Assembly (NCBI RefSeq): GCF_000956175.1
Contig: NZ_CP011070.1
Span: 1,296,147-1,360,146, forward strand
Origin: Nitrosopumilus adriaticus
GTDB lineage: Archaea > Thermoproteota > Nitrososphaeria > Nitrososphaerales > Nitrosopumilaceae
DNA: 64,000 bases
Reading direction: 5' to 3'
The position numbers and the translations under genes are program-made. Shown here one piece after another: positions 1 through 64,000 of the stretch. Each line of letters opens with the position of its first letter. Positions within the stretch are counted from its first letter, which is position 1. Below the pieces are notes generated by a model, which did no database searches, was not told the origin of the DNA, and saw only the letters and a list, made by a program, of their open reading frames with translations.

Positions 1-502
1 TTTCTTTTTGTTTTATTGCCTTATTTGCATCAATTGTTAGTTTTTCTGTTAGTGAATCAGTAACGTCAAGCAACTCAAATTCTATTTGTTCAATTTCAAG
101 TAATTCTTTACTAGTCAGTGAACCACTTACCCCTTGAAGATTATGTATGATTAGCTGTAGTTCAAAAAATCTCTCTTCTATAATTAACAAATCTGGAAGA
201 TATTGTTCTGAGAGTGGTTTAATTGAAGCACCTAAGAAAATACCACCATTTTTTAAAAGAAAGATATTCTGGGAATAGTCATCAAAAACTTTGTAAAGAT
301 TTGCTTTGGTTGTAATCCCATCATCAAATTTGTCAATTTCATGCAGTGTTAAAGCAGCATACATTCTGTTTTTTCCTGCAAGGTTTACATGATTAACAGA
401 ATTTGATTCTTGAATTTCTACTATGTATATTGAACCAAAACTTGCAGAAATTAAGAATATTTGTGACATTATAAGTAGAATGATGATATGCTGATACTTC
501 AT
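1..502 (-). CDS. N-terminal part of a membrane sensor protein (cut by window edge)
   Basis: The reading frame is open from an ATG at 502 to the window edge, giving the first ~167 residues. Residues ~5-22 are a hydrophobic signal/transmembrane segment. Then comes an extracytoplasmic, mostly helical region with a motif around residues 40-52 (VNHVNLAGKNRMYAAL) that resembles the PilJ/NarX-type 'NLAGRQRM' sensor signature. Such N-termini usually belong to histidine kinases or chemotaxis-type transducers, but the output domain lies outside the window. Sensor protein is an inference from the N-terminus only; the specific ligand cannot be told. Confidence 0.6.
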   Translation of the reverse strand, partial: MKYQHIIILLIMSQIFLISASFGSIYIVEIQESNSVNHVNLAGKNRMYAALTLHEIDKFDDGITTKANLYKVFDDYSQNIFLLKNGGIFLGASIKPLSEQYLPDLLIIEERFFELQLIIHNLQGVSGSLTSKELLEIEQIEFELLDVTDSLTEKLTIDANKAIKQKE

Positions 503-567
503 AACAATTTTTTAAATATACCACATTTGACTTTTTATAGAATCTTAATCTGAATCAGGCTCTTTTC

Positions 568-708
568 TCAATATCCTTCTTCATCTAAATCAGGTTCAGC
601 ATCCACTTTTTCAAAAGTCATGCCCTTTTTTTGACAAGACTCACATTTTTCCATTAGACCAAATTCATTTCTATACTGACCTTTCCCATCACATCGGAAA
701 CAAACCAA
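568..708 (-). CDS. Tiny CxxC-CxxC zinc protein (46 aa)
   Basis: A 46-residue frame with CFRC near the start and CESC at residues ~22-25, spaced like half of a DnaJ-type zinc finger (CxxCxGxG-like: CDGKG follows the first pair), then an acidic tail ending DLDEEGY. There is no ATG; the proposed start is TTG at 708. It is supported by a TTAAGG element centred at ~735, 27 bases upstream, the spacing seen for leaderless genes here. Function unknown; likely a small zinc-binding protein. It is short, so moderate confidence. Confidence 0.45.
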   Translation of the reverse strand: MVCFRCDGKGQYRNEFGLMEKCESCQKKGMTFEKVDAEPDLDEEGY

Positions 709-825
709 TCTGCTATAATTTGGTAGGTTATGCCTTAAGGTTTACTCTAATAGTTAGATTTGGGATAGAATTCAATTTAAAATTAAAAATTCAATTATTT
801 AGATCTCAGATTGGTTTTGTCATAA

Positions 826-989
826 TTATGGTTTTGACGATTGTATGTGTTTTTCAATTTTTGCTAGTAGCTGTTGTTTTAATTCTGGATCATCAATTGC
901 ATGTTCAAGTCTTTCATTTCTAAATGATGCCTATTCATTTCATCAATTACGTGTTGTTTCATAGTAGAATCACTAATTCCTGCCATCAT
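826..989 (-). pseudogene. Small helical protein gene with a one-base frame break
   Basis: Starting at the ATG at 989 (or 986), the frame reads MMAGISDSTMKQHVIDEMNR and is then lost, stopping at 879. The next frame continues with coding-like sequence (NERLEHAIDDPELKQQLLAK) to a stop at 826. Adding one A to the AAA run near 915 restores one 54-residue protein. So this is either a recently broken gene or a base-calling error. No family recognised; a short charged helical protein. Confidence 0.4.
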
Positions 990-1097
990 GGAACCACGTC
1001 ATAATTCATGAGGATTCACCCATAAAATTAAGGACAGAAATAGATGAATGTGAGCGTAAAATTGTATTTAAAAAAATGAAAGTATGTATTGTATGAA

Positions 1098-1106
1098 TTA
1101 TCTATA
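1098..1106 (+). promoter_or_regulatory. TATA-like promoter of the C2H2 gene
   Basis: TTATCTATA is centred ~28 bases before the ATG at 1131, matching the archaeal TATA position for a leaderless transcript. Confidence 0.4.
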
Positions 1107-1130
1107 GGATTAGAGGATACCAAGTAAAGT

Positions 1131-1331
1131 ATGACAGATTTAGATGTAGAAAGTTCAAGGAAACTAAAATGTAATAAATGCGGTTCTAGATTCAAGTATC
1201 CCGAAAGACTTGAAAAGCACAAGGAAATTGCACATAAAAAGAAAAAGGAGAAATGCAGAGCTTGTGGTGCTGAATTTCATACTACAGAAGACCTAAGAAA
1301 ACACAAAAAAGTTTGTAAGGAAAGAATGTAA
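1131..1331 (+). CDS. Two-finger C2H2 zinc-finger protein
   Basis: A 66-residue basic protein. Finger 1 is CNKCGSRF...HKEIAH (C14, C17, H30, H35), a classical C2H2 spacing. Finger 2 is CRACGAEF...HKKVC, a C2HC variant in which the last ligand is Cys. The linker is lysine-rich, which fits nucleic-acid binding. A TATA-like element 28 bases upstream supports the ATG and a leaderless transcript. Role unknown; it could be a small transcription or RNA-binding factor. It is one of many tiny zinc proteins in the window. Confidence 0.8.
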   Translation: MTDLDVESSRKLKCNKCGSRFKYPERLEKHKEIAHKKKKEKCRACGAEFHTTEDLRKHKKVCKERM

Positions 1332-1398
1332 GGTTCAGTAGGACTTTACCACATGAAGATTAATCATATTTTTGAGATAGAACTAGATACAAAAAAGA

Positions 1399-1902
1399 CT
1401 ATTTCGATACCTTGTAATACAAATCCACTAATTGATCATACTTTTCTGTTTTAACAAGATCAAGTTTTATTTCATTTTCAATATTCTGGAATAGTGAAAT
1501 TCCTGTTGCTAAAAGAACAGGAATAACGGTTATGATTATTTCACCTACAACCCCCATCTTAAGGAATGAGGCAATAATTTTAGGTCCACCAACAAGCCAG
1601 ATGTTTTTTCCTGCTCTAGGAAAACCATCTTTAACGAATCTTCCAAGATCAGATACAAATTCTACATTGTCATCATCACTTCTACTAGTTCTAGTGAAAA
1701 CAAAGGATTTCTTGTCCTTATACGGATATTCTCCAAATGTTAACACTTGATCATACGTAGTTTTACCCATAATGACAGTATCAATAGACTTGTAAAAGTC
1801 ATCATAACTTGATTCAGAAGATTCTGGAAGCCAATCAATACTTCCATTTTCCCTTGCAACAAATCCATCTAAGCTTGTTGCAATGTAAACCAGAATCTTT
1901 GC
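1399..1902 (-). CDS. Dihydrofolate reductase-like / RibD C-terminal-domain reductase
   Basis: A 167-residue protein beginning MAKILVYIATSLDGFVA, the hallmark of the RibD_C/DHFR-like family, with the mid-protein motif VIMGKTTYDQVLTF and a later GGPKIIASFL loop that binds the NADPH phosphate in this fold. Family members reduce pterin/flavin precursors or folates; the substrate cannot be assigned. An upstream in-frame ATG at 1914 exists, but a TTATAA element centred at ~1930 puts transcription start at the second ATG (1902). Monocistronic between two tiny zinc-protein genes. Confidence 0.8.
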   Translation of the reverse strand, partial: AKILVYIATSLDGFVARENGSIDWLPESSESSYDDFYKSIDTVIMGKTTYDQVLTFGEYPYKDKKSFVFTRTSRSDDDNVEFVSDLGRFVKDGFPRAGKNIWLVGGPKIIASFLKMGVVGEIIITVIPVLLATGISLFQNIENEIKLDLVKTEKYDQLVDLYYKVSK

Positions 1903-1985
1903 CATATTGAACATTATGGTTTGAGAGTTATAATCCTAGATTCAATTATACAGTGACGTGAACCACAATTGTGAAAAAAAGATTT

Positions 1986-2120
1986 CTATTTTTTAGCTTT
2001 TTGTGGTTTGGAATGTGCTTTAACCATGTGCCTCATTGTTCTATCAGAATCAGTAAATTCCATTTGACATATTCTACAAACTAGACCAGGTGTCTCGGAC
2101 TTTTTTTTAAATAAATTCAT
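1986..2120 (-). CDS. Small C2H2 zinc-finger protein (44 aa)
   Basis: Reads MNLFKKKSETPGLVCRIC then a C2H2 finger (CRICQMEF...HMVKAH) and a lysine-rich tail. An in-frame ATG at 2144 would add eight residues, but an ATTAATAT element centred at ~2147 suits a leaderless start at 2120. Likely nucleic-acid binding; target unknown. Confidence 0.6.
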   Translation of the reverse strand: MNLFKKKSETPGLVCRICQMEFTDSDRTMRHMVKAHSKPQKAKK

Positions 2121-2249
2121 GAAAAAACGACAATTTGCATCCATATTAATTATTACAGAATCAAATGGTTGTTTTTAGTCAGAAAATTTTTACATTTTGA
2201 ATCTTTGAGCGTATGAACAATTTTTGAAACCAAAAACAAGATGAAAAAC

Positions 2250-2323
2250 GGACCCGACCGGATTCGAACCGGCGACCTATTGCTCCGCAAGCAATCGCAC
2301 TATCCAAGCTATGCAACGAGTCC
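2250..2323 (-). tRNA. tRNA-Arg (anticodon GCG)
   Basis: Folds as a complete 74-base cloverleaf: acceptor GGACTCG/CGGGTCC, anticodon stem ATTGC/GCAAT around the loop TTGCGGA, and T arm GCCGG-TTCGAAT-CCGGT-type pairing. The anticodon GCG reads Arg CGC. No intron and no encoded CCA. It lies between a zinc-finger gene and a methyltransferase gene on the same strand. Confidence 0.95.
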
Positions 2324-2365
2324 AAAAAATTTGGGAGTTTTACGCTTAATTTGGATTGCTATTTT

Positions 2366-3187
2366 TCAATGGGGTTGAGCAAAAATGTATGGAGTCTCTT
2401 CAGTTTCATGTAAAGTCCAAGCAGTTGGCAAAGAAATTGTTTCAACTGGATTTAGATTATTTTTCTCAATTAATGTGCCCCATCCAGCCTCATTTTTTGG
2501 ATCTGGCGCATATTTTTTAGAATAGGTTCCTGCAAAAACCCAACCAGCATTATTTTTTAAATTAGATATTGAATTAATTTTTTCTAAAATTCCTGATGAT
2601 AAAACAATACCACCCATCTGGGCTAAACCGCCAATGAAGAATATTGGTTTTTGTAAATTTAGTGAAGAATAATCAAACAATATAGCATCAGTACAAAAAG
2701 GATGAAAATCAAGTAACGGAGTTAGAGTTTTTTGCAATTCAACTAGCATATCATCAATTTCTATGCTGTAAGATTCTAAATCCAAAACTTTGGCGCAGAA
2801 TGCAATTCTTCCATCACCTGAACCAATATCAATAACTTCAGAGTATCCAAGATCCTTTGCAAATAATGCTCCAACATAACCTGACATTATCCATGTAGGA
2901 GAGAAAGGAGCTCGACTCGAGGAATGTTGAATGCTGTTTAGCCAATATTTGTTAATGTCGCCCTCATAAACAATGCAGTCTGTTTTACCAATTTTTTTCT
3001 CAAATGAATCATAATAGATTGGATTTTTTGCTGCAAACTCATGCAACATTTGTAAATCATTTTCTTTTATTGGGAAAAGTTCGGATTTTGATTTTGGAAT
3101 TACTTCGTGAATCTGACTATTACCAGCATATATTTTTGTAAATTCTTTTTTTAATTCTACTAAATTCTTTGCAATATCTTTAATCAT
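2366..3187 (-). CDS. Class I SAM-dependent methyltransferase-like protein
   Basis: About 273 residues. Motif I of the Rossmann methyltransferase fold is clear (VIDIGSGDGRIAF), followed by an acidic SIEIDDMLVEL strand end, as in SAM binders. The N-terminal third (MIKDIAKNLVELKKEF) is helical and unassigned, and I see no recognisable substrate-specific domain. The chosen ATG at 3187 overlaps the upstream gene's stop by a few bases, pointing to translational coupling. A frame extension to 3217 is possible but would overlap by 38 bases. Substrate unknown. Confidence 0.65.
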   Translation of the reverse strand: MIKDIAKNLVELKKEFTKIYAGNSQIHEVIPKSKSELFPIKENDLQMLHEFAAKNPIYYDSFEKKIGKTDCIVYEGDINKYWLNSIQHSSSRAPFSPTWIMSGYVGALFAKDLGYSEVIDIGSGDGRIAFCAKVLDLESYSIEIDDMLVELQKTLTPLLDFHPFCTDAILFDYSSLNLQKPIFFIGGLAQMGGIVLSSGILEKINSISNLKNNAGWVFAGTYSKKYAPDPKNEAGWGTLIEKNNLNPVETISLPTAWTLHETEETPYIFAQPH

Positions 3188-3614
3188 TTGAGAGTCCTTT
3201 GTCATATTGTTCAACAAATTCTTTAGTGCTCATTTTTTGACGTAGTTCTTCAAATAATTTAGCATCAGATTCAATTTTCTCTTTTGATTGTTCATTAGAA
3301 TTTACAGATTGTAAGTTCTTAGTAGTCTCTTGGATTGATGATACAAGTTGTTGTGTAATCTTTGGATGAATCTCAGAATTAAATGTACCAGAAATGAATT
3401 TCTCAATTTTTTGAATTTTATCCAGTAATGAGTTGTTCTCAGTAGCATGAGTTTTGAGCATTGTAATCATGGTAGACACATTCATCACCTGATAATAGGT
3501 CTCAACAATTTCATGTATTGACAAATCAGATTTTTTTTCAGCAACACCAAGCAAATTTTGAAGTTTTTCTGATTCAGTATCAAACATTTGAGAAATATCT
3601 TGGGGAGAAGTCAT
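3180..3614 (-). CDS. Conserved-looking helical protein of unknown function
   Basis: 144 residues, almost entirely predicted helix with heptad-like hydrophobic spacing (residues ~10-110) and no Cys. It begins MTSPQDISQMFDTESEKLQ. A TTTAAAAA element centred ~27 bases before the ATG supports the start. It is the first gene of a two-gene unit with the downstream methyltransferase-like gene, so the two may act together. I do not recognise a family. Confidence 0.65.
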   Translation of the reverse strand: MTSPQDISQMFDTESEKLQNLLGVAEKKSDLSIHEIVETYYQVMNVSTMITMLKTHATENNSLLDKIQKIEKFISGTFNSEIHPKITQQLVSSIQETTKNLQSVNSNEQSKEKIESDAKLFEELRQKMSTKEFVEQYDKGLSND

Positions 3615-3653
3615 ATAAGAAAATCAAAGTTCAAATTTTTAAAAATGTTAGGG

Positions 3654-4358
3654 TTATGCTTCTTTTTCTGCAGATTTGGTAAAGACATAATTCATTATCA
3701 ACCCAGCAATGATTCCACCCAATATTGGTGCTGCCCAGTATAACCAATGGAATTCCCAGAATCCAGAAATTAATGCAGGACCAAATGTTCTTGCAGGATT
3801 GACTGATGCACCGGTTAGTGGTACAGCAACTAGGTGAATTAGGAAAACCATTCCACCAATGGCAAGGCCTTGAATTCCAGGGGTTGCCTTTTTGTGAACT
3901 GCAACCATAAAGATTACTGTAACTAAGAAGAATGTCAAAATTGACTCTAGTGCAAATCCAGAGCCAATACTGTTATTGATTAAATCACTTGGGCCACCTT
4001 GAGTTCCAAAGTTTACTTTGGCACCAAGTTCAGGTAAAATTGCCATAAGTGTTGCAGCCGCTGCTACAGCGCCGATTAATTGTGAGATAATATATCCAAT
4101 TCCATCTACAATTCCAATTTTTCTTGTAATCATCATTGGAATGGTAACTGCAGGATTAATGTGAGCACCAGATACATGTCCGAATGCATAAACCATCAAA
4201 GCAATGGCACCACCGTGTCCAAGAGAGATAAACAAAACAGATTGTGTTGTTAATTCTTCGCCAAATGCAGAAACTGCTAAAATTACTGAAAGAGGACCAA
4301 AGAACACTAAGCCATATGTGGCAATTGCTTCTGCAAGAAATGCTCTTGGATTAACCAT
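3654..4358 (-). CDS. Aquaporin (AqpZ-type MIP channel)
   Basis: About 234 residues with six hydrophobic segments and both MIP signatures: SGAHINPAVT (NPA near residue 69) and TGASVNPARTFGPAL (NPA near 187). The Arg after the second NPA and the upstream LIHLVAVP histidine match the water-selective ar/R filter of AqpZ rather than the wider glycerol-facilitator pore, so water channel is favoured. It sits in the cytoplasmic membrane. ATG at 4358 is preferred over the TTG just before it; a TATATAA-like element lies ~27 bases upstream. Single-gene unit. Confidence 0.92.
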   Translation of the reverse strand: MVNPRAFLAEAIATYGLVFFGPLSVILAVSAFGEELTTQSVLFISLGHGGAIALMVYAFGHVSGAHINPAVTIPMMITRKIGIVDGIGYIISQLIGAVAAAATLMAILPELGAKVNFGTQGGPSDLINNSIGSGFALESILTFFLVTVIFMVAVHKKATPGIQGLAIGGMVFLIHLVAVPLTGASVNPARTFGPALISGFWEFHWLYWAAPILGGIIAGLIMNYVFTKSAEKEA

Positions 4359-4460
4359 CAAGCAAAAACCACTTGAGTTACCATATAAAACATTCGGAAA
4401 GAAATCTGATCTTATCTTGTCAAAAAGTAATTAATTATGGATTAATTCATTTGAGAATGT

Positions 4461-4919
4461 ATGATATCTGAAGGCGACCCAGTACCAAAATTTGAGGTAA
4501 ATGATGCAAATGGAAACAAAGTAAATTCATCAGATTTTAAAGGGAAAAAACATGCCATTTACTTTTACCCAAAAGATTTCACTCCAGGATGTACTACAGA
4601 GGCGGATGAATTTTCAAAAGATTATAAAAAATTCCAAAAGGCAGGAATTGAAATTATTGGAATTAGTCCAGACGATGTAGACTCTCACAAGAAATTCTGT
4701 GACAAAATGGGGATAAAATATCCATTATTGGCTGACGTAGATAAAGAGGTATCAAAGATGTTTGGTGTCTGGGGAAAGAAGAAATTCATGGGAAGAGAAT
4801 ACATGGGAGTTGCAAGAAGTACTTTTCTTGTAGATGAGAAAGGAAAGATTTTCAAAATTTATCCCAAAGTAAAACCTGCAGGACATTCAAAACAAGTTTT
4901 AGAGGATTTTTTAAATTAA
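4461..4919 (+). CDS. Peroxiredoxin, PrxQ/BCP family
   Basis: 152 residues, normal for bacterioferritin-comigratory-protein peroxiredoxins. The peroxidatic Cys44 lies in DFTPGCTTEADEF. The resolving Cys of the E. coli type (five residues later) is Asp here. Instead Cys80 (HKKFCDKMG) is where the alternative helix-3 resolving Cys of some PrxQ proteins sits, so an atypical 2-Cys mechanism is likely. It reduces H2O2 and alkyl hydroperoxides using thioredoxin-like donors, which suits an aerobic ammonia oxidiser. Confidence 0.93.
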   Translation: MISEGDPVPKFEVNDANGNKVNSSDFKGKKHAIYFYPKDFTPGCTTEADEFSKDYKKFQKAGIEIIGISPDDVDSHKKFCDKMGIKYPLLADVDKEVSKMFGVWGKKKFMGREYMGVARSTFLVDEKGKIFKIYPKVKPAGHSKQVLEDFLN

Positions 4920-4944
4920 AAAATAAGAAAAAGTTGTAGAAAGA

Positions 4945-5916
4945 TTAGAAACCTTTTGGAAGTGTGCCTCTAGAAGATTTTGGTGCTTCAGGTTCTGGTT
5001 TTGGTTCAAATCCTTTTGGTAGTGCACCGCCTTTTTTACTAGATGCAGAGCTTGCCTCAGCTGCGGCTCTTGCTTCAGCTGCAAGTGATTCTTGGTAAGC
5101 TTTCTCTTGATCAATTCTTTCTTGTTCCATTCTTTTCAAGTAATCTTGTTCATATTCTTCGAGTTCTTGTTGTCGTGATTTGCCTTCATTTCCACCGGAA
5201 CTGGTTTGTTGTGGTGGAGGTGCTTGTTGAGTTTGCCCCATTCCTTTTGGGAGTGTACCTTTAGCTGGCTTTGGTGCTTCTGGTGGAGGTGCTTGTGTTT
5301 GTGCTTTTACCTCAACGCCTTCAACACTCATGTCAACTCCACTAAATGATCCAAATCTTTTGTCAGCTGGATGGAATGCCATTCTTTGTCTTGTTGCAAA
5401 GTATTGGTTTGATGGTGCTGTATAACCAGTAACTGTTGCTTTTTGATCATTCCAGTTTCTTGTTGGAACGCTTCCAACAGGTGCATGTAATCTAACAAAG
5501 TATCTGTTAGGTGCTGGAGAATAGCCTGTTACCTTTGCTCTGTAATCATGAAATGATGTCATTGGAGCAGTGTAGTATGCGTTCTCTAAAGCCTCTTGTA
5601 CTGTTGCTGGAGGTTGTGATGTTGTTTCAGCTGGCTTTGGTGCTTCCTGTGGTTTAGGAGCTTCTGCTGGTTTTGCTTCCATACCCTTTGGTAGAACACC
5701 TTTAGGTTTGGTAGTTGGAGCTGGTTTTTCAGCTGGCTTTGGTGCTTCCTGTGGTTTAGGAGCTTCTGCGGGTTTTGCTTCTGCCGGCTTTATCTCAGCT
5801 GGTTTTGGAGCTGGCTTTGCTTCAAGTTGTGTCGATAATTTAGTTAGTTTTGCCTCGAGTTCTGCGATTTTGTCTTCAAGATCTTTTTTTGTATTTGCCT
5901 TACGTTTTGCGGCCAT
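4945..5916 (-). CDS. LPKG-repeat protein A (coiled coil + Pro/Ala/Lys-rich repeats)
   Basis: About 323 residues from the ATG at 5916; an extended frame reaches 5937, but a TAAATAAAC element centred at ~5945 fits the shorter start. Layout: a basic N-terminus and coiled coil (residues ~10-40), a KPAE/APKPQE-rich linker, a compact folded block with two related sub-repeats (AKVTGYSPAPNRYF and ATVTGYTAPSNQYF), a second charged helix, then more linkers. The motif G-[VTA]-LPKG-[MF] recurs about five times and forms the exact C-terminus. Function unknown. Near-duplicate of the gene at 6318-7067. Confidence 0.8.
   Translation of the reverse strand: MAAKRKANTKKDLEDKIAELEAKLTKLSTQLEAKPAPKPAEIKPAEAKPAEAPKPQEAPKPAEKPAPTTKPKGVLPKGMEAKPAEAPKPQEAPKPAETTSQPPATVQEALENAYYTAPMTSFHDYRAKVTGYSPAPNRYFVRLHAPVGSVPTRNWNDQKATVTGYTAPSNQYFATRQRMAFHPADKRFGSFSGVDMSVEGVEVKAQTQAPPPEAPKPAKGTLPKGMGQTQQAPPPQQTSSGGNEGKSRQQELEEYEQDYLKRMEQERIDQEKAYQESLAAEARAAAEASSASSKKGGALPKGFEPKPEPEAPKSSRGTLPKGF
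5243..5769. repeat. Direct repeat, copy 1 (pairs with 6325-6851)
   Basis: Comparing the two LPKG-repeat genes by eye, I find no mismatch between 5243-5769 and 6325-6851 (offset 1082). The first difference is G5770 versus T6852. Identity including synonymous sites means recent duplication or ongoing gene conversion. Confidence 0.8.
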
Positions 5917-6057
5917 TCCTTTCAGTAAATATTGCATTGTTTATTTACATTTTGATCAGTGATTTGTTTTTGATAAAAGAAATTATGAAAAAAATACAAT
6001 AATTTGTAAAAATTTCAATAGTTTTGAGATGAAATGATCTGAAGATCGTTGTAAGAA

Positions 6058-6249
6058 TTAGTCAGGTTCCCAAAAATGCATGACATACATGCAATTGTTG
6101 CATCGCCACAGTTTAACATGAATTCCATTTTCGGTATCAGCCACATATTTTCCATCATCCATCTTGGTAACTCTTGGCAAATAATTCAATTCTTCATTTT
6201 CAAGCCATTCGTTTTGTTGGCAGTTGGGACAGACGATTTTTGGAGGCAT
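6058..6249 (-). CDS. Zinc-ribbon protein between the two LPKG genes (63 aa)
   Basis: MPPKIVCPNCQQNEW... with a second CNNC pair (residues ~51-54) gives a four-Cys zinc ribbon. A middle region has an aromatic/charged patch, and the end is HFWEPD. It lies on the same strand between the duplicated LPKG-repeat genes, so it may belong with them or may only be trapped by the duplication. Role unknown. Confidence 0.75.
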   Translation of the reverse strand: MPPKIVCPNCQQNEWLENEELNYLPRVTKMDDGKYVADTENGIHVKLWRCNNCMYVMHFWEPD

Positions 6250-6317
6250 GTGTAATATAGAAAATGATCAAAGAAGAATATTACTATTAAAAATAGAAAA
6301 TAAAGGATGTAATTGAA

Positions 6318-7067
6318 TTAGAAACCTTTTGGGAGTGTACCTTTAGCTGGCTTTGGTGCTTCTGGTGGAGGTGCTTGTGTTTGTGCTTTTACCTCAACGC
6401 CTTCAACACTCATGTCAACTCCACTAAATGATCCAAATCTTTTGTCAGCTGGATGGAATGCCATTCTTTGTCTTGTTGCAAAGTATTGGTTTGATGGTGC
6501 TGTATAACCAGTAACTGTTGCTTTTTGATCATTCCAGTTTCTTGTTGGAACGCTTCCAACAGGTGCATGTAATCTAACAAAGTATCTGTTAGGTGCTGGA
6601 GAATAGCCTGTTACCTTTGCTCTGTAATCATGAAATGATGTCATTGGAGCAGTGTAGTATGCGTTCTCTAAAGCCTCTTGTACTGTTGCTGGAGGTTGTG
6701 ATGTTGTTTCAGCTGGCTTTGGTGCTTCCTGTGGTTTAGGAGCTTCTGCTGGTTTTGCTTCCATACCCTTTGGTAGAACACCTTTAGGTTTGGTAGTTGG
6801 AGCTGGTTTTTCAGCTGGCTTTGGTGCTTCCTGTGGTTTAGGAGCTTCTGCTGGTTTTGCTTCCATACCCTTTGGTAGAACACCTTTAGGTTTGGTAGTT
6901 GGAGCTGGTTTTGCTTCAGCAGGTTTTGTTTCTGCTGGCTTTGTCTCAGCTGGTTTAACTTCAGCAGGTTTTGCTTCAAGTTGTGTTGATAATTTAGTTA
7001 GTTTTGCTTCTAATTCGGCAATCTTTTTTTCAAGATCTTGCTTTGTTTGCTTTTTAGCAGCTGCCAT
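6318..7067 (-). CDS. LPKG-repeat protein B
   Basis: About 249 residues from the ATG at 7067 (the frame extends to 7100; an ACATAAAC element near 7092 suits the shorter start). Same architecture as the gene at 4945-5916: N-terminal coiled coil (KKIAELEAKLTKL), KPAE repeats, GVLPKGM motifs (two tandem copies of a repeat unit here), the folded block with the two VTGY sub-repeats, and a C-terminus at GTLPKGF. It lacks the second charged helix of copy A. A cytoplasmic scaffold or regulator is only a guess; no catalytic motif is seen. Confidence 0.8.
   Translation of the reverse strand: MAAAKKQTKQDLEKKIAELEAKLTKLSTQLEAKPAEVKPAETKPAETKPAEAKPAPTTKPKGVLPKGMEAKPAEAPKPQEAPKPAEKPAPTTKPKGVLPKGMEAKPAEAPKPQEAPKPAETTSQPPATVQEALENAYYTAPMTSFHDYRAKVTGYSPAPNRYFVRLHAPVGSVPTRNWNDQKATVTGYTAPSNQYFATRQRMAFHPADKRFGSFSGVDMSVEGVEVKAQTQAPPPEAPKPAKGTLPKGF
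6325..6851. repeat. Direct repeat, copy 2 (pairs with 5243-5769)
   Basis: 527 bases identical as far as I can compare to 5243-5769. The repeat runs from the C-terminal LPKG motif through the folded block into the linker region. Confidence 0.8.
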
Positions 7068-7133
7068 AATTTTGATGAACAAACTGGGGTTTATGTACAT
7101 TTGGGTTGATTACCTCAACCAATTTTGATCAAG

Positions 7134-7141
7134 TTTTATAT
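7134..7141 (+). promoter_or_regulatory. TATA box for the gene at 7165
   Basis: TTTTATAT is centred at ~7138, 27 bases before the ATG at 7165; a good archaeal TATA box for a leaderless mRNA. Confidence 0.5.
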
Positions 7142-7164
7142 GCACTGAAAGTATACTTTGTCTA

Positions 7165-7539
7165 ATGGACGACTTTGAGAAGGAATTTCCTGAATTTGAT
7201 TGGAAAAATATTCCAGCATACAAACATCCCGGAGGCAAAGATTGTCCTTGCCCAAAGCATGAATATATTCGAGAGCAGATTAATTTTACAAAACAAGTAA
7301 ACGAGAAAGGCAAAGAGCCATCCAGAGTCACACTCAAGTTTTGTCCCGATCATTATAGAGTCTACATGGACGAGGTAATTCCTGCAATGCCACTAAAGTA
7401 CAAGATTCTAACAAAGATTGCTCTAAAACTTGGAGCAATTCAAGTTGAGCAATTAAAGTACATGGAGTCAGAATTATGCTTTTACTGCAAATTCGGTTCT
7501 GGCGGACATGACAAAAAGAATGAACTTCCACCAATGTAA
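7165..7539 (+). CDS. Cys/His-rich protein of unknown function
   Basis: 124 residues. Possible metal ligands cluster in three places: CPCPKH (~residues 27-32), FCPDHY (~65-70) and CFYCKFGSGGH (~105-115). Two or more bound metal ions are therefore likely. The rest is soluble and mixed helical. Strong TATA box upstream; single gene, divergent from the LPKG-repeat genes. I do not recognise the family. Confidence 0.7.
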   Translation: MDDFEKEFPEFDWKNIPAYKHPGGKDCPCPKHEYIREQINFTKQVNEKGKEPSRVTLKFCPDHYRVYMDEVIPAMPLKYKILTKIALKLGAIQVEQLKYMESELCFYCKFGSGGHDKKNELPPM

Positions 7540-7717
7540 TAATTAAAAAAATACATTAGATTTTTCACATTTAGATTAGCAAAAATTACTACAGTATTTT
7601 TCTCAAAAATCATTACAGGTATCTCTTGTAGAAAAATCAAATTTACATGCTAAAAGAATTTTAGAAAAATATGATAAATCCAGTTAAGCTTATACTTGAA
7701 CTAGGATCAAAGTAATT

Positions 7718-9160
7718 GTGCCAATAGAGGATATTCACGAGTTCGTATCAGAACTAGAAAAGAAGGGAGAATTAAAGAGAGTAAAAACCCAAGTTGATGC
7801 AGATTTAGAGATTGCAGAAATTCTAAGGAGGAAAATGTATTCTTATGGCCCTGCAATTCTTTTTGAAAATGTAAAGGGTTTTGAGATGCCAGTTTTAGGA
7901 AACGCGTTTGGTTCAATGAAAAGATTAGAGATTGGACTTGAGATGACAGACTTTACAGAAATTGGTAAACGTATTGCAGATATGACAAAGATGGACATTC
8001 CATCAGGATTACTAAACAAAATAAAAAAACTTCCAGAATTATCAAAGATGACAGCATCATTTCCCAAAACAGAAAACAGCGGTCCGGTTACAGAGATTAC
8101 ATCAAGTGATGCATCTTTTGATGATTTACCAATTTTAAAATCATGGCCAAATGATGCTGGAAGATTCATCACTCTAGGATTAGTTGCAACAAAGCATCCA
8201 GAAACAGGAGTGAGGAATTTGGGAGTGTACAGAATGCAAATAATTGACAAAACTCATGCATCAATGCACTGGCAGAAGCATAAACGAGGAGCTCATCACG
8301 GAGACATTTCAAAAGACAAGGGAGAAAAAATTCCAGTTGCAATTATTTTTGGCGGGGATCCTGCAACAATTTTTTCATCAATTGCTCCAGTTCCAGAAGG
8401 ACTTGACAAGTATTTGTTTGCAGGAATTACGCGAAAAGAAGGAATCAAAACTGTAAAATGTAAAACAATTGATCTAGATGTTCCAGCAAATGCAGAGATT
8501 GTTTTAGAAGGATACGTTGATCCTGCCGACATTAGAGATGAAGGACCATTCGGAGATCATACAGGATACTATACCCCAGTAGAACCATATCCAACATTCA
8601 CACTAACTGGAATTATGAGAAGGAAAAATCCAATTTATGTCACAACAGTAGTTGGCAAACCAATTCTTGAGGATGCATATATTGGCAAAGTAATCGAAAG
8701 ATCATTTTTACCTTTGATACAAATGTTCCATCCTGAAGTTGTAGACTTTAGCATGCCAGCAGCAGGTTGGTTCCAAGGATTTGCAATTATTTCAATTAAA
8801 AAAAGATACCCCGGCCAAGCAAAGAAAGTGATGATGGGATTATGGGGAATGGGGCAGTTATCACTAACTAAGATGTTCGTTGTTGTAGATGAGGACGTCA
8901 ACGTTCATGACATCAATGATGTAATTTGGGCAATTACTACAAGAGCAGATGCTGCAAGAGACACGACAATTATCAATAACACGCCAACGGATACTTTAGA
9001 TCCTGCATCACCTCTTGTCAATCTAGGTTCTAAGATGGGAATTGATGCAACTCAAAAAACCAAAGAGGAGGGATATCAACGAGAAATACAACAGCCAGTA
9101 AAGGTTGACGATAAGACAAAAGATCTAGTAGATTCTAAGTGGTCTGATTACGGACTATAA
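7718..9160 (+). CDS. UbiD-family prenylated-FMN decarboxylase
   Basis: 480 residues, full length for UbiD. The family signature IRDEGPFGDHTGYYTP, carrying the catalytic Glu/Arg region, is present, as is the downstream GKPILEDAYIGK motif. UbiD enzymes use prenylated FMN to (de)carboxylate aromatic or unsaturated acids. The facing mqnC gene suggests the late decarboxylation of futalosine-pathway menaquinone synthesis (MqnL-like), which is inference. Start is GTG; a TTATAC element centred ~26 bases upstream supports it. No UbiX partner is in this window. Confidence 0.88.
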   Translation: MPIEDIHEFVSELEKKGELKRVKTQVDADLEIAEILRRKMYSYGPAILFENVKGFEMPVLGNAFGSMKRLEIGLEMTDFTEIGKRIADMTKMDIPSGLLNKIKKLPELSKMTASFPKTENSGPVTEITSSDASFDDLPILKSWPNDAGRFITLGLVATKHPETGVRNLGVYRMQIIDKTHASMHWQKHKRGAHHGDISKDKGEKIPVAIIFGGDPATIFSSIAPVPEGLDKYLFAGITRKEGIKTVKCKTIDLDVPANAEIVLEGYVDPADIRDEGPFGDHTGYYTPVEPYPTFTLTGIMRRKNPIYVTTVVGKPILEDAYIGKVIERSFLPLIQMFHPEVVDFSMPAAGWFQGFAIISIKKRYPGQAKKVMMGLWGMGQLSLTKMFVVVDEDVNVHDINDVIWAITTRADAARDTTIINNTPTDTLDPASPLVNLGSKMGIDATQKTKEEGYQREIQQPVKVDDKTKDLVDSKWSDYGL

Positions 9161-10270
9161 AGTTACAGGATTGTAGAAATTATCACGCTCTTCAACTTCA
9201 TAACCAATTTGGTGTATTGCATCCATGATTATTTTGTCAGTCAGCTCAGTTGAGCGTGCACCGGTACATGAAACTACCTCTTCTCCAATGAGTGTGCCAC
9301 CAAAATCATCTGCACCATATTGCAATGCCAGTTGAGCCATACCAACACCATTTGTAAGCCATGAAGATTGAATGTGTGGAATTAATCCATCAAACACTAG
9401 TCTTGATATTGCAATCATTTTCAATAGTTGAATTCCACCAGTACCATATTCTACCAAACCTTCTTCGTGCATCAAAGTATTGTTTGGCTCAAAATTCCAT
9501 GGGATAAATGCCATAAAGCCATTAGTTTTTTCTTGTAATTTTACAATTTTGTAAAAGTGCTCAACAACATCACTTTTCTTTTCTACATGTCCATACATCA
9601 TTGTAGCAGAAGCTGGAATACCAAGTGAGTGTGCCTCATCCATTATTCTAATCCAATCATCACTGGATATTTTCTTGGGGCTAATGATTTCTTTAACAGA
9701 ATCAGTTAAGATTTCAGCACCAGCTCCAGGAATTGATTGCAATCCAGCATCTTTTAGTCGGGATAAGATTTCTTTAGTGGAAGATTTTTCAACTCTTGCA
9801 ATCATGTCAATTTCAGATGTTGACAAGCCATGAACACCAACTGTTGGGAATTTCTCTCGAATCATTCTAAATGCGTCTTCATAATATTCAATCTTCAAAT
9901 TTGGGTTATGGCCACCCTGAATCAAAACTTGGCGGATCTTAAACATATCATAAGAGGTTTTAACTCTAGTTTCAATTTCATCAAGTGTTAATGTGTATGA
10001 ATCATCAGCACCAGGTGATCTATAAAATGCACAAAATTTACAATCAGTGATACAGACATTAGTATAATTCAAAATAATATTATTTACAAAAGAAGCCTTT
10101 TTGCCAAATTGTTTTCTTGTTAGATGACCTGCTGCAAGACCCATTAAATGAACATCATCAGACTCTAAGAGTCTCAAGCAATCCTCAGGACCAGGACGTT
10201 GGCCATTTAGAGAATTTTCCAAAATATCTTTAATGTCGCTTTTTTGAATTTGTTCAGTAGTCTGACTCAA
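9155..10270 (-). CDS. mqnC: Radical SAM cyclic dehypoxanthinyl futalosine synthase (MqnC)
   Basis: 371 residues. The radical SAM cluster motif is CITDCKFC (Cys73, 77, 80). It is followed by VLIQGGHNP, SIPGAGAEILTDSV and SATMMYGHVE, the pattern of MqnC rather than CofG; CofH is the nearest alternative. MqnC cyclises dehypoxanthinyl futalosine in menaquinone synthesis. The start is TTG at 10270 with TTAAATA centred ~27 bases upstream. The 3' end overlaps the UbiD-family gene by six bases, tail to tail, so the two are convergent and not one operon. Confidence 0.87.
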   Translation of the reverse strand: MSQTTEQIQKSDIKDILENSLNGQRPGPEDCLRLLESDDVHLMGLAAGHLTRKQFGKKASFVNNIILNYTNVCITDCKFCAFYRSPGADDSYTLTLDEIETRVKTSYDMFKIRQVLIQGGHNPNLKIEYYEDAFRMIREKFPTVGVHGLSTSEIDMIARVEKSSTKEILSRLKDAGLQSIPGAGAEILTDSVKEIISPKKISSDDWIRIMDEAHSLGIPASATMMYGHVEKKSDVVEHFYKIVKLQEKTNGFMAFIPWNFEPNNTLMHEEGLVEYGTGGIQLLKMIAISRLVFDGLIPHIQSSWLTNGVGMAQLALQYGADDFGGTLIGEEVVSCTGARSTELTDKIIMDAIHQIGYEVEERDNFYNPVTL

Positions 10271-10413
10271 TTGTTGTCTATCCTTTGTATTTTCTATTTA
10301 ATCCTTGATAGAAATAATGAATACACTCAATGAGTAATTTGTGCTCAATTTAAAAAATACATGATTTACGAGTCACGTTATTTTTAAGTAGGGCACAAAA
10401 AGCAGATCAACGC

Positions 10414-11196
10414 ATGGTATCAGGCAATCAAATCAGATTAAATCGAATTCTTCGAAAAGGAAGAATGTTATGTATCCCAATGGATCACGGTATTTCAAAT
10501 GGGCCAATTGAAGGTCTAGAAGATCCAGTATCTACAATTTACAAATGTGAGGGCCATGGTCTTACCAGTGTAATTATCAATAAAGGAATTCTCAAAGCAT
10601 TACCAAAGCCAACCAAAGTTGGAGTTTTAGTTCATTTCTCTAGTAGCACATCATTATCGTTATCACCTAACCGAAAAATGCTTACTGGAACAGTAAAGGA
10701 AGCAGTTGCGATGGGTGCTGATGGAGTTTCATTGCACATCAATATTGGAGGCAAGGAAGAGCCAGAGATGCTAGAACAATTAGGAATGACTGCAGACCAA
10801 TGTCACAAGTGGGGAATGCCACTTTTAGCAATGATGTATCCAAGAGGGGAAAATATCAAAGATCCACATGAACCTGAAATTGTAGGTCATGTTGCAAGAA
10901 TTGGGGCAGAATGTGGCGCAGACATTGTAAAGACACTATACACTGGCGACATTGATTCATTTGCAAAAATCGTAAAAAGTACTCCAGTACCAATTGTAAT
11001 TGCAGGTGGACCCAAAGCAAAAACAGATTTAGATATTCTTCAAATGACAGAAGATGCCATGACTGCAGGAGCTAAAGGAGTTACATATGGTAGAAACATC
11101 TTTGCACATAAAACACCTGAAAAAATAGTTGAGGCATTAGCTGATATAATTTTTAGAAAAGTAACTGCAAAGGAAGCAATGAAGAAAATTGAGTAA
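10414..11196 (+). CDS. 2-amino-3,7-dideoxy-D-threo-hept-6-ulosonate synthase (archaeal AroA')
   Basis: 260 residues, class I aldolase TIM barrel. N-terminal PMDHGISNGP carries the catalytic Asp, and ADIVKTLYTGD has the Schiff-base Lys. This makes the first committed compound of the archaeal DAHP-independent route to 3-dehydroquinate from aspartate semialdehyde and a deoxy-sugar phosphate. First gene of the aromatic operon; TTATTTTTAA is centred ~29 bases before the ATG. The next gene overlaps by eight bases, so translation is probably coupled. Confidence 0.93.
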   Translation: MVSGNQIRLNRILRKGRMLCIPMDHGISNGPIEGLEDPVSTIYKCEGHGLTSVIINKGILKALPKPTKVGVLVHFSSSTSLSLSPNRKMLTGTVKEAVAMGADGVSLHINIGGKEEPEMLEQLGMTADQCHKWGMPLLAMMYPRGENIKDPHEPEIVGHVARIGAECGADIVKTLYTGDIDSFAKIVKSTPVPIVIAGGPKAKTDLDILQMTEDAMTAGAKGVTYGRNIFAHKTPEKIVEALADIIFRKVTAKEAMKKIE

Positions 11197-12250
11197 AAAT
11201 AGAGAATTAATTATTTCACCCAAAGTCTCACAAACACAGCTAGCTAAATTTCTTCCACAGTTAGAATCAGAAGGAATCAAAATGTTGTATATCGATCCAA
11301 AAAAATTAGGAAAGAAGAAAACAAAAATTAAAACAGTTTACCCTTCAAATGCATCAAACTTTGTAGTTCTTGAAAAAGAAGGAATGGTAAAACCAAAAGG
11401 CAAGAAAGTAGGCATGAAGTTTCAAGTATTATCAAATTCAGATATTGATCATATCCTTACTGTTGCAAAGAAAGGATTAGACTTTGTCATTGTAGAAGTG
11501 AAAGATTGGAAAATAATTCCTTTAGAAAACATTATTGCAAAACTCCACAAAATTCACACACAGATTTTTGCAATAGCAAAAACTCCTGAGGAGGTAAGAA
11601 AGATGTTCTCAATTTTAGAAGTAGGGGTAGATGGAGTTATTTTCAACACAGATTCAATTAACGAGGTTAGAGAGGCAATGCTATACCTAGGAACAAGAAG
11701 TTTCGATATGAAACCAGCAAAGATTATCGAGATTAAAGAGGTAGGAGACGGAGAACGAGTATGTGTAGATACCGCATCAATGCTTCACAAAGGGGAAGGC
11801 ATGTTAATTGGGAGTAGATCAAACTTTTTGTTTCTTGTACACAACGAATCAGTAGGTTCATCATTTACATCTCCTAGACCATTCAGAGTTAATGCCGGCG
11901 CAGTTCATTGTTACACATTATCACCTGACGGTACAACAAACTATCTTTCAGAAGTTGAAACAGGTTCTGAAGTCTTAATTCTAAATTCTAAAGGAAAGGC
12001 AAGAAGAGCAACTGTGGGAAGATCAAAAATAGAAAGAAGGCCAATGTTGATGATAAAAGCTTCTGCAGGAGGAGAAATCGGAGGAATAATAGCTCAAGAT
12101 GCTGAAACAATTAGATTTGTAAAACCAAATGGACAACTAGTCTCAGTAACACATCTCAAGAAAGGAGACACAGTTATGGTTCATTCAAAGCCTGCAACTG
12201 GCAGACATTTTGGAATGGAAGTTTCTGATGAATACATTTTAGAAAAATGA
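11189..12250 (+). CDS. 3-dehydroquinate synthase II (archaeal AroB')
   Basis: 353 residues from a TTG start inside the end of the previous gene. Matches the archaeal oxidoreductase that deaminates and cyclises the amino-dideoxy-heptulosonate to 3-dehydroquinate: N-terminal KTVYPSN region, central GVDGVIFNT, then MLIGSRSNFLFLVHNES and the conserved RPFRVNAGAVHCY. NAD-dependent. Partner of the upstream synthase. The 3' end overlaps aroD by four bases (ATGA). Confidence 0.93.
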   Translation: MSKNRELIISPKVSQTQLAKFLPQLESEGIKMLYIDPKKLGKKKTKIKTVYPSNASNFVVLEKEGMVKPKGKKVGMKFQVLSNSDIDHILTVAKKGLDFVIVEVKDWKIIPLENIIAKLHKIHTQIFAIAKTPEEVRKMFSILEVGVDGVIFNTDSINEVREAMLYLGTRSFDMKPAKIIEIKEVGDGERVCVDTASMLHKGEGMLIGSRSNFLFLVHNESVGSSFTSPRPFRVNAGAVHCYTLSPDGTTNYLSEVETGSEVLILNSKGKARRATVGRSKIERRPMLMIKASAGGEIGGIIAQDAETIRFVKPNGQLVSVTHLKKGDTVMVHSKPATGRHFGMEVSDEYILEK

Positions 12251-12915
12251 AGTACAAAACTTGTGTATCAATTGCTGAAAAAACACCAAATAAAATTAAA
12301 CAGACATTAAAAATTGCATTAAAGAAATCAGATTTTGTTGAAGTGAGATTTGATTTTTTAAAAATTGAACAAATTCCAGAATCATTGGAATTAATCAAAA
12401 AAGATCTAAATAGAATTGTCTGCACACTAAGACCTAAAACAGAAGGGGGTAAATTTTCTGGAAATGAAAAAGAAAGAATTGCAATTCTCAAGCTTATTGC
12501 AGAATATAATCCATTTTTGTTAGATGTGGAATTTAACACACTAAAGAAAAATTCAGCATTAACAAAATATCTCAAATCAACAAAAACAAAACTACTTGTT
12601 TCATGGCATGACTTTAAAAAAACTCCAACGTCTGCAGAATTAAAAAAGAAGATTGCTCAAATGTCCAAGTTTTCAAACAATGTCAAAATTGTCAGTACAG
12701 CAAATTCAACAGATGACGCAACTAGAATGCTAGAGTTGTATAGTAAAAAAGGGAAAAATAATTTGATATCATTTGCAATGGGAGATATGGGAAGAATATC
12801 AAGGATTTTGTGCCTATATTTGGGCAGCCCATACACGTACGTCTCTTTGGGAAAAGCAGTAGCACCAGGTCAATTCAGTGTTGATGAAGTAAAAAAAATT
12901 ACAAATCTAAAATAA
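12247..12915 (+). CDS. aroD: Type I 3-dehydroquinate dehydratase
   Basis: 222 residues, the compact archaeal type I enzyme. The VEVRFDFL strand supplies the substrate-binding Glu/Arg, LVSWHDFKKT the catalytic His, and NVKIVSTANS the Schiff-base Lys. Converts 3-dehydroquinate to 3-dehydroshikimate. The ATG overlaps the stop of the preceding gene (ATGA); third step of the operon. Confidence 0.93.
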   Translation: MKYKTCVSIAEKTPNKIKQTLKIALKKSDFVEVRFDFLKIEQIPESLELIKKDLNRIVCTLRPKTEGGKFSGNEKERIAILKLIAEYNPFLLDVEFNTLKKNSALTKYLKSTKTKLLVSWHDFKKTPTSAELKKKIAQMSKFSNNVKIVSTANSTDDATRMLELYSKKGKNNLISFAMGDMGRISRILCLYLGSPYTYVSLGKAVAPGQFSVDEVKKITNLK

Positions 12916-12961
12916 TTGTCATTTGAGAGTTTAAATCAATCATACAAGTGAGAAAAATAAG

Positions 12962-13783
12962 ATGGGAAAATCATTTGCAGTAATAGGAGATCCAATTGAT
13001 CATTCATTATCTCCAAATATTCATAGCGCAGCATTTAGGGAATTAAATTTAGATGCTTCATACATTGCATATAGAATTCCAGTTGGGGAATTAGAAGAAG
13101 GTGTGGAGGGACTCAAAAAAATAAAAATTGACGGATTCAACATCACCATTCCCCACAAAGTAGAGATGATGAAGTATTTGAATAAAATGGATGAATCTTG
13201 TAGTTTGATTGGTGCAGTAAATACTGTTACAAACAAAGATGGGATTCTAAAAGGATACAATACAGACATGGATGGTTTTCTAGAGCCATTTAAGAAGAAG
13301 AAATTAATCATAGAAAACAAAAAAGTTCTTCTTCTTGGTGCAGGGGGGGCAGCAAGAGCAATAGTTGCAGGATTTGCTAAAGAAAAAGCAAAATCCATAA
13401 CAATTGCAAACAGGACTTTGCAAAATGCAATGAATCTCTCAGAATTTGCAAAAAAGATTGGGCTTGATGCAAATGCCATGAAAATTGAGGATGTAAAAGA
13501 ATCTTCTAAAGATTATGACATAATAGTAAATGCAACTTCTGTAGGACTAAAAAATGAGCCAAGTGTTATTTCTTTAGAAGGCATCAATGAAAAAACAATA
13601 GTTTATGATATTGTTTACATGCCAATGAATACAGATTTTATAAAAAAAGCAAAAGCAAAAAATGCAGTAATAATTTTTGGTTATGAAATGCTACTAGGGC
13701 AAGCAGTAAGAGCCTTTGAGATATGGCATGGAATGGAAGCACCTTATAATGCCATGAAAAAAGCATTGTTAGGAGGATTTTGA
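12962..13783 (+). CDS. aroE: Shikimate 5-dehydrogenase
   Basis: 273 residues. N-terminal GDPIDHSLSPNIHSAAF binds shikimate, NITIPHK has the catalytic Lys, and LLLGAGGAARAI is the NADP-binding glycine loop. A conserved QAVRAFEIWHG helix ends the protein. Reduces 3-dehydroshikimate. There is a 46-base gap after aroD; the stop overlaps the ATG of the shikimate kinase. Confidence 0.95.
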   Translation: MGKSFAVIGDPIDHSLSPNIHSAAFRELNLDASYIAYRIPVGELEEGVEGLKKIKIDGFNITIPHKVEMMKYLNKMDESCSLIGAVNTVTNKDGILKGYNTDMDGFLEPFKKKKLIIENKKVLLLGAGGAARAIVAGFAKEKAKSITIANRTLQNAMNLSEFAKKIGLDANAMKIEDVKESSKDYDIIVNATSVGLKNEPSVISLEGINEKTIVYDIVYMPMNTDFIKKAKAKNAVIIFGYEMLLGQAVRAFEIWHGMEAPYNAMKKALLGGF

Positions 13784-14637
13784 TGGCAAAAGCAAAGGCT
13801 ACAGTCCATGGAGCAATATCACTAGTAAATGCAATTGCAAATCAAAAAGGCGCAACTCTAGGCATAGATTTAACAGTTGAGGCAACAATAGAGACGAGTC
13901 CAGGCAAAGGAATCACCATAGAGTCAGATAATAAAACTCTCAGCTCCCGATTAATCAACAAAACAATTGAGAAGATTATCTCAAAGAAAGATTTGGAGCA
14001 AAATAAAATTCTAGTTAAGTTGGATTCAGAAATTCCAACTGGGTACGGATTAAAGAGTTCAAGTGCAATTTCATCTGCAGTTGCACTTGCATGTGCAAAG
14101 ATATTCAAACCTAAATTCACGGATCAGCAGATTTTGCTTGCAGGAGTTGATGCATCAATTGAATCCAAAGTGAGCATCACTGGAGCATATGATGATGCGT
14201 GTTCATGTTACTATGGAGGGTTTAATGTAACTGATAATGCAAAGAAAAGAAGAATACATTTTGAAAAAGGGCCGACCAATTTGATAGCAGTGATATTTAT
14301 TCCAAAAAATAGAAAACGCGGGAATTTGAAGAATCTCAAAGTGCTATCAACTGTATTTGAAAATGCTTGGGAATTAGCAAAAAAAGCAAACTACTGGGAA
14401 GCAATGATAATTAATGGTTTAGCTACTGCTTCAATTCTTAATTCAGATCCTAAAATCATTACAAGTTTAATTGAAAAAGGAGCAATTGCAGCTTCAGTTT
14501 CTGGAAATGGTCCTGCAATTGCAGCAATTGTAAAAAAAGATAACGAGTCAAATATTAAAAAAATATTCTCTCCTCTTGAAGGAAGAGTAATTGTCTCTAA
14601 GGTGAATAATAAAAAGGCTGAAGTTCATGAAGTGTAA
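13783..14637 (+). CDS. aroK: Archaeal shikimate kinase, GHMP family
   Basis: 284 residues. The GHMP phosphate-binding motif PTGYGLKSSSAISSAVALA is clear and there is no P-loop, so this is the archaeal non-homologous shikimate kinase. The C-terminal ASVSGNGPAIAAIV is the second GHMP loop. The ATG at 13783 overlaps the aroE stop (TGATG) and follows an AGGAGG ribosome-binding site, one of the few strong ones in the window. An upstream TTG at 13780 is less likely. Confidence 0.95.
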   Translation: MAKAKATVHGAISLVNAIANQKGATLGIDLTVEATIETSPGKGITIESDNKTLSSRLINKTIEKIISKKDLEQNKILVKLDSEIPTGYGLKSSSAISSAVALACAKIFKPKFTDQQILLAGVDASIESKVSITGAYDDACSCYYGGFNVTDNAKKRRIHFEKGPTNLIAVIFIPKNRKRGNLKNLKVLSTVFENAWELAKKANYWEAMIINGLATASILNSDPKIITSLIEKGAIAASVSGNGPAIAAIVKKDNESNIKKIFSPLEGRVIVSKVNNKKAEVHEV

Positions 14638-15895
14638 AGTTGAAAAGTCAAAGATTTCAGGGCAAATAATTTGCCCTGCAAACAAGAGCTATACTCATAG
14701 GGCCATATTTCTGGCATCACTTGCTGGAAAAAATAGTGAAGTTAAAAATTTCTTACACTCTGCAGACACAACTGCAACAATAGAAGCTTGTAAAAAATTT
14801 GGTGCAGAAATGATAATTGAGAATTCATCAATAATTGTAAAAAATCCCATAAAATTTGACAAAATCGTACCTGAAATCAATACCGAAAATTCAGGAACAA
14901 CCATTAGAATTGCATCAGGGATTGCCAGTTTATTTTCTGAAGAGATAACATTAACGGGAGATTCCAGTTTACAAAAAAGACCAATGCAACCGTTACTTGA
15001 TGCATTATCAAGTATTGGTGCACAATGCAATTCAACTGATGGGAAACCACCAATCAAAATCAAAGGAAGGATTTCTGGAGGAGATGTCAAAATTCCAGGA
15101 AATTTTTCTAGTCAATTTATTTCAGCGTTGTTGATTAGTGCGCCACTTACAGAAAAAGGAATTAATCTTACAATTGAGGGGAACTTGGTATCAAAACCAT
15201 ATCTTGATGCAACAATAGCTACAATGAGAAAGTTTGGAGTGTCAGTTCAGACATTAATTCCATACAAAAGATATAACATCACACCACAAAGATACAAAGA
15301 GGCAACATTTACTGTTCCAATTGATTTTTCTAGTCTCGCATTACTTCTCTCATCAACTGTTCTTAATGGTGATGAAATTACAATTAAGGGCAACATAGGA
15401 AATTTACCACATGGTGATGAAGTTTTCATAGATATCCTAGAACAATTAGGAGTTACTGTTATGATCAATGAGGAAGAAATCAAAATCAAATCACCTGAAA
15501 AACTAACTGGTGGAAAATTTGATTTGAGTAATTCACCGGATCTTTTACCACCCCTTGCAATTTTAGCTTTAAAATCATCATCACCAATTGAAATAGTAAA
15601 TGTAAAACATGCAAGACTAAAAGAAACAGACAGGATTGCAATAATTGCAAGAGAACTTGTTAAATTAGGAATCAATATTCAAGAAAAAGAAGACGGCTTA
15701 ATCTTAGAGTCTTCAGAAAATTTGAAAGGAGCTGAACTTAATTCCGAAAATGATCATAGATTATTCATGTCTTTTTGTATTGCTGGAATGTACATAGGAG
15801 ATTGCACAGTATCAGATCCAGAATCAGTAAATGTTTCATTTCCAAATTTCATAGAAGAGATGAATCGTATTGGCGGAAAAATTCAAGTGGACTGA
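14627..15895 (+). CDS. aroA: 3-phosphoshikimate 1-carboxyvinyltransferase (EPSP synthase)
   Basis: 422 residues, typical length. The N-terminus has PANKSYTHRAIFLASLA (PEP/shikimate-3-P binding Lys-Ser-x-x-x-Arg), then the NSGTTIRI motif and the C-terminal KETDRIAIIARELVKLG. Overlaps the end of aroK by 11 bases. Last gene of this forward run before the small RNA gene. Confidence 0.95.
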   Translation: MKCKVEKSKISGQIICPANKSYTHRAIFLASLAGKNSEVKNFLHSADTTATIEACKKFGAEMIIENSSIIVKNPIKFDKIVPEINTENSGTTIRIASGIASLFSEEITLTGDSSLQKRPMQPLLDALSSIGAQCNSTDGKPPIKIKGRISGGDVKIPGNFSSQFISALLISAPLTEKGINLTIEGNLVSKPYLDATIATMRKFGVSVQTLIPYKRYNITPQRYKEATFTVPIDFSSLALLLSSTVLNGDEITIKGNIGNLPHGDEVFIDILEQLGVTVMINEEEIKIKSPEKLTGGKFDLSNSPDLLPPLAILALKSSSPIEIVNVKHARLKETDRIAIIARELVKLGINIQEKEDGLILESSENLKGAELNSENDHRLFMSFCIAGMYIGDCTVSDPESVNVSFPNFIEEMNRIGGKIQVD

Positions 15896-15901
15896 AAAAA
15901 A

Positions 15902-15910
15902 TTATTTAAA
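15902..15910 (+). promoter_or_regulatory. TATA box of the orphan RNA gene
   Basis: TTATTTAAA is centred at ~15906. Transcription would start at ~15933, exactly at the first base of the GC-rich structured segment. Confidence 0.5.
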
Positions 15911-15933
15911 AAAATCAAGTAAAAGGGGTAAAA

Positions 15934-16018
15934 GGCGCGACCCTGTATAGGGTGAAAAGCATTCTCCTCACCCACAACGCTTTTGCGTAGATAACATGTC
16001 TTTTTCGCAGGGCCGCGC
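15934..16018 (+). ncRNA. Orphan structured small RNA (~85 nt)
   Basis: A GC-rich island in very AT-rich surroundings. Bases 15935-15945 pair with 16008-16018 (10 pairs and one A.C mismatch) as a closing stem. Inside are a 6-bp hairpin (15950-15955 with 15968-15973) and a perfect 4-bp hairpin with a TTTT loop (15977-15988), giving a multi-branched fold. It has its own TATA box 27 bases upstream and a T run after 16041. It is not a tRNA, 5S, SRP or RNase P RNA by sequence or size. Strand is inferred from the promoter. Confidence 0.6.
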
Positions 16019-16063
16019 AAATTATGGTTTAGAATTTACACGTTTTTCCATATAATGTGTATG

Positions 16064-16118
16064 TAATTATTATATTTAAGATTATATTATAATTATTTCA
16101 ATAAAAATATAATAATTA
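16064..16118. repeat. Perfect 14-bp inverted repeat, AT-only
   Basis: TAATTATTATATTT at 16064-16077 is the exact reverse complement of 16105-16118, with a 27-base spacer. It lies between the forward RNA gene and the reverse histidine-kinase gene, so a bidirectional terminator is possible. The rest of 16019-16204 is AT-rich with no gene that I can see. Confidence 0.45.
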
Positions 16119-16204
16119 TGTAATTTTTTAGTAGGCACACTAGATCCTCAAAAAGAAACGAAATATGAATTTATGAAAAAATCAAAGGAATTTACTTTTC
16201 AAAA

Positions 16205-16516
16205 TTAGACTGAATCTTCTGAGTCAGGATTCTTTGGAAGAGTTATGGTAAATATTGTTGGTGGAGAAGTTACAGAAATGATACCATTGTGACCTCTGAC
16301 AATAGAGGCGACACTCGCCAAGCCAAGTCCTGTTCCTTGTTGTTTTGTGGTGAATAGTGGTTCAAAGATATGTTCTTTCATATCACTAGGAATTCCTTTT
16401 CCAGAATCTTGAATAGAAATCATAATTTCATTTGCATGTTCTTCACAGTTTATTTTTATCTCACCTTTTCCATCAATGGCTTGAATTCCATTAATAATTA
16501 GATTAGTAAGAGCCAC
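16205..16516 (-). CDS. Histidine kinase, C-terminal ATPase fragment
   Basis: Encodes the HATPase_c part of a sensor kinase: NLIINGIQAIDG (N box), QDSGKGIP (G1 box), FTTKQQGTGLGL (F/G2 boxes). The first Met is internal. The frame is open and coding-like upstream to ~16634 (QISVIIADALDSINLPNNIY), directly continuing the phospho-acceptor domain of the gene at 16618-18036. So this is the second half of one gene split by a one-base frame break. As it stands this half has no start of its own. Confidence 0.85.
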   Translation of the reverse strand: MALTNLIINGIQAIDGKGEIKINCEEHANEIMISIQDSGKGIPSDMKEHIFEPLFTTKQQGTGLGLASVASIVRGHNGIISVTSPPTIFTITLPKNPDSEDSV

Positions 16517-16617
16517 TGCAAGACGTTTTTTATCACAATAAAATTCAAAGTCATTTTTTGAAATATCAAAATAGATGTTATTTGGAAGATTGATTGAATC
16601 TAATGCATCAGCAATAA

Positions 16618-18036
16618 TTACAGAAATTTGTGTTTTTCAATTTGCATAGGTTCATTTCTAATGAAACCTAAAACATCTTCAATTTGATGAGATATCCTAC
16701 TTATTGCACGTTCTACTCTATCAAAATGTTTTTGATCGATTTTTGTGTCTTTAGACATTAATTTTAGATTTTCAAGAGATACTTGAATGATTGATAGAGG
16801 GTTTCGTATATCATGCGCCAATCTTGCAGATAGTTCACCTATAGTAACAAGTTTTTCTTGTTTTAGTATTTTCTCCTGAAGTTTTATTCGTGGTGTAATG
16901 TCAGTTCGGATTTCAATATAATGATGTATTGTATTTCCATCATAAATAACAGGAGTGATCACGGTTTTACCCCAATGAAAAGTTCCATCTTTTGATTTAT
17001 TTTTTATTTCACCACTCCAAGTCTTTCCGGATTTGAGAGTATCCCACATATCTTCATAGAATGAAAAAGTATGATATCCTGATTGGACAATTTTGTGGGT
17101 CTTACCAACCAATTCATCTCTAGAATATTGTGAAATTTGACAATATTGCTCGTTAACATAAGTAATTACACCATTAGGATCTGTGATTGTTACACTTGCA
17201 GAGTTATCCAATGCCTTTCTGAAATTTTCAAGTTCTTGTACGGAGGATTTTACAGTATTACCCATTTCAATGATTTTATTTCTTAGAGCATCAAACTCAT
17301 TTTTAGAATGAGTGGAAACGATATCGTATTGCTTATCGGAAATTTGAGAAGTTAATTGTTTCAAAGACTCTACTTGTTTAGAAATATCAAATGAGATTAT
17401 TATAACAATGATTATAGATACTAATCCTAAAAGAATATTTAAGATCAAATTAGAATTTGTTATTTGAGCAGAGATGTTATTAATAGAATTTTGCTCTAGT
17501 TCTATTCCAGTATTTTCCATAGAATAATTTTGTTCTAATATATTTTGAAAGTCATCATAAATTACATCCAAATCTTGAATTAATAATATTACAGTCTCAC
17601 TATCTCCAGAGTCCACATTACTAATAATAGAATCAGACGTTAAGACAAACTCAGCAAAGATATTTTCATAGTGATCAACATAATTATTCATCATATTTTT
17701 CATCCTATCATCAGCTAAATCATCACCCAAGGAATTTTTTGCAAACGACAAATTTTCATATTCACGGACATGATTAAGAAAAGTAGTTTGTGATTCCAAA
17801 TAGGCATTTTTTGTTTTCTCATTAGGAAAAATAATGTAATAATGTACATAATGGTTAGCAGTAATGAAAGACTTTTCAATATCTCCCAGAAGCGTTAATG
17901 CAGGAATACTCATAGAATTGTGGTATTCAGCAACAGAGTTAATCTCAGAAGATAAATAACTATTGTAAGACTGACCTGCAACAAAAATTCCAATTATCAG
18001 TATTAGTCCTAGAGCTAATTTTGTGCGAATCTTCAA
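16618..18036 (-). CDS. Membrane histidine kinase, sensor-HAMP-PAS-HisKA part
   Basis: 472 residues before an early stop. Layout: TM1 (~7-25), an extracellular helical sensor domain (~30-190, 4-helix-bundle-like), TM2 (~193-215), a HAMP-like linker, a PAS domain (~270-385; TITDPNGVITYVNEQY, ending at HYIEIRTDIT) and HisKA with the phospho-acceptor His in ARLAHDIRNPL. The frame ends a few residues after FIRNEPMQIEK, where the ATPase domain should begin. Adding one A to the A5 run at 16633-16637 restores a 610-residue kinase. It lies opposite the aromatic genes on either side. Confidence 0.85.
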   Translation of the reverse strand: MKIRTKLALGLILIIGIFVAGQSYNSYLSSEINSVAEYHNSMSIPALTLLGDIEKSFITANHYVHYYIIFPNEKTKNAYLESQTTFLNHVREYENLSFAKNSLGDDLADDRMKNMMNNYVDHYENIFAEFVLTSDSIISNVDSGDSETVILLIQDLDVIYDDFQNILEQNYSMENTGIELEQNSINNISAQITNSNLILNILLGLVSIIIVIIISFDISKQVESLKQLTSQISDKQYDIVSTHSKNEFDALRNKIIEMGNTVKSSVQELENFRKALDNSASVTITDPNGVITYVNEQYCQISQYSRDELVGKTHKIVQSGYHTFSFYEDMWDTLKSGKTWSGEIKNKSKDGTFHWGKTVITPVIYDGNTIHHYIEIRTDITPRIKLQEKILKQEKLVTIGELSARLAHDIRNPLSIIQVSLENLKLMSKDTKIDQKHFDRVERAISRISHQIEDVLGFIRNEPMQIEKHKFL

Positions 18037-18274
18037 TTTACAGTTATTTGAAATGGATTAACTGTCATTGTTAAACATTTTTTTGAGTTGTTAAAAAAAT
18101 CAATTAGTAACAAATAATGAATATGCGTTCACTGTTTTGAAAAAATTCAAAATCCAATCACATACACCTACAAGCATTATTTTGGCAGTCAAATAAAATG
18201 AGAAAACATCAAAAAAGTACGGTTTTTCATGCCTAATATCATACTTAAAATCAACAATTTGTTTTGGATTACCG

Positions 18275-18280
18275 TTATAA
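18275..18280 (+). promoter_or_regulatory. TATA box for aroC
   Basis: TTATAA is centred ~27 bases before the TTG start at 18305, supporting a leaderless TTG start. The rest of 18037-18274 shows no gene. Confidence 0.5.
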
Positions 18281-18304
18281 GCATCATTTAACTTTAGTAG
18301 ATTA

Positions 18305-19399
18305 TTGCCGGGAAGTTCAATTGGTCAGCGTCTAATTTTAACAAGTTTTGGTGAAAGCCATGGAAAAGCTATCGGTGCAGTGTTAGATGGGTGTCCTGCA
18401 GGTCTAGAAATCGAGGAAAAAGAAATCCAGAAGATGCTAGACTTGAGAAAGCCTGGACAAAATATGATATCAACACAAAGAAAGGAAGGAGATATTGTAG
18501 AAATTGTTTCAGGAGTGTTTAGAGGATTTACAACAGGCGCCCCAATTACCATGTTAATTTGGAACAGTGATCAAAAATCAAAAGATTATGAAAATTTAAA
18601 GACAAAACTAAGACCGGGCCATTCAGATTATCCGGCCATGATAAAATATAATCACTTTAATGATCATAGAGGCGGAGGTAGATTTTCTGGAAGACTTACT
18701 GCAACACACGTAATGGGTGGAGCAATTGCAAGAAAATTACTTAAAGTTACACTAGGAATTGAAACAAATTCGTTTACATCGCAAATTGGAAAAATAAAGA
18801 TGGAGAAAAATTTCAATGAAAAAATGGTTCCATCAATTTATAAAAATGAAGTTAGATGTCCAGAAAATAAAACTGCAAAGATGATGAGGGAAAATATTCT
18901 AAATGCACGTAAAAAAGGTGATTCACTTGGAGGCATTATTGAATCTGTTACGACAAATGTTCCAGTAGGACTAGGCGAACCAATCTTTAGTTCATTAGAA
19001 TCAGATTTGAGTAAAGCTATTTTTTCAATTCCTTCAGTTAAAGGAATTGAATTTGGTTCAGGGTTTAGAGGTTCAGAGATTCATGGCTCGGAAAATAATG
19101 ACCTGTATATAATGAAAAGAGGAAAGATAATTACAAAGACAAACAACTCAGGAGGAATTCTTGGTGGAATTTCAAATGGAATGCCAATTACAATGAGAAT
19201 TGCATTCAAGCCAGCATCATCTATTGCACAAAAACAAAATACTGTTGATATCAAGACGAAAAAAGAAGCAATCCTCCAGGTGAAAGGAAGACACGATCCA
19301 TGTGTAGTTCCACGAGCCCCCCCAGTAGTAGATTCACTAGTTGCATTAACTATTGCAGATCATGCACTCCTTGCAGGGGCAATCAAGCCTGTTTTGTAA
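18305..19399 (+). CDS. aroC: Chorismate synthase
   Basis: 364 residues from a TTG start. Hallmarks: TSFGESHGKAIG at the N-terminus, RPGHSDYPAMIKY, the FMN/substrate loop HRGGGRFSGRLTA, and the C-terminal RHDPCVVPRAPPVVD. Makes chorismate from EPSP using reduced FMN. It restarts the aromatic cluster after the RNA gene and kinase, with its own promoter, and leads a three-gene run to tyrosine. Confidence 0.95.
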   Translation: MPGSSIGQRLILTSFGESHGKAIGAVLDGCPAGLEIEEKEIQKMLDLRKPGQNMISTQRKEGDIVEIVSGVFRGFTTGAPITMLIWNSDQKSKDYENLKTKLRPGHSDYPAMIKYNHFNDHRGGGRFSGRLTATHVMGGAIARKLLKVTLGIETNSFTSQIGKIKMEKNFNEKMVPSIYKNEVRCPENKTAKMMRENILNARKKGDSLGGIIESVTTNVPVGLGEPIFSSLESDLSKAIFSIPSVKGIEFGSGFRGSEIHGSENNDLYIMKRGKIITKTNNSGGILGGISNGMPITMRIAFKPASSIAQKQNTVDIKTKKEAILQVKGRHDPCVVPRAPPVVDSLVALTIADHALLAGAIKPVL

Positions 19400-19403
19400 G
19401 AAA

Positions 19404-20774
19404 ATGTCAGATATCAATGATCTTCGAAATAAAATGGATCAAGTAACACTTGAAATGATAAAATTATTAAAAATTAGAACAGACATTGCAAAAGAAATTG
19501 GTGAGGTTAAAAAAAATATTGGAAAAGGTGTCACAGATGAGGTCAGAGAAGATAATTTACGTCGAAAAGTAATTTCACTATGTGATGAAATTGGACTGGA
19601 AGAATCTATTGCAACAAAATTTTTCAATTTTCTATTAAATGAATCAGTAAAAGTTCAATCAGTCAACAAACAAACACATCTCTCAATATTCCTAAAAGCA
19701 AAATCAATGGAGCAGCAAGGAAAAAAAATTATCCATATGGAAGTAGGAGAGCCTGACTTTCTACCACCACTAATTGTTAAAAAAGCATTAGAAGAAGTAT
19801 TTGATAAAGGGTTTTTGAAATATGGTCAAGCTAGAGGCATGCCAACTTTCAGAGAGGCACTTGCAAAATATGCTTCTAAAAAATTCAATGCTAAAGTAAC
19901 TGAAGATAACATTATTGTCAGCCCGGGTGCTAGATTTTCAATATTTACTGCAATTACTACACTTCTCAATCCAGGTGATGAAATGATAGTAATAGAACCT
20001 GCATGGCCAGCATACAAAGATTGTGCACTTAATGCAGGAATAAAAGTAAGAACTATCAGTACAACTTTGGAAGAAAAATGGGATCCATCATTAGAGCAGA
20101 TCAAAAATACAATAAATTCAAACACAAAGATGATTGTGCTAAATTATCCAAACAATCCAACAGGCAAAATACTTTCTGAAAAACTTCAAGATACGATTGT
20201 GGAGTTGGCCAAACAAAATGATCTGTATGTACTAAGTGATGAAATCTATTCTCAATATGCAAAATCTAACTGGAAAAGTATTCTATCATATGATTATAAG
20301 AAAAGCATAGTTACTCAATCATTTTCAAAATCTCATGCCATGACAGGATTTAGAATTGGTTATGCAATTGCAGATACAGAAATTATTGAAAAAATGGCAA
20401 AATTAGAGGCATTATGCCTAACAAATGTCTCAGAACCAATCCAATATATCGCCATGAAGGCTCTAGAAGCGGACACATCCAACAATTCTAATACGGTTCA
20501 AAATAGACTAGATTTGTTGATTGAAAAGGCATCTGAGATAGGGTTAGATTTTGTAGTTCCAGATGGCGCAATGTACATTTTTGCTAGAAATAATCAGGAA
20601 GGATTTGACGGAATTCAATTTGCCAATTCCAGTCTTGAAAAAGGACTTGCCGTAGCACCAGGAGAAGGGTTTGGGAATTACAGGAATTTCATCAGAATTT
20701 CTGCATGTCAAGACGAGAAAACACTAATTGAGGGAATGAATATACTGAGTAACATCATGAGTGAAAAACAATGA
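19404..20774 (+). CDS. Chorismate mutase fused to class I aminotransferase
   Basis: 456 residues from the ATG at 19404, four bases after aroC ends (an upstream extension into aroC is a frame artefact). Residues ~1-85 are an AroQ-type chorismate mutase (DINDLRNKMDQVTLEMIKLL, then RTDIAKEIGEVKK). From ~95 is a fold-type I PLP aminotransferase (GEPDFLPP, NYPNNPTGK, SDEIYSQY, SFSKSHAMTGFRIGY with the PLP Lys). The fusion would rearrange chorismate to prephenate and then transaminate prephenate, an aryl-pyruvate or aspartate; which amino-acceptor is unknown. Confidence 0.92.
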   Translation: MSDINDLRNKMDQVTLEMIKLLKIRTDIAKEIGEVKKNIGKGVTDEVREDNLRRKVISLCDEIGLEESIATKFFNFLLNESVKVQSVNKQTHLSIFLKAKSMEQQGKKIIHMEVGEPDFLPPLIVKKALEEVFDKGFLKYGQARGMPTFREALAKYASKKFNAKVTEDNIIVSPGARFSIFTAITTLLNPGDEMIVIEPAWPAYKDCALNAGIKVRTISTTLEEKWDPSLEQIKNTINSNTKMIVLNYPNNPTGKILSEKLQDTIVELAKQNDLYVLSDEIYSQYAKSNWKSILSYDYKKSIVTQSFSKSHAMTGFRIGYAIADTEIIEKMAKLEALCLTNVSEPIQYIAMKALEADTSNNSNTVQNRLDLLIEKASEIGLDFVVPDGAMYIFARNNQEGFDGIQFANSSLEKGLAVAPGEGFGNYRNFIRISACQDEKTLIEGMNILSNIMSEKQ

Positions 20775-21622
20775 AAAAGATTACAGTTGTTGGTGCAGGA
20801 GGTCAAATGGGACAATGGTTTGCCAAATATTTTGCAGCGAAGGATTTTGAAGTAACAGGATATGATTCAGAAAATAAAATTGCAGGGAAAAATATTATTT
20901 CATCAGATTCTTTAGTAGGATCAATCCTAAAATCAGATTATGTAGTGTTATGTACTCCAACAAGAAGAACTCCAGAAATTATTAGACTGATAGCAAAAGA
21001 GATGAAGAGAGGCACATATCTTATTGAAATATCATCAGAAAAATCCAAAGTGGTTTCATCATTGTCAAAAATGCCAGATAAGATTAATCCAATATGTATT
21101 CACCCAATGTTTGGTCCTGGAACAAAAACGATCAAAGGTCAAAACATTATTTCAGTCCCCATTAAAGATGCTAAAAAAGAACTAACAGTAGCAAAAACAT
21201 TGTTTGAAGGTGCAAACTTTGTAACAATTGATGCAGCAGAGCATGATAAAAAAATTGCAGTTATTTTGGGATTGACTCATTTGATGAATTTAGTTTTTGC
21301 AAATATAATTTCAAAAGACGAAAAAATGAATCTTACAGAAAAAATGTCAGGCACCACATTTAGAGTTCAAAAGACATTAGCAGAAAGTATCATGACAGAA
21401 TCTCCAGAACTTATTGAAACAATTATCGCTAATCCAGAAATTAGGAGAGTTGCAGAAGAGCTTTGGAAAGATATTGGAAGATTACTTACTGCAGTACAAG
21501 AATCAAAGACTGAAGAAGTGATTACATATATCAAAGAATGTCAAGAGAGGTTAGCCAAGCATACTGATGTTGCTGAATCATACAAAAGAATGACAAAAAT
21601 GGTAAAAGCAGTTGAAAAATAG
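20771..21622 (+). CDS. tyrA: Prephenate/arogenate dehydrogenase (TyrA)
   Basis: 283 residues. N-terminal Rossmann loop VVGAGGQMGQWFAKYF, then CTPTRRTPE and the conserved ICIHPMFGPGTKTIKGQ with the catalytic His. A helical dimerisation domain follows. Oxidatively decarboxylates prephenate or arogenate toward tyrosine. Overlaps the previous gene by four bases (ATGA), so coupled with the mutase-aminotransferase fusion, which supplies its substrate. Confidence 0.93.
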   Translation: MKKITVVGAGGQMGQWFAKYFAAKDFEVTGYDSENKIAGKNIISSDSLVGSILKSDYVVLCTPTRRTPEIIRLIAKEMKRGTYLIEISSEKSKVVSSLSKMPDKINPICIHPMFGPGTKTIKGQNIISVPIKDAKKELTVAKTLFEGANFVTIDAAEHDKKIAVILGLTHLMNLVFANIISKDEKMNLTEKMSGTTFRVQKTLAESIMTESPELIETIIANPEIRRVAEELWKDIGRLLTAVQESKTEEVITYIKECQERLAKHTDVAESYKRMTKMVKAVEK

Positions 21623-21627
21623 TAGGC

Positions 21628-22032
21628 ATGCGTTCAACAAAAATTGTTACGTCGTTCATTAGAAGTAATGACAAATTATTGATTTTGAAAAGAAGCGACA
21701 AAGTAAAATCAATGAAAGGTCTCTGGGCGGGGGTAAGCGGAATCATCGAAAATAATGAAGAGCCATTGAAAAGAGCAAAGATAGAAATTTTTGAAGAAGT
21801 CGGAATCACAGAAGATGAAATCAGACTTGTAAAATCAGCAGCAGGAATGAGAGTTAATTCCCCACAATATCAAAATCACGAATGGGAGATATACCCATTT
21901 TTGTTTGAGGCAGAAAATCCAACAGTCAAACTAAACTGGGAAAATTCACAATATGAGTGGATAAACATAGAAGAGTTAGAAAAATATGAAACAGTTCCTA
22001 GTCTTCAAAAAGTCTTATTCAATTTGTTGTAA
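21628..22032 (+). CDS. Nudix hydrolase
   Basis: 134 residues. The Nudix box is GIIENNEEPLKRAK then IEIFEEVGI: glycine and the metal-binding EExG are intact, but the usual Arg of REUxEE is Ile. Hydrolyses nucleoside-diphosphate-X compounds; substrate unknown. It begins five bases after tyrA, likely cotranscribed. Its 3' end overlaps the convergent thiC gene by 18 bases. Confidence 0.85.
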   Translation: MRSTKIVTSFIRSNDKLLILKRSDKVKSMKGLWAGVSGIIENNEEPLKRAKIEIFEEVGITEDEIRLVKSAAGMRVNSPQYQNHEWEIYPFLFEAENPTVKLNWENSQYEWINIEELEKYETVPSLQKVLFNLL

Positions 22033-23343
22033 GTTATCATTTTCTTTTTCATATTTTTTTTGTTGCGGTAACATCATGTAAACACAAGCGCCACCACACA
22101 TAGTACATGGGACATTGTTTCCAGGGTGTTGTCCCGTTCTACTGTGGATTTTTGCGGCTTCTTCTGGATCTATAGATAGTGCAAGTTGCTTTTCCCAATC
22201 CAAAGTACGTCTTGCTTCAGTCATTTCCATATCCCATTTGATAACTTTATCACGAATTTTAACAAGATCACCTGCATGAGCTGCAATTCTATATGCAATT
22301 AATCCAGCTTTTACTTCATCTGCATTAGGCAATGCCAGATGCTCAGAAGGAGTAAGATAACATAAAAGATCCACACCTTCACTTGCTGAAACTGCAGCTC
22401 CTATTGCACTTGCAATATGATCATGTCCGGATGCAACATCTGTAACTAACGGACCTAGAACATAATATGGAACATCGCCGATTAAGGATTTTGCTAATCG
22501 CACATTTGCTGCAACTTCGTTTAATGGAACATGTCCAGGACCTTCGACCATTACCTGTATGTCTTGTTCATGAGCACGTTTAGTTAATTGTGAAATATTT
22601 ATCATCTCTTGAACTTGCAACTCATCATGAGAGTCTAGGATCGAGCCTGGTCTAAGAGCATCTCCGAGGCTAAATGTCACATCATATTTTTTTGCAATCT
22701 CAATCAAATAGTCATAGTGAGTCAAGTATGGATTTTCTTTATCATGTTTTAGCATCCACGCAGCAGTAATGGTCCCACCCTTACTTACAACACCACCATA
22801 TCTCTGAACCTTTAGTATTCTTTTTGCAATATCTTTTGTAATCCCACAGTGAATTGTCGTGTAATCAACACCATCTTTTGCATTATTTTCAAATGCGTTA
22901 AGATAATCATCTTCAGTTAAATTCAAAGGGTTTTTGTGAACTTCAACACCATAATTATAAGCCTCATAAATTGGAACAGTACCAAAAGTAATTGGTGCAG
23001 TATCCATTAGCGTTTGTCTTATCATTTTAACATCTCCACCATCACTAAGATCCATCATGGTGTCTGCATGATACTTTACTGCAACTTTTGCTTTTTCAAT
23101 TTCTTCATCTAGATTTACATTCAGAGTTGAAGTACCAATGTTTACGTTTACTTTAGTTTTGAGACCCTTGCCAATTCCAACATTGTGAATTTTTTGCGGT
23201 CGTGAATTATTACTTGGAATTATAATTGAGCCACGAGCAATTTTTGGGATAAGCCAATCCAATGAAACATCTTCGTCTTTTGCAACTTGTTTCATTTCAT
23301 CAGTTGCTACACCTCGTCTAGCTGAAGTCATCTGTGTTGCCAT
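22015..23343 (-). CDS. thiC: Phosphomethylpyrimidine synthase
   Basis: About 442 residues from the ATG at 23343 (MATQMTSARRGVATDEM, the normal ThiC N-terminus; a TTG extension to 23376 is unlikely). Radical SAM enzyme making HMP-P from AIR. The C-terminal cluster motif is CTMCGGAC (Cx2Cx3C) instead of the E. coli Cx2Cx4C. TTTAAAT centred ~27 bases upstream implies almost no leader, so a TPP riboswitch is not expected here. Works with the ThiD-ThiN protein encoded at 24090. Confidence 0.95.
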   Translation of the reverse strand: MATQMTSARRGVATDEMKQVAKDEDVSLDWLIPKIARGSIIIPSNNSRPQKIHNVGIGKGLKTKVNVNIGTSTLNVNLDEEIEKAKVAVKYHADTMMDLSDGGDVKMIRQTLMDTAPITFGTVPIYEAYNYGVEVHKNPLNLTEDDYLNAFENNAKDGVDYTTIHCGITKDIAKRILKVQRYGGVVSKGGTITAAWMLKHDKENPYLTHYDYLIEIAKKYDVTFSLGDALRPGSILDSHDELQVQEMINISQLTKRAHEQDIQVMVEGPGHVPLNEVAANVRLAKSLIGDVPYYVLGPLVTDVASGHDHIASAIGAAVSASEGVDLLCYLTPSEHLALPNADEVKAGLIAYRIAAHAGDLVKIRDKVIKWDMEMTEARRTLDWEKQLALSIDPEEAAKIHSRTGQHPGNNVPCTMCGGACVYMMLPQQKKYEKENDNLQQIE

Positions 23344-23475
23344 AGAACAATCTACGTTGTTACCTGATTTAAACAATAGTGAAAAATGAAAAAAAATCAG
23401 ATCGCACCACTATTGTTTATAGTATATTAAGAAAATAGATCGACCTTAAATGTTAGAATGCCACTATAGATCAGT

Positions 23476-23571
23476 ATGAGAGCAATCAAAGAATGTATGC
23501 ATTGTGGAAAGGAGTTCTATAGTTTAAAAGATGATTTTTGTTCTTTTGATTGTGTAACTCAATCATCATAA
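23476..23571 (+). CDS. Micro zinc protein (31 aa), CxxC-CxxxC
   Basis: MRAIKECMHCGKEFY... then CSFDC: four Cys in CxxC(x11)CxxxC arrangement. TTAAATG centred ~28 bases before the ATG supports a real leaderless gene. It is similar in layout to the micro-protein at 31789-31896 (CMNCEKEF...CSTTC). Function unknown. Confidence 0.55.
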   Translation: MRAIKECMHCGKEFYSLKDDFCSFDCVTQSS

Positions 23572-23579
23572 TTTTAAAA

Positions 23580-23807
23580 TTAATCAAGTTCCAATTCTTT
23601 TTGCAGATCTAGTTTTTCGGATTTTATTCTAAAAATTCTATCCATTATAGGCGTGATAATGTGCTTAGAATCATCGGAATTTGCAAAATTTTCCTTAATC
23701 TCTTTTACTCTTTGAGATAATTCAATTTCAGCAGAAACTAGAGAGATGTATTTTCTTAGTTTTTGATTTTCAGATTTTAAAGATTCAATTTCAGAGGCAG
23801 TTGTCAT
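23580..23807 (-). CDS. Short coiled-coil protein
   Basis: About 75 residues, start ATG at 23807 overlapping the stop of the upstream zinc-ribbon gene (ATGA). Leucine-rich heptads at residues ~5-35 (IESLKSENQKLRKYISLV) and the C-terminus (KSEKLDLQKELELD) suggest a dimeric coiled coil. Paired with the zinc-ribbon gene in a two-gene operon. Function unknown. Confidence 0.6.
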   Translation of the reverse strand: MTTASEIESLKSENQKLRKYISLVSAEIELSQRVKEIKENFANSDDSKHIITPIMDRIFRIKSEKLDLQKELELD

Positions 23808-23986
23808 CTGGGAGGACTCCAACTTTCTTCAACATCATTATTTGTAGATACAAGTAACTGCTTACCACATTTGAAACACTGCCAGAGGAATTTTTCATCT
23901 TTTTTTGTTTGATATTGCATGGGAAGTAAACAAGTCGTGCATCGTAATTCTTCAGGGGATCCATCTATTATCGGAATTTTTGTCAT
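23804..23986 (-). CDS. Zinc-ribbon protein (60 aa)
   Basis: MTKIPIIDG..., with CTTC and CFKC pairs about 20 residues apart (a four-Cys ribbon). An extension to 24004 exists, but TATAAAA centred at ~24014 fits the ATG at 23986. First gene of a pair with the coiled-coil protein, suggesting a small two-part complex; role unknown. Confidence 0.65.
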   Translation of the reverse strand: MTKIPIIDGSPEELRCTTCLLPMQYQTKKDEKFLWQCFKCGKQLLVSTNNDVEESWSPPR

Positions 23987-24089
23987 TTGCTTGTAGATAA
24001 TCACTCAAGTATAAAATCAATATTATGAAATGAGAGTTTTGGAAAAAAGTAAAGTAAAAGCAAATTAGTGCTAAAAAAAATAGAAAACC

Positions 24090-25382
24090 ATGAATTTACT
24101 TTCAATTGGAGGCTCAGATCCTTCATCAGGTGCTGGAATTCAAAGCGACATCAAAACTTTTTCATCATTTAATGTTCATTGTCTTACTGTAGTAACTGCA
24201 ATTACCAGTCAAAACACATCAAATTTTGGTATTGTAGAGCCAGTATCACAAAAAATTTTAAAAGATCAAATTCTATCTGTAATGTCGGATTTTAAAATTG
24301 ATGGAATAAAAATCGGAATGGTATACAATTCTGATATCATTAAAATTCTGCATACCAAATTAAGAAAATTAAAAATTCCAATTGTAGTAGATCCAGTAAT
24401 TAAATCAACTACTGGCGGAATGCTAATAGAAAAAACAGCGATTGTAGATTTTCAAAAATACATCATTCCTCTTGCCACAGTTATTACGCCAAACAAGTAC
24501 GAAGCAGAAATACTATCAAAATCCAAAATAACATCAAAAAAATCTACTAGCATGGTTGCAAAAAAAATTCAAAGGATGGGAGCTAAAAATGTTGTAATAA
24601 CAGGAGCACAAACGGGAAGTAAAAAAATTTCAGATTTCATTCTAGAGAAACATAAAGAATACTATATTTCTGGAGAGAAAATCAACAGCATCAATCATGG
24701 TAGTGGTTGCAATTATTCAGCAGCTATAGTTTTTGCTCTAGCGAAAAACAAAACAATAGAAGAATCATTAAGATTTGCCCAGCAATTTACTCACAATTCA
24801 ATTAAAAACGCAAAGAAAGTGGGAAAAGGAATAGTAATTACTGAAATTCAAGATCCTATTCACAAAGAGTTGTCAGAGGCCATAGAGAAATTTATTCAAA
24901 TCAAAAATATTTACAAAAATATTCCTGAATGTCAAATAAACTATGTTTATTCCAAACAAAAACCAAAATCAATAAAAGATATTCTAGGAATTTCTGGAAG
25001 AATAGTAAAATCAGGAAATGGTGCTACAGTAGCAGGAGAGTTAGATTATGGGGGTTCAAAGCATGTTGCAACAGCATTATTAATCATGAATAAAAAATAT
25101 CCAAAAATCTGTTCTGCAATAAATATAAAATATCAAGATACTACAATTTCAAAAATTAAAAAATCAAAATTAATTGTTTCAAGTTATGATAGAAAAGAAG
25201 AGCCAAAAAATGTGAAAATTAAAGGATCCACCATTGAGTGGGGTATCAAAAAAGCTGTGAAAAATACAACAAAAATACCAGATGTGATTTATCATAAAGG
25301 AGATTTTGGAAAAGAGCCAATGATCATAATATTTGGGGAAACGCCAGACAATGTTTTAAAAAAAATTATGAAGATTATTTGA
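24090..25382 (+). CDS. thiDN: HMP/HMP-P kinase fused to ThiN thiamine-phosphate synthase
   Basis: 430 residues. Residues ~1-255 are ThiD (IGGSDPSSGAGIQSDIKTF at the start, VDPVIKSTTGG, NHGSGCNYSAA anion hole). Residues ~260-430 are ThiN (GNGATVAGELDYGG...KHVA), the archaeal replacement of ThiE. The protein phosphorylates HMP-P and joins HMP-PP with HET-P. Together with ThiC this gives the pyrimidine half and final coupling of thiamine synthesis. Confidence 0.92.
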   Translation: MNLLSIGGSDPSSGAGIQSDIKTFSSFNVHCLTVVTAITSQNTSNFGIVEPVSQKILKDQILSVMSDFKIDGIKIGMVYNSDIIKILHTKLRKLKIPIVVDPVIKSTTGGMLIEKTAIVDFQKYIIPLATVITPNKYEAEILSKSKITSKKSTSMVAKKIQRMGAKNVVITGAQTGSKKISDFILEKHKEYYISGEKINSINHGSGCNYSAAIVFALAKNKTIEESLRFAQQFTHNSIKNAKKVGKGIVITEIQDPIHKELSEAIEKFIQIKNIYKNIPECQINYVYSKQKPKSIKDILGISGRIVKSGNGATVAGELDYGGSKHVATALLIMNKKYPKICSAINIKYQDTTISKIKKSKLIVSSYDRKEEPKNVKIKGSTIEWGIKKAVKNTTKIPDVIYHKGDFGKEPMIIIFGETPDNVLKKIMKII

Positions 25383-25426
25383 GTATGATCAAAACTCATC
25401 CTTGAACATAAATACTCAATTCTCAA

Positions 25427-26137
25427 ATGAAATTTGTGAAAGCAGTAATTCTTGCCGGAGGTTTAGGCACAAGGCTACAGCCATACACCACATTTCTTCC
25501 AAAACCAATGTTACCATTAGGAGAAAAACCAATTTTAGAGCATCTAATTGAATGGACAAGAAAAAATGGCGTTAAATCAATTGTACTATGTGTTAGTTAT
25601 CTAAGGAAAACAATCGAAGATTATTTTGAAGACGGTAAAAGACTAGGAGTGAATATAGAATATGCAGTTTCAGATAAACCACTTGCAACTGCAGGTCAAC
25701 TAAAAACAGCTGAGAAATTCATCGATGACACTTTTGTTTGCATTTACGGCGACTCAATTTTTAATTTTAGTCTCAGAAATATGATAAAGCAGCATAAACA
25801 AAAAAAAGCATTTGTCACTATGAGTCTAAACGAATACAAAACTAATTTGCCTTATGGAGTAATAGATACGCTGAAGAATGGGAGAGTATCAAGCTGGAAT
25901 GAAAAACCAGAGATAAAGGCAAATGTAAACATGGGGTGTTATGTAATGGAGCCTGAAATTTTAAAATTCATACCAAAAAACAAACCATTTGGAATGGACG
26001 ATGTTATTAAAAAAGCCATGAGTAGAAAAAAAGTAGTTAGCAGTTTTCTTACAAAGAATGGGTTTACAGATATTGGAAATAAAGCATCCTACAAAAAAGC
26101 ATATCAGGAATATATTCAAAAGTTAGGTAAGATCTGA
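25427..26137 (+). CDS. Sugar-1-phosphate nucleotidyltransferase
   Basis: 236 residues, catalytic domain only. N-terminal VILAGGLGTRLQPYT (nucleotide loop with catalytic Arg) and KPMLPLGEKPILEHLI. CIYGDSIF carries the metal Asp, and WNEKPE and GCYVMEPEIL follow. It lacks the left-handed beta-helix of GlmU. Makes an NDP-sugar; which sugar is not clear. Eight bases before a GNA1-like acetyltransferase gene, so UDP-GlcNAc-type sugars are a reasonable inference. Confidence 0.87.
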   Translation: MKFVKAVILAGGLGTRLQPYTTFLPKPMLPLGEKPILEHLIEWTRKNGVKSIVLCVSYLRKTIEDYFEDGKRLGVNIEYAVSDKPLATAGQLKTAEKFIDDTFVCIYGDSIFNFSLRNMIKQHKQKKAFVTMSLNEYKTNLPYGVIDTLKNGRVSSWNEKPEIKANVNMGCYVMEPEILKFIPKNKPFGMDDVIKKAMSRKKVVSSFLTKNGFTDIGNKASYKKAYQEYIQKLGKI

Positions 26138-26145
26138 AAATAAAA

Positions 26146-26583
26146 ATGAGCGATCCAATTATCAGAGAATTAAGAAAAGAAGACCTCTGGAATGGATTTC
26201 TAATTTCACTAGATTCATTAAAAAATGCAAGCAATATCGAAAAATCTAAAGCTGAAGAGATTTTTGAAAAAATTAATTCAAATCCCGATCATATAATAGC
26301 AGTTGCAGAAATAGATGGGAAAATTGTAGGTTCTACAACACTTCTCATAGAATCAAAGTTTATCCATAATGGGGGATTAGTTGGACACATTGAAGATGTG
26401 GTTGTGAATAAAGAATTTCAAGGACAAAGAATAGGAGAGAAAATTATGAATTATTTAATCGAAATATCAAAAAAACGAGGCTGTTACAAGACAATTCTAG
26501 ATTGCACAGATGATGTTAAACCATTTTATGAAAAGCTAGGCTTCAAGCAAGTAGCTAATGAATTAAGGTTGGATCATATCTAG
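26146..26583 (+). CDS. GNAT acetyltransferase, GNA1-like (glucosamine-6-P type)
   Basis: 145 residues. The stretch GHIEDVVVNKEFQGQRIGEKI, then KKRGCYKTILDCTDD and PFYEKLGFK, follows the eukaryotic GNA1 pattern closely, including the acetyl-CoA loop. Likely acetylates glucosamine-6-phosphate, upstream of NDP-GlcNAc formation. Operon with the nucleotidyltransferase. The assignment beyond GNAT is by motif resemblance only. Confidence 0.8.
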   Translation: MSDPIIRELRKEDLWNGFLISLDSLKNASNIEKSKAEEIFEKINSNPDHIIAVAEIDGKIVGSTTLLIESKFIHNGGLVGHIEDVVVNKEFQGQRIGEKIMNYLIEISKKRGCYKTILDCTDDVKPFYEKLGFKQVANELRLDHI

Positions 26584-27032
26584 AAATATTCTTTCTTTGG
26601 ACGTTTCTTTTTTTCTTTCATCAAATAAGCCCCAACAACAATTGCAGGGATGGAGAGAATAATAAACAATATAGGAGTTAACTGAAGATAATCAGTAACA
26701 TAATCATCATTTATTGAATCCAATATGAAATAAGAGGCCAACATCCCTACCAACAAAATTGCACCGCCTGCAACAATGATCATGCCAGTGGGTTTAGAAC
26801 CATAAGTTTTTGTCATTATAAAAGGAACAGCAGCTAAAATTCCAGCAGGACCAGCACCGATTGAATAAAACATGAACAGTTTAGAATCAATAAAGTTCTG
26901 AGTATAAAGATCAGGATGTTGATCATCAATCAGTAAGTATTCCAGAGAAATTATTTGACCAACAAACAGTACAAAAAAAACAAGACTGGTTAATGCAAGC
27001 CAATTTTCAACTCGCATTTTAATTTTAAACAT
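26580..27032 (-). CDS. Small membrane protein, four predicted TM segments
   Basis: 150 residues with hydrophobic segments at about 12-32, 55-75, 84-104 and 118-140, a short extracytoplasmic loop after TM1, and a Lys/Arg-rich cytoplasmic tail (KKKKRPKKEYF). No recognised family. The start may instead be the ATG at 27017. Overlaps the GNA1-like gene by four bases at the 3' ends (convergent). Confidence 0.65.
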   Translation of the reverse strand: MFKIKMRVENWLALTSLVFFVLFVGQIISLEYLLIDDQHPDLYTQNFIDSKLFMFYSIGAGPAGILAAVPFIMTKTYGSKPTGMIIVAGGAILLVGMLASYFILDSINDDYVTDYLQLTPILFIILSIPAIVVGAYLMKEKKKRPKKEYF

Positions 27033-27073
27033 AGTTTAACACAATTTAGTTGATAAATAAACCATTCAAAAAA

Positions 27074-28090
27074 TCAAACAATACCAACCAAGTTGGCTAA
27101 TTCTTTTCTACAAGATGCCCCGAGTTTTTCTGCAGCTTGTTCTGGAGAAACATCATTTAAGAAAATACCATATCCACGTTCTAATCCAGACCAAGATTTT
27201 GTGATAGGATAAACCTCAATGTGCCAATGAATTTGTCGACTGTTTTTCTTTTCAGGGGACAAATGAAAAACAAGGTTATACGATACATTTTTGACAGTTT
27301 TTGACAAACCACCCAAAGTTGCTCTTAAAATTAAAGACAAATCATTAATTTCTTTTTGTGTAATTTTTGAAAAGCTAGTAGTATGTTTTTTTGGGGAAAT
27401 CCAAAACTCATATGGATATGATGGAGACCAAGGACAAAATGCGATAAAGCCTTCAGTTTGAAGAACTTGTCTTGGACCAGCAATTTCTTCATTTACGGTC
27501 TGACACATTGGGCACACTCCTTTTTCATTTAGAATTTTGTGTGATGCCTCGGCTTCACTCTCAATTACTGGAGGAATAGTAGAGAAGGTAAGGAGGTTTA
27601 GGTGAGGGTGAGGATTAGTACTTCCTGCCAAATCACCATGATCACCAAAAATTGAAACGTATGTAACACCTTTTTGAGTATATAACCATCTTAATCTATC
27701 TTGAACAACAACTAGAACGTTTGACCATTGTTCAGGATCAATTGTTGCAAATGTGTCTTTTTCTTTTGGAGATGCAACAACAATGTAATGATATCCATAT
27801 GCTGGTTCACTATAAAATGGCCTATCACTGTAAGAATTTTCTGTATCAATTGAAACAATAGGATTTTTACTTTCAAATACTCTAATTGCCCAACCTTCAA
27901 CATATTCATCCTCATTATCTTGAAGACGTTGTAGCATTCCATCTTTTGCAACAAGTGATAGTACAGAAGGGTTTGTCATGGATTCATTTCCAGGAGCAAA
28001 GGGGGATTTTTTTGGATCAATAATTTTATCTTCTTTTTTGGTTACAATCATGAAACGCTCAGAAACATAATCTTTGCGCATATCCCCCAT
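27074..28090 (-). CDS. Galactose-1-phosphate uridylyltransferase-like (HIT superfamily)
   Basis: About 338 residues from the ATG at 28090 (MGDMRKDYVSERFMIV is the family N-terminus; an extended frame reaches 28177). GSTNPHPHLNLL matches the first half's NPHPH motif, CPMCQTV a zinc site, and QIHWHIEVYP the second half's HxH. Transfers nucleotidyl groups between sugar phosphates via a His-NMP intermediate; an ADP-sugar or UDP-sugar role cannot be separated by eye. Confidence 0.85.
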   Translation of the reverse strand: MGDMRKDYVSERFMIVTKKEDKIIDPKKSPFAPGNESMTNPSVLSLVAKDGMLQRLQDNEDEYVEGWAIRVFESKNPIVSIDTENSYSDRPFYSEPAYGYHYIVVASPKEKDTFATIDPEQWSNVLVVVQDRLRWLYTQKGVTYVSIFGDHGDLAGSTNPHPHLNLLTFSTIPPVIESEAEASHKILNEKGVCPMCQTVNEEIAGPRQVLQTEGFIAFCPWSPSYPYEFWISPKKHTTSFSKITQKEINDLSLILRATLGGLSKTVKNVSYNLVFHLSPEKKNSRQIHWHIEVYPITKSWSGLERGYGIFLNDVSPEQAAEKLGASCRKELANLVGIV

Positions 28091-28319
28091 AATTGTAACT
28101 GAAAGAAAATGTCTGTTAAAACGTTTACTAAGAGATGATATTTTCAAATTAAAAACATATTTTGAAATTAATTTCAATAAAAATTAAAATTCATATTTTG
28201 AGTATTTATGAATAAGCTAAAAATCAAATTTAAAAAATTAATTGATTCCAAATTTTTGATCGCACATTTTGTTGCAAGCTTTAAAGGAGAGCAGCTAAGT
28301 TCCTAAAACAGAGAATATT

Positions 28320-29606
28320 ATGGATAATTCAGATATTCATATGATTTACGTTCTATTAGATGGAGTCGGAGATCTTCCACATCCAGACTTACAAGGAAAA
28401 ACACCATTAGAGGCAGCAAATACTCCGACTTTGGACAAAATTGCAAGCAATGGATGTATTGGAGAGGTGATTTCTGTTGGCAAAGGAATTGCTCCTGAAT
28501 CAGATATTGCTGTTTTCAATATGCTAGGATACAGATTCAATCATGCAGAATATGTAGGAAGAGGAGTCATCGAAGCAATAGGAATTGGTATTGACTTTAA
28601 GGACGGGGATTTAGCATTAAGAGGAAATTATTCCACATTAAATGATGACGAAGTAATTATCGATAGAAGAGCAGGAAGGAATATTGAAAAAGAGGATGCA
28701 GATGGAGTTGCAAAAGAGATTGAAGAAAAAATTAGCCTCTCAAGTCCAGATACATCTGTCGTAGTAGCACCAACAATAGGTCACAGAGTCACAGTCAGAA
28801 TAAGGGCAAACAATAGAAAACTTTCTTCGAAAATCACCAACACAGATCCTGCATATAGCAACATAGGAGGTATGGGAGTAGCAAAAGCAGTGGGAGATTT
28901 CCTAAAAATTGAGAAATGCTTACCATTAGTAGATGATGAAAGTTCAAAATTTACTGCAAATATAGTCAATGAGTTTTCAGAGCAATCAATCAAAATTATG
29001 AAAGAAAGTGAAATTAATAAAAAAAGAAAAGAGCAAGCAAAGAAACAGCTTAGTTGTATTTTACTAAGAGATGCAGGAAACAAATACCCAGATGTGATTC
29101 CAATTAATGAAAAATATTCTATGCAGTTTTCATGTATTGTAGATATGCCAGTAGAGATTGGAATATCAAATGTTCTAAAAATGAAAGCATATGAAGCTGG
29201 AGGATTAACGGATTATGAAGAAAAAGCCAGAGTTGCAGCAAAAGCAATGGAAACTCAAAATTCAATCTATGTCCATCTCAAAGGACCAGATGAATTCGGT
29301 CACGATGGAGATGCAGTTGGAAAAATGAAAAATATTGAAGAGATTGATCAAAGATTTTTCAAAACACTTGTTGAAAACATTGATTCGAGTAAAGTTGCAA
29401 TAGTAATATCTGCTGATCATTCTACACCATGCATTAACAAAGGTCATAGCGATGATCCTGTACCAGTTTTAGTTTCAGCAGATTTTATTAAAAATGACGG
29501 AACTACTAGAATGACTGAAGAGCAAGCAAAGAAAGGAAGTATTGGTCTTCTTCAAGGTGCAGAAGTTGTCCCAAAAGCACTAGAACTAATTAAATCTCAA
29601 ACATAG
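28320..29606 (+). CDS. apgM: 2,3-bisphosphoglycerate-independent phosphoglycerate mutase, archaeal type
   Basis: 428 residues, alkaline-phosphatase superfamily. YVLLDGVGDLPHPDLQGKTPLEAANTP-type N-terminus with metal Asp; PESDIAVFNMLGY holds the catalytic Ser; HLKGPDEFGHDGD and ISADHSTPC are the C-terminal metal sites. Interconverts 3- and 2-phosphoglycerate in gluconeogenesis. The 3' end overlaps the convergent DUF309 gene by 17 bases. Confidence 0.93.
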   Translation: MDNSDIHMIYVLLDGVGDLPHPDLQGKTPLEAANTPTLDKIASNGCIGEVISVGKGIAPESDIAVFNMLGYRFNHAEYVGRGVIEAIGIGIDFKDGDLALRGNYSTLNDDEVIIDRRAGRNIEKEDADGVAKEIEEKISLSSPDTSVVVAPTIGHRVTVRIRANNRKLSSKITNTDPAYSNIGGMGVAKAVGDFLKIEKCLPLVDDESSKFTANIVNEFSEQSIKIMKESEINKKRKEQAKKQLSCILLRDAGNKYPDVIPINEKYSMQFSCIVDMPVEIGISNVLKMKAYEAGGLTDYEEKARVAAKAMETQNSIYVHLKGPDEFGHDGDAVGKMKNIEEIDQRFFKTLVENIDSSKVAIVISADHSTPCINKGHSDDPVPVLVSADFIKNDGTTRMTEEQAKKGSIGLLQGAEVVPKALELIKSQT

Positions 29607-30153
29607 TTAATTTTTTTGCTTGCTGCATTTCAACGCATTTCTTTCTTATTCTATCCACATCAATAGAATGATACATTGAAGGTGAAGAACCTAATTTTTC
29701 CAATGCCCTACTTAACATTCCGATGCCAATATTTTCTTCATTTTCTTGCTGATGTGCAAATGCTACTGCTACTAGAATAATTCCTTGGACTAGCTCCTTT
29801 TCTCTCCCATAGCATTGATTCCAAACACCCTCAAATGCTTCATGACACTCCCAAAATCTCTCATTATTAAAAAAAAAGATCCCATCCTTTATGCCCTTCT
29901 CTTTGTCAATGTGTTCCTCAAAAACATGTCTGACATTATCAAGATCCCCTATAGGGGACAATTTATCAACAAGTGAATCTAGATCTTCTTTTTCAGCAGC
30001 CACATCAAATTCTATAAATTTTGTAGCAACTCTAGCTAGTCTTACTGAGACATTTTTCATATCGGCTGCAAGATCTCTTGCCTTGTGAGCAAGCTCCCTG
30101 CAATTCTGAGGCAAATATTTCTCATTTTTAAAATGAAGAAGATAACGTTCCAC
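29590..30153 (-). CDS. DUF309-family protein
   Basis: About 187 residues if started at GTG 30153, supported by a TTTAAG element centred at ~30180; a TTG at 30198 is the alternative. The C-terminal half has the DUF309 signature FFNNERFWECHEAFEGVW and QGIILVAVAFAHQQ. The N-terminal half is helical (AHKARDLAADMKNVS). DUF309 proteins are small helical, biochemically uncharacterised proteins. It is divergent from the S24e gene. Confidence 0.75.
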   Translation of the reverse strand: MERYLLHFKNEKYLPQNCRELAHKARDLAADMKNVSVRLARVATKFIEFDVAAEKEDLDSLVDKLSPIGDLDNVRHVFEEHIDKEKGIKDGIFFFNNERFWECHEAFEGVWNQCYGREKELVQGIILVAVAFAHQQENEENIGIGMLSRALEKLGSSPSMYHSIDVDRIRKKCVEMQQAKKLTMFEI

Positions 30154-30204
30154 ATTATGATTCAGAAGGATTTTCTTAAATTTCTTCTGGATTTTCAATC
30201 AAGG

Positions 30205-30211
30205 TTTATAT
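30205..30211 (+). promoter_or_regulatory. TATA box for the S24e-S27ae operon
   Basis: TTTATAT is centred 29 bases before the ATG at 30237. Confidence 0.5.
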
Positions 30212-30236
30212 GAAATATCCAAAGGATTTTTGATAC

Positions 30237-30629
30237 ATGTCCATCATCGAGACAATCACAGACGTAGATAATACCTTTCTATCTAGAAGAGAACTTACAT
30301 GTAATTTTGCCGGATTAGGTGGAAAACTAAAAAGTTTAGAGGCAGCAGATATGATTACTAAAGAATTCAAGCTAGATGGCAAAGTGGTAATTCCAATGAG
30401 ACTTAAAACTCATGTAGGACAATCACATGTAACAGGTACTTTCTATGTATACGAAGATGAAGGTCTAGCCAAAAAACATGTTAATCCAACCATCTTCTCC
30501 AGAATTGAAAAAATTAAAACTAAATTGGCAGAAGCTCCTGCAGAAGAAGCATCTGAAGAAACACCTGCAGAGGTGAAAGCAGAAGATGCTGCACCTGAAG
30601 AAGCAAAAACAGAGGAGAAATCTGAATAA
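30237..30629 (+). CDS. rps24e: Ribosomal protein S24e
   Basis: 130 residues. The core (residues ~1-95) matches eS24: [13 protein letters not shown], then [15 protein letters not shown] and [15 protein letters not shown]. An acidic Ala/Glu-rich tail follows ([20 protein letters not shown]-like), longer than in most archaea. The stop and the ATG of S27ae share one base (TAATG). Confidence 0.9.
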
Positions 30630-30814
30630 TGCCTGTAGAACAAAAAGGCAAGAAAGGTTCTAGCCCAAATGTTTACAAATATTTTAAAGTAGACGGGGAC
30701 AAAGTTACTAGAATTAAAAAAATTTGTTCGAGATGTGGAAAAGGTGTTTTTATGTCAGAACATAAAGATAGACATACTTGTGGAAAGTGTGGACTAACCG
30801 AATTCAATCAATAA
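30629..30814 (+). CDS. rps27ae: Ribosomal protein S27ae
   Basis: 61 residues. Zinc ribbon with CSRC and CGKC pairs; C-terminal GLTEFN matches eS31 proteins, without the ubiquitin fusion of eukaryotes. Cotranscribed with and overlapping S24e, the usual archaeal order. Confidence 0.93.
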
Positions 30815-30841
30815 TAAAATTATTTTAAAGTAATTTCTTAT

Positions 30842-31549
30842 TTAGTACAATCTTTTTTGTCGAATTTTAGAACTTTTTTCTTCCAACTGTTCAATTTTTG
30901 AAACAAATTCCGGTACAAGTTGTATTTTAGAAAGAGATTCTGCAGATAATTTCACATTATTTGAATCCAAAGAGATGTTTGATTTTGGAAGATTTTTGTC
31001 AGCCCAAAATTTCATCACTTTATCTTCAAGTTTGTAATCACGAAATCCAGATGGGAATTTTTTTGTTATATGATTTAACAAAGTACGATCCTTGAAAACA
31101 ACTTTTGGTTCAAATAACCTGGTTTCATCAGTGTAAACATTTTCAAATAAATTTCCAGATATTTCATCAGACAATAACTCCATCTTGGAGATTTTTCTCA
31201 TTAATTCTAGAAAATGTAAAAATTCATGCGCCAAAATTGCATGAATAGTACCTTTAAGCCCATAAGCAATTAGGGGTGCAGAAATCTGAATTACTACTTG
31301 GAACTTATCATCAAACATTACGGGTATTGTTCTTGCAAAGAGTATTCCAAATTCATAAGAGTTAGGGTTGGGGGAAGACAACACAAGAGAGGGTTCAACA
31401 TATGCAACTGGGTATTTTATGCCAGATGCTTTTTCTATCCTATTAATTCCAGCAACAACTATTGGAAAACGTTCTACTACAAGATCATAGATTTTATCAG
31501 GAATGATTCCTTTAGAATGTGCGTCTTTGAAACGTATTAGCGGATCCAA
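30842..31549 (-). CDS. Putative zinc metallopeptidase (HExxH protein)
   Basis: 235 residues with a clear zincin motif HEFLH at ~108-112 inside the helix HAILAHEFLHFLELM; a downstream acidic segment (LLSDEIS) may give the third ligand. No signal peptide or TM segment, so cytoplasmic. The start is TTG at 31549, preceded by GAGGAG seven bases upstream, a good ribosome-binding site. This implies it is read from an mRNA starting further up (see 31592-31690). Family not recognised; peptidase activity is inferred from the motif only. Confidence 0.65.
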   Translation of the reverse strand: MDPLIRFKDAHSKGIIPDKIYDLVVERFPIVVAGINRIEKASGIKYPVAYVEPSLVLSSPNPNSYEFGILFARTIPVMFDDKFQVVIQISAPLIAYGLKGTIHAILAHEFLHFLELMRKISKMELLSDEISGNLFENVYTDETRLFEPKVVFKDRTLLNHITKKFPSGFRDYKLEDKVMKFWADKNLPKSNISLDSNNVKLSAESLSKIQLVPEFVSKIEQLEEKSSKIRQKRLY

Positions 31550-31551
31550 TA

Positions 31552-31656
31552 TTACTCCTCGACAACTTTGAATGTAAAAGGGTTAATGTGTTTAGGATCT
31601 TGGCTTTCCAGATTTTGCTTTCTTTCTTTTACGAGTTTCAGCCCTTTGATCAGCAT
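31552..31656 (-). CDS. Possible small ORF overlapping in another frame
   Basis: A 34-residue frame (MLIKGLKLVKERKQNLES..., ending INPFTFKVVEE) that ends three bases before the TTG of the metallopeptidase. Its composition looks like real protein, and the frame is open further back to EKKENIKD. It has no promoter of its own; joined to the start at 31690 by removing one A from the A7 run, it gives a 45-residue protein. Either this or the basic frame at 31592-31690 is the true product. Confidence 0.4.
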   Translation of the reverse strand: MLIKGLKLVKERKQNLESQDPKHINPFTFKVVEE

Positions 31657-31690
31657 GTCTTTGATGTTTTCCTTTTTTTCTCATTGGCAT
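31592..31690 (-). CDS. Small very basic ORF (32 aa)
   Basis: MPMRKKGKHQRHADQRAETR then a Lys/Arg-rich end: no hydrophobic core, so nucleic-acid binding if real. The ATG at 31690 has a TTAATT element centred ~28 bases upstream, so transcription probably starts here. The overlapping second frame (31552-31656) is also open; see the finding on this locus. Low confidence in the product. Confidence 0.4.
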   Translation of the reverse strand: MPMRKKGKHQRHADQRAETRKRKKAKSGKPRS

Positions 31691-31788
31691 GATATTTTAC
31701 GATATTCAGAGGTAGTTAATTGTTATCATTTTACTAAACTCAGAAATACACAGAAACGATTTTTTGAGTACGGGGTATCAAGAAAGGG

Positions 31789-31896
31789 TTATTCTGTAAG
31801 AGTTTTTTGAGTCATTTCAAGTGCACAAGTAGTTGAACAGTAAGGACTTGCGCGGTTTTCAAATTCCTTTTCACAATTCATACATCTAGAAATCAA
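31789..31896 (-). CDS. Micro zinc protein (35 aa), CxxC-CxxxC
   Basis: MISRCMNCEKEFENR... then CSTTC. Four Cys in the same layout as the micro-protein at 23476-23571. Start is TTG at 31896 (or the ATG four codons later). It lies seven bases after the ribbon-helix-helix gene on the same strand, so probably cotranscribed. Role unknown. Confidence 0.5.
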   Translation of the reverse strand: MISRCMNCEKEFENRASPYCSTTCALEMTQKTLTE

Positions 31897-31902
31897 GAGA
31901 GA

Positions 31903-32058
31903 TCACTTCATACACTTACGTAGTTCTTCAGAGATCACATGAGAAAAACTTGCTGTGCTATTGGTTTGTTGAATAAGTTTGGCTTGTTTTACTCTTAGTT
32001 TTTTAATTACTTCATCATCTAAAACAACAGTTACACGTTTTTTAGATAAATTACTCAC
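31903..32058 (-). CDS. Ribbon-helix-helix DNA-binding protein (51 aa)
   Basis: MSNLSKKRVTVVLDDEVIKK then KLRVKQAKLIQQTNSTASFSHVISEEL: a beta strand followed by two helices, the CopG/Arc-like pattern (RVTVVLDDEVIKKLR). Start is GTG; a TTTATTTTC element lies ~26 bases upstream. Probably a dimeric transcription regulator of its own region; divergent from the winged-helix gene at 32099. Confidence 0.72.
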   Translation of the reverse strand: MSNLSKKRVTVVLDDEVIKKLRVKQAKLIQQTNSTASFSHVISEELRKCMK

Positions 32059-32098
32059 ATACTATATAATGCAATTATGAAAATAAAGAACACGCCCC

Positions 32099-32428
32099 AT
32101 GGAGAGTTTAGTTAATAAGAAAAAGCAAGAAAAGACACATAGAAAAGCGAGACGAAGTAAGTTGGAGATCTATTACAACATATTAACAGAGTTAAAAAAA
32201 GAATCAAACCTAGAACAAATTAAACCCACAAGAATTCAACAAAAATGCAACATGTCCTATGATAAATTTTCTAAAAACCTTTTAGAATTACAAAAACGAA
32301 AACTTGTTGCAGATGACCAATCACTCAAAATTACGGATAAAGGAATTCAATTAATAAATGACTATAGTAAAATCAACGATTTTTTGGAAAAAATGAAACT
32401 AGATTACATCGAGGAGGAATCAAAATGA
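32099..32428 (+). CDS. Winged-helix transcription regulator
   Basis: 109 residues. A basic start (KKKQEKTHRKARRSK), then a winged helix: SKLEIYYNILTELKK, IKPTRIQQKCNMSYDKFSKNLLELQKRKLV (recognition helix), SLKITDKGIQLINDY (wing). Resembles archaeal ArnR/Sso10a-like regulators. The final four bases overlap the MEDS-domain gene, so the two form a signalling pair. Confidence 0.8.
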   Translation: MESLVNKKKQEKTHRKARRSKLEIYYNILTELKKESNLEQIKPTRIQQKCNMSYDKFSKNLLELQKRKLVADDQSLKITDKGIQLINDYSKINDFLEKMKLDYIEEESK

Positions 32429-33036
32429 AACAAAATAATGAAAACTATCCTCTAGTTAATTACATTAAAAAACTCTCAGATCAAAACCATTTGCTCGTAT
32501 TATATGACAGTATAGAATATGCTCAGATAGTACAAAATCAATTTGTCATCGAAGGCCTCAAAAAAAATGAAACATGTGTAGTGTTCACCCATACTAACCC
32601 CAAGATTATTGAAAAAATTATGCGAGAGGGAGGAATTGATGTAGATTATTACAAGACGAAGGAACTTTTACTAGTATATCCATTAGAAAATATCATTGCA
32701 AATCCTGAAGGCATCGTTCCAGCGTTTAACAAATTGTATAAAGAGATATCAAAAGATTCAAAGCAATCATGTAGATTTATCGGTCGTTTTATTTCAGATA
32801 TTTGTACTAGAGAAGGAATCAAGACAGAAGTAGAATTAGAAAAGATGTTTCATGAAAATTTTGATTCATATAATTGTTCATTCATGTGTAGCTACAGCAT
32901 TGAGGATATTGAAATGCAAGGTAGAAGTTCTTGGATTAAAGAATTATCTAATCATCACCACAAATTAGTATATGCTACAGAACCTGAGTCAGCAGTAGGA
33001 TTTGATTCAGATTTACTCAGTACTTTTGACGAATAG
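32425..33036 (+). CDS. MEDS-domain sensory protein
   Basis: 203 residues resembling the MEDS (DcmR sensory) domain, a KaiC/RecA-like fold without a P-loop: NHLLVLYDSIEYAQIVQNQF, GLKKNETCVVFTHTN, and late Cys-rich NCSFMCSYSIED. In other organisms MEDS domains sense small ligands and control kinases or transcription factors. Coupling to the winged-helix gene (ATGA overlap) suggests it controls that regulator; ligand unknown. Confidence 0.75.
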   Translation: MKQNNENYPLVNYIKKLSDQNHLLVLYDSIEYAQIVQNQFVIEGLKKNETCVVFTHTNPKIIEKIMREGGIDVDYYKTKELLLVYPLENIIANPEGIVPAFNKLYKEISKDSKQSCRFIGRFISDICTREGIKTEVELEKMFHENFDSYNCSFMCSYSIEDIEMQGRSSWIKELSNHHHKLVYATEPESAVGFDSDLLSTFDE

Positions 33037-33044
33037 TGTATTCA

Positions 33045-34184
33045 TTACTGCACTTCAACATCACTAAAATCAAATTGATTACATTTGCATGTAGTATCAA
33101 GAATTTGAGAAATTCCAGGAACCACATCATCACCGTCTATAAATCGTCTAACTGGCAGACCCCCTTCAGTCTTCAAAGATAGAGTGAATAGGTTTTTAGA
33201 ATTTTTTTTATATTTTACAGTGAATATCTTTTTCTCTGATCTTTTTCCAGATTTATCATAAACTACTACTGGTTGCTTTTCAAGAATTTTTAATTTTTTT
33301 AGAATTTTAGAATCAATATCAGAAGATGTAGAAATTTTTAGTTGAATTAAAGAATTGAATTTTAGTGGATTTTTTGGGGATTCATTAACTAATTTCAGAT
33401 TAGAAATTTTAAGAGAATTACTGTTAAAAGATGGCAATTTGAGATTTCGTTTTAAAGGATTTTGAAGTTTTACAAAAAAGGGCCTTCCATTACCCAAAAC
33501 CAAACTAGATTTGTCCTCACCTCCAATCCAAGTGAATTTAGCTGTAGTACCACCTATTTTTTCAAAAAGGAATTTTGAGATTTGGCCCTCAATACTTTCA
33601 AATTCAGAAATTCCATGAAAATCACACATTCTACATCCTTTTCCAGAACAATTTTCACATGATTTTTGTTTCTGGGGAATACCTCTCATAGTTTTGACAT
33701 ATCTCCCAGAGAATGTTATTGATTTTGAATGCAATTTGATTGAATCATCTTTTAGATTTACGGTGAATGTAACATCAGAATTTTGAGTGTCAATATTCTT
33801 TTTTGTTTTTCTAGAGAAAGATTTTGCTAGTTCTCTTGTAATGTCAGTCTTTATGCTGTCAATTCCTTTTAATTTATACTGCGAGCGAATAAAATCATCC
33901 CTATCCACAATGGATGGCTTTATCATGGCCCCAATACTGAATGTCTCAAAAGAATAGTTTGATGAGGTATCAAGCATTAATTTTAAAAAATAATTTAGAT
34001 TTTCAAATATATTTTTACATATATGACATTTTTTTGTAGTATTTTGATTTAGTTTTTTTCCTAAAAGTTTGTTTGATGACAAATGTAATTTTTTGGAGAA
34101 TAATCTACCTAAACAATTATCACATAAAGGATATTTTTTTGAGATTTGATTTGCAATAGAAATTATTTTTTGATATTCAGACAT
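33045..34184 (-). CDS. pus10: tRNA pseudouridine synthase Pus10
   Basis: 379 residues. N-terminal zinc site CDNC...CHIC (first pair in PLCDNCLGRLFSKK) and a THUMP-like region; the catalytic motif GGEDKSSLVLGNGRPF carries the catalytic Asp. Makes pseudouridine at tRNA positions 54 and 55 in archaea. Lies 22 bases downstream of srp54 on the same strand. Confidence 0.9.
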   Translation of the reverse strand: MSEYQKIISIANQISKKYPLCDNCLGRLFSKKLHLSSNKLLGKKLNQNTTKKCHICKNIFENLNYFLKLMLDTSSNYSFETFSIGAMIKPSIVDRDDFIRSQYKLKGIDSIKTDITRELAKSFSRKTKKNIDTQNSDVTFTVNLKDDSIKLHSKSITFSGRYVKTMRGIPQKQKSCENCSGKGCRMCDFHGISEFESIEGQISKFLFEKIGGTTAKFTWIGGEDKSSLVLGNGRPFFVKLQNPLKRNLKLPSFNSNSLKISNLKLVNESPKNPLKFNSLIQLKISTSSDIDSKILKKLKILEKQPVVVYDKSGKRSEKKIFTVKYKKNSKNLFTLSLKTEGGLPVRRFIDGDDVVPGISQILDTTCKCNQFDFSDVEVQ

Positions 34185-34206
34185 GCTAGAAAATTTATTT
34201 AAAATA

Positions 34207-35535
34207 TTATCCTAATCCCATTTTTCTAAGAGTACCCTGCATTTGGCGTCCTTTGGATGCCTTCATCATACTTTTAGAATTTTTATAATTTTTCAATAGT
34301 TCTTTTACTTCACCCTCGGGCCATCCAGAACCACGAGCAATTCTTTTGATTCTAGAGGAGTTGAGTAATCCTTCAGGGTCTGCTTTTTCAGCTTTTGTCA
34401 TACTTTGAATTATGTATCTCCACTTTGAAACTCTACCCTCCATTTGATCAACTTGATCACCTTTTACCATTCCAGAGAGCCCCGGCATGCTATCAAGAAT
34501 TCCTTGTAATGAACCCATTTTGCTTACTTCTTCTAACTGAGAAAGAAAATCCTCCATGTTCATTTTTCCACTAGAGATTCTTTTCATTCTTACATCATCT
34601 CCCTCTTCTTCTAGTCGTTTAGCTAAATCCAATACAGCTTGAATGTCACCCATTCCAAGTAATCGTCCAACAAATCTAGTAGGAGAGAATTTTTCTAAAT
34701 CATCAATTCGCTCACCAGTGCCGATGTACATAATTTGTGCACCAGTTGCGGCAGATGCGGCAAGCGCACCACCACCTTTAGCTGAGCTATCTAATTTTGT
34801 AATAATTACACCTCCAACAGGAATGGTTTTGTGAAACGCCTCTGCCTGGTTAAAGCATTGTTGGCCAATAGTGCCATCAATTACGAGTAACGCCAAATCA
34901 GGATCTGCAACTTTGTTAATCCTATCCATTTCATCAAGTAAATCTTGTTCTTCTTTGTGACGACCTGCCGTATCAATTAGAATGACATCTAATGGTTCAC
35001 CTTCATAATGTTTTAATCCATTTTTTACAATACTAGGAGAATCTTTGTTATTTTCTTCACCATAAACTTCAACTCCAGATTTTTCACACATAGTTCGGAG
35101 TTGTACTAATGCGCCAGGTCGGTATGTGTCAGCTCCAACTACACCAACTTTGTATCCCTGTCGGGTAAGGAATTTTGCAAGTTTTGCGGCAACAGTAGTT
35201 TTACCACTGCCTTGAATTCCAAGTAAAATGATCTTATTTTGTTTGTTAGGTTTAAAGTCAAATTCAGATTCATTTCCTAGTAATTTTGATAATTCATCAT
35301 AGAGAATCTTGACAATGTGATCTTTTCTGGAAAGACCTGGAGGGGGAGTCTCATTTAATGCCCTTTCTTCAAGATGCTTTGTGATTTCTAAAACTAGCCT
35401 CACATTAACATCGGATTGTAGCAATGCTCTTTGAACATCTTTTGAGAGTTCTTTGATTAGTTCCTCATCAATACCCGAAGATTTTACAATTTTTTTGATT
35501 GCATCACCTAAACTATTCTTTAGTCCATCAAGCAT
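34207..35535 (-). CDS. srp54: Signal recognition particle GTPase SRP54
   Basis: 442 residues. NG domain with GIQGSGKTTVAAKLA (P-loop), DTAGRHKEE and TKLD; a Met-rich M domain from ~300 for signal-sequence and 7S RNA binding. Targets nascent membrane and secreted proteins to the translocon. SRP19 is encoded elsewhere in the window (43239). First in a run with pus10 after the diphthamide gene. Confidence 0.96.
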   Translation of the reverse strand: MLDGLKNSLGDAIKKIVKSSGIDEELIKELSKDVQRALLQSDVNVRLVLEITKHLEERALNETPPPGLSRKDHIVKILYDELSKLLGNESEFDFKPNKQNKIILLGIQGSGKTTVAAKLAKFLTRQGYKVGVVGADTYRPGALVQLRTMCEKSGVEVYGEENNKDSPSIVKNGLKHYEGEPLDVILIDTAGRHKEEQDLLDEMDRINKVADPDLALLVIDGTIGQQCFNQAEAFHKTIPVGGVIITKLDSSAKGGGALAASAATGAQIMYIGTGERIDDLEKFSPTRFVGRLLGMGDIQAVLDLAKRLEEEGDDVRMKRISSGKMNMEDFLSQLEEVSKMGSLQGILDSMPGLSGMVKGDQVDQMEGRVSKWRYIIQSMTKAEKADPEGLLNSSRIKRIARGSGWPEGEVKELLKNYKNSKSMMKASKGRQMQGTLRKMGLG

Positions 35536-35537
35536 TG

Positions 35538-36218
35538 TTAATTCAATCCCGCATCCACTATTTCAAACCTTCCTCTATAGCCATCCCATTCTTTTCGAGA
35601 TTCTTTAATAATGATCGGATTTGAAAATAAAGGACAGTTAATCACAAATGTTTCTGCTTCACCTCCTTCAAAATTTAAATTGAATCCAAATTTTTTAGAT
35701 AATTGTTTCAAGGTAATAATATCTGATTTTGAAATTGATTTACCAAGCCAAGTATCATCTAAACCTCCAGAAGAAACACTTGTTATTATAAAATGATAAT
35801 TTGATTCAATTAATTCATTCATGTATGTTTTTGGTTCTGAATCCCATAAAGGTGATATTAAAATTAAATTAAATTTAGAGCAAAGGGTTTCAAATTTTTC
35901 TTTTTGGAAATTACTTTTTATCCCACCATGAACTAAACCTTGAATTTGATATTTGTCAATTGCTTTTTGCAATAATTGTCCTAACAAAACTAACTCATTA
36001 TCAGTATCATCAGAATCAGAATTTATTGTCAACTGTGGAATTTTCATAGCTCTGGATTGCAACTTTGTCCATTGAAGATTAGGATGGTGCAGTAAATGGC
36101 TTTCATCAGATTTTGCAAAAACACTCAAGAGGCAAGTTATTTCATGTCCTTGTTTTTGAGCTAGGTGAATCGCATATGTGCTATCTTTACCACCCGAGAA
36201 AAGAGAAGCTAATTTCAT
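35538..36218 (-). CDS. dph6: Diphthine-ammonia ligase-like ATP-pyrophosphatase
   Basis: 226 residues. PP-loop SLFSGGKDSTYAIHLA at the N-terminus and the family motif GLVHGGIKSNFQKEKFE, later GGEAETFVINCPLF. Amidates diphthine on aEF2 as the last step of diphthamide. Directly upstream of srp54 with two bases between stop and next start. Confidence 0.88.
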   Translation of the reverse strand: MKLASLFSGGKDSTYAIHLAQKQGHEITCLLSVFAKSDESHLLHHPNLQWTKLQSRAMKIPQLTINSDSDDTDNELVLLGQLLQKAIDKYQIQGLVHGGIKSNFQKEKFETLCSKFNLILISPLWDSEPKTYMNELIESNYHFIITSVSSGGLDDTWLGKSISKSDIITLKQLSKKFGFNLNFEGGEAETFVINCPLFSNPIIIKESRKEWDGYRGRFEIVDAGLN

Positions 36219-36334
36219 AATCTAAAAAATATTTCATTCAACAAACTTATGAGATTTGTTGAAAAAGGATGCTTCATTACTCATAATCCTCATCAACATT
36301 CAGACGGCTTTTCCGCTCATCATCAGCATCCGAT

Positions 36335-36745
36335 TTAGGATTTGATGCGCATGATTTTAGTTTTATCCATAACGACCCAGTATTCCACATTTTGTCCATT
36401 TTCCAATTTTCCTTTGACTTCATCATCAATTAATCCAACATCGATAGTCTCAAATGATTCAGAGTCCATTACTTGGACTGTATCACCATTAATTGAGATG
36501 ATTTGGCCAACTTTTTTGTTAATCATCGGAACGTGAATTTGCATACTGACTGGGCCTACAAGAGGTCTTTTTTGGCCATCAAAAATTCCTTCACCCACAA
36601 TTCGGGCTTTTGCTGCACCGTGCTTTCCTGGCTTTGATGTATCATATTCAACAATTCTACATGGCTCACCACTAGGTTGATCAGTGTGTGGTAGTAGAAT
36701 GTAAGATCCAATTTTCAAAGAACCAAGGTCAGACGGTTTACTCAT
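36335..36745 (-). CDS. Translation initiation factor aIF5A
   Basis: 136 residues. The hypusination loop YDTSKPGKHGAAKARIVG has the modified Lys; N-terminal SH3-like domain and C-terminal OB fold (HVPMINKKVGQIISI). Needed for translation of proline stretches. After the stop, the +1 frame stays open for an acidic tail (SDADDERKSRLNVDEDYE) to 36277; removal of one base near 36337 would fuse it. So the true C-terminus may be longer. Confidence 0.93.
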   Translation of the reverse strand: MSKPSDLGSLKIGSYILLPHTDQPSGEPCRIVEYDTSKPGKHGAAKARIVGEGIFDGQKRPLVGPVSMQIHVPMINKKVGQIISINGDTVQVMDSESFETIDVGLIDDEVKGKLENGQNVEYWVVMDKTKIMRIKS

Positions 36746-36778
36746 GAAAAACAGTTTTTGGTCGAATATTTAACTTTT

Positions 36779-37390
36779 CTACTTTAATTGATCAAGAATA
36801 GATAGACTCATCAAATTAGTCATTGTCATTCCTTTTCGATTAACATCTCGTCTTGTTTGTTCACAATATTTCTTCACACTTTGATGACTCTTTTCACTTG
36901 CAACTTCAATGACTACAACATGTTCAGAATATGGAAAAGTGAACTTTGACGGGGTTAAACAGAATGTATTCATATTTCCAAATCCCGCTTTCTCAATTTT
37001 TTCTCTTTTCAGTAAAAGATTTGCAATTTCTTGGAAATCTTCTCCATCTTCACCATATTCCAAATAGTATACAGTCACAAAATTTGTATCTCCGTTAACT
37101 TCCCTTCGGAATAAATCATCATGTATGTTAAATACAAAAGAAGTTTTGTCCTGATTGTGTTTAATTAGATCCTTTGATATTTTTGCACTATCTTTGAATT
37201 TTGCTAAAAGATAATGATTGGTGGAATCAGAGAAATAGGGTTTACTTTCAGTGGAAAATGTGCCCGTTACAAAAAATAATTTTTCAATATTTTTTGAGTT
37301 TATCCAAGATTCCTTTAGTTCTACAGATTCATGAGTATGCAAATATGGAGCACAGACATAACCAGAATAAGAAACCTCTAGTTGAGACAC
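36779..37390 (-). CDS. Protein of unknown function, Cys-containing
   Basis: About 203 residues from GTG 37390, chosen because TATTTAT is centred 27 bases upstream (a TTG at 37444 gives 221 residues). Soluble, mixed alpha/beta, with no signal peptide in the short form. Notable segments: SYSGYVCAPYLHTHE near the start, FSTESKPYFSDSTNHYLL, YSEHVVVIEVASEKSH and KKYCEQTRRDVNRKGMTMT near the end. I do not recognise the family. Downstream of the tRNA-Tyr promoter region but on the opposite strand. Confidence 0.6.
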   Translation of the reverse strand: MSQLEVSYSGYVCAPYLHTHESVELKESWINSKNIEKLFFVTGTFSTESKPYFSDSTNHYLLAKFKDSAKISKDLIKHNQDKTSFVFNIHDDLFRREVNGDTNFVTVYYLEYGEDGEDFQEIANLLLKREKIEKAGFGNMNTFCLTPSKFTFPYSEHVVVIEVASEKSHQSVKKYCEQTRRDVNRKGMTMTNLMSLSILDQLK

Positions 37391-37466
37391 AGAAATACAA
37401 GAATTTCTATCGCTATTTATGCTTATAATGCATGCAACGATCAAAGGGAAAAGTATCTACGATAGT

Positions 37467-37475
37467 TTTTTAATA
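37467..37475 (+). promoter_or_regulatory. TATA-like promoter of tRNA-Tyr
   Basis: TTTTTAATA is centred 28 bases before the mature 5' end of the tRNA. Confidence 0.4.
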
Positions 37476-37498
37476 CCAGAGATCCTCGTTTTTCTTGT

Positions 37499-37625
37499 CC
37501 CAAGCTAGCTCAGCCTGGTAGAGCTTCCGGCTGTAGTTGTTGGCTTTAGATGGCTGACCGAATAACAGCATATCAGGCATACAGAAACCGGGTTGTCGAA
37601 GGTTCAATTCCTTCGCTTGGGACCA
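37499..37625 (+). tRNA. tRNA-Tyr (GUA) with a 50-base intron
   Basis: Mature acceptor is CCCAAGC/GCTTGGG with discriminator A and encoded CCA (37623-37625). The C1-G72 pair is the archaeal Tyr identity element. The anticodon stem TCCGG/CCGGG closes a loop CTGTA-G/A, with the canonical 37/38 intron at 37537-37586. Spliced length is 74 bases before CCA. The exon junctions must be excised by the archaeal endonuclease; intron ends carry a possible one-base ambiguity. Confidence 0.92.
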
Positions 37626-37716
37626 CAAATTTTTCTAAAAATAAAATTAAAAATAATAAAAAGATAGACTAGTTTAAGAAAACAAAGATGAAATCTTAAA
37701 TTAAAAAACTTGTTGC

Positions 37717-37908
37717 CTATGCTGATTTTTTGACTTTTTGTGCTGCAGGTCCTTTTTGACCTTCGCCTACTTCAAACTCGACTTTATCGCCTTCGTTGAT
37801 GAATCCGTCAACATCTGATTTGTGAACAAACAGATCGTCTCCACCTTCTCTTTCGATAAAACCAAAGCCCTTAGTACGGTTAAACCACTTTACGGTGCCT
37901 TGTTCCAT
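37717..37908 (-). CDS. Cold-shock-domain protein
   Basis: 63 residues, bacterial CspA type. RNP1 is [10 protein letters not shown]2 DLFVHKSD, with the typical GTVKWFN start. Single OB-fold RNA chaperone. Such proteins are rare in archaea outside a few lineages, and this group is known to have acquired them from bacteria. No distinctive neighbour. Confidence 0.95.
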
Positions 37909-37968
37909 TTGATACTCAAGTAATGAATTGGCTATATTAACTAAGCAGAGTAAAACAATGTAACAAAA

Positions 37969-38280
37969 TTAGAAATCTTTTGGAATGTGATTGTTATCTT
38001 TTAACCACTCAACTTGAGGAAGTGTGAATCTCCAAATAATATCACCGCGGTCAGCCTCTTTGAAATCCCAAGGTGCAATAATTACAATATCATTATCTCT
38101 AATCCAAACTCTTCTCTTTAGTTTTCCTCTGATTCTTCCTCTTCGAGTCATATTGTCAGCACATTTTACCATAACATTTTCACCGCCCATCATTTTCAAT
38201 ACACGTCCAAATAGTTCACCCTCTTCAGGAAGACGAATTTCTTTTAGTGCACTTTCATTTTTTACTTGGCGCTTTCCCAT
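37969..38280 (-). CDS. Translation initiation factor aIF1A
   Basis: 103 residues with OB fold: LPEEGELFGRVLKMMG, MVKCADNMTRRGRIRGKLKRRVWI and the C-terminal GDIIWRF. Promotes initiator tRNA binding and scanning on the small subunit. Full length, separated from the cold-shock gene by a 60-base gap. Confidence 0.95.
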   Translation of the reverse strand: MGKRQVKNESALKEIRLPEEGELFGRVLKMMGGENVMVKCADNMTRRGRIRGKLKRRVWIRDNDIVIIAPWDFKEADRGDIIWRFTLPQVEWLKDNNHIPKDF

Positions 38281-38334
38281 GACTTATTTTAACAATTTGA
38301 GCATATAACTGGTAGGGTTTTTGAATGGAAAGAT

Positions 38335-38943
38335 TTGACCTTACGCAAGAGATTTTATCCAATACAATTAAAAAAATATGTGGAATTCAAATGTATTGAG
38401 GAATGCTCACAGTGTTGTATAGAGAGAGAGTATTACCCAAGCAAGGAATTTGGAAAAATTGGCGTCCTAATTCTCCCTGAAGAAAAAGAAAAAATCGAAA
38501 ATATTTCAAAATTAAATAAAACACAAGTGAAAATTCTTCCAAGGATTGGAGTTTCAGCAGAAAAAAATTCAAGCCCAACAAAAATTTTAGCTTATCAAAT
38601 GATGGGAATTGAAAAAAATGGCAATACATGTCCCTTCTTAGATACCTCTAGCGGTAACAAATCACCACATGGAGGATTTCCATGTAAAATTTATGAAGAT
38701 AGGCCACTTGCATGTAGAGCATACCCACTGATTGAATCAAAACCAATTACACTTGATGAAAAATGTAAGTTTTGTAAAGAACATGGAAATGCAGATAATA
38801 ATCTAAATTCAGAAATGGAGGCACTCTTAAAAATTAAAGAAAGTATGGATACAGATTCGCCAGTAATTTGGAGATTTGCAACAGAGATAGGAGAAGATGA
38901 AGATCAGGCGATTTTAAAATCGGGTTGGATTTTAGAAGAGTAA
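38335..38943 (+). CDS. YkgJ-family cysteine-cluster protein
   Basis: 202 residues. Cys motif CIEECSQCC near the start, CPFLD and FPCKIYEDRPLACRAYP in the middle, CKFCKEHG further on: the YkgJ/UPF0153 pattern, thought to hold a zinc or iron-sulfur cluster. Start is TTG at 38335 (a TATATAA element ~29 bases upstream fits). The ATG at 38325 in another frame (MERFDLTQEIL...) would join it only if the A7 run near 38370 were one base shorter; possible but not preferred. Confidence 0.8.
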   Translation: MTLRKRFYPIQLKKYVEFKCIEECSQCCIEREYYPSKEFGKIGVLILPEEKEKIENISKLNKTQVKILPRIGVSAEKNSSPTKILAYQMMGIEKNGNTCPFLDTSSGNKSPHGGFPCKIYEDRPLACRAYPLIESKPITLDEKCKFCKEHGNADNNLNSEMEALLKIKESMDTDSPVIWRFATEIGEDEDQAILKSGWILEE

Positions 38944-39016
38944 GTAAACCCTAAAAACATATGGTGTAAAATAGATTCAAGCAAAAATTCAAAAGGCATT
39001 AGAACTTTTAGTCCAT

Positions 39017-39517
39017 ATGAGCGAAGATGCATGGTCAAATTTGGATAAAGTTGATCAGAAAATTATAGAGATTCTCAACAATAATGCAAGAACACCATCA
39101 AAAGAAATTGCAGCAGAATTAAAAAAATCAGGTCATGATGTTTCAGATAGAACAATCAGAAAAAGAATAGAAAGACTTGAAAAAAGTGGAATAATTAAAG
39201 GATACAAAGCAGTTCTAACAGACGTATCCGGAATAAACCAATATCAAGTAGTATTAATGAAGTTAAAACCTTCTAAATCTCTTGAAGCTGTGCAAGACTC
39301 TATCAAAGATTTCATCACAAAGTTAGACAACTATCTTCTTGTTGCAAACATGCATGGGGAATGGAATATGTTAGTAATTATTCAATCGAATTCTGAAAAA
39401 TCAAATACGCCACAAAAAATTGTAGAGAAATTTTCTGAAGAATTAATAGATTATAGAATTAATGAAGTGGACATTAAAGATGTGAATATTCTCAACATGT
39501 CATTATTGTTACTGTAA
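39017..39517 (+). CDS. Lrp/AsnC-family transcription regulator
   Basis: 166 residues. N-terminal winged HTH (KVDQKIIEILNNNARTPSKEIA then SDRTIRKRIERLEKSGIIKGY) and a C-terminal RAM-like ligand domain (QYQVVLMKLKP onward, NMHGEWNMLVIIQ). Regulates transcription in response to amino acids or similar; target unknown. The 3' end overlaps the response-regulator gene on the other strand by nine bases. Confidence 0.9.
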   Translation: MSEDAWSNLDKVDQKIIEILNNNARTPSKEIAAELKKSGHDVSDRTIRKRIERLEKSGIIKGYKAVLTDVSGINQYQVVLMKLKPSKSLEAVQDSIKDFITKLDNYLLVANMHGEWNMLVIIQSNSEKSNTPQKIVEKFSEELIDYRINEVDIKDVNILNMSLLLL

Positions 39518-40264
39518 CAAAGTATATTCAGATTCTGCAATATCTATAGATTTTTTGAGTTCATCAAGAGTGAATGGTTTTTGGATGAATGCAGATACAC
39601 CCGAACTAATTGTTTTGTTTACACGTGAAGTATTTTTTTCATCAGCAGTAATTACAATAATTTGTAATTGTAGATTATCTTTTAGAAGCTTTGATGCTAC
39701 AACATCACCTTCTAGATCTGGCAAACCCATGTCAAGGAGAACTATAGGGAGTTTATTTTCCGAAAAGAGTTTTTTGCATCCCTTGATCGAATCTTTTCCA
39801 TTTTCAAAAATATGAATTTCTGAATAGCCTAATTTTTCAAGATAACTTTTTAATTTCATTGCTACTGATTTACTATCGTCAATAATTGCAATAGGTCTTG
39901 TTACTTGAATTTTTGTAGGGATGATCATTTTTGCTTTTTGATAAACATCTTTGGCCTTGTCAAATTCACCCAACAGCAAATAACATTTTGAAGCACATAG
40001 TAAGGCACCCTTTACATTTTCAGAATTTTCCAATTTAGAATATTTTACAAATAAACTCCCTGCTTCTTTTATTTCATTTTCAAAATCTTTACCTTGTCTT
40101 TTTTTACATTCAGATGCCAACATGTACAATAGAGCGGATTTCAAGTGTTCAGATTTTTTAAGAGATTCAGCTTGATCAAGAAATAGATTGTAGGCAGTAA
40201 TGAATTGCTTATTCTTAAGATGAGTTAGTGCTATTTCACAATTAATTTTGATTGTCAATATCAA
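39509..40264 (-). CDS. TPR/SNAP-like helical protein fused to a response-regulator receiver
   Basis: 251 residues. Residues ~1-120 are paired helices with TPR/alpha-SNAP-like periodicity (ALTHLKNKQFITAYNLFLDQAE, YMLASECKKRQG, GALLCASKCYLLLGEFDKAKDVYQKAK). Residues ~128-250 are a receiver: IAIIDDSKSVA acidic pair, VLLDMGLPD phospho-acceptor, FIQKPFTLDEL with the conserved Lys. No DNA-binding domain, so output is probably by protein contacts. TTG start at 40264. Confidence 0.85.
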   Translation of the reverse strand: MILTIKINCEIALTHLKNKQFITAYNLFLDQAESLKKSEHLKSALLYMLASECKKRQGKDFENEIKEAGSLFVKYSKLENSENVKGALLCASKCYLLLGEFDKAKDVYQKAKMIIPTKIQVTRPIAIIDDSKSVAMKLKSYLEKLGYSEIHIFENGKDSIKGCKKLFSENKLPIVLLDMGLPDLEGDVVASKLLKDNLQLQIIVITADEKNTSRVNKTISSGVSAFIQKPFTLDELKKSIDIAESEYTLLQ

Positions 40265-40309
40265 TATCCACTTTTTTTATTTTATAAGATTTTGTAGGGA
40301 TTTCTCAAA

Positions 40310-41386
40310 CTACGGATTAATTACAGCACGGCCAACTATTTTTCTTGCCTTTAGATCCTCTAATGCGGTGTTTGCATCATCAAGGCTATATCTTTTTGAA
40401 ATCATAGGGTTAATGATTCCTTTCCTTGCAAGATCAAGTAGTTCTACCATGTCAGTATAATTACCAGTGTATGCGCCTTGAATAACAATGGATTTTAGGG
40501 GAATTGTCACAAGTGAAATTTCAAGTGAGCCTCCAAACAATCCAACTAAAACAATATTTCCTCTTTTACGAACAACACCCAATGCAGTTCTAACAGTTTG
40601 AGGTGCATTTACAAAGTCAATAACACTGTCAGCCCCCTTTCCATTACAGATAGAAATTATTTTATCAACTGGACTTCCTGTTCCGCTTGACAAAGAACCA
40701 GATACGCTTGTATTTACAACAAAGTCTGCACCCATCTTTTTTGCAGTATCAAATTTTTTATCATCGTTATCAATGCAAATAATTTTGGCTTTAGTTATTG
40801 CCTTTGCAATTTGAATTGCCATTAAACCCAAACCACCAGCACCAATAATTAGTAGAAATTCAGGTGAATTCTCATTTGCTTTTTTCACAGCATTGTATGC
40901 TGTAAGACCAGAGCATGCAAGCGAAGTTGCAGAATCAGGATTAACACCATCAAGCTTAGCTAAATATTTGTAATTTGGAATTAATGCATAATCAGAATAA
41001 CCGCCATCTTGAAAAACACCCATTGATTTTGGAGTATCACAAAGATTTTCATTTCCAACCTTACATGCAGGACATTCTCCACATCCAATCCATGGAAAAA
41101 CTAAAACTTCATTACCTTTGGATATGCCAGAGACGTCATTTCCAATATCTTCAACAGTACCAACGATTTCATGGCCTGGAGTTACAGGGTATTTTACTCC
41201 CCTATCTGTGACTTTCATAAAATTGCCATCACCTAGATCATATCCGCCCTCCCACAAGTGTAAATCACTATGACACACACCTACAGATTTTACTTTGAGT
41301 AGGACCTGACTTCCTTGAGGTTTCGGGGTCTCAGATTCAGATACTGAAAGGGGTTCATTTGGGCCTATAATTCTAGCAGATTTCAC
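40310..41386 (-). CDS. Zinc-dependent alcohol dehydrogenase (MDR)
   Basis: About 358 residues if started at GTG 41386, where TATA centred ~26 bases upstream fits; a longer frame to 41500 is unlikely, and it would overlap the next gene. SVGVCHSDLHLWEGGYD has the catalytic zinc Cys, TPGHEIVGTVE the next His-Glu, CGECPACKVGNENLC the four structural-zinc Cys, and GAGGLGLMAIQIAK the NAD loop. Oxidises or reduces an alcohol/aldehyde; substrate unknown. Confidence 0.9.
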   Translation of the reverse strand: MKSARIIGPNEPLSVSESETPKPQGSQVLLKVKSVGVCHSDLHLWEGGYDLGDGNFMKVTDRGVKYPVTPGHEIVGTVEDIGNDVSGISKGNEVLVFPWIGCGECPACKVGNENLCDTPKSMGVFQDGGYSDYALIPNYKYLAKLDGVNPDSATSLACSGLTAYNAVKKANENSPEFLLIIGAGGLGLMAIQIAKAITKAKIICIDNDDKKFDTAKKMGADFVVNTSVSGSLSSGTGSPVDKIISICNGKGADSVIDFVNAPQTVRTALGVVRKRGNIVLVGLFGGSLEISLVTIPLKSIVIQGAYTGNYTDMVELLDLARKGIINPMISKRYSLDDANTALEDLKARKIVGRAVINP

Positions 41387-41481
41387 AAAGGGATTTTTTT
41401 TCTGAACAATATAAGAGTTGACTGGAAGTGAGAAAAAAATAGAGCCCTTAGATATTATTGAATAGGTAAGAAAAATACTAT

Positions 41482-42159
41482 GTGAGCGAAGCCCATACAC
41501 CTAACAGTATTTCTCAGGAGCCAGTAAACATACTGTTTAGCCCATCATCAGTTGCTAAAAAAGATGTGTGGGAAATTGATCTGATACAGATTTTAAATTT
41601 ATTAATAAAAATTCTTGAGAAGACAGGCAAGAAAGATCTTAAGGTAGCAGGAATGGCGGCTTTATCATCATCGTTAATTTACAGAATGAAAGTTGAAAGT
41701 ATTTTTGCATTACAAAAAGCTGCAATGGAGAAAAAGCCAATGCATCAAAGAACAGATGTAGATATTGAGATGATAGACATTCCATATAGACATGAATCCA
41801 CTTACCCAGTTTCATTAGATGATTTGTTAGGATTACTTCAAAATCTAATTGGGACTATAGCAAATCCACAATCCAGGAGAAATCGACAAGTGGACATTGA
41901 ACCAATTGTAGCTCCAGATTTTCAAGATTACTTTATTTCACTTGAAAGCATTATAGGAAAATATGAAGATCTAGTAATGAAAAAAATTTCATTAACAGGA
42001 TTTGGGATACTTCAAGAAATTATTTCAGAGTTGGATCAAGTCGATTCAATTAGGTGCTTCTTTGCTGTGCTATTTTTAGCAAGAGATCAAAAAGTAGATC
42101 TGGAGCAAATTGAAGATGACATCAAGATTATTTTGATAAAAGAAGAATTAACAAATTGA
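41482..42159 (+). CDS. scpA: Segregation and condensation protein ScpA (kleisin)
   Basis: 225 residues from GTG with TATTATT centred ~27 bases upstream. N-terminal WEIDLIQILNLLIKILEKTG, helical middle, and a C-terminal winged-helix end (ISLTGFGILQEIISEL, FFAVLFLARDQKVDLEQ) match ScpA. Bridges the SMC dimer. Pair with ScpB. Confidence 0.85.
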   Translation: MSEAHTPNSISQEPVNILFSPSSVAKKDVWEIDLIQILNLLIKILEKTGKKDLKVAGMAALSSSLIYRMKVESIFALQKAAMEKKPMHQRTDVDIEMIDIPYRHESTYPVSLDDLLGLLQNLIGTIANPQSRRNRQVDIEPIVAPDFQDYFISLESIIGKYEDLVMKKISLTGFGILQEIISELDQVDSIRCFFAVLFLARDQKVDLEQIEDDIKIILIKEELTN

Positions 42160-42212
42160 TCAAAAATGGAGAAAAGAGTTCTTTAACTAGATTTTAGAGG
42201 AGATGAAGGTAA

Positions 42213-42791
42213 TTGACTAAAATTGAGAATATGGATGAAGCTACTGCAAGAATAGAGGCAGCTCTATACTCGGCAGGCAGACCACTTAGAATAGAAGATA
42301 TTATCAGAGCTTCAGGCACAGAATCAAGGACCAAAACACTAGATTTACTTCAAAGTATTATGAAAAAAACAAAAACTGCCTTCAAAGCATTAGAAGTCGT
42401 TATTCTACCAGATGGGTCTTATGTCATGCAATTAAAACCAGAATACAGTTCTACTGTCAAAAGATATGCATCAAAACCGGTTCTTCCAAATGCCACACTA
42501 AAGACATTATCATACATAGCATATATGCAACCAATATCATCAAAACAACTTGTAGAGACAAGAGGTTCTGGAGTATATTCACATCTAAAAGAACTTCGAC
42601 AGTTAGATTACATCAGCCATCAAAATGTTGGAAGATTAAAAATTTACAGCACAACAGAGAAATTCCAAAAATACTTTGGAATTCAAGGGGACGTAGAAGA
42701 TCTTAAACAGAGATTGTTTTCCAAGGTCAGAAAAACAGCAAGTATGAGTAGAACAAATACCACACCTCAAATAGTTACAGAAGTGAATTAA
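42213..42791 (+). CDS. scpB: Segregation and condensation protein ScpB
   Basis: 192 residues from TTG 42213 or ATG at residue 7 (MDEATARIEAALYSAGRPL). Two winged-helix domains: IEAALYSAGRPLRIEDIIRASG and ATLKTLSYIAYMQPISSKQLVETRG, the ScpB pattern. Binds ScpA and SMC to compact chromosomes. Immediately downstream of scpA with 53 bases between. Confidence 0.87.
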   Translation: MTKIENMDEATARIEAALYSAGRPLRIEDIIRASGTESRTKTLDLLQSIMKKTKTAFKALEVVILPDGSYVMQLKPEYSSTVKRYASKPVLPNATLKTLSYIAYMQPISSKQLVETRGSGVYSHLKELRQLDYISHQNVGRLKIYSTTEKFQKYFGIQGDVEDLKQRLFSKVRKTASMSRTNTTPQIVTEVN

Positions 42792-42853
42792 AAAAGTAAT
42801 TACGGCTAATTTTTTGCGTTTTGTATAAATTAGAGTAATTCAGACAAGTTTTT

Positions 42854-43237
42854 GTGAGAAAATCCGTAGAGAATTTAGCTACAAGTAAAATTACTGGAGG
42901 TCGAAGACATCCATTAAGAATTCGTAGAAAATATGAAACAGACAGATACCCTAACGAACCAAATACTGGAGCTCAAATTACCATTACAAGAAGAGTTCGA
43001 GGAAATAATTACAAAACGGCATTGAAATCAATTGACTTTGTTAATCTATCAACAGGAGATGCAAAAGTAAAGAAGACAAAAATTCTCAAAGTATTAGACA
43101 ATGCAACAAACAACGATTACAAAAGAAGAGGCATCATTACAAAAGGTGCAATTCTTGAAACAGAAGAAGGCAAATGTAAAGTTGTTTCAAAACCAGGTCA
43201 AAACGGAATAGTTAACGCAATTTTACTAAAGGAATAA
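42854..43237 (+). CDS. rps8e: Ribosomal protein S8e
   Basis: 127 residues from GTG. GGRRHPLRIRRKYETDRYPNEP and TRRVRGNNYKTALKS match eS8; the C-terminal ITKGAILETEEGKCKV follows. Start of a block of translation and transcription genes; SRP19 starts two bases after its stop. Confidence 0.93.
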   Translation: MRKSVENLATSKITGGRRHPLRIRRKYETDRYPNEPNTGAQITITRRVRGNNYKTALKSIDFVNLSTGDAKVKKTKILKVLDNATNNDYKRRGIITKGAILETEEGKCKVVSKPGQNGIVNAILLKE

Positions 43238-43238
43238 A

Positions 43239-43538
43239 ATGAAAGATTACGAACACATCGTAATCTGGTTGGATTATTTTAATAAGAATTTAAAAAAATC
43301 AAAAGGCAGACGTTTAGGAATTGAGAAATGTGTCTTTGATCCTTCACTAAAAGAATTAATGGATGCAACCACTGCTGCAGGATTTAAAATCACAGAATCT
43401 GATGACAAAGTAAGATTCCCAAAAAGACCTTTTGTCAGGTCAGGGTATATTGTGTTACCAAAAGAATCTTCAAAGACAAAAATTCTTAACAAGATTTCAG
43501 AAAAACTCGTATCAAAAAGAAGCAAACAGTCAAGATAA
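43239..43538 (+). CDS. srp19: Signal recognition particle protein SRP19
   Basis: 99 residues. Matches SRP19: HIVIWLDYFNKNLKKSKGRRLG then YPKRPF-like FPKRPFVRSGYIVLP. Binds 7S RNA helix tips to help SRP54 loading (encoded at 34207). Cotranscribed with rps8e. Confidence 0.9.
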   Translation: MKDYEHIVIWLDYFNKNLKKSKGRRLGIEKCVFDPSLKELMDATTAAGFKITESDDKVRFPKRPFVRSGYIVLPKESSKTKILNKISEKLVSKRSKQSR

Positions 43539-43612
43539 AACCAATTCTAGCTCTTAGCTAAAGTAAAGTTGACAGAAGTCTATGAAAAGAATATCATAGT
43601 TACTACTTTTAA

Positions 43613-43879
43613 TTGCAGGAGGTAGGCGAAATAATGCACCTAGCCGGTAGTGGCAGGGTAATCATTCAACTATCTAAAGAATTAGTTGAAGGACAGATAC
43701 TCTGTGACGAGAAGGGAACTAGAGTTGCAAAAGTAAACGAAATGATTGGTCCAGTAAGTAGACCATATGCATCAGCAACGCCATTAACAAACAGCATCAA
43801 AAAATACATTGGCAAAAGCGTTTACGCAACAGAGCAATCTCCTGTCAATAAACCAAAAAAATTTAGGAGAAGAAAATAA
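43613..43879 (+). CDS. gar1: H/ACA RNP protein Gar1
   Basis: 88 residues. Gar1-type beta barrel: VGEIMHLAGSGRVIIQL, GTRVAKVNEMIGPVSRPYASATP and a basic tail. Helps release product in RNA-guided pseudouridylation. TTG start at 43613; an ATG at 43634 would cut into the barrel. Shares one base with the TFB gene start. Confidence 0.87.
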   Translation: MQEVGEIMHLAGSGRVIIQLSKELVEGQILCDEKGTRVAKVNEMIGPVSRPYASATPLTNSIKKYIGKSVYATEQSPVNKPKKFRRRK

Positions 43880-44835
43880 TGAACATACTAGAAAAACAAA
43901 ACTGTCCTGAATGTAAGTCTACATTAGTAGATGACATGCAGAATGGTGAAATCATCTGTTCTGGTTGCGGCGTAGTAGTCGATGATCAGATAGCAGATTA
44001 TGGTCCAGAAACTATTAGCTCAAATTTCGAAGACAAAATGAAATTAGCACGAGCTACAGGACAAACAACTTATTCCCAACATGATTTGGGAATAACTACT
44101 GAGATTTCAATCAGTGCAAAAGACTTTAGCGGAAAAACAATCAACCGCGATGTTGCAAATCAAATGCACAATCTCAGAAAGTGGCAACAAAGAGTAAGAG
44201 TTTCCTCACCAAAAGAGAGACGACTTGCAAATGTTTTAACAAAAATGGGAGAAACATGTGATAGTCTTAGTCTTTCAAAAAATGTTTTGGAAACTGCTTC
44301 TATGATATACAGAAACTTGGATGGACATGTTGATGTGAAGGGAAAATCAGTAGTTAGCATAACTGCAGCTACAATTTACATGGCATGCAAACAGTGTGAT
44401 GTAGTTAGATCATTGGAAGAAATTTGTCGCGGAATTTGTCCGGCAAAAGATGTAAAGTCAAAAACAAAACTTGCAGCAAGATACTATAGAACCATGGTAA
44501 TGGAAATGGGGCATTTAGCATCCCCAGTTGTAACCATGGACAAATACATCTCAAAGATAGCCAATATGACACAAACTGAGGTCAGAGTTGAAAGACTAGC
44601 CTTGGAAATTGCAGAAAAAACTAAAGATAGCAGTATTGCAGATGGAAAAGCTCCAAATGGAATTGCAGCAGCATATCTTTATGTGGCATCTGTACTACTT
44701 GGACAAAATGTTCTACAAAGAGACGTTTCAAGTATTGCAGGAGTAACAGAAGTTACTATCAGAAATAGATGTAAAGAAATTCTAACATGCTACAAACTCA
44801 AAATTACTTTAAGACCATCTCTGGCCAAATATTAA
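43879..44835 (+). CDS. tfb: Transcription initiation factor B (TFB)
   Basis: 318 residues. N-terminal zinc ribbon CPECKSTL...CSGCGVVVDD, B-finger/linker, then two cyclin repeats (LRKWQQRVR onward, ASPVVTMDKYISKIANM, VTEVTIRNRCKEI). Recruits RNA polymerase to TBP-bound TATA boxes of the kind seen throughout the window. Cotranscribed with gar1. Confidence 0.95.
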   Translation: MNILEKQNCPECKSTLVDDMQNGEIICSGCGVVVDDQIADYGPETISSNFEDKMKLARATGQTTYSQHDLGITTEISISAKDFSGKTINRDVANQMHNLRKWQQRVRVSSPKERRLANVLTKMGETCDSLSLSKNVLETASMIYRNLDGHVDVKGKSVVSITAATIYMACKQCDVVRSLEEICRGICPAKDVKSKTKLAARYYRTMVMEMGHLASPVVTMDKYISKIANMTQTEVRVERLALEIAEKTKDSSIADGKAPNGIAAAYLYVASVLLGQNVLQRDVSSIAGVTEVTIRNRCKEILTCYKLKITLRPSLAKY

Positions 44836-44836
44836 A

Positions 44837-44846
44837 CCCCCCCCCC
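44837..44846 (+). other. C10 homopolymer after the TFB gene
   Basis: Ten consecutive C, then CTCTTTTC and T-rich sequence, in otherwise AT-rich DNA. A pyrimidine-rich terminator is possible. Confidence 0.35.
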
Positions 44847-44895
44847 TCTTTTCATTTTATTAAAAATCACATTAGGATTAGCTAAATTTCGTCGG

Positions 44896-44904
44896 TATTA
44901 TATA
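44896..44904 (+). promoter_or_regulatory. TATA box for sufC
   Basis: TATTATATA is centred ~27 bases before the ATG at 44927. Confidence 0.5.
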
Positions 44905-44926
44905 GAGAAACAAAGGAATGCGTATC

Positions 44927-45703
44927 ATGGCAGTTTTAGAAATTAAAGATCTCCACGTAACTAGAGAAGGAAAAGAGATTCTCAAAGGAGTCAATCTAAA
45001 GACAGGGCCTGGAGAAGTACACGCCATCATGGGACCAAATGGTTCTGGAAAAAGTACACTAGCTTACACATTACTTGCACATCCAAAATACGAAGTAACA
45101 AAAGGAGATATTTTGTTAGATGGCGAGAGTATTTTAGAATTATCAGCAGATGAAAGAGCAAAGAAGGGATTATTCTTAGGATTTCAATACCCAACCGAAG
45201 TTTCAGGTGTAGGATTCTCTCATTTTCTCAGAACAGCTTACAATTCATTGAGTAAAGCACTTGAGGGGGATGACAGAGAGGTGTTCATTACAGTTAGAGA
45301 ATTTCAAAAATACCTTAAAGAGAATTTAGAAAAAGTTGGATTAAAAGAAGAGTTTCTATCAAGATACCTAAATGAAGGATTCTCAGGCGGAGAGAAAAAG
45401 CGTGCAGAAGTTTTGCAAATGGCAGTACTAAAACCAAAAATTTCAATATTAGATGAACCAGATTCAGGATTAGACATTGATGCAGTTCAAGCAGTTGCAC
45501 AGGCAATTAGCAAAGTTTCAGGTAAAGATGCAACAGTAATTGTAATTACTCACTATGCAAGAATTTTAAAATTCTTAGACAAACTTGATTTTGTTCATGT
45601 GTTTGCCAGAGGACAAGTTTTGAAAACAGGTGACGCATCTCTTGCAGATAAACTAGAAGCAGAGGGATATGACTGGGTTTTAGAAGAACCACAAACTAAT
45701 TAG
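44927..45703 (+). CDS. sufC: Fe-S assembly ATPase SufC
   Basis: About 258 residues from the second ATG (MAVLEIKDLHVTREG), preferred over 44918 because of the promoter spacing. ABC-type: GPNGSGKST Walker A, FSGGEKKRAEVLQM signature, ISILDEPDSGLD Walker B. Energises SufBD scaffold. It is not in the suf operon at 59-64 kb, so regulated separately. Confidence 0.95.
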   Translation: MAVLEIKDLHVTREGKEILKGVNLKTGPGEVHAIMGPNGSGKSTLAYTLLAHPKYEVTKGDILLDGESILELSADERAKKGLFLGFQYPTEVSGVGFSHFLRTAYNSLSKALEGDDREVFITVREFQKYLKENLEKVGLKEEFLSRYLNEGFSGGEKKRAEVLQMAVLKPKISILDEPDSGLDIDAVQAVAQAISKVSGKDATVIVITHYARILKFLDKLDFVHVFARGQVLKTGDASLADKLEAEGYDWVLEEPQTN

Positions 45704-45730
45704 ATTTAACTAAAAATATTTTCCATAACA

Positions 45731-45952
45731 TTGATTTACAAAGTTCATGTAGAGTTCTCTAAAGAATTTTTAGAAATAAATGATAAACAAATTAACATTG
45801 GAATAAAATCAAAGCCACTCAAAGGAGAAGCAAACAAAGAGATAATCAAAAAAATTGCAAAACAGTTTGGCATATCAAGTTCATTAGTTCAAATAAAATC
45901 AGATCATAAATCACGAGATAAAATTATAGAGATTCTAGAAGAGAGAATCTAG
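45731..45952 (+). CDS. DUF167 (YggU-family) protein
   Basis: 73 residues from TTG. IGIKSKPLKGEANKEIIKKIAKQFG then VQIKSDHKSRDKIIEI match the DUF167/YggU fold. Small alpha/beta protein without known activity. 27 bases after sufC; may be cotranscribed. Confidence 0.8.
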   Translation: MIYKVHVEFSKEFLEINDKQINIGIKSKPLKGEANKEIIKKIAKQFGISSSLVQIKSDHKSRDKIIEILEERI

Positions 45953-45988
45953 TTTTTGTTTAAATAGGGTTTCAAAATTGTAGAAAAC

Positions 45989-46663
45989 ATGTCAGAAGAC
46001 AATGATCAATATTATTTTAATTTCTCATTTTTCAAAGTAGACCCCAAATGGAGATGGATGGCAGATTTGGCAAAAGAAGAATCTGCGAAAGAAGTTGAAA
46101 ATGTAATTAATAATTCAGGAATAATGTTCAGATCATATTCAAATTTGGGATTAAGAGATGATGCAGATTTTTTGTTTTGGTTTGCAGCAAAATCAGTAGA
46201 GGAAATTCAAACAGTAATTGAGAAAATTTACAAAACAGTTTTTGGAAAATACATCCTTCCTTCTATGACATACTTGTCATGTACGAGGCCATCAATTTAT
46301 GTACAAGAACAAAAAGCCCACGGATTTGTAACAGGGAATAATCCAAAAAAACATGTCATTGTTTATCCATTTACAAAAACTAGAGAATGGTATCTTCTGC
46401 CAAAAGAGAAACGTCAGGAGATCATGGATGAACATATCGAGGTAAGTAAGAAATATCCACAGGTGGTTCTAAACACAACATATTCCTTTGGGATACATGA
46501 TGAGGACTTTATGCTAGCCTTTGAAGTGGACAACATTAGAGATTTTCAGGATCTAATAATGGATTTAAGAGAAACTCAAGTTTCAACATATGTTAAAAAC
46601 GACATTCCAATGATAGTGTGTGTGAAAAAAGATCTTGTTCCATTGATTTCCAGTTTAGGATAA
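45989..46663 (+). CDS. Chlorite dismutase-family protein, possible coproheme decarboxylase
   Basis: 224 residues of the Cld/ChdC haem family. The conserved stretch YPFTKTREWYLLPKEKRQEIMDEH covers the haem-proximal side; N-terminal YYFNFSFFKVDPKWRWM starts the first ferredoxin-like half. In Gram-positive bacteria the family decarboxylates Fe-coproporphyrin III to haem b (HemQ/ChdC). The nearby haem genes support that role here; chlorite activity is not expected. Function is inferred from context. Confidence 0.75.
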   Translation: MSEDNDQYYFNFSFFKVDPKWRWMADLAKEESAKEVENVINNSGIMFRSYSNLGLRDDADFLFWFAAKSVEEIQTVIEKIYKTVFGKYILPSMTYLSCTRPSIYVQEQKAHGFVTGNNPKKHVIVYPFTKTREWYLLPKEKRQEIMDEHIEVSKKYPQVVLNTTYSFGIHDEDFMLAFEVDNIRDFQDLIMDLRETQVSTYVKNDIPMIVCVKKDLVPLISSLG

Positions 46664-46819
46664 TTATTCAAAATAGAGCCCACGAAAAAAGGCAATTTCA
46701 CCAAAAATATCAAAATATCACATATGCTAATCTTGGATAAACATAAATGATGAAATTAGACACGAGAAAACAGTTTTGAAATATATAATAATAAAATCAA
46801 AACTTGAGGAGATAAAATA

Positions 46820-47818
46820 ATGAAATACAACAAGCTAGGAAAAACAGACATCAAAGTATCAGAACTTGGATTTGGTGCATGGTCTATTGCACTTGATTGG
46901 TGGGGGAAAAAAATTGAAGAAGACGAAGCCAAGAGAATGCTCAAAAAGGCATACGATTTAGGGATTAACTTTTTTGAAACAGGGGACATGTATGGTAAAG
47001 GAAAAAGTGAAAGACTAATCGGCGAAGTTTTCAAAGATATGAGAGATGAGGTTGTAATTTCTACTAAATACGGATATGATTTTTCAGAAGTGGAACAAAT
47101 TGGACATAGTGAACTACCACAAAGATTCGATGAGGATTTTACTAGAAAAGCATTAAGAGATAGTTTGGAAAGATTACAAACAGATCATTTAGACATGTAT
47201 GGTTTACACAATCCAAAATTAAAACATATCAGAGATGATTCAATTTTTAATGTATTAGATAGTTTCATCGAAGATGAATCAATTAATACATATCAAGTTG
47301 CTCTAGGTCCTGCAATCGGATGGACACAGGAAGGTTTAGAAGCAATGGAGAGACCAAATGTCAGTGCAGTTCAAACAGTGTACAATATTTTAGAACAAAC
47401 ACCCGGAAATGAATTGATGAGAAAAGCAGAGGAGAAGGATGTAGGAATTCTAGTAAGAGTTCCAGAGGCATCAGGAATTTTAACTGGAAAAGTAAAGGCA
47501 GACACCAAGATAGATGAAAAAGATCATAGATCAGTAAGAAAAGGAGAATGGATTAAAGCATCATTGCAAAAAGTCGAACAATTACGGCCTATTGCAGAAA
47601 GAAACGGATTAACAATTACAGAATTGGCCATGAAATTTATTATGACAAAGAAAGGATTCGCATCAGTTTTCCCAACAGTAGTAAGTGAAGAAGAGATAGT
47701 AAATTATGTAGAAATGACAAAAGGAGAATATGTTTCAGCATCGGACATGAAAGAGATTGAAGAATTGTACAACACATGGCCATCTTATGAATTAAAGGCA
47801 ACGCCTCAGGCAAATTAA
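46820..47818 (+). CDS. Aldo/keto reductase
   Basis: 332 residues, (alpha/beta)8 barrel. Catalytic residues can be placed: Asp/Tyr in TGDMYGKGKSE, Lys in ISTKYGYD, His in MYGLHNPK. NAD(P)H-dependent; substrate unknown. A GAGGAG ribosome-binding site lies ~10 bases upstream and an ATATATAA element ~28 bases upstream. Confidence 0.93.
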   Translation: MKYNKLGKTDIKVSELGFGAWSIALDWWGKKIEEDEAKRMLKKAYDLGINFFETGDMYGKGKSERLIGEVFKDMRDEVVISTKYGYDFSEVEQIGHSELPQRFDEDFTRKALRDSLERLQTDHLDMYGLHNPKLKHIRDDSIFNVLDSFIEDESINTYQVALGPAIGWTQEGLEAMERPNVSAVQTVYNILEQTPGNELMRKAEEKDVGILVRVPEASGILTGKVKADTKIDEKDHRSVRKGEWIKASLQKVEQLRPIAERNGLTITELAMKFIMTKKGFASVFPTVVSEEEIVNYVEMTKGEYVSASDMKEIEELYNTWPSYELKATPQAN

Positions 47819-47825
47819 GCAACAA

Positions 47826-48164
47826 ATGGACATCCCCATAGATTCAGAAAAAACTTTAGAAGTCATAGAAAGAATGAAACTTGCCAAAATTGGTAATTAT
47901 AAAAAATGGAAGGTAATCATTAAAAAAATCAAAAATGAAGAGCCGTTAAACCCAGGTGAGGTAGAATACTATACAAATTTGACTAGAATTTACAAGGATT
48001 CAAGTATTTCTAGTAGAAGCAAGATATACCATACAAAGCTCTCAGAACTGGATGAAAAGCCACCATGTGTTTCATGTGGGGAGAATTCAGAATTTTATTG
48101 CAACATGAATGACCAATATTTTTGCACAGTTCATGTTGTAGGACATGATGAAAATGAGTTTTAG
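47826..48164 (+). CDS. Protein with C-terminal B-box-like zinc finger
   Basis: 112 residues. Helical N-terminal 70 residues; the C-terminus CVSCGENSEFYC...YFCTVHVVGHDENEF spaces Cys/His like a B-box or cytosine-rich zinc finger. Seven bases after the aldo/keto reductase. Role unknown; overlaps the siroheme decarboxylase gene tail to tail by four bases. Confidence 0.7.
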   Translation: MDIPIDSEKTLEVIERMKLAKIGNYKKWKVIIKKIKNEEPLNPGEVEYYTNLTRIYKDSSISSRSKIYHTKLSELDEKPPCVSCGENSEFYCNMNDQYFCTVHVVGHDENEF

Positions 48165-49186
48165 GAAGCAGGAACTTTCTCTTCCAAACTAAAAGAGCTC
48201 TCTACAAAATACTCTACTCGCGTTTTCTTGAATTCACGGGAACTAAAGAGAATTTTATAATCATCAACGTGTATCTGATCCTGAATTGTTTTTGCCATTT
48301 CATTGGCCTCATCATGGGTTTTACAGTGGATCATTGAAAATACATTGTACGGCCAATCAGCATAGGTAGGTCGTTCATAACAATGACTCACCTGAGGAAA
48401 TGATCCCAGAGTCTCACCAACTTTCGAAATTCTATCTTCAGGTACTTTCCAAACAATCATTCCATTTGCAGTAAATCCAACTTGTCTATGTCTTAAGATT
48501 GCGGCAAATCTCCTCATCACACCAATTTCTTCATAGTATTTCATTTTTTTAAATAATTCTTCTTCAGTAATTCCAAGATTCTTGGCAGCTTTTACAAAAG
48601 GCTCGTCAATTATTTCCATATCTTTTTGTAATTCACGGATAAAATTTTTGTCGTCTTCAGTGGGTTCAAATTTAATATTTTTAACTTCTTTTTTCTCTTC
48701 TGTTGGTGCAACTTTATGTTTTTTGTCATCTACCATGTCAAGTTTTACTCCAATCTTGAATAATTGTAAAGTTGGAAGCATTCTTACTTTTTTAATACCT
48801 GGTAGTACATTGAATTTTTCAAGCTCATCTTTTAAATCAGCACCTGGAGGAACTGCCAAAGTGAACCAGAGATTGAATTGATGATCTCGCTCATAATTAT
48901 GGCTAACACCAGGATGACGATTAATTTGACTAGCAACATATTCTAGTTTATCGTCTTCAATTTCCATTGCAACTAATGAACTAGTATATCCGAGTTTCCT
49001 AGTATCAAAAATTGCACTTAGTTGCCTTAGAACGCCAATCTCTTTTAGTTGGTTGAGGCGTTCTTTGATTAGTTCTGGCGTGGTGTTAAATTTTTCAGCA
49101 ATAGCATCAAAAGGTCTTGTAACAAGTGGAAAAGTCCATTGAATTTCATTTAAGAGTTCTTTATCAGATTCATCCATCGAAGTCAT
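48161..49186 (-). CDS. Siroheme decarboxylase, AhbA-AhbB fusion
   Basis: About 341 residues (ATG 49186; TTG 49210 possible). Two AsnC-like halves: first LLNEIQWTFPLVTRPFDAIA ... GVSHNYERDHQFNLWF; second IRELQKDMEIIDEPFVKAAK ... QVSHCYERPTYADWPYNVFSM, the AhbB signature. Each half has a winged HTH-like start no longer used for DNA. Removes two acetate carboxyls from siroheme to give didecarboxysiroheme, the committed step of the archaeal alternative haem route. Normally two separate ~150-170-residue subunits; here one chain. Divergent from hemA operon. Confidence 0.87.
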   Translation of the reverse strand: MTSMDESDKELLNEIQWTFPLVTRPFDAIAEKFNTTPELIKERLNQLKEIGVLRQLSAIFDTRKLGYTSSLVAMEIEDDKLEYVASQINRHPGVSHNYERDHQFNLWFTLAVPPGADLKDELEKFNVLPGIKKVRMLPTLQLFKIGVKLDMVDDKKHKVAPTEEKKEVKNIKFEPTEDDKNFIRELQKDMEIIDEPFVKAAKNLGITEEELFKKMKYYEEIGVMRRFAAILRHRQVGFTANGMIVWKVPEDRISKVGETLGSFPQVSHCYERPTYADWPYNVFSMIHCKTHDEANEMAKTIQDQIHVDDYKILFSSREFKKTRVEYFVESSFSLEEKVPAS

Positions 49187-49280
49187 CAAGTCAATATTTT
49201 GGCCATTCAATTAAAAATGTAGCTAGAAATTTACTCTATGATTTTTAATACATAAATAGAAACTCTAGTCCTTTTGATCG

Positions 49281-49934
49281 ATGATAGTTGATCTTAATCT
49301 TCAAAATAAGCTAGTAGTCGTCATCGGGGGAGGAAATGAGGCTGAAAAAAGAATTAGTTCTCTATTAAAGCAAAATTGCAGCATACTAGTAATCAGTGAT
49401 TCGACAAGTACCAAAGTGAACAAATTATTCAAAGCAAAAAAAATCAAATTAAAAAAACAGAAAATTCAGGATATAAGATTTATTTCTGAATTCAAACCAC
49501 ATATGATCATCACAACAACAAACGACAAAAAATTAAATCATAAAATAATCAACGCTTCAAAAAGAAAAAAGATTATTGCATATAGTTCTGATAATCCCGA
49601 AGAGAGCGATTTTTCCAATCCAGCAATTATTGATTTTGATAATACGATCCAGATTGCAATATTTACAGGAGGTCAAAGCCCTGCAATGTCAAAGAAAATT
49701 AAAGCCAAATCAGAAGAGGCGCTCAAGGAATTAATCACAAAAGAAGACATTGCGCAGATTAAAATTCAAAAGATCGCAAGGAAATTTGCAAAGGAATCTA
49801 TCCCCTCGCACACTCAAAGAAGAGAGTGCCTACGTAAAATCATCAATGATAATGAGATTGATCAGTTAATAAAAGACGGACAGATAAAAGATGCTGAAAA
49901 GCGAGCAATTACAATATTGAGGAATTGGAAATGA
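49281..49934 (+). CDS. Precorrin-2 dehydrogenase / sirohydrochlorin ferrochelatase-like
   Basis: 217 residues. GGGNEAEKRISSLLKQ is the NAD loop of the Met8p/CysG N-terminal domain; YSSDNPEESDFSNPAIIDFDN and IFTGGQSPAMSKKIK match the family. Produces sirohydrochlorin (and possibly siroheme), the substrate for AhbAB. Overlaps hemA by four bases. Confidence 0.88.
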   Translation: MIVDLNLQNKLVVVIGGGNEAEKRISSLLKQNCSILVISDSTSTKVNKLFKAKKIKLKKQKIQDIRFISEFKPHMIITTTNDKKLNHKIINASKRKKIIAYSSDNPEESDFSNPAIIDFDNTIQIAIFTGGQSPAMSKKIKAKSEEALKELITKEDIAQIKIQKIARKFAKESIPSHTQRRECLRKIINDNEIDQLIKDGQIKDAEKRAITILRNWK

Positions 49935-51196
49935 ATCAAAATATCATCAATGCACGTGTTACTTTTCGTAACTCACCAATTCACATTCTTGAACAATTTA
50001 CAATAAAAAATATGGAAAGTGCGTATGAGCAGTTCAAAAAGCATTCAGGATTAGATGAGTGTGTAATAATTCAAACATGCAATAGAATTGAATTATTTGG
50101 AAAATCAAAAACTTATGACATAGATAAAATCAAGAAAACATGGGCAACAATTACAGGACTTGAAGAAGAAGCATTTGATGAAAATATCGAATGTGTAGAA
50201 AACAAAGAGGCGCTCCACCATTTGTTAAAACTGACATCAGGATTAGATTCAATGGTATTAGGTGAAGAACAGATTCTAGGTCAAATAAAAAATTCCATCA
50301 CTTCTGCCAGAGAAGTTAAAGCATCAGGGCAACATCTCAATAAATTATTTGACAAGGCAATTCGAATAGGTACAAGAATTAGAAACACCAGTGGTATTGG
50401 AGCTGGTGGAATATCAGTAGGCTCTATGGCAGTAAAGCTTGCAGAAGAGAATATCGACGAATTAAAAGAAAAGAAAATTTTACTAATTGGCACAGGTGAG
50501 GTATCAACTCTTGTTGCAAAATCATTACAAAGAAGAAGGTATGCTTTTGATGTTACCAGTAGAACACTTGGAAGATCAGAGACATTCTGTGAAACAATGG
50601 GTGGAAATCCAATAAAATTTGAACAGGTTCTATCAGGTTTTGGAAATTATGATGTAATGTTTGTTGCAACAACAGCACCATATTTTCTTGTAACAAATGA
50701 AAGAATTTCAAATGCAATGAAAGACAAAAAGGGCGGAATGATGATTTTAGATTTATCAAATCCAAGGACAGTGGATGAAAAAGTTGCAACAATAGGAGGA
50801 ATCAAGCTAATGAACCTAGATCAAATCGCAGAGATGGTTGAGAAAAATATGAATGCACGGTTAAACAAAGTAAAAACAGTTGAAAATATAATTAATGAGG
50901 AAGTTTGTGTATTAGAAGCCTCAATGAAAAGATTAGATGCAGAGCCTCTAGTAAAAGACGTATTCAAAAACATAGAGAATCTAAGAGAAAAAGAATTACA
51001 GAAAGCACTACAAATGCTTGATGAAAAAGATGAGAAAAAAATAAAGATTATCGAAGAGTTAACAAAAGCAGTTGTTGAGAGTATTGTATCAACTCCAATG
51101 AACAATATCAGAAGGGCATCTGAGCAAGGAAAACCAGACGTTTTAGAATTGGCAAGTAAGCTATTTGACTATAAAAAACAAGATCAGGCAGACTAG
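49931..51196 (+). CDS. hemA: Glutamyl-tRNA reductase
   Basis: 421 residues from the ATG that overlaps the previous stop (ATGA). VIIQTCNRIELFG has the catalytic Cys; HLLKLTSGLDSMVLGEEQILGQ and GTGEVSTLVAKSL (NADPH loop) follow, with a helical dimerisation end. First enzyme of the C5 route to 5-aminolevulinate. Coupled to precorrin-2 dehydrogenase and hemB. Confidence 0.95.
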   Translation: MNQNIINARVTFRNSPIHILEQFTIKNMESAYEQFKKHSGLDECVIIQTCNRIELFGKSKTYDIDKIKKTWATITGLEEEAFDENIECVENKEALHHLLKLTSGLDSMVLGEEQILGQIKNSITSAREVKASGQHLNKLFDKAIRIGTRIRNTSGIGAGGISVGSMAVKLAEENIDELKEKKILLIGTGEVSTLVAKSLQRRRYAFDVTSRTLGRSETFCETMGGNPIKFEQVLSGFGNYDVMFVATTAPYFLVTNERISNAMKDKKGGMMILDLSNPRTVDEKVATIGGIKLMNLDQIAEMVEKNMNARLNKVKTVENIINEEVCVLEASMKRLDAEPLVKDVFKNIENLREKELQKALQMLDEKDEKKIKIIEELTKAVVESIVSTPMNNIRRASEQGKPDVLELASKLFDYKKQDQAD

Positions 51197-51226
51197 GATT
51201 ATATTTTACCCATAAAGAATTTCATT

Positions 51227-52207
51227 ATGTCATTTCCAGCAAGACGATTACGTAGACTAAGAACATCTGAAAAAATGAGAGAGCTCATTCAGCAAACTAC
51301 TCTATCGCCTAAAGATTTCATTTGTCCAGTATTTGTTCAAGAAGATCTAAAGGCCAGAGTAAAAGTAGAATCAATGACAGAAATTGAAAGACTGCCTTTA
51401 GAAGATGTAAATGACGAAGTAGGGACAATTAGTGATTTAGGAATTCCTGCAATCATGCTTTTTGGGATTCCAACTCAGAAAGACGAGTCAGGAACTTCTG
51501 CATTTGATGATAATGGAATAGTTCAAAAAGCAATATCAAAGATTAGAGAAAATTTTGGTGATAAAATAGTAATCATGGCAGATGTGTGTCTATGTCAATT
51601 TACATCCACAGGCCATTGCGGAATCATTCAGGGAGATAAAATAGATAATGATACCAGTTTGGATACACTTGCAAAAATTGCTGTCAGTCAAGCAAAGGCA
51701 GGAGTAGATACAGTGTCACCATCTGCAATGATGGATGGCCAGGTTGCCGCAATTAGAAAGGCACTTGATGATGAGAGGTTCACAGATGTATCAATAATGT
51801 CACATTCAGCTAAACATCGTTCAAACTTTTATTCACCATTTAGAGATGCTGCAGAATGTGCTCCAAAATTTGGTGATAGAAAAACATACCAAGTTCCATA
51901 TACAAATGCAAGAGAAGCCATGATGGAAGTAGAATCAGACATCAATGAAGGAGTAGATATCGTAATGATAAAACCTGCATTGTCTTATTTGGATTTAATT
52001 GCTGAGACACGTAGGAAATACAACATTCCAGTTTCTGCATACAGTGTATCTGGAGAATATGCATTAGTAAAAGCCGCATCACAGTTAGGATATGTAAATG
52101 AAAAAGACATCACAGAGGAAATCCTATACTCAATTAAAAGAGCTGGTGCAGACATGATAGTAACATATTTTGCAAAATCTGCTTCAAGATTTCTTCAAGA
52201 ATCATGA
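51227..52207 (+). CDS. hemB: Porphobilinogen synthase (ALA dehydratase)
   Basis: 326 residues. ADVCLCQFTSTGHCG is the Cys-type metal site; HSAKHRSNFYSPFRDA and IVMIKPALSYLDLI carry the two active Lys. Typical proteins read YGPFRDA; here Gly is Ser. Condenses two ALA to porphobilinogen. Part of the hemA-led operon; hemC, hemD and hemL are not in the window. Confidence 0.95.
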   Translation: MSFPARRLRRLRTSEKMRELIQQTTLSPKDFICPVFVQEDLKARVKVESMTEIERLPLEDVNDEVGTISDLGIPAIMLFGIPTQKDESGTSAFDDNGIVQKAISKIRENFGDKIVIMADVCLCQFTSTGHCGIIQGDKIDNDTSLDTLAKIAVSQAKAGVDTVSPSAMMDGQVAAIRKALDDERFTDVSIMSHSAKHRSNFYSPFRDAAECAPKFGDRKTYQVPYTNAREAMMEVESDINEGVDIVMIKPALSYLDLIAETRRKYNIPVSAYSVSGEYALVKAASQLGYVNEKDITEEILYSIKRAGADMIVTYFAKSASRFLQES

Positions 52208-52515
52208 GAAACGACGAACGATTTGAAATTCAAAGAGCATTTGATTTATTGCCACATGTTGTAGGCTCTAGCTGGGCAGTTATATGGTTCAGAATGAAGG
52301 GCATAAAAAAGCCTACAAGAGAAGAATATAGAGAAAAAACATTAGAATTTTTAAAGAAAATTGAACCAGTTTTCGAATCTTATCCTAAAGAGGAAGAATT
52401 TTCAGAGATTATGAAGTATATAGAATATAGAAAAAATGATGAGTATGAGAAGATAAAAACAGGAGAAAACAAAGAGGTCGAAATTAGATATGATAGATAT
52501 GTCGATTATGGCTAA
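52204..52515 (+). CDS. Unknown protein at the end of the haem operon
   Basis: 103 residues, start overlapping the hemB stop (ATGA). Helical and charged (ERFEIQRAFDLLPHVVGSSW, then KPTREEYREKTLEFLKKIEPVF, IEYRKNDEYEKIKTG). No Cys. Its coupling to hemB suggests a haem-related role, not proven. Family not recognised. Confidence 0.65.
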   Translation: MRNDERFEIQRAFDLLPHVVGSSWAVIWFRMKGIKKPTREEYREKTLEFLKKIEPVFESYPKEEEFSEIMKYIEYRKNDEYEKIKTGENKEVEIRYDRYVDYG

Positions 52516-52799
52516 ATCTCATCTTTAAGTTGTTTTAAAAATTTCTTCAAAATCCCAGTTCTCTTCTTTGCCTCTAATTTTCCAGATTTCGTATTCATTA
52601 GAGATTCTAATGTAAGTAATTTTTTAAAGAAATGATCAACTGCCCACATATTATCATCAGGGTTTCTTTTTTTACAGAAAGGATCATCAATATTATAAAA
52701 CGGTCGTTTTAGTGAACCACTTGTAGCAAAAACTCGAGCGATTCCAATTGCACCGAGGGCATCCAATCTATCAGCATCTTGGAGAATTTTGCCTTCCAT
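52512..52799 (-). CDS. HD phosphohydrolase, C-terminal fragment
   Basis: Reads MEGKILQDADRLDALGAIGIARV..., the third metal/active region (QDADRLDALG) of an HD-domain phosphohydrolase. It continues the frame lost at the end of the gene at 52709-53131. Adding one A to the A8 run near 52815 fuses both into a 206-residue protein. On its own it has no HD dyad. Confidence 0.8.
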   Translation of the reverse strand: MEGKILQDADRLDALGAIGIARVFATSGSLKRPFYNIDDPFCKKRNPDDNMWAVDHFFKKLLTLESLMNTKSGKLEAKKRTGILKKFLKQLKDEI

Positions 52800-53131
52800 A
52801 GTATCAGGAATTTTTTTTGTGAAAAACTATGATCACGAATAGCATCAGAGATGATTTGAATTTCTTCATCTGAAAAATCATATTTTTTTAAAATACTTTG
52901 TGACTTTTTTGCACTTTCAATTGAAGACATCTTAGAGCGCTTGTCTGATTTTCGATACGATATGATGTCATGTAGTAATGCAGCACTCAAAACAAGTTTT
53001 TCATTTGCTTTTTCTTTTTTACATATTTTTTGTGCGTTTTTGTAAACTCGCATAATATGTTCAAAATCATGAGCAGGATCATTTTTGATTATTTTTTTGA
53101 CCTCGGCTTGAAGTGAATCTAGCACTTTCAT
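52709..53131 (-). CDS. HD phosphohydrolase, N-terminal part (frame-broken)
   Basis: 140 residues. DPAHDFEHIMRVYKNAQK and VLSAALLHDIISYRKSDKR are the conserved His and HD dyad of the family (YfbR/HDIG-like metal-dependent phosphohydrolases). After AIRDHSFSQKK the frame breaks in an A-run and reads into non-homologous sequence. Native product probably 206 residues with the 52512-52799 part. It follows the membrane gene at 53132 with no gap. Confidence 0.82.
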   Translation of the reverse strand: MKVLDSLQAEVKKIIKNDPAHDFEHIMRVYKNAQKICKKEKANEKLVLSAALLHDIISYRKSDKRSKMSSIESAKKSQSILKKYDFSDEEIQIISDAIRDHSFSQKKFLILWKAKFSKMLIDWMPSVQLESLEFLLQVVH

Positions 53132-53749
53132 TTAGATTCTCCAAATCTTTGGTTTGACAAACTTTAATTTTTTCTGTGTAATTAAAACAGTCCAATTAAT
53201 TGATGCAAAAACAACAAGAACTCCTATTCCTACACCGTCAATTAATAAAATTCCCGTGAGACGATCTTCAAAGAGTTCAAAAAATGGTCTCAAAACAGCA
53301 TCACCAAAATAAATCATCATTATGTATGAAATGGTCCTACCAAACCAAAATCCCACATAGATACTTGCACTTTTTGCACGCATTAATCCATATGCAATAA
53401 ACAGCATATTGCTTGGGAGGGGAGTAGCCCCAAACAAAAAGGATGCAATAATGTATCCATATTTTTTTCTATTCAGATAATCACCAATAATATCAAGATT
53501 AGATTTCTGTTCTTCGCCTACAAATTTTCTAAATAATCCGCTAATTTTTTTGAGGAAGAATCTTCCAAGAGTAGCTCCGGTAGCACCAACCATAGCAAGA
53601 ATTACGATATTCAAGCTAGGATCAAGAAGGTAGAAGGATGTCAAAATAATCCAGCTAGGTGGCATTAGTATTGGTGCAGTATTAACACCAATCAAAACAA
53701 GAAAAATGCCCAAATACGAATATTCACTAAAAAATTCAAAAATATCCAA
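53132..53749 (-). CDS. VTT/DedA-like membrane protein
   Basis: 205 residues, about five hydrophobic segments. SYLGIFLVLIGVNTAPILMPPSWIIL, GATGATLGRFFLKKIS and FLFGATPLPSNMLFIAYGLMR match the VTT (DedA/YqaA) fold with its re-entrant glycine/proline loops. Possibly a lipid scramblase or transporter. Upstream of the HD gene, directly adjacent (stop TAA then ATG). Confidence 0.75.
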   Translation of the reverse strand: MDIFEFFSEYSYLGIFLVLIGVNTAPILMPPSWIILTSFYLLDPSLNIVILAMVGATGATLGRFFLKKISGLFRKFVGEEQKSNLDIIGDYLNRKKYGYIIASFLFGATPLPSNMLFIAYGLMRAKSASIYVGFWFGRTISYIMMIYFGDAVLRPFFELFEDRLTGILLIDGVGIGVLVVFASINWTVLITQKKLKFVKPKIWRI

Positions 53750-53907
53750 ATTCTTTCAAAAATTCTATCTCATTTTTTGTTTCTAAACCCTTGGATCATC
53801 ATTCAGTCAGAAGAAAATATCATTCTGATCTAAAAAATTAAAAGAATTACAAGATTTTTCTAACAATGATCATGTTTTGTAAAAAATTGGATCAATCATG
53901 CAATATC

Positions 53908-53915
53908 TTTATAAG
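53908..53915 (+). promoter_or_regulatory. TATA box for the tiny zinc gene
   Basis: TTTATAAG is centred 26 bases before the ATG at 53937. Confidence 0.5.
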
Positions 53916-53936
53916 CAATTTGTGCCTACACTGAAT

Positions 53937-54059
53937 ATGTCCGAGTTAGTTTGGAAATGTTTTAGATGCAATCTATCTTTCAAGGACGAAGAATTGGCCG
54001 AAATTCATAAAAAAATATCAACACATTCCACAACGAAAGTAAAAGCGATTGTTGCTTAA
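53937..54059 (+). CDS. Tiny C2H2-like zinc protein (40 aa)
   Basis: MSELVWKCFRCNLSFKDE... HKKISTH: C-x2-C-x12-H-x5-H, a compact C2H2 finger with a short tail. Promoter 26 bases upstream supports a leaderless gene. Not longer than one finger; role unknown. Confidence 0.6.
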   Translation: MSELVWKCFRCNLSFKDEELAEIHKKISTHSTTKVKAIVA

Positions 54060-54092
54060 TTTTTCAACATCAACTATTCAATCATAATAAAA

Positions 54093-54193
54093 TGCAGAGG
54101 GTGGGATTTGAACCCACGAACTCCTGAGAGAAGGGATTTCCTATTATGAAGATCTTGAGTCCCTCTCGGTTGACCGGGCTTCGATACCTCTGC
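54093..54193 (-). tRNA. tRNA-Leu (CAA) with a 16-base intron
   Basis: Acceptor GCAGAGG/CCTCTGC, T arm GTGGG-TTCAAAT-CCCAC, a long variable arm (class II) and anticodon stem AGGGA/TCCCT. The loop is CTCAA-G then a 16-base insert (54138-54153), then A. Anticodon CAA reads Leu UUG. Spliced tRNA is ~85 bases; CCA not encoded. Intron ends may shift by one base. Confidence 0.9.
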
Positions 54194-54312
54194 AATGAGT
54201 TTGTGTATAGACCAATATTTCTCAATTACTATTATGACAAAGGGAAAAATTGATCTGAAATTTCAATATTTTTGAGAAAGCTTATAATCGTGCTAATTTG
54301 ATTCAAAAATAG

Positions 54313-54627
54313 ATGACAGAGTTCATACCAATTTCACAAGCAAAGAAAATGCGTAGTGGAGTTAATGTAAATGCCGAAGTTAAAAGCAAAGGAGATCCAA
54401 GGACTGTAAATCTAAAAAGTGGAGGAACAGTTGATGTCTGCGATGCAGTTATAGCTAACGGTGAAACTGAAGATGACCAAATGAAACTCACATTATGGGG
54501 AGACGACATTAAAGCAGTTAATGTTGGAGACACCGTTGTGATCACTAATGGATACACAAATGAGTTCAAAGGGGAAGTATCACTTACAAAAGGTAAGTTT
54601 GGTCAGATGGAAATAAATCCTCAATAA
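54313..54627 (+). CDS. Single OB-fold nucleic-acid-binding protein (RPA/SSB-like)
   Basis: 104 residues. VNAEVKSKGDPRTVNLKSGG, then MKLTLWGDDIKAVNVGDTVVITNGYTNEF is the RPA-like OB fold ('LTLWGD...VKEGD'). One domain only. Likely single-stranded DNA binding. Its end overlaps the convergent membrane-protein gene by seven bases. Confidence 0.88.
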   Translation: MTEFIPISQAKKMRSGVNVNAEVKSKGDPRTVNLKSGGTVDVCDAVIANGETEDDQMKLTLWGDDIKAVNVGDTVVITNGYTNEFKGEVSLTKGKFGQMEINPQ

Positions 54628-55229
54628 CTTCTTTTATTGCCTTGATTATTTTTCAAATCTACTAGTATTACTATTGTTCCAATTACAGAAATAATTATCC
54701 CAAGAATTAAAAAAAATCCAGAGAAAGCCAGAATCAATACAGTATTCATTGTGGAAGTATCTGAATTTGATAGTGGATCAAAATTATCTGGATCTTCAGA
54801 AAACATTGCTATGACATTGACATTTCTTGTTCCAATATTTTTGATTTCTAAATTTAGTGTGTCAGATTGGGAGATATCTAGCATCTCAAAAAGAATAGGA
54901 TCATTTTGAATAAAATCACCATAATCATCTCCAAAAATATTTGAAACTTTAATGGATAATTTATCACCTGGTTGGTAATCAATAATTCTAATTCCCCACA
55001 ACAATGGAACGTCTGATGAAAATGTACTATAGGAAAAATAAGTTGAATCACCAGGCATGATTTGAATCTCATTTGTCATTTCATTAAACATTTCTTCAAA
55101 TAACGAGTTAGAAAAATTGTTTATTTCAGAAATATTACTTGGTACAACAGAAGATGCAATTGAAAGCGAGACAATAACTAGTACCAGTCCAATGATGGAA
55201 ATTATAGGACCACGTTTAATTATAAACAT
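54621..55229 (-). CDS. Membrane-anchored protein with extracytoplasmic domain
   Basis: 202 residues: TM1 at ~9-29 (ISIIGLVLVIVSLSIASSVV), an extracytoplasmic beta-rich domain (~35-155) with acidic residues, TM2 at ~163-188, short cytoplasmic end. Resembles other archaeal two-TM surface proteins with a jelly-roll-like domain between TMs; no named family. Role unknown. Confidence 0.7.
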   Translation of the reverse strand: MFIIKRGPIISIIGLVLVIVSLSIASSVVPSNISEINNFSNSLFEEMFNEMTNEIQIMPGDSTYFSYSTFSSDVPLLWGIRIIDYQPGDKLSIKVSNIFGDDYGDFIQNDPILFEMLDISQSDTLNLEIKNIGTRNVNVIAMFSEDPDNFDPLSNSDTSTMNTVLILAFSGFFLILGIIISVIGTIVILVDLKNNQGNKRSY

Positions 55230-55275
55230 ATTATGAAGCCAACATATTTTATTTCTAGAAATAGTATAATGAGGT

Positions 55276-55848
55276 TTATCGTTTAGATTTCTTTACTGCT
55301 TTCTTTGCTGCAGTTTTTCTAGCTGGTTTTCTTTTTGCTACCTTTTTCTTTGCTGCAGTCTTTCTAGCTGGTTTTCTTTTTGCTACCTTTTTCTTTGCTG
55401 CAGTTTTTCTAGCTGGTTTTCTTTTTGCTACCTTTTTCTTTGCTGCAGTTTTTCTAGCTGGTTTTCTTTTTGCTACCTTTTTCTTTGCTGCAGTTTTTCT
55501 AGCTGGTTTTCTTTTTGCTACCTTTTTCTTTGCTGCAGTTTTTCTAGCTGGTTTTCTTTTTGCTACCTTTTTCTTTGCTGCAGTTTTTCTAGCTGGTTTT
55601 CTTTTTGCTACCTTTTTCTTTGCTGCAGTTTTTCTAGCTGGTTTTCTTTTTGCTACCTTTTTCTTTGCTGCAGTTTTTCTAGAAGATTTCTTTTTAGATA
55701 ATTTACGTCGATTTGCTAAAAGTGCACGTAGTTTTGTCGATGCCTTTTCTAATGAATTTTTAACAGATTCTTCAGCTTTTATTCGTCTTTCTAATTCTTT
55801 TTCTAGTTTTTGAGCTGCCTTTCTACTTTGAGTGATTGTTTGGCGCAA
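55276..55848 (-). CDS. Lysine-rich histone-H1-like repeat protein
   Basis: 190 residues from TTG 55848. Residues ~8-50 are a coiled coil ([20 protein letters not shown]). Residues 57-176 are eight exact 15-residue repeats of [15 protein letters not shown], then a short variant repeat. The tail resembles bacterial AlgP/histone-H1-like proteins and would bind DNA through charge. The upstream gene ends 21 bases before this start, in the same frame (see 55870-56358). The TTG may be only the point where a readthrough or broken gene resumes. Confidence 0.8.
55321..55680. repeat. 45-bp tandem repeat, eight copies
   Basis: Eight in-frame 45-base units coding for the Lys/Ala/Pro/Arg repeats; nearly identical at the base level (one visible T to C variant), so recent expansion. 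Copy number probably varies between strains. Confidence 0.9.
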
Positions 55849-55869
55849 TGTTGGTTTTGATTTTGCTTG

Positions 55870-56358
55870 CTATTGAATTTTTGAATCAATTTTTGATTTA
55901 ACGTCAGAATAATTTGAAACCTCACCAGATATCTTTTTGGCAGTTTTTTGCCTGTTTTTTATTTCATCCTCTAATTCTTGAACATGATCATTTAATGAGC
56001 GTAATCTAGCCTCAGCATTCTCCTTTTCTTCAGGATTTTCAGCAAATTCAATTTCTTGCTGGGCTTGTTCTATGGCCTCTTTTTCACGAGTTAGTTTTTC
56101 TTGTGCAGCTTCGACTAATCGCTCAATACTCTCTAATTGTGAGTTTTTTTGTGTGAGTACAGTAGAAACATCAGACACATCTTCTCGTTCTGATTCTATT
56201 TTTTTATCAATGGTTGTTAATCCAGATGAGGATCTTTTTTCAGCAGAACGAACTTGTTTGAATTCTTGTTCAGCTTTTTGTCTAAGCTTTGATGCTTCTT
56301 GTTTCTTTTTTCTTAATTGAACAACTAGTTTTTCTATTGATGCCAATGATACAATCAA
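55870..56358 (-). CDS. Long coiled-coil protein
   Basis: 162 residues, nearly all heptad-type coiled coil (VQLRKKKQEASKLRQKAEQE; then several Glu/Lys-rich stretches). The stop is TAG (55870-55872). After it the same frame runs seven codons (QAKSKPT) into the lysine-repeat gene. This suggests that the two genes were or are one, about 360 residues long. SMC-like hinge or ATPase parts are absent. Function unknown; chromosome or nucleoid association is a guess. Confidence 0.72.
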   Translation of the reverse strand: MIVSLASIEKLVVQLRKKKQEASKLRQKAEQEFKQVRSAEKRSSSGLTTIDKKIESEREDVSDVSTVLTQKNSQLESIERLVEAAQEKLTREKEAIEQAQQEIEFAENPEEKENAEARLRSLNDHVQELEDEIKNRQKTAKKISGEVSNYSDVKSKIDSKIQ

Positions 56359-56482
56359 AGAAAAAGAGTCGGTTAAGTTGTTAATATAATCAGGATTTGA
56401 CTTACCAGTTAAGAAAATTAACTAACTTTGATCGCAAAAATCATTTTTTAAAAAATATTAGTCAATAGATTTTAAGAAAAGC

Positions 56483-56794
56483 ATGGATTTTCATCCAAAA
56501 GATTTACCAATATCAAAAACATATGATCTAAAAAATGAAAAAGATGCATTAGATGCAGTTGAAGATATGATAAATCTAGGGTTCAAAGAAAGAAAAGAGG
56601 GATTCAGAGTCCTCATGCCAAAAGAAACAAAATTAGCAAAAAGAATTGGATACTCTGTCACAACAGGTGTTACTCATGGCCTCAGACAAAAAAATGAAAT
56701 TCGGGATGTCAGATATTGGACATATCATTATGATGATGAGCATTATGCAATAGTTCTGATAAGTAATACTGCATTAACTGAATTAGGTTTTTGA
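56483..56794 (+). CDS. Small soluble protein of unknown function
   Basis: 103 residues: MDFHPKDLPISKTYDLKNEK, a helix (ALDAVEDMINLGF), a strand-rich end (YWTYHYDDEHYAIVLISNTA). No cysteine, no TM. It overlaps the convergent PAP2 gene by 12 bases. Not recognised. Confidence 0.65.
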   Translation: MDFHPKDLPISKTYDLKNEKDALDAVEDMINLGFKERKEGFRVLMPKETKLAKRIGYSVTTGVTHGLRQKNEIRDVRYWTYHYDDEHYAIVLISNTALTELGF

Positions 56795-57451
56795 TTTTTC
56801 AAAAATCTTGTAAAGTTTTGTGCGCTTTGCCATCACTCCTGCAAGCATTATTCCAATTACAGTTCCACCAATGACATCCATTGGATAATGTTGCAGAACG
56901 TAAATTCTGCTAAGTGAAATCATTGCAGGATATAAGAACATCAAATACGCCCCACGAGGGAATCTCTCCGATAGAGCATATCCCAAAATTATAGCAAAAA
57001 TCATAGATCTTGCAGCATGGCCTGATGGATATGATGCATCAAATCCACCCTCACAAAATAATGCAAAAGTATCACGGCTGATTGTTACAGGAAAATCCAC
57101 GCCCTCATAGTCAAAATCAGGCCTATCTCTATCCACACCACATTTGATGTAACCTGTAAGTAGCGTAGATATTACAATAAGAATCATCAGAGTAATTCCT
57201 ACGCGTCTAGTTTTTGGGATGATCAAAACCACAATTCCAAACATTAGCATATTGAAGACATCGCCGCTTTCAGTCACATATTGCATAAAGATGTCAATTG
57301 TAGGATTTCCGATATTTTGTGAGAAAAATAAAACTATACTTTGATCAAAAGTTTCAGTGACTCCCGAATAAACCAAGGCAGTAAGAACAAGAAATAATGT
57401 AGTAAGTAAAACAAAGGAGCGAGACCTAAGATCAAAAATCCAATTTTGCAA
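56783..57451 (-). CDS. PAP2-family membrane phosphatase
   Basis: 222 residues, about six TM segments. The three PAP2 motifs are present: KCGVDRDRPDFDYEG (KxxxxxxRP), ASYPSGHAARS (PSGH) and SRIYVLQHYPMDVIGG (SRxxxxxHxxxD). Removes phosphate from lipid or isoprenoid phosphates, e.g. polyprenyl diphosphate recycling in archaea. Confidence 0.9.
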   Translation of the reverse strand: MQNWIFDLRSRSFVLLTTLFLVLTALVYSGVTETFDQSIVLFFSQNIGNPTIDIFMQYVTESGDVFNMLMFGIVVLIIPKTRRVGITLMILIVISTLLTGYIKCGVDRDRPDFDYEGVDFPVTISRDTFALFCEGGFDASYPSGHAARSMIFAIILGYALSERFPRGAYLMFLYPAMISLSRIYVLQHYPMDVIGGTVIGIMLAGVMAKRTKLYKIFEKSKT

Positions 57452-57572
57452 TTAATTAAACCTCAAGTTGATAGTTTTTAATTTTTGTCAGTAGATAAGT
57501 TTTGAAATTATTAATCACGGTTTGTAAATAATATCTGCGAAAATAAATGATCGGCTCAAAGAATTTAACCAA

Positions 57573-58799
57573 GTGGATAATAGAAAGGGCGTGAAGGTAC
57601 TCACACTAGATGATTTTGACCTTAAAGGTATGACCGTTTTTTTAAGAGTGGATATGAATTGCCCAATAGATCCAGATACCATGGAGATTTCAGGTACCAA
57701 AAGAATCGAAGAAGCAATTGAGACTTTACAATCACTCAAAGAAGCTAAAGTGGTTGTTGCATCTCATCAAGGAAGAGTTGGCAATAATGATTATACAGGA
57801 ATGGACAAACACGCAAAAGTTCTTGAGAAATTAATGAATAGAGAAATCAAATATGTCGAAGATACCATTGGTGAAGCAGCTCAAAACGCAATTAAAAATT
57901 TAGAAGATGGAGACATTTTACTTTTAGATAATCTAAGATTATGTGCAGAAGAAAATTATGAGTTTACACCAGAGAACGCTGCAAAAACAATAATGGTTTC
58001 ACGGTTATCAAAATTCTTTGATCTATGTGTTTTAGATTCATTTCCTAGTGCACACAGATCACACCCATCAATAGTTGGATTCCCACAAGTTATTCCTGCT
58101 TGTGCAGGAAGAATTGTAGAGAGAGAAGTTAGAAATCTTGATGAGATAATGACTGTAGCCAAGGCCCCACATGTTATTGTGCTAGGTGGCTCTAAAGTTC
58201 CAGATAGATTAGAAGCAATCAGACTATTAATTCAAAATGGCCGTGCAGATCATGTGTTATTGACAGGTTTGATTGCCAATGTGTTCATGCGGGCACAAGC
58301 CAGAATCAAATCACCCCTCGGGATTAAAAGAGAGGATGAAGTAGTTGCAAAAGCTCATGCTTTGATAGGAGAGTATCCAGATGTGTTTGCCACTCCTGTA
58401 GATATTGCAATTGACAAAGACGGTGCAAGAGTTGAGATGGATGTAAGAGAGATTGCAAAAACTGATAAAATTTATGATTTAGGTCCTAAAACTGTAGAAT
58501 ACTATTCAAAATTAATTGCAGGTGCAGGTACTGTGTTTATCAGCGGACCTGCAGGATTTTTTGAGAAAGAGAATTTTAGTTTTGGAACAAAAGCATTACT
58601 GGATTCAGTTGCAAACTCAATGGCAACTACAATTGTGAGCGGAGGGCACTTGACATCTGTTCTTAAAAGACTAGGTTTAGCAGAAAAAATCAACCATGTC
58701 AGTACAGCAGGTGGGGCGCTAGTTCTTTATCTTACAGGAGAAAAACTACCAATGATTAAAGCATTAGAAGAAGCTGCTAAAAAATACAGATCTAAATAG
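57573..58799 (+). CDS. pgk: Phosphoglycerate kinase
   Basis: 408 residues from GTG 57573 (AAATAAATG element ~27 bases upstream) or 402 from GTG 57591. Substrate site FLRVDMNCPIDPDT; nucleotide site GGSKVPDRLEAI; C-terminal ISGPAGFFEKE. Gluconeogenic/Calvin-like carbon flow in this autotroph, together with phosphoglycerate mutase encoded at 28320. The 3' end overlaps the 115-residue gene by eight bases. Confidence 0.95.
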   Translation: MDNRKGVKVLTLDDFDLKGMTVFLRVDMNCPIDPDTMEISGTKRIEEAIETLQSLKEAKVVVASHQGRVGNNDYTGMDKHAKVLEKLMNREIKYVEDTIGEAAQNAIKNLEDGDILLLDNLRLCAEENYEFTPENAAKTIMVSRLSKFFDLCVLDSFPSAHRSHPSIVGFPQVIPACAGRIVEREVRNLDEIMTVAKAPHVIVLGGSKVPDRLEAIRLLIQNGRADHVLLTGLIANVFMRAQARIKSPLGIKREDEVVAKAHALIGEYPDVFATPVDIAIDKDGARVEMDVREIAKTDKIYDLGPKTVEYYSKLIAGAGTVFISGPAGFFEKENFSFGTKALLDSVANSMATTIVSGGHLTSVLKRLGLAEKINHVSTAGGALVLYLTGEKLPMIKALEEAAKKYRSK

Positions 58800-59139
58800 A
58801 AGATTTACAAGAACCGTTTGGGCAAATTCTTTCTTCTGTTGGTCCAAGATAGATATCATGATTACAAGAATTGCAATGAAATTTTTCAATTGGATCAAAT
58901 AATTTCATCCATATCGTTGTAAAGTTCTGGGCAATGTTTCGGGCAAGACCAGAATCGCAGATTTCGGTAAAAAAAGATTCAGTGTCATCTATAATCCAAG
59001 AAGGATCAAGATCACCGTTTTCTTTTATTATTTGAAAAATTTCATCATTGGTAAATTTGCCATCTGGATCATTGAATTTTTCAAAAATTATTTTTCGTAT
59101 TTGCAATGATATTGGCATTGTAGGAGTAAAATCACTCAT
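58792..59139 (-). CDS. Small protein with C-terminal zinc ribbon, end of suf operon
   Basis: 115 residues. Helical N-terminal 80 residues (ISLQIRKIIFEKFND, DPSWIIDDTESFFTEICDSG), then a zinc ribbon HCNSCNHDIYLGPTEERICP with a late C. It begins one base after the sufU stop, so part of the same transcript. Function unknown, possibly a helper or regulator of the suf machinery. Confidence 0.7.
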   Translation of the reverse strand: MSDFTPTMPISLQIRKIIFEKFNDPDGKFTNDEIFQIIKENGDLDPSWIIDDTESFFTEICDSGLARNIAQNFTTIWMKLFDPIEKFHCNSCNHDIYLGPTEERICPNGSCKSSI

Positions 59140-59140
59140 A

Positions 59141-59584
59141 CTAGTACAGGTTTGCTGCCTCTTCTTTTAGTTTATCTACATCAGGAGTATCTTCCATGTT
59201 CTTTCCAATGTAGGTGTAAAGAGCAGATTTGAGTACTTTGAGAGAAAGTAATGCACATTTTATTCGTACAGCTTGGAGATGCTCCAGACCCAATTCACTT
59301 AGGACATCATTTTTGTCTATTGCTCTTGCTTCATCAAGGGTCTTGCCTTTTGTAATTTCAGTTAGAACAGAAGAGCAAGCCATACAAATTGCACATCCTT
59401 TTCCATGAAATTTGATATCAGTTACTTTGTTATCATCAATTTTCATGTCAATATCTATACTATCACCACAAAGTGGATTTGAATCATGAAAAGTAACATC
59501 GTGGTTTTCAATCTCCCCATAATTAATTGGATTTCTTGAATAATCCACGATCATTTCATGATAAATATCTGCATTACCACTCAT
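59141..59584 (-). CDS. sufU: Fe-S scaffold SufU/IscU-like
   Basis: 147 residues. Conserved Cys in SNPLCGDSIDIDMKI, FHGKGCAICMACSSVL and RIKCALLSLK. Accepts sulfur from SufS and passes it to SufBCD. Overlaps sufS (ATGA-type) at its start. Confidence 0.92.
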   Translation of the reverse strand: MSGNADIYHEMIVDYSRNPINYGEIENHDVTFHDSNPLCGDSIDIDMKIDDNKVTDIKFHGKGCAICMACSSVLTEITKGKTLDEARAIDKNDVLSELGLEHLQAVRIKCALLSLKVLKSALYTYIGKNMEDTPDVDKLKEEAANLY

Positions 59585-60825
59585 AGTTTGAACACCTTTG
59601 CCACAATGTTTAATGAATTTACCAGAATATCAATGTCTTCTTTAGTATTGTAAATGTAAAAACTAGCCCTTGATGTTGCAGCAACATTTAGTCGTTCCAT
59701 TAATACTTGAGCACAGTGATGTCCAGAACGCACTGCAATTCCTTCTTCATCAATAATTTGAGCGACATCATGAGGATGCACATCTGCAAAATTAAATGAG
59801 ATCACACCACCGCGTTTTGACATATCCTTTGTACCGTAGATATGAAGACCTTTGACATGGGATAATTTGTCAATTGCATATTTTGTCAGTTCAATTTCAT
59901 GCTCTCGTATATTGTCCATTCCAATTTTTGTAAGATAGTCAATTGCAGCTCCCAATCCAACCACATCTGCAATATTTGGAGTACCTGCTTCAAATTTGTA
60001 GGGTAAATCATTCCAAGTTGTTTCATACTTGTGAACTTCCCTAATCATATCACCACCGCCATGAAATGGTACCATAGTTTCTAAAACAGGTTTTTTAACC
60101 CATAAGACACCAATGCCTGTTGGACCCAACATCTTGTGTCCAGAAAATGCAAAAAAGTCACATCCCAATTTTTCAATGTCAACTTTCATGTGAGGCACTG
60201 CCTGAGCACCATCAATCAAGGTAAGAACGCCTGCTGCCTTACATTTTTCGATGATTTTTTCAGCATTAGTTATTGTTCCAAGTACATTTGACATTAAACT
60301 AAAGGTTACAAGTTTGACTTTGCCGGTTGCAAGATATTTGTCAAGGTCATCTAAAATTAATTCACCATTATCATCCATTCCAATGTATTCTAGTTTGGCA
60401 TGTTTCTCTTGTGTAACTAGCTGCCAAGGTACAATATTGCTATGGTGTTCATACTCTGTTGTAACTACAATATCACCTTCATTGATGTGAGGCCTGCCCC
60501 ATGCATATGCAACAAGATTAATTGCTTCAGTTGTCCCTCTGACAAAAATAATCTCTTGACGATTTTTAATGTTAATGAATTTGGCAATTTTATCCCTTGT
60601 TGCCTCATAAGCTTCAGTTGCTTCTTCAGCTAATGCATATACTGCTCTGTGAATATTTGCATTATGGTTTTGGTAATAATCAGTGATAGAATCAATTACT
60701 TGATTGGGTTTTTGTGTAGTTGATGCATTATCAAGATACACAAGTTGTTTGTTATCTCGAACAGTTCTTTGAAGTATTGGGAAATCTTTTCTTATATTTT
60801 CAAATAATGATTCTGTACTTTGCAT
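59581..60825 (-). CDS. sufS: Cysteine desulfurase SufS
   Basis: 414 residues, fold type I PLP enzyme. FSGHKMLGPTGIGVLW has the PLP Lys; RSGHHCAQVLMERLNV has the active Cys. Mobilises sulfur from cysteine for clusters. Follows the Rieske gene with three bases and overlaps sufU. Confidence 0.95.
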   Translation of the reverse strand: MQSTESLFENIRKDFPILQRTVRDNKQLVYLDNASTTQKPNQVIDSITDYYQNHNANIHRAVYALAEEATEAYEATRDKIAKFINIKNRQEIIFVRGTTEAINLVAYAWGRPHINEGDIVVTTEYEHHSNIVPWQLVTQEKHAKLEYIGMDDNGELILDDLDKYLATGKVKLVTFSLMSNVLGTITNAEKIIEKCKAAGVLTLIDGAQAVPHMKVDIEKLGCDFFAFSGHKMLGPTGIGVLWVKKPVLETMVPFHGGGDMIREVHKYETTWNDLPYKFEAGTPNIADVVGLGAAIDYLTKIGMDNIREHEIELTKYAIDKLSHVKGLHIYGTKDMSKRGGVISFNFADVHPHDVAQIIDEEGIAVRSGHHCAQVLMERLNVAATSRASFYIYNTKEDIDILVNSLNIVAKVFKL

Positions 60826-60828
60826 TTC

Positions 60829-61146
60829 TTAAAGCTCCACATAAATTTCGTCGTCATCTATTTTAACATTGTATACTTTAAGAGGAATTTCTGCAGGAAG
60901 ATTTTGAGGTTTACCATCATCTAAATTAAAAACAGACAGATGTAATGGGCATCGCACTCCCTCTTCACTCAAAATTCCAGTAGAAAGGTCTGCGTCTGCA
61001 TGAGTGCAGATTAAATCAGTTGCATGTATTTTTCCTTTGAGATTTGCCAGTAAAAGTTTTTTATCATTATGAACAAATCCGAAAAGTTGCCCTTCTTTTA
61101 CCTGCTCTAAATTGCAAGCTTTAATCCATTCTGACAAAATTTTCAC
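60829..61146 (-). CDS. Rieske-type [2Fe-2S] ferredoxin
   Basis: 105 residues. Cluster ligands CTHADADL (CxH) and CPLHLSVF (CxxH). Lies between sufD and sufS with ATGA overlap to sufD, so it is coexpressed with cluster assembly. May supply electrons; partner unknown. Confidence 0.9.
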   Translation of the reverse strand: MKILSEWIKACNLEQVKEGQLFGFVHNDKKLLLANLKGKIHATDLICTHADADLSTGILSEEGVRCPLHLSVFNLDDGKPQNLPAEIPLKVYNVKIDDDEIYVEL

Positions 61147-62543
61147 CGATACTTGTAGTGTTGCTCAATCTCTGCATCTTCATTATAACGCGTCTCTTCT
61201 ACTTCAACAAATTTAGTTAATTCTGCATCAGTGTTAATTGTAAGCTCACGGTTTTCCCATTTAGACTCAATAAGATATGCTATCCAGGCTCTTACTTGGA
61301 AAGACATTTTCCTTGAAAGAGGCTCCAAAAATCCCTCAACAATGGTTCGCTCAGCCTCCTCGTGGGTCAAGCATCTAGTTTTAAGATAAAATATTTGCTC
61401 TTCATCAATTTGTGCTACAGATGCAGAGTGCGTAGCCTTTACATCATTTGTAAATATCTCCAATCCAGGAATTGCATCAGATTTTGCATCTTTATCTAAG
61501 AGAATGGAACGACCAGACAAAAATGAATTTGACTTTGCAGCATGTTCTTTAATGCGGATCATTCCCTTGAAGAGAGATTTTGATTTGTTTCTAAGAATGG
61601 ATTTTTCAACTACTCTAGCTTCAGTAGATGGGCTTTCATGGTTCACATTAGTTTGAATATCAAATGATTGTTCATCATTTCCAAATATTACCTCAGAGTC
61701 ATTTGCAGATGCACCACTACCATTAAGAAAATAATCAATCTTGTATCTAGATAGAATTGAACCAAACAATCCAGAATACCAATTTACCTTGGCATCTTGA
61801 GCCAAATCAGTACGTCTTGTTGAAAAGTTTACTGTATGTTGATCCATTAACTGTAAAGTTGTAACATCTAGTTGTGCATTGGCTGCAACATTTGCGTTTA
61901 GTAATTCAAGATATGCTGGTTGTTTTTCTGTTTTAGGGGAATAGATTTCTTGTACGATTGTGGCTTTGCTGCTTTCATCTGCAAAGATAATATTTCTAGC
62001 AATAGTAGAATTTCCATCTTCAGAAAGACATGCCAAAAAGTGAATTGGTTTCTCCAAGATAAGATTGCGTGGAATATGGATGAATACTCCTGAGTTAAAT
62101 GCTGCGTTGTTTAATGCAGTAAATTTATCATCATTAGAGTTTGAGGCTTCTAGTGCCTTTTTTACCAATTCGGAATTATTTTGAATTGCATCAGAGATTG
62201 ATGAAACTACAAGACCTTTGGATTTTAGATCATCAGAAATATTGATTTTATGAACATTTGTTCCAATCTGAATGATGCATGTTTCATTTTCTAGTTCGGT
62301 TAATCTCTTGTTTAGGAAACTTGGAATAGTTTCAGCAGTAGATGTCGAAAGGAATACTTTTTCTGGATCCATTTTTTTGGCATCAGTGTATTTGTTATAT
62401 AGAGGAGACATTTCAAGTGGAAGACTATCATAGATAGTTAGTGAATTTTTTCTGTAATCTTTTAGCCACTCAGGTTCATTTCTTGATGAGGAAATCTCAT
62501 CAATATGGCTTGTGTTGATTTTTGATAGCGCTTCTTGAGACAT
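61143..62543 (-). CDS. sufD: Fe-S assembly protein SufD
   Basis: 466 residues, SufBD beta-helix core in the middle and a C-terminal SSRKMSFQVR-like helix region (LTHEEAERTIVEGFLEPLSRKM). SufB/D paralogue, lacking the Cys-rich features of SufB. Complex with SufB and SufC. Between sufB and the Rieske gene. Confidence 0.93.
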   Translation of the reverse strand: MSQEALSKINTSHIDEISSSRNEPEWLKDYRKNSLTIYDSLPLEMSPLYNKYTDAKKMDPEKVFLSTSTAETIPSFLNKRLTELENETCIIQIGTNVHKINISDDLKSKGLVVSSISDAIQNNSELVKKALEASNSNDDKFTALNNAAFNSGVFIHIPRNLILEKPIHFLACLSEDGNSTIARNIIFADESSKATIVQEIYSPKTEKQPAYLELLNANVAANAQLDVTTLQLMDQHTVNFSTRRTDLAQDAKVNWYSGLFGSILSRYKIDYFLNGSGASANDSEVIFGNDEQSFDIQTNVNHESPSTEARVVEKSILRNKSKSLFKGMIRIKEHAAKSNSFLSGRSILLDKDAKSDAIPGLEIFTNDVKATHSASVAQIDEEQIFYLKTRCLTHEEAERTIVEGFLEPLSRKMSFQVRAWIAYLIESKWENRELTINTDAELTKFVEVEETRYNEDAEIEQHYKYR

Positions 62544-62566
62544 GTTTAATCAAAGTAAATGGGAGT

Positions 62567-63967
62567 TTATCCCACAGAGTCATCCATTTCTAGTTTGATC
62601 AGTCTGTTGAGTTCTACTGCATATTCCATTGGAAGTTCTTTTGTAAATGGCTCCATGAAGCCATTGACAATTAATGAGAGTGCTTCCTCTTCAGAAAATC
62701 CTCTACTCATCAAATAGAAAATTTGCTCATCACCAATTTTTCCAACTGTTGCTTCGTGGGTGATTGTTGCATCTTCCTGATTAATTTCCATGTATGGGTA
62801 TGTATCAGTCTTGGATGTATCATCTAAGAGTAATGCGTCACATCTTACAGTTGCTTTAACATTTGTAGCACCTTTTGCTACATTGAGTAGACCTCTGTAA
62901 GTTGACCGTCCATCTAATCGGCTTACTGATTTTGATGTGATTTTAGATGTAGTATTTGGTGCAAGGTGAACCATTTTAGCTCCAGTATCTTGGTGTTGTC
63001 CTTTTCCTGCAAATGCAATAGATAGTGTTTCACCATATGCTCGCTCACCCATAAGATAGATTCCAGGATACTTCATTGTTAGTTTACTTCCAATGTTTCC
63101 ATCAATCCATTCTACTGTTGCACCTTCATATGCATAAGCACGTTTTGTAACCAAGTTATACACATCACTACTCCAATTCTGGATTGTGGTGTATCGTAGT
63201 TTAGCATCTTTGTGTGCAACTAGCTCTACAACTGCAGAGTGAAGTGATTCTGAAGAATAAACAGGAGCAGTACATCCTTCAATGTAGTGAACTTCTGAAC
63301 CTTCATCAGCAATGATCAATGTTCTTTCAAACTGACCAATGTTTTCAGCATTAATTCTAAAGTATGCTTGTAATGGCATGTCGACTTTGACACCTGGTGG
63401 AATGTAGATAAATGAACCACCACTCCAAACTGCACTGTTTAGTGCTGCAAATTTGTTATCCTCTGGAGGAATAATTTTACCAAAGTATTTCTTGAAAATC
63501 TCTGGATGCTCATGAAGGGCTGCATCGGTATCTAAGAATAGAACGCCTTGTTTTGCCAAGTCTTCTCTTAGAGAGTGATATACAACTTCAGATTCATATT
63601 GTGCACCAACACCGGCTAAGAATTTCTTTTCAGCCTCTGGAATTCCAAGTTTATCAAATGTTTTTTTGACATTATCTGGAACGTCATCCCAGTTCTTTTC
63701 TACTTTGTCAGATGCTTTTGCATAATAGTAAATATTTTGGAAATCAATAACACTAAGATCTCCACCCCAAGTTGGCATTGGTTTTTTCATAAAAATTTCA
63801 AAAGATCGTAATCTAAATTCAAGCATCCAATCTGGTTCTTTTTTCATTTTACTGATGCTAATCACAGTTTCCTTAGACAGGCCTTTCTTGCTAAGGTGGA
63901 CATAAAGTTCTGTAGAGTCTTTAAAATCATATTTGGAATAATCCATATCGAGGTTTTCAGTTGCCAT
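62567..63967 (-). CDS. sufB: Fe-S assembly protein SufB
   Basis: About 466 residues from the third ATG ([15 protein letters not shown]), chosen because TTTATAATA is centred ~24 bases before 63967; the longer start at 63976 would be too close. [19 protein letters not shown] and [22 protein letters not shown] are the SufB signatures. Core scaffold for de novo cluster formation; first gene of this operon. Confidence 0.95.
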
Positions 63968-63986
63968 GCCCATCATAACCCCGTTA

Positions 63987-63995
63987 TATTATAAA
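63987..63995 (-). promoter_or_regulatory. TATA box of the suf operon
   Basis: TTTATAATA reading left on the minus strand, centred ~24 bases before the ATG at 63967. Confidence 0.5.
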
Positions 63996-64000
63996 TACAT

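Follow-up and report, generated by a model that had tools for sequence, protein, structure and literature searches.

Among known kinds of molecule, the RNA described here comes nearest to archaeal dual-function RNAs that carry a leaderless small open reading frame (ORF), such as Methanosarcina mazei sRNA154, a proposed dual-function RNA whose leaderless small ORF encodes 20 amino acids (PMC11456600). On the reading favored below, both would be archaeal trans-acting small RNAs with a leaderless small ORF at the 5′ end; the sRNA154 peptide, however, is reported to be highly conserved in Methanosarcina (PMC11456600), whereas that of the present family is not, and by description the present family differs further in its fixed nine codons, its folded ORF and its several paralogues. 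Spot 42, which is cited in the same paper as a bacterial dual-function RNA with a 15-amino-acid protein (PMC11456600), is likewise a regulatory RNA in which a very short ORF is embedded. It differs in being bacterial and in having a peptide that is the functional product. Bacterial dual-function RNAs of the Spot 42 type are not leaderless. In trpL-type attenuators, a short translated ORF stands immediately before the stems, which are followed by a U-run. The same order of ORF, stems and U-run is found here, and ribosome position could similarly choose the fold, but the present family lacks a downstream gene in cis and its copies are dispersed at unrelated loci. The ribosome-associated small RNAs of Haloferax volcanii, suggested to be stress regulators, offer a parallel as archaeal small RNAs with ribosome occupancy, although the abstract of that study describes most of them as lacking coding potential and gives no covarying family alike (PMC12482152). 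A Red Sea start-site study reported an abundant archaeal RNA, Tan1, in Euryarchaeota. The family was not described in any paper found by searching the open-access literature (most subscription journals and preprints lie outside it) for small RNAs of Thaumarchaeota, conserved RNA structure and leaderless or dual-function RNAs of archaea, and no regulatory RNA described for Nitrosopumilaceae was found in the open literature searched. The RNA family appears to be undescribed so far.

The window, a stretch of 64,000 nucleotides from Nitrosopumilus adriaticus, contains a GC-rich island at 15935–16018 (ca. 45% GC, compared with 25–33% in the surrounding DNA) between aroA (plus strand, ending at 15895) and a minus-strand histidine kinase gene. 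A preliminary description of this block was right about its GC-rich composition, its long closing stem (15935–15945 with 16008–16018) and its two inner hairpins, and the structure and conservation of the block stand. It had the RNA on the wrong strand with the wrong promoter and made it too short; the conserved unit runs approximately 33 nt past the block, up to 16051. All 200 dinucleotide shuffles fold worse than the block on both strands (z=−5.6 for plus and −4.7 for minus), so single-sequence folding energy carries no strand information. A BLAST search with 15890–16040 against 250 genomes of the same family revealed close homologues in about 75 genomes, and 90 homologous loci were fetched and aligned. 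The closing stem is interrupted by an A⋅C break on the plus strand but forms an unbroken 11 bp with G⋅U on the minus strand. In 81 of 84 homologues the more favorable fold is that of the minus strand, and RNAalifold energies are −54.4 kcal/mol (minus) versus −44.4 kcal/mol (plus). Among 55 sequences, 98.4% of stem cells are paired on the minus strand versus 87.3% on the plus strand, because 185 cells that are G⋅U on minus are A⋅C on plus, with 5 in the opposite sense. A TATA-like motif at the site of the proposed plus-strand TATA box occurs in 36 of 85 homologues, and the segment around it is otherwise poorly conserved and T-rich on the minus strand, as expected for an archaeal 3′ end. We therefore rejected the plus-strand reading, together with its TATA box, given the better minus fold and the lack of conservation of the plus motif. 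The locus almost certainly holds a real minus-strand RNA gene spanning 16051 to about 15930 (ca. 120 nt), whose transcript is predicted from the DNA alone.

Leaderless mRNAs are common in archaea, and 28–32 nt between TATA box and start codon is the leaderless spacing. Leaderless initiation in a TACK archaeon has been the subject of structural work (PMC11698992). TATA-like motifs of the other genes in the window cluster 28–32 nt upstream of their start codons, with 13 of 33 scored hits lying in those five positions. On the minus strand, a TATA box (TTAAATA, 16073–16079) is shared by 83 of 85 homologues of the window's own kind, which we call type 1, and its first T lies 28 nt upstream of the ATG of a micro-ORF; across the whole family, TATA-to-start spacing is 28–30 nt in 159 of 175 members. 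The transcript is predicted to be leaderless because this distance matches the leaderless spacing. The upstream-region alignment also features a conserved minus-strand element around −10 (ACATACACA, consensus ACRTAYA, 16056–16064) with a possible promoter-proximal role. An element around −10 reading ACRTAYA or CTATAAT is common to both types of RNA described below, and may mark a strong promoter of all copies.

The minus-strand RNA comprises four helices. P0 pairs 16033–16037, inside the micro-ORF, with 16019–16023, which overlaps the stop codon; 98% of its cells are paired and 3 of its 5 pairs show two-sided changes. The closing helix P1 joins GCGCGGCCCUG (16008–16018) to CAGGGUCGCGC (15935–15945) through 11 pairs, 6 of them with two-sided changes and 99.2% of cells paired. 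Hairpin P3 is formed by ACGC (15985–15988) and GCGU (15977–15980), with two-sided changes in 4 of 4 pairs, and hairpin P2 by GGGUGAGGAG (15964–15973) and CUUUUCACCC (15950–15959), with such changes in 4 of 10 pairs and a strongly conserved tip, GAGAAUGCUU. The junction UAUA (15946–15949) is invariant in the alignment, and the U-rich 3′ end (15915–15933, with TTTT at 15930–15933 and a T-run at 15915–15921) is the probable termination region. In a first alignment of 46 sequences from Nitrosopumilus and near relatives, which was not fitted to a covariance model, 13 of 30 pairs show two-sided changes, compared with 3.6 for shuffles and no more than 4 for slid controls. Relatedness is lost on shuffling but preserved in the slid controls, which fail. 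A second alignment, which adds Nitrosotalea through a covariance model and, being model-fitted, leans towards that model, gave two-sided changes in 17 of 30 pairs (120 such cells versus 34 in shuffles) and support for all four helices. The compensatory changes for which the preliminary description had proposed a covariance search were found, on the minus strand. Judged from these alignments, the minus-strand secondary structure is conserved, covarying and under selection. Two further features were considered and dropped: a second ORF downstream (ATG in an ACATGTT segment), which is out of frame between relatives, and Shine–Dalgarno mimicry by GGUGAGGAG in P2, because this segment is paired and is altered in Nitrosotalea.

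A covariance model including Nitrosotalea (R2) gave weak, repeated matches in genomes without a type 1 RNA. These matches are a second type (type 2) of approximately 135 nt, with the same promoter spacing and the same nine-codon frame (for example MRKDVNPID, MSKVAISID and MRKDANPNK, each followed by a stop). The type 2 outer stem, GCGYRRYCC/GGGYYRCGCC, is as in type 1, and encloses an inner helix, GCAGAAC/GUUCUGC, and a GAGAGGNAAUCUCUC hairpin; this structure covaries too, with two-sided changes in 9 of 22 pairs. A model built from type 2 alone (R3), with no type 1 sequence included, recovers the window RNA with 42.5 bits (E=1.7e-6), which indicates that types 1 and 2 are homologous. Together with this match, the leaderless frame, the P1 stem and the U-rich end make us highly confident that the window RNA belongs to the family modeled by R1–R3, as its type 1 paralogue.

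A search with R3 of 400 genomes of the class matched 202, all from Nitrosopumilaceae; as counted from the order of the genome list, these represent 202 of 221 Nitrosopumilaceae genomes and 0 of 179 others, and the 19 non-matching genomes are mostly incomplete. A phylum-wide sample gave matches in 44 of 44 Nitrosopumilaceae genomes and 0 of 256 others. Genera g7, g9, g10 and g22 were without a match in the 400-genome class search, and when genera were tested individually, the family was present in 13 of 13. Its restriction to Nitrosopumilaceae and its conserved TATA box support the original idea of a lineage-specific gene for a small RNA under a promoter of its own. The gene is no orphan, as had been thought: genomes carry 1–6 copies, and that of the window carries three (C1:41287–41425, C1:1058322–1058460 and, at C1:1312072–1312200, the window RNA). 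Named carriers of type 1 include Nitrosopumilus, Nitrosarchaeum, Nitrosomaritimum and Nitrosotalea, with one type 1 copy per genome at loci that are unrelated between different genera. Decayed or truncated copies at L042 (G111), L043 (G164), L284 (G117, C1:696132) and L066 (G036), which variously show a lost stop, a frameshift with broken stems, AT-rich drift or deletion of most of the RNA, suggest that individual copies can be lost. Genome G246 contains a tandem pair of type 2 RNAs about 300 bp apart (C184:10089–10216 and 10398–10524; L274 and L283), one with a nine-codon and one with an eight-codon frame. A type 1 motif is also found on a contig labeled as candidate division KSB1 bacterium (L155, JAJDAE010000327.1), which most likely reflects archaeal contamination of the KSB1 bin.

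Rfam 15, with its tRNA, RNase P, SRP, guide RNA and riboswitch families, returned nothing at the gathering threshold and nothing credible at E values up to 10 at the locus, and gave no match at seven loci holding other members, which accords with the early remark that the block resembles no common RNA class. The accompanying suggestion of a guide RNA found no backing: the Rfam guide families had no match at the locus or at the seven other loci, and inspection of the type 1 and type 2 alignments by eye revealed no conserved C/D boxes or H/ACA features. A tRNA search at the window block gave no match. Elsewhere in the window, the Rfam tRNA model identifies two tRNA genes that ARAGORN does not, at 37499–37622 (plus) and 54093–54193 (minus), whose lengths of 124 and 101 nt suggest introns.

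The micro-ORF at the 5′ end of the RNA, absent from the preliminary description, occupies 16022–16051 on the minus strand and is predicted to be leaderless. Read from 16051, it consists of ATG, eight codons and TAA (ATG GAA AAA CGT GTA AAT TCT AAA CCA TAA) and encodes MEKRVNSKP. Start and stop are both retained, with constant spacing, in 83 of the 85 homologues of type 1, while the codons between them vary. An eight- or nine-codon frame is found in 149 of 152 distinct members placed by alignment alone, and in 171 of 175 when 23 further members, partly picked for having such a frame, are included. Of the members, 96% have a stop 27 nt downstream of the A of the ATG (TAA 107, TAG 16, TGA 45); the next best offset has 50% stops, and these are TAA only. 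The type 1 stop codon has changed about 10 times on the aroA tree, with a non-stop only in the decayed-looking L042 and L043. In type 2, on a rough tree built from the RNA body, the second and third positions of the stop change at least 14 and at least 12 times, respectively, and TGG is never seen. The start codon alternates only between ATG and GTG; L022, L036 and L037 have lost it, and each has an in-frame ATG one codon later. Differences in frame length are of exactly 3 nt, one codon (L218, L219 and L283), and the frame is missing in L042, L043, L207 and L284, some of which are clearly decayed. Exchange among stop codons, replacement of lost starts in frame and length steps of 3 nt are marks of a translated frame, and we consider that the ORF is probably translated. 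By these comparisons the micro-ORF is under selection as a reading frame.

These observations bear on the possibility of a plain trans-acting structured RNA, whose 5′ AUG and URR would be kept as a binding sequence without translation. Start and stop could in principle persist as RUG and URR, the strong covariation and the invariant unpaired GCGAAAAA, UAUA and hairpin tip GAGAAUGCUU are in line with such an RNA, and archaeal small RNAs can occupy ribosomes without coding evidence (PMC12482152). It would not account for the use of three stop codons but never TGG, the in-frame replacement of lost starts and the restriction of length steps to 3 nt, and we regard it as unlikely, if a serious competitor.

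If the frame is translated, its nine-residue peptide could be the functional product of a dual-function small RNA. The frame is conserved, peptides are similar in some lineages (MRKDANSGK in Nitrosotalea type 1 and MRKDANPNK in type 2), and the leaderless 20-amino-acid ORF of M. mazei sRNA154 offers an archaeal precedent (PMC11456600). Of the features of dual-function RNAs, the family has a free-standing gene with its own promoter (conserved TATA box, independent loci) and a small ORF selected as a frame, but not a conserved peptide. Minimum changes at codon positions 1, 2 and 3 of codons 2–9 number 39, 74 and 33 in type 1 and 87, 107 and 103 in type 2, so neither type shows the third-position excess that was sought, and very unlike peptides (MSLVTKLND, VIVESLQMA and MQKDVKSTA) occur at the same place in the family. 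For type 2 the third-position test is somewhat weakened because folding of the ORF constrains its codons: all 54 distinct type 2 ORFs fold more stably than shuffled versions of themselves (mean −6.7 versus −2.2 kcal/mol), the whole ORF being folded into a hairpin. The type 1 ORF alone folds weakly (44 of 64 below shuffles); here the region of the stop codon pairs with the second half of the ORF. Folding of the type 2 ORF does not explain the stop switching. A functional peptide is improbable on balance; across the alignments frame length is conserved and the peptide is not, and it is the act of translation that seems to matter.

The order of micro-ORF, stem and U-run resembles an attenuator, and in Nitrosopumilus and its neighbors type 1 lies between convergent aroA and, mostly, divergent aroC, which would suit a cis element, whether a leader-peptide attenuator, a riboswitch or a terminator common to convergent genes. 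An attenuator or riboswitch calls for a conserved co-directional downstream gene; the window has no same-strand gene downstream of the RNA, aroA being convergent, and in the loci examined the neighbors differ and the downstream gene is convergent. Few homologues adjoin a histidine kinase gene, which is an addition in the window, and the type 1 copy of Nitrosotalea is located downstream of a sirtuin-like gene. Of the two other copies in the window's genome, one adjoins a short-chain dehydrogenase gene and a hypothetical gene and the other a purP-like gene, as named by reading translations rather than by family search. Cis regulation of aroA or the histidine kinase was rejected because most homologues have no such kinase next to them and both neighbors are missing in Nitrosotalea. 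The supposed tie to aromatic genes falls with these unrelated neighbors, and a cis element of any of the above kinds is very unlikely. The differing neighborhoods are most simply read as those of a trans-acting RNA. The window's histidine kinase itself is present in two minus-strand frames, 16618–18036 and a C-terminal part ending at 16205 (16205–18036 overall), apparently split by a frameshift near 16620, whereas the frame is long and uninterrupted in the relative L003; the split gene is either a pseudogene or a sequencing error.

A dispersed mobile or repeat element, to which the 1–6 copies per genome and the tandem pair in G246 might point, is highly improbable, given the orthologous type 1 positions across genera, the single type 1 copy per genome, the promoter and structure kept under selection and the lack of any phage or viral match, on which a phage or viral origin was rejected as well.

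The best explanation as a whole, which we advance with a little less than even confidence, is that the window RNA is a type 1 paralogue whose micro-ORF translation gates the RNA body. The RNA would start at the A of the ATG, where a ribosome would initiate, read eight or nine codons and stop at the foot of P1; the stop codon lies approximately 3–5 nt before this helix. Any ribosome engaged on the ORF would melt P0, or the ORF hairpin in type 2, and at termination it would sit over the 5′ arm of P1; the fold is therefore expected to depend on translation of the RNA. Because the frame has a conserved length, start and stop but no conserved peptide, ribosome passage is taken as its function. Translation of the micro-ORF could then gate how the RNA body folds, or how long it survives, and the body would act in trans as an effector that reports on or regulates translational state. 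The gating step is proposed from geometry, and a translation-gated trans-acting RNA is accordingly put forward as a tentative model. The more specific idea that these RNAs are translation-sensing switches, whose conserved output would be the movement of a single ribosome along the nine-codon frame, melting the ORF hairpin and opening up the P1 domain, is more doubtful still.

A frame whose length is conserved but whose product is not represents an unusual kind of coding constraint. Nitrosopumilaceae, which drive nitrification, rank among the most abundant archaea of the ocean. The family occurs in nearly every member of this group, often in multiple copies, and is a testable target in transcriptomes; the covariance models R1–R3 could be used to annotate it at once. 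If they are indeed translation-sensing switches, these ammonia-oxidizing archaea would read their translation capacity through several paralogous trans-acting small RNAs.
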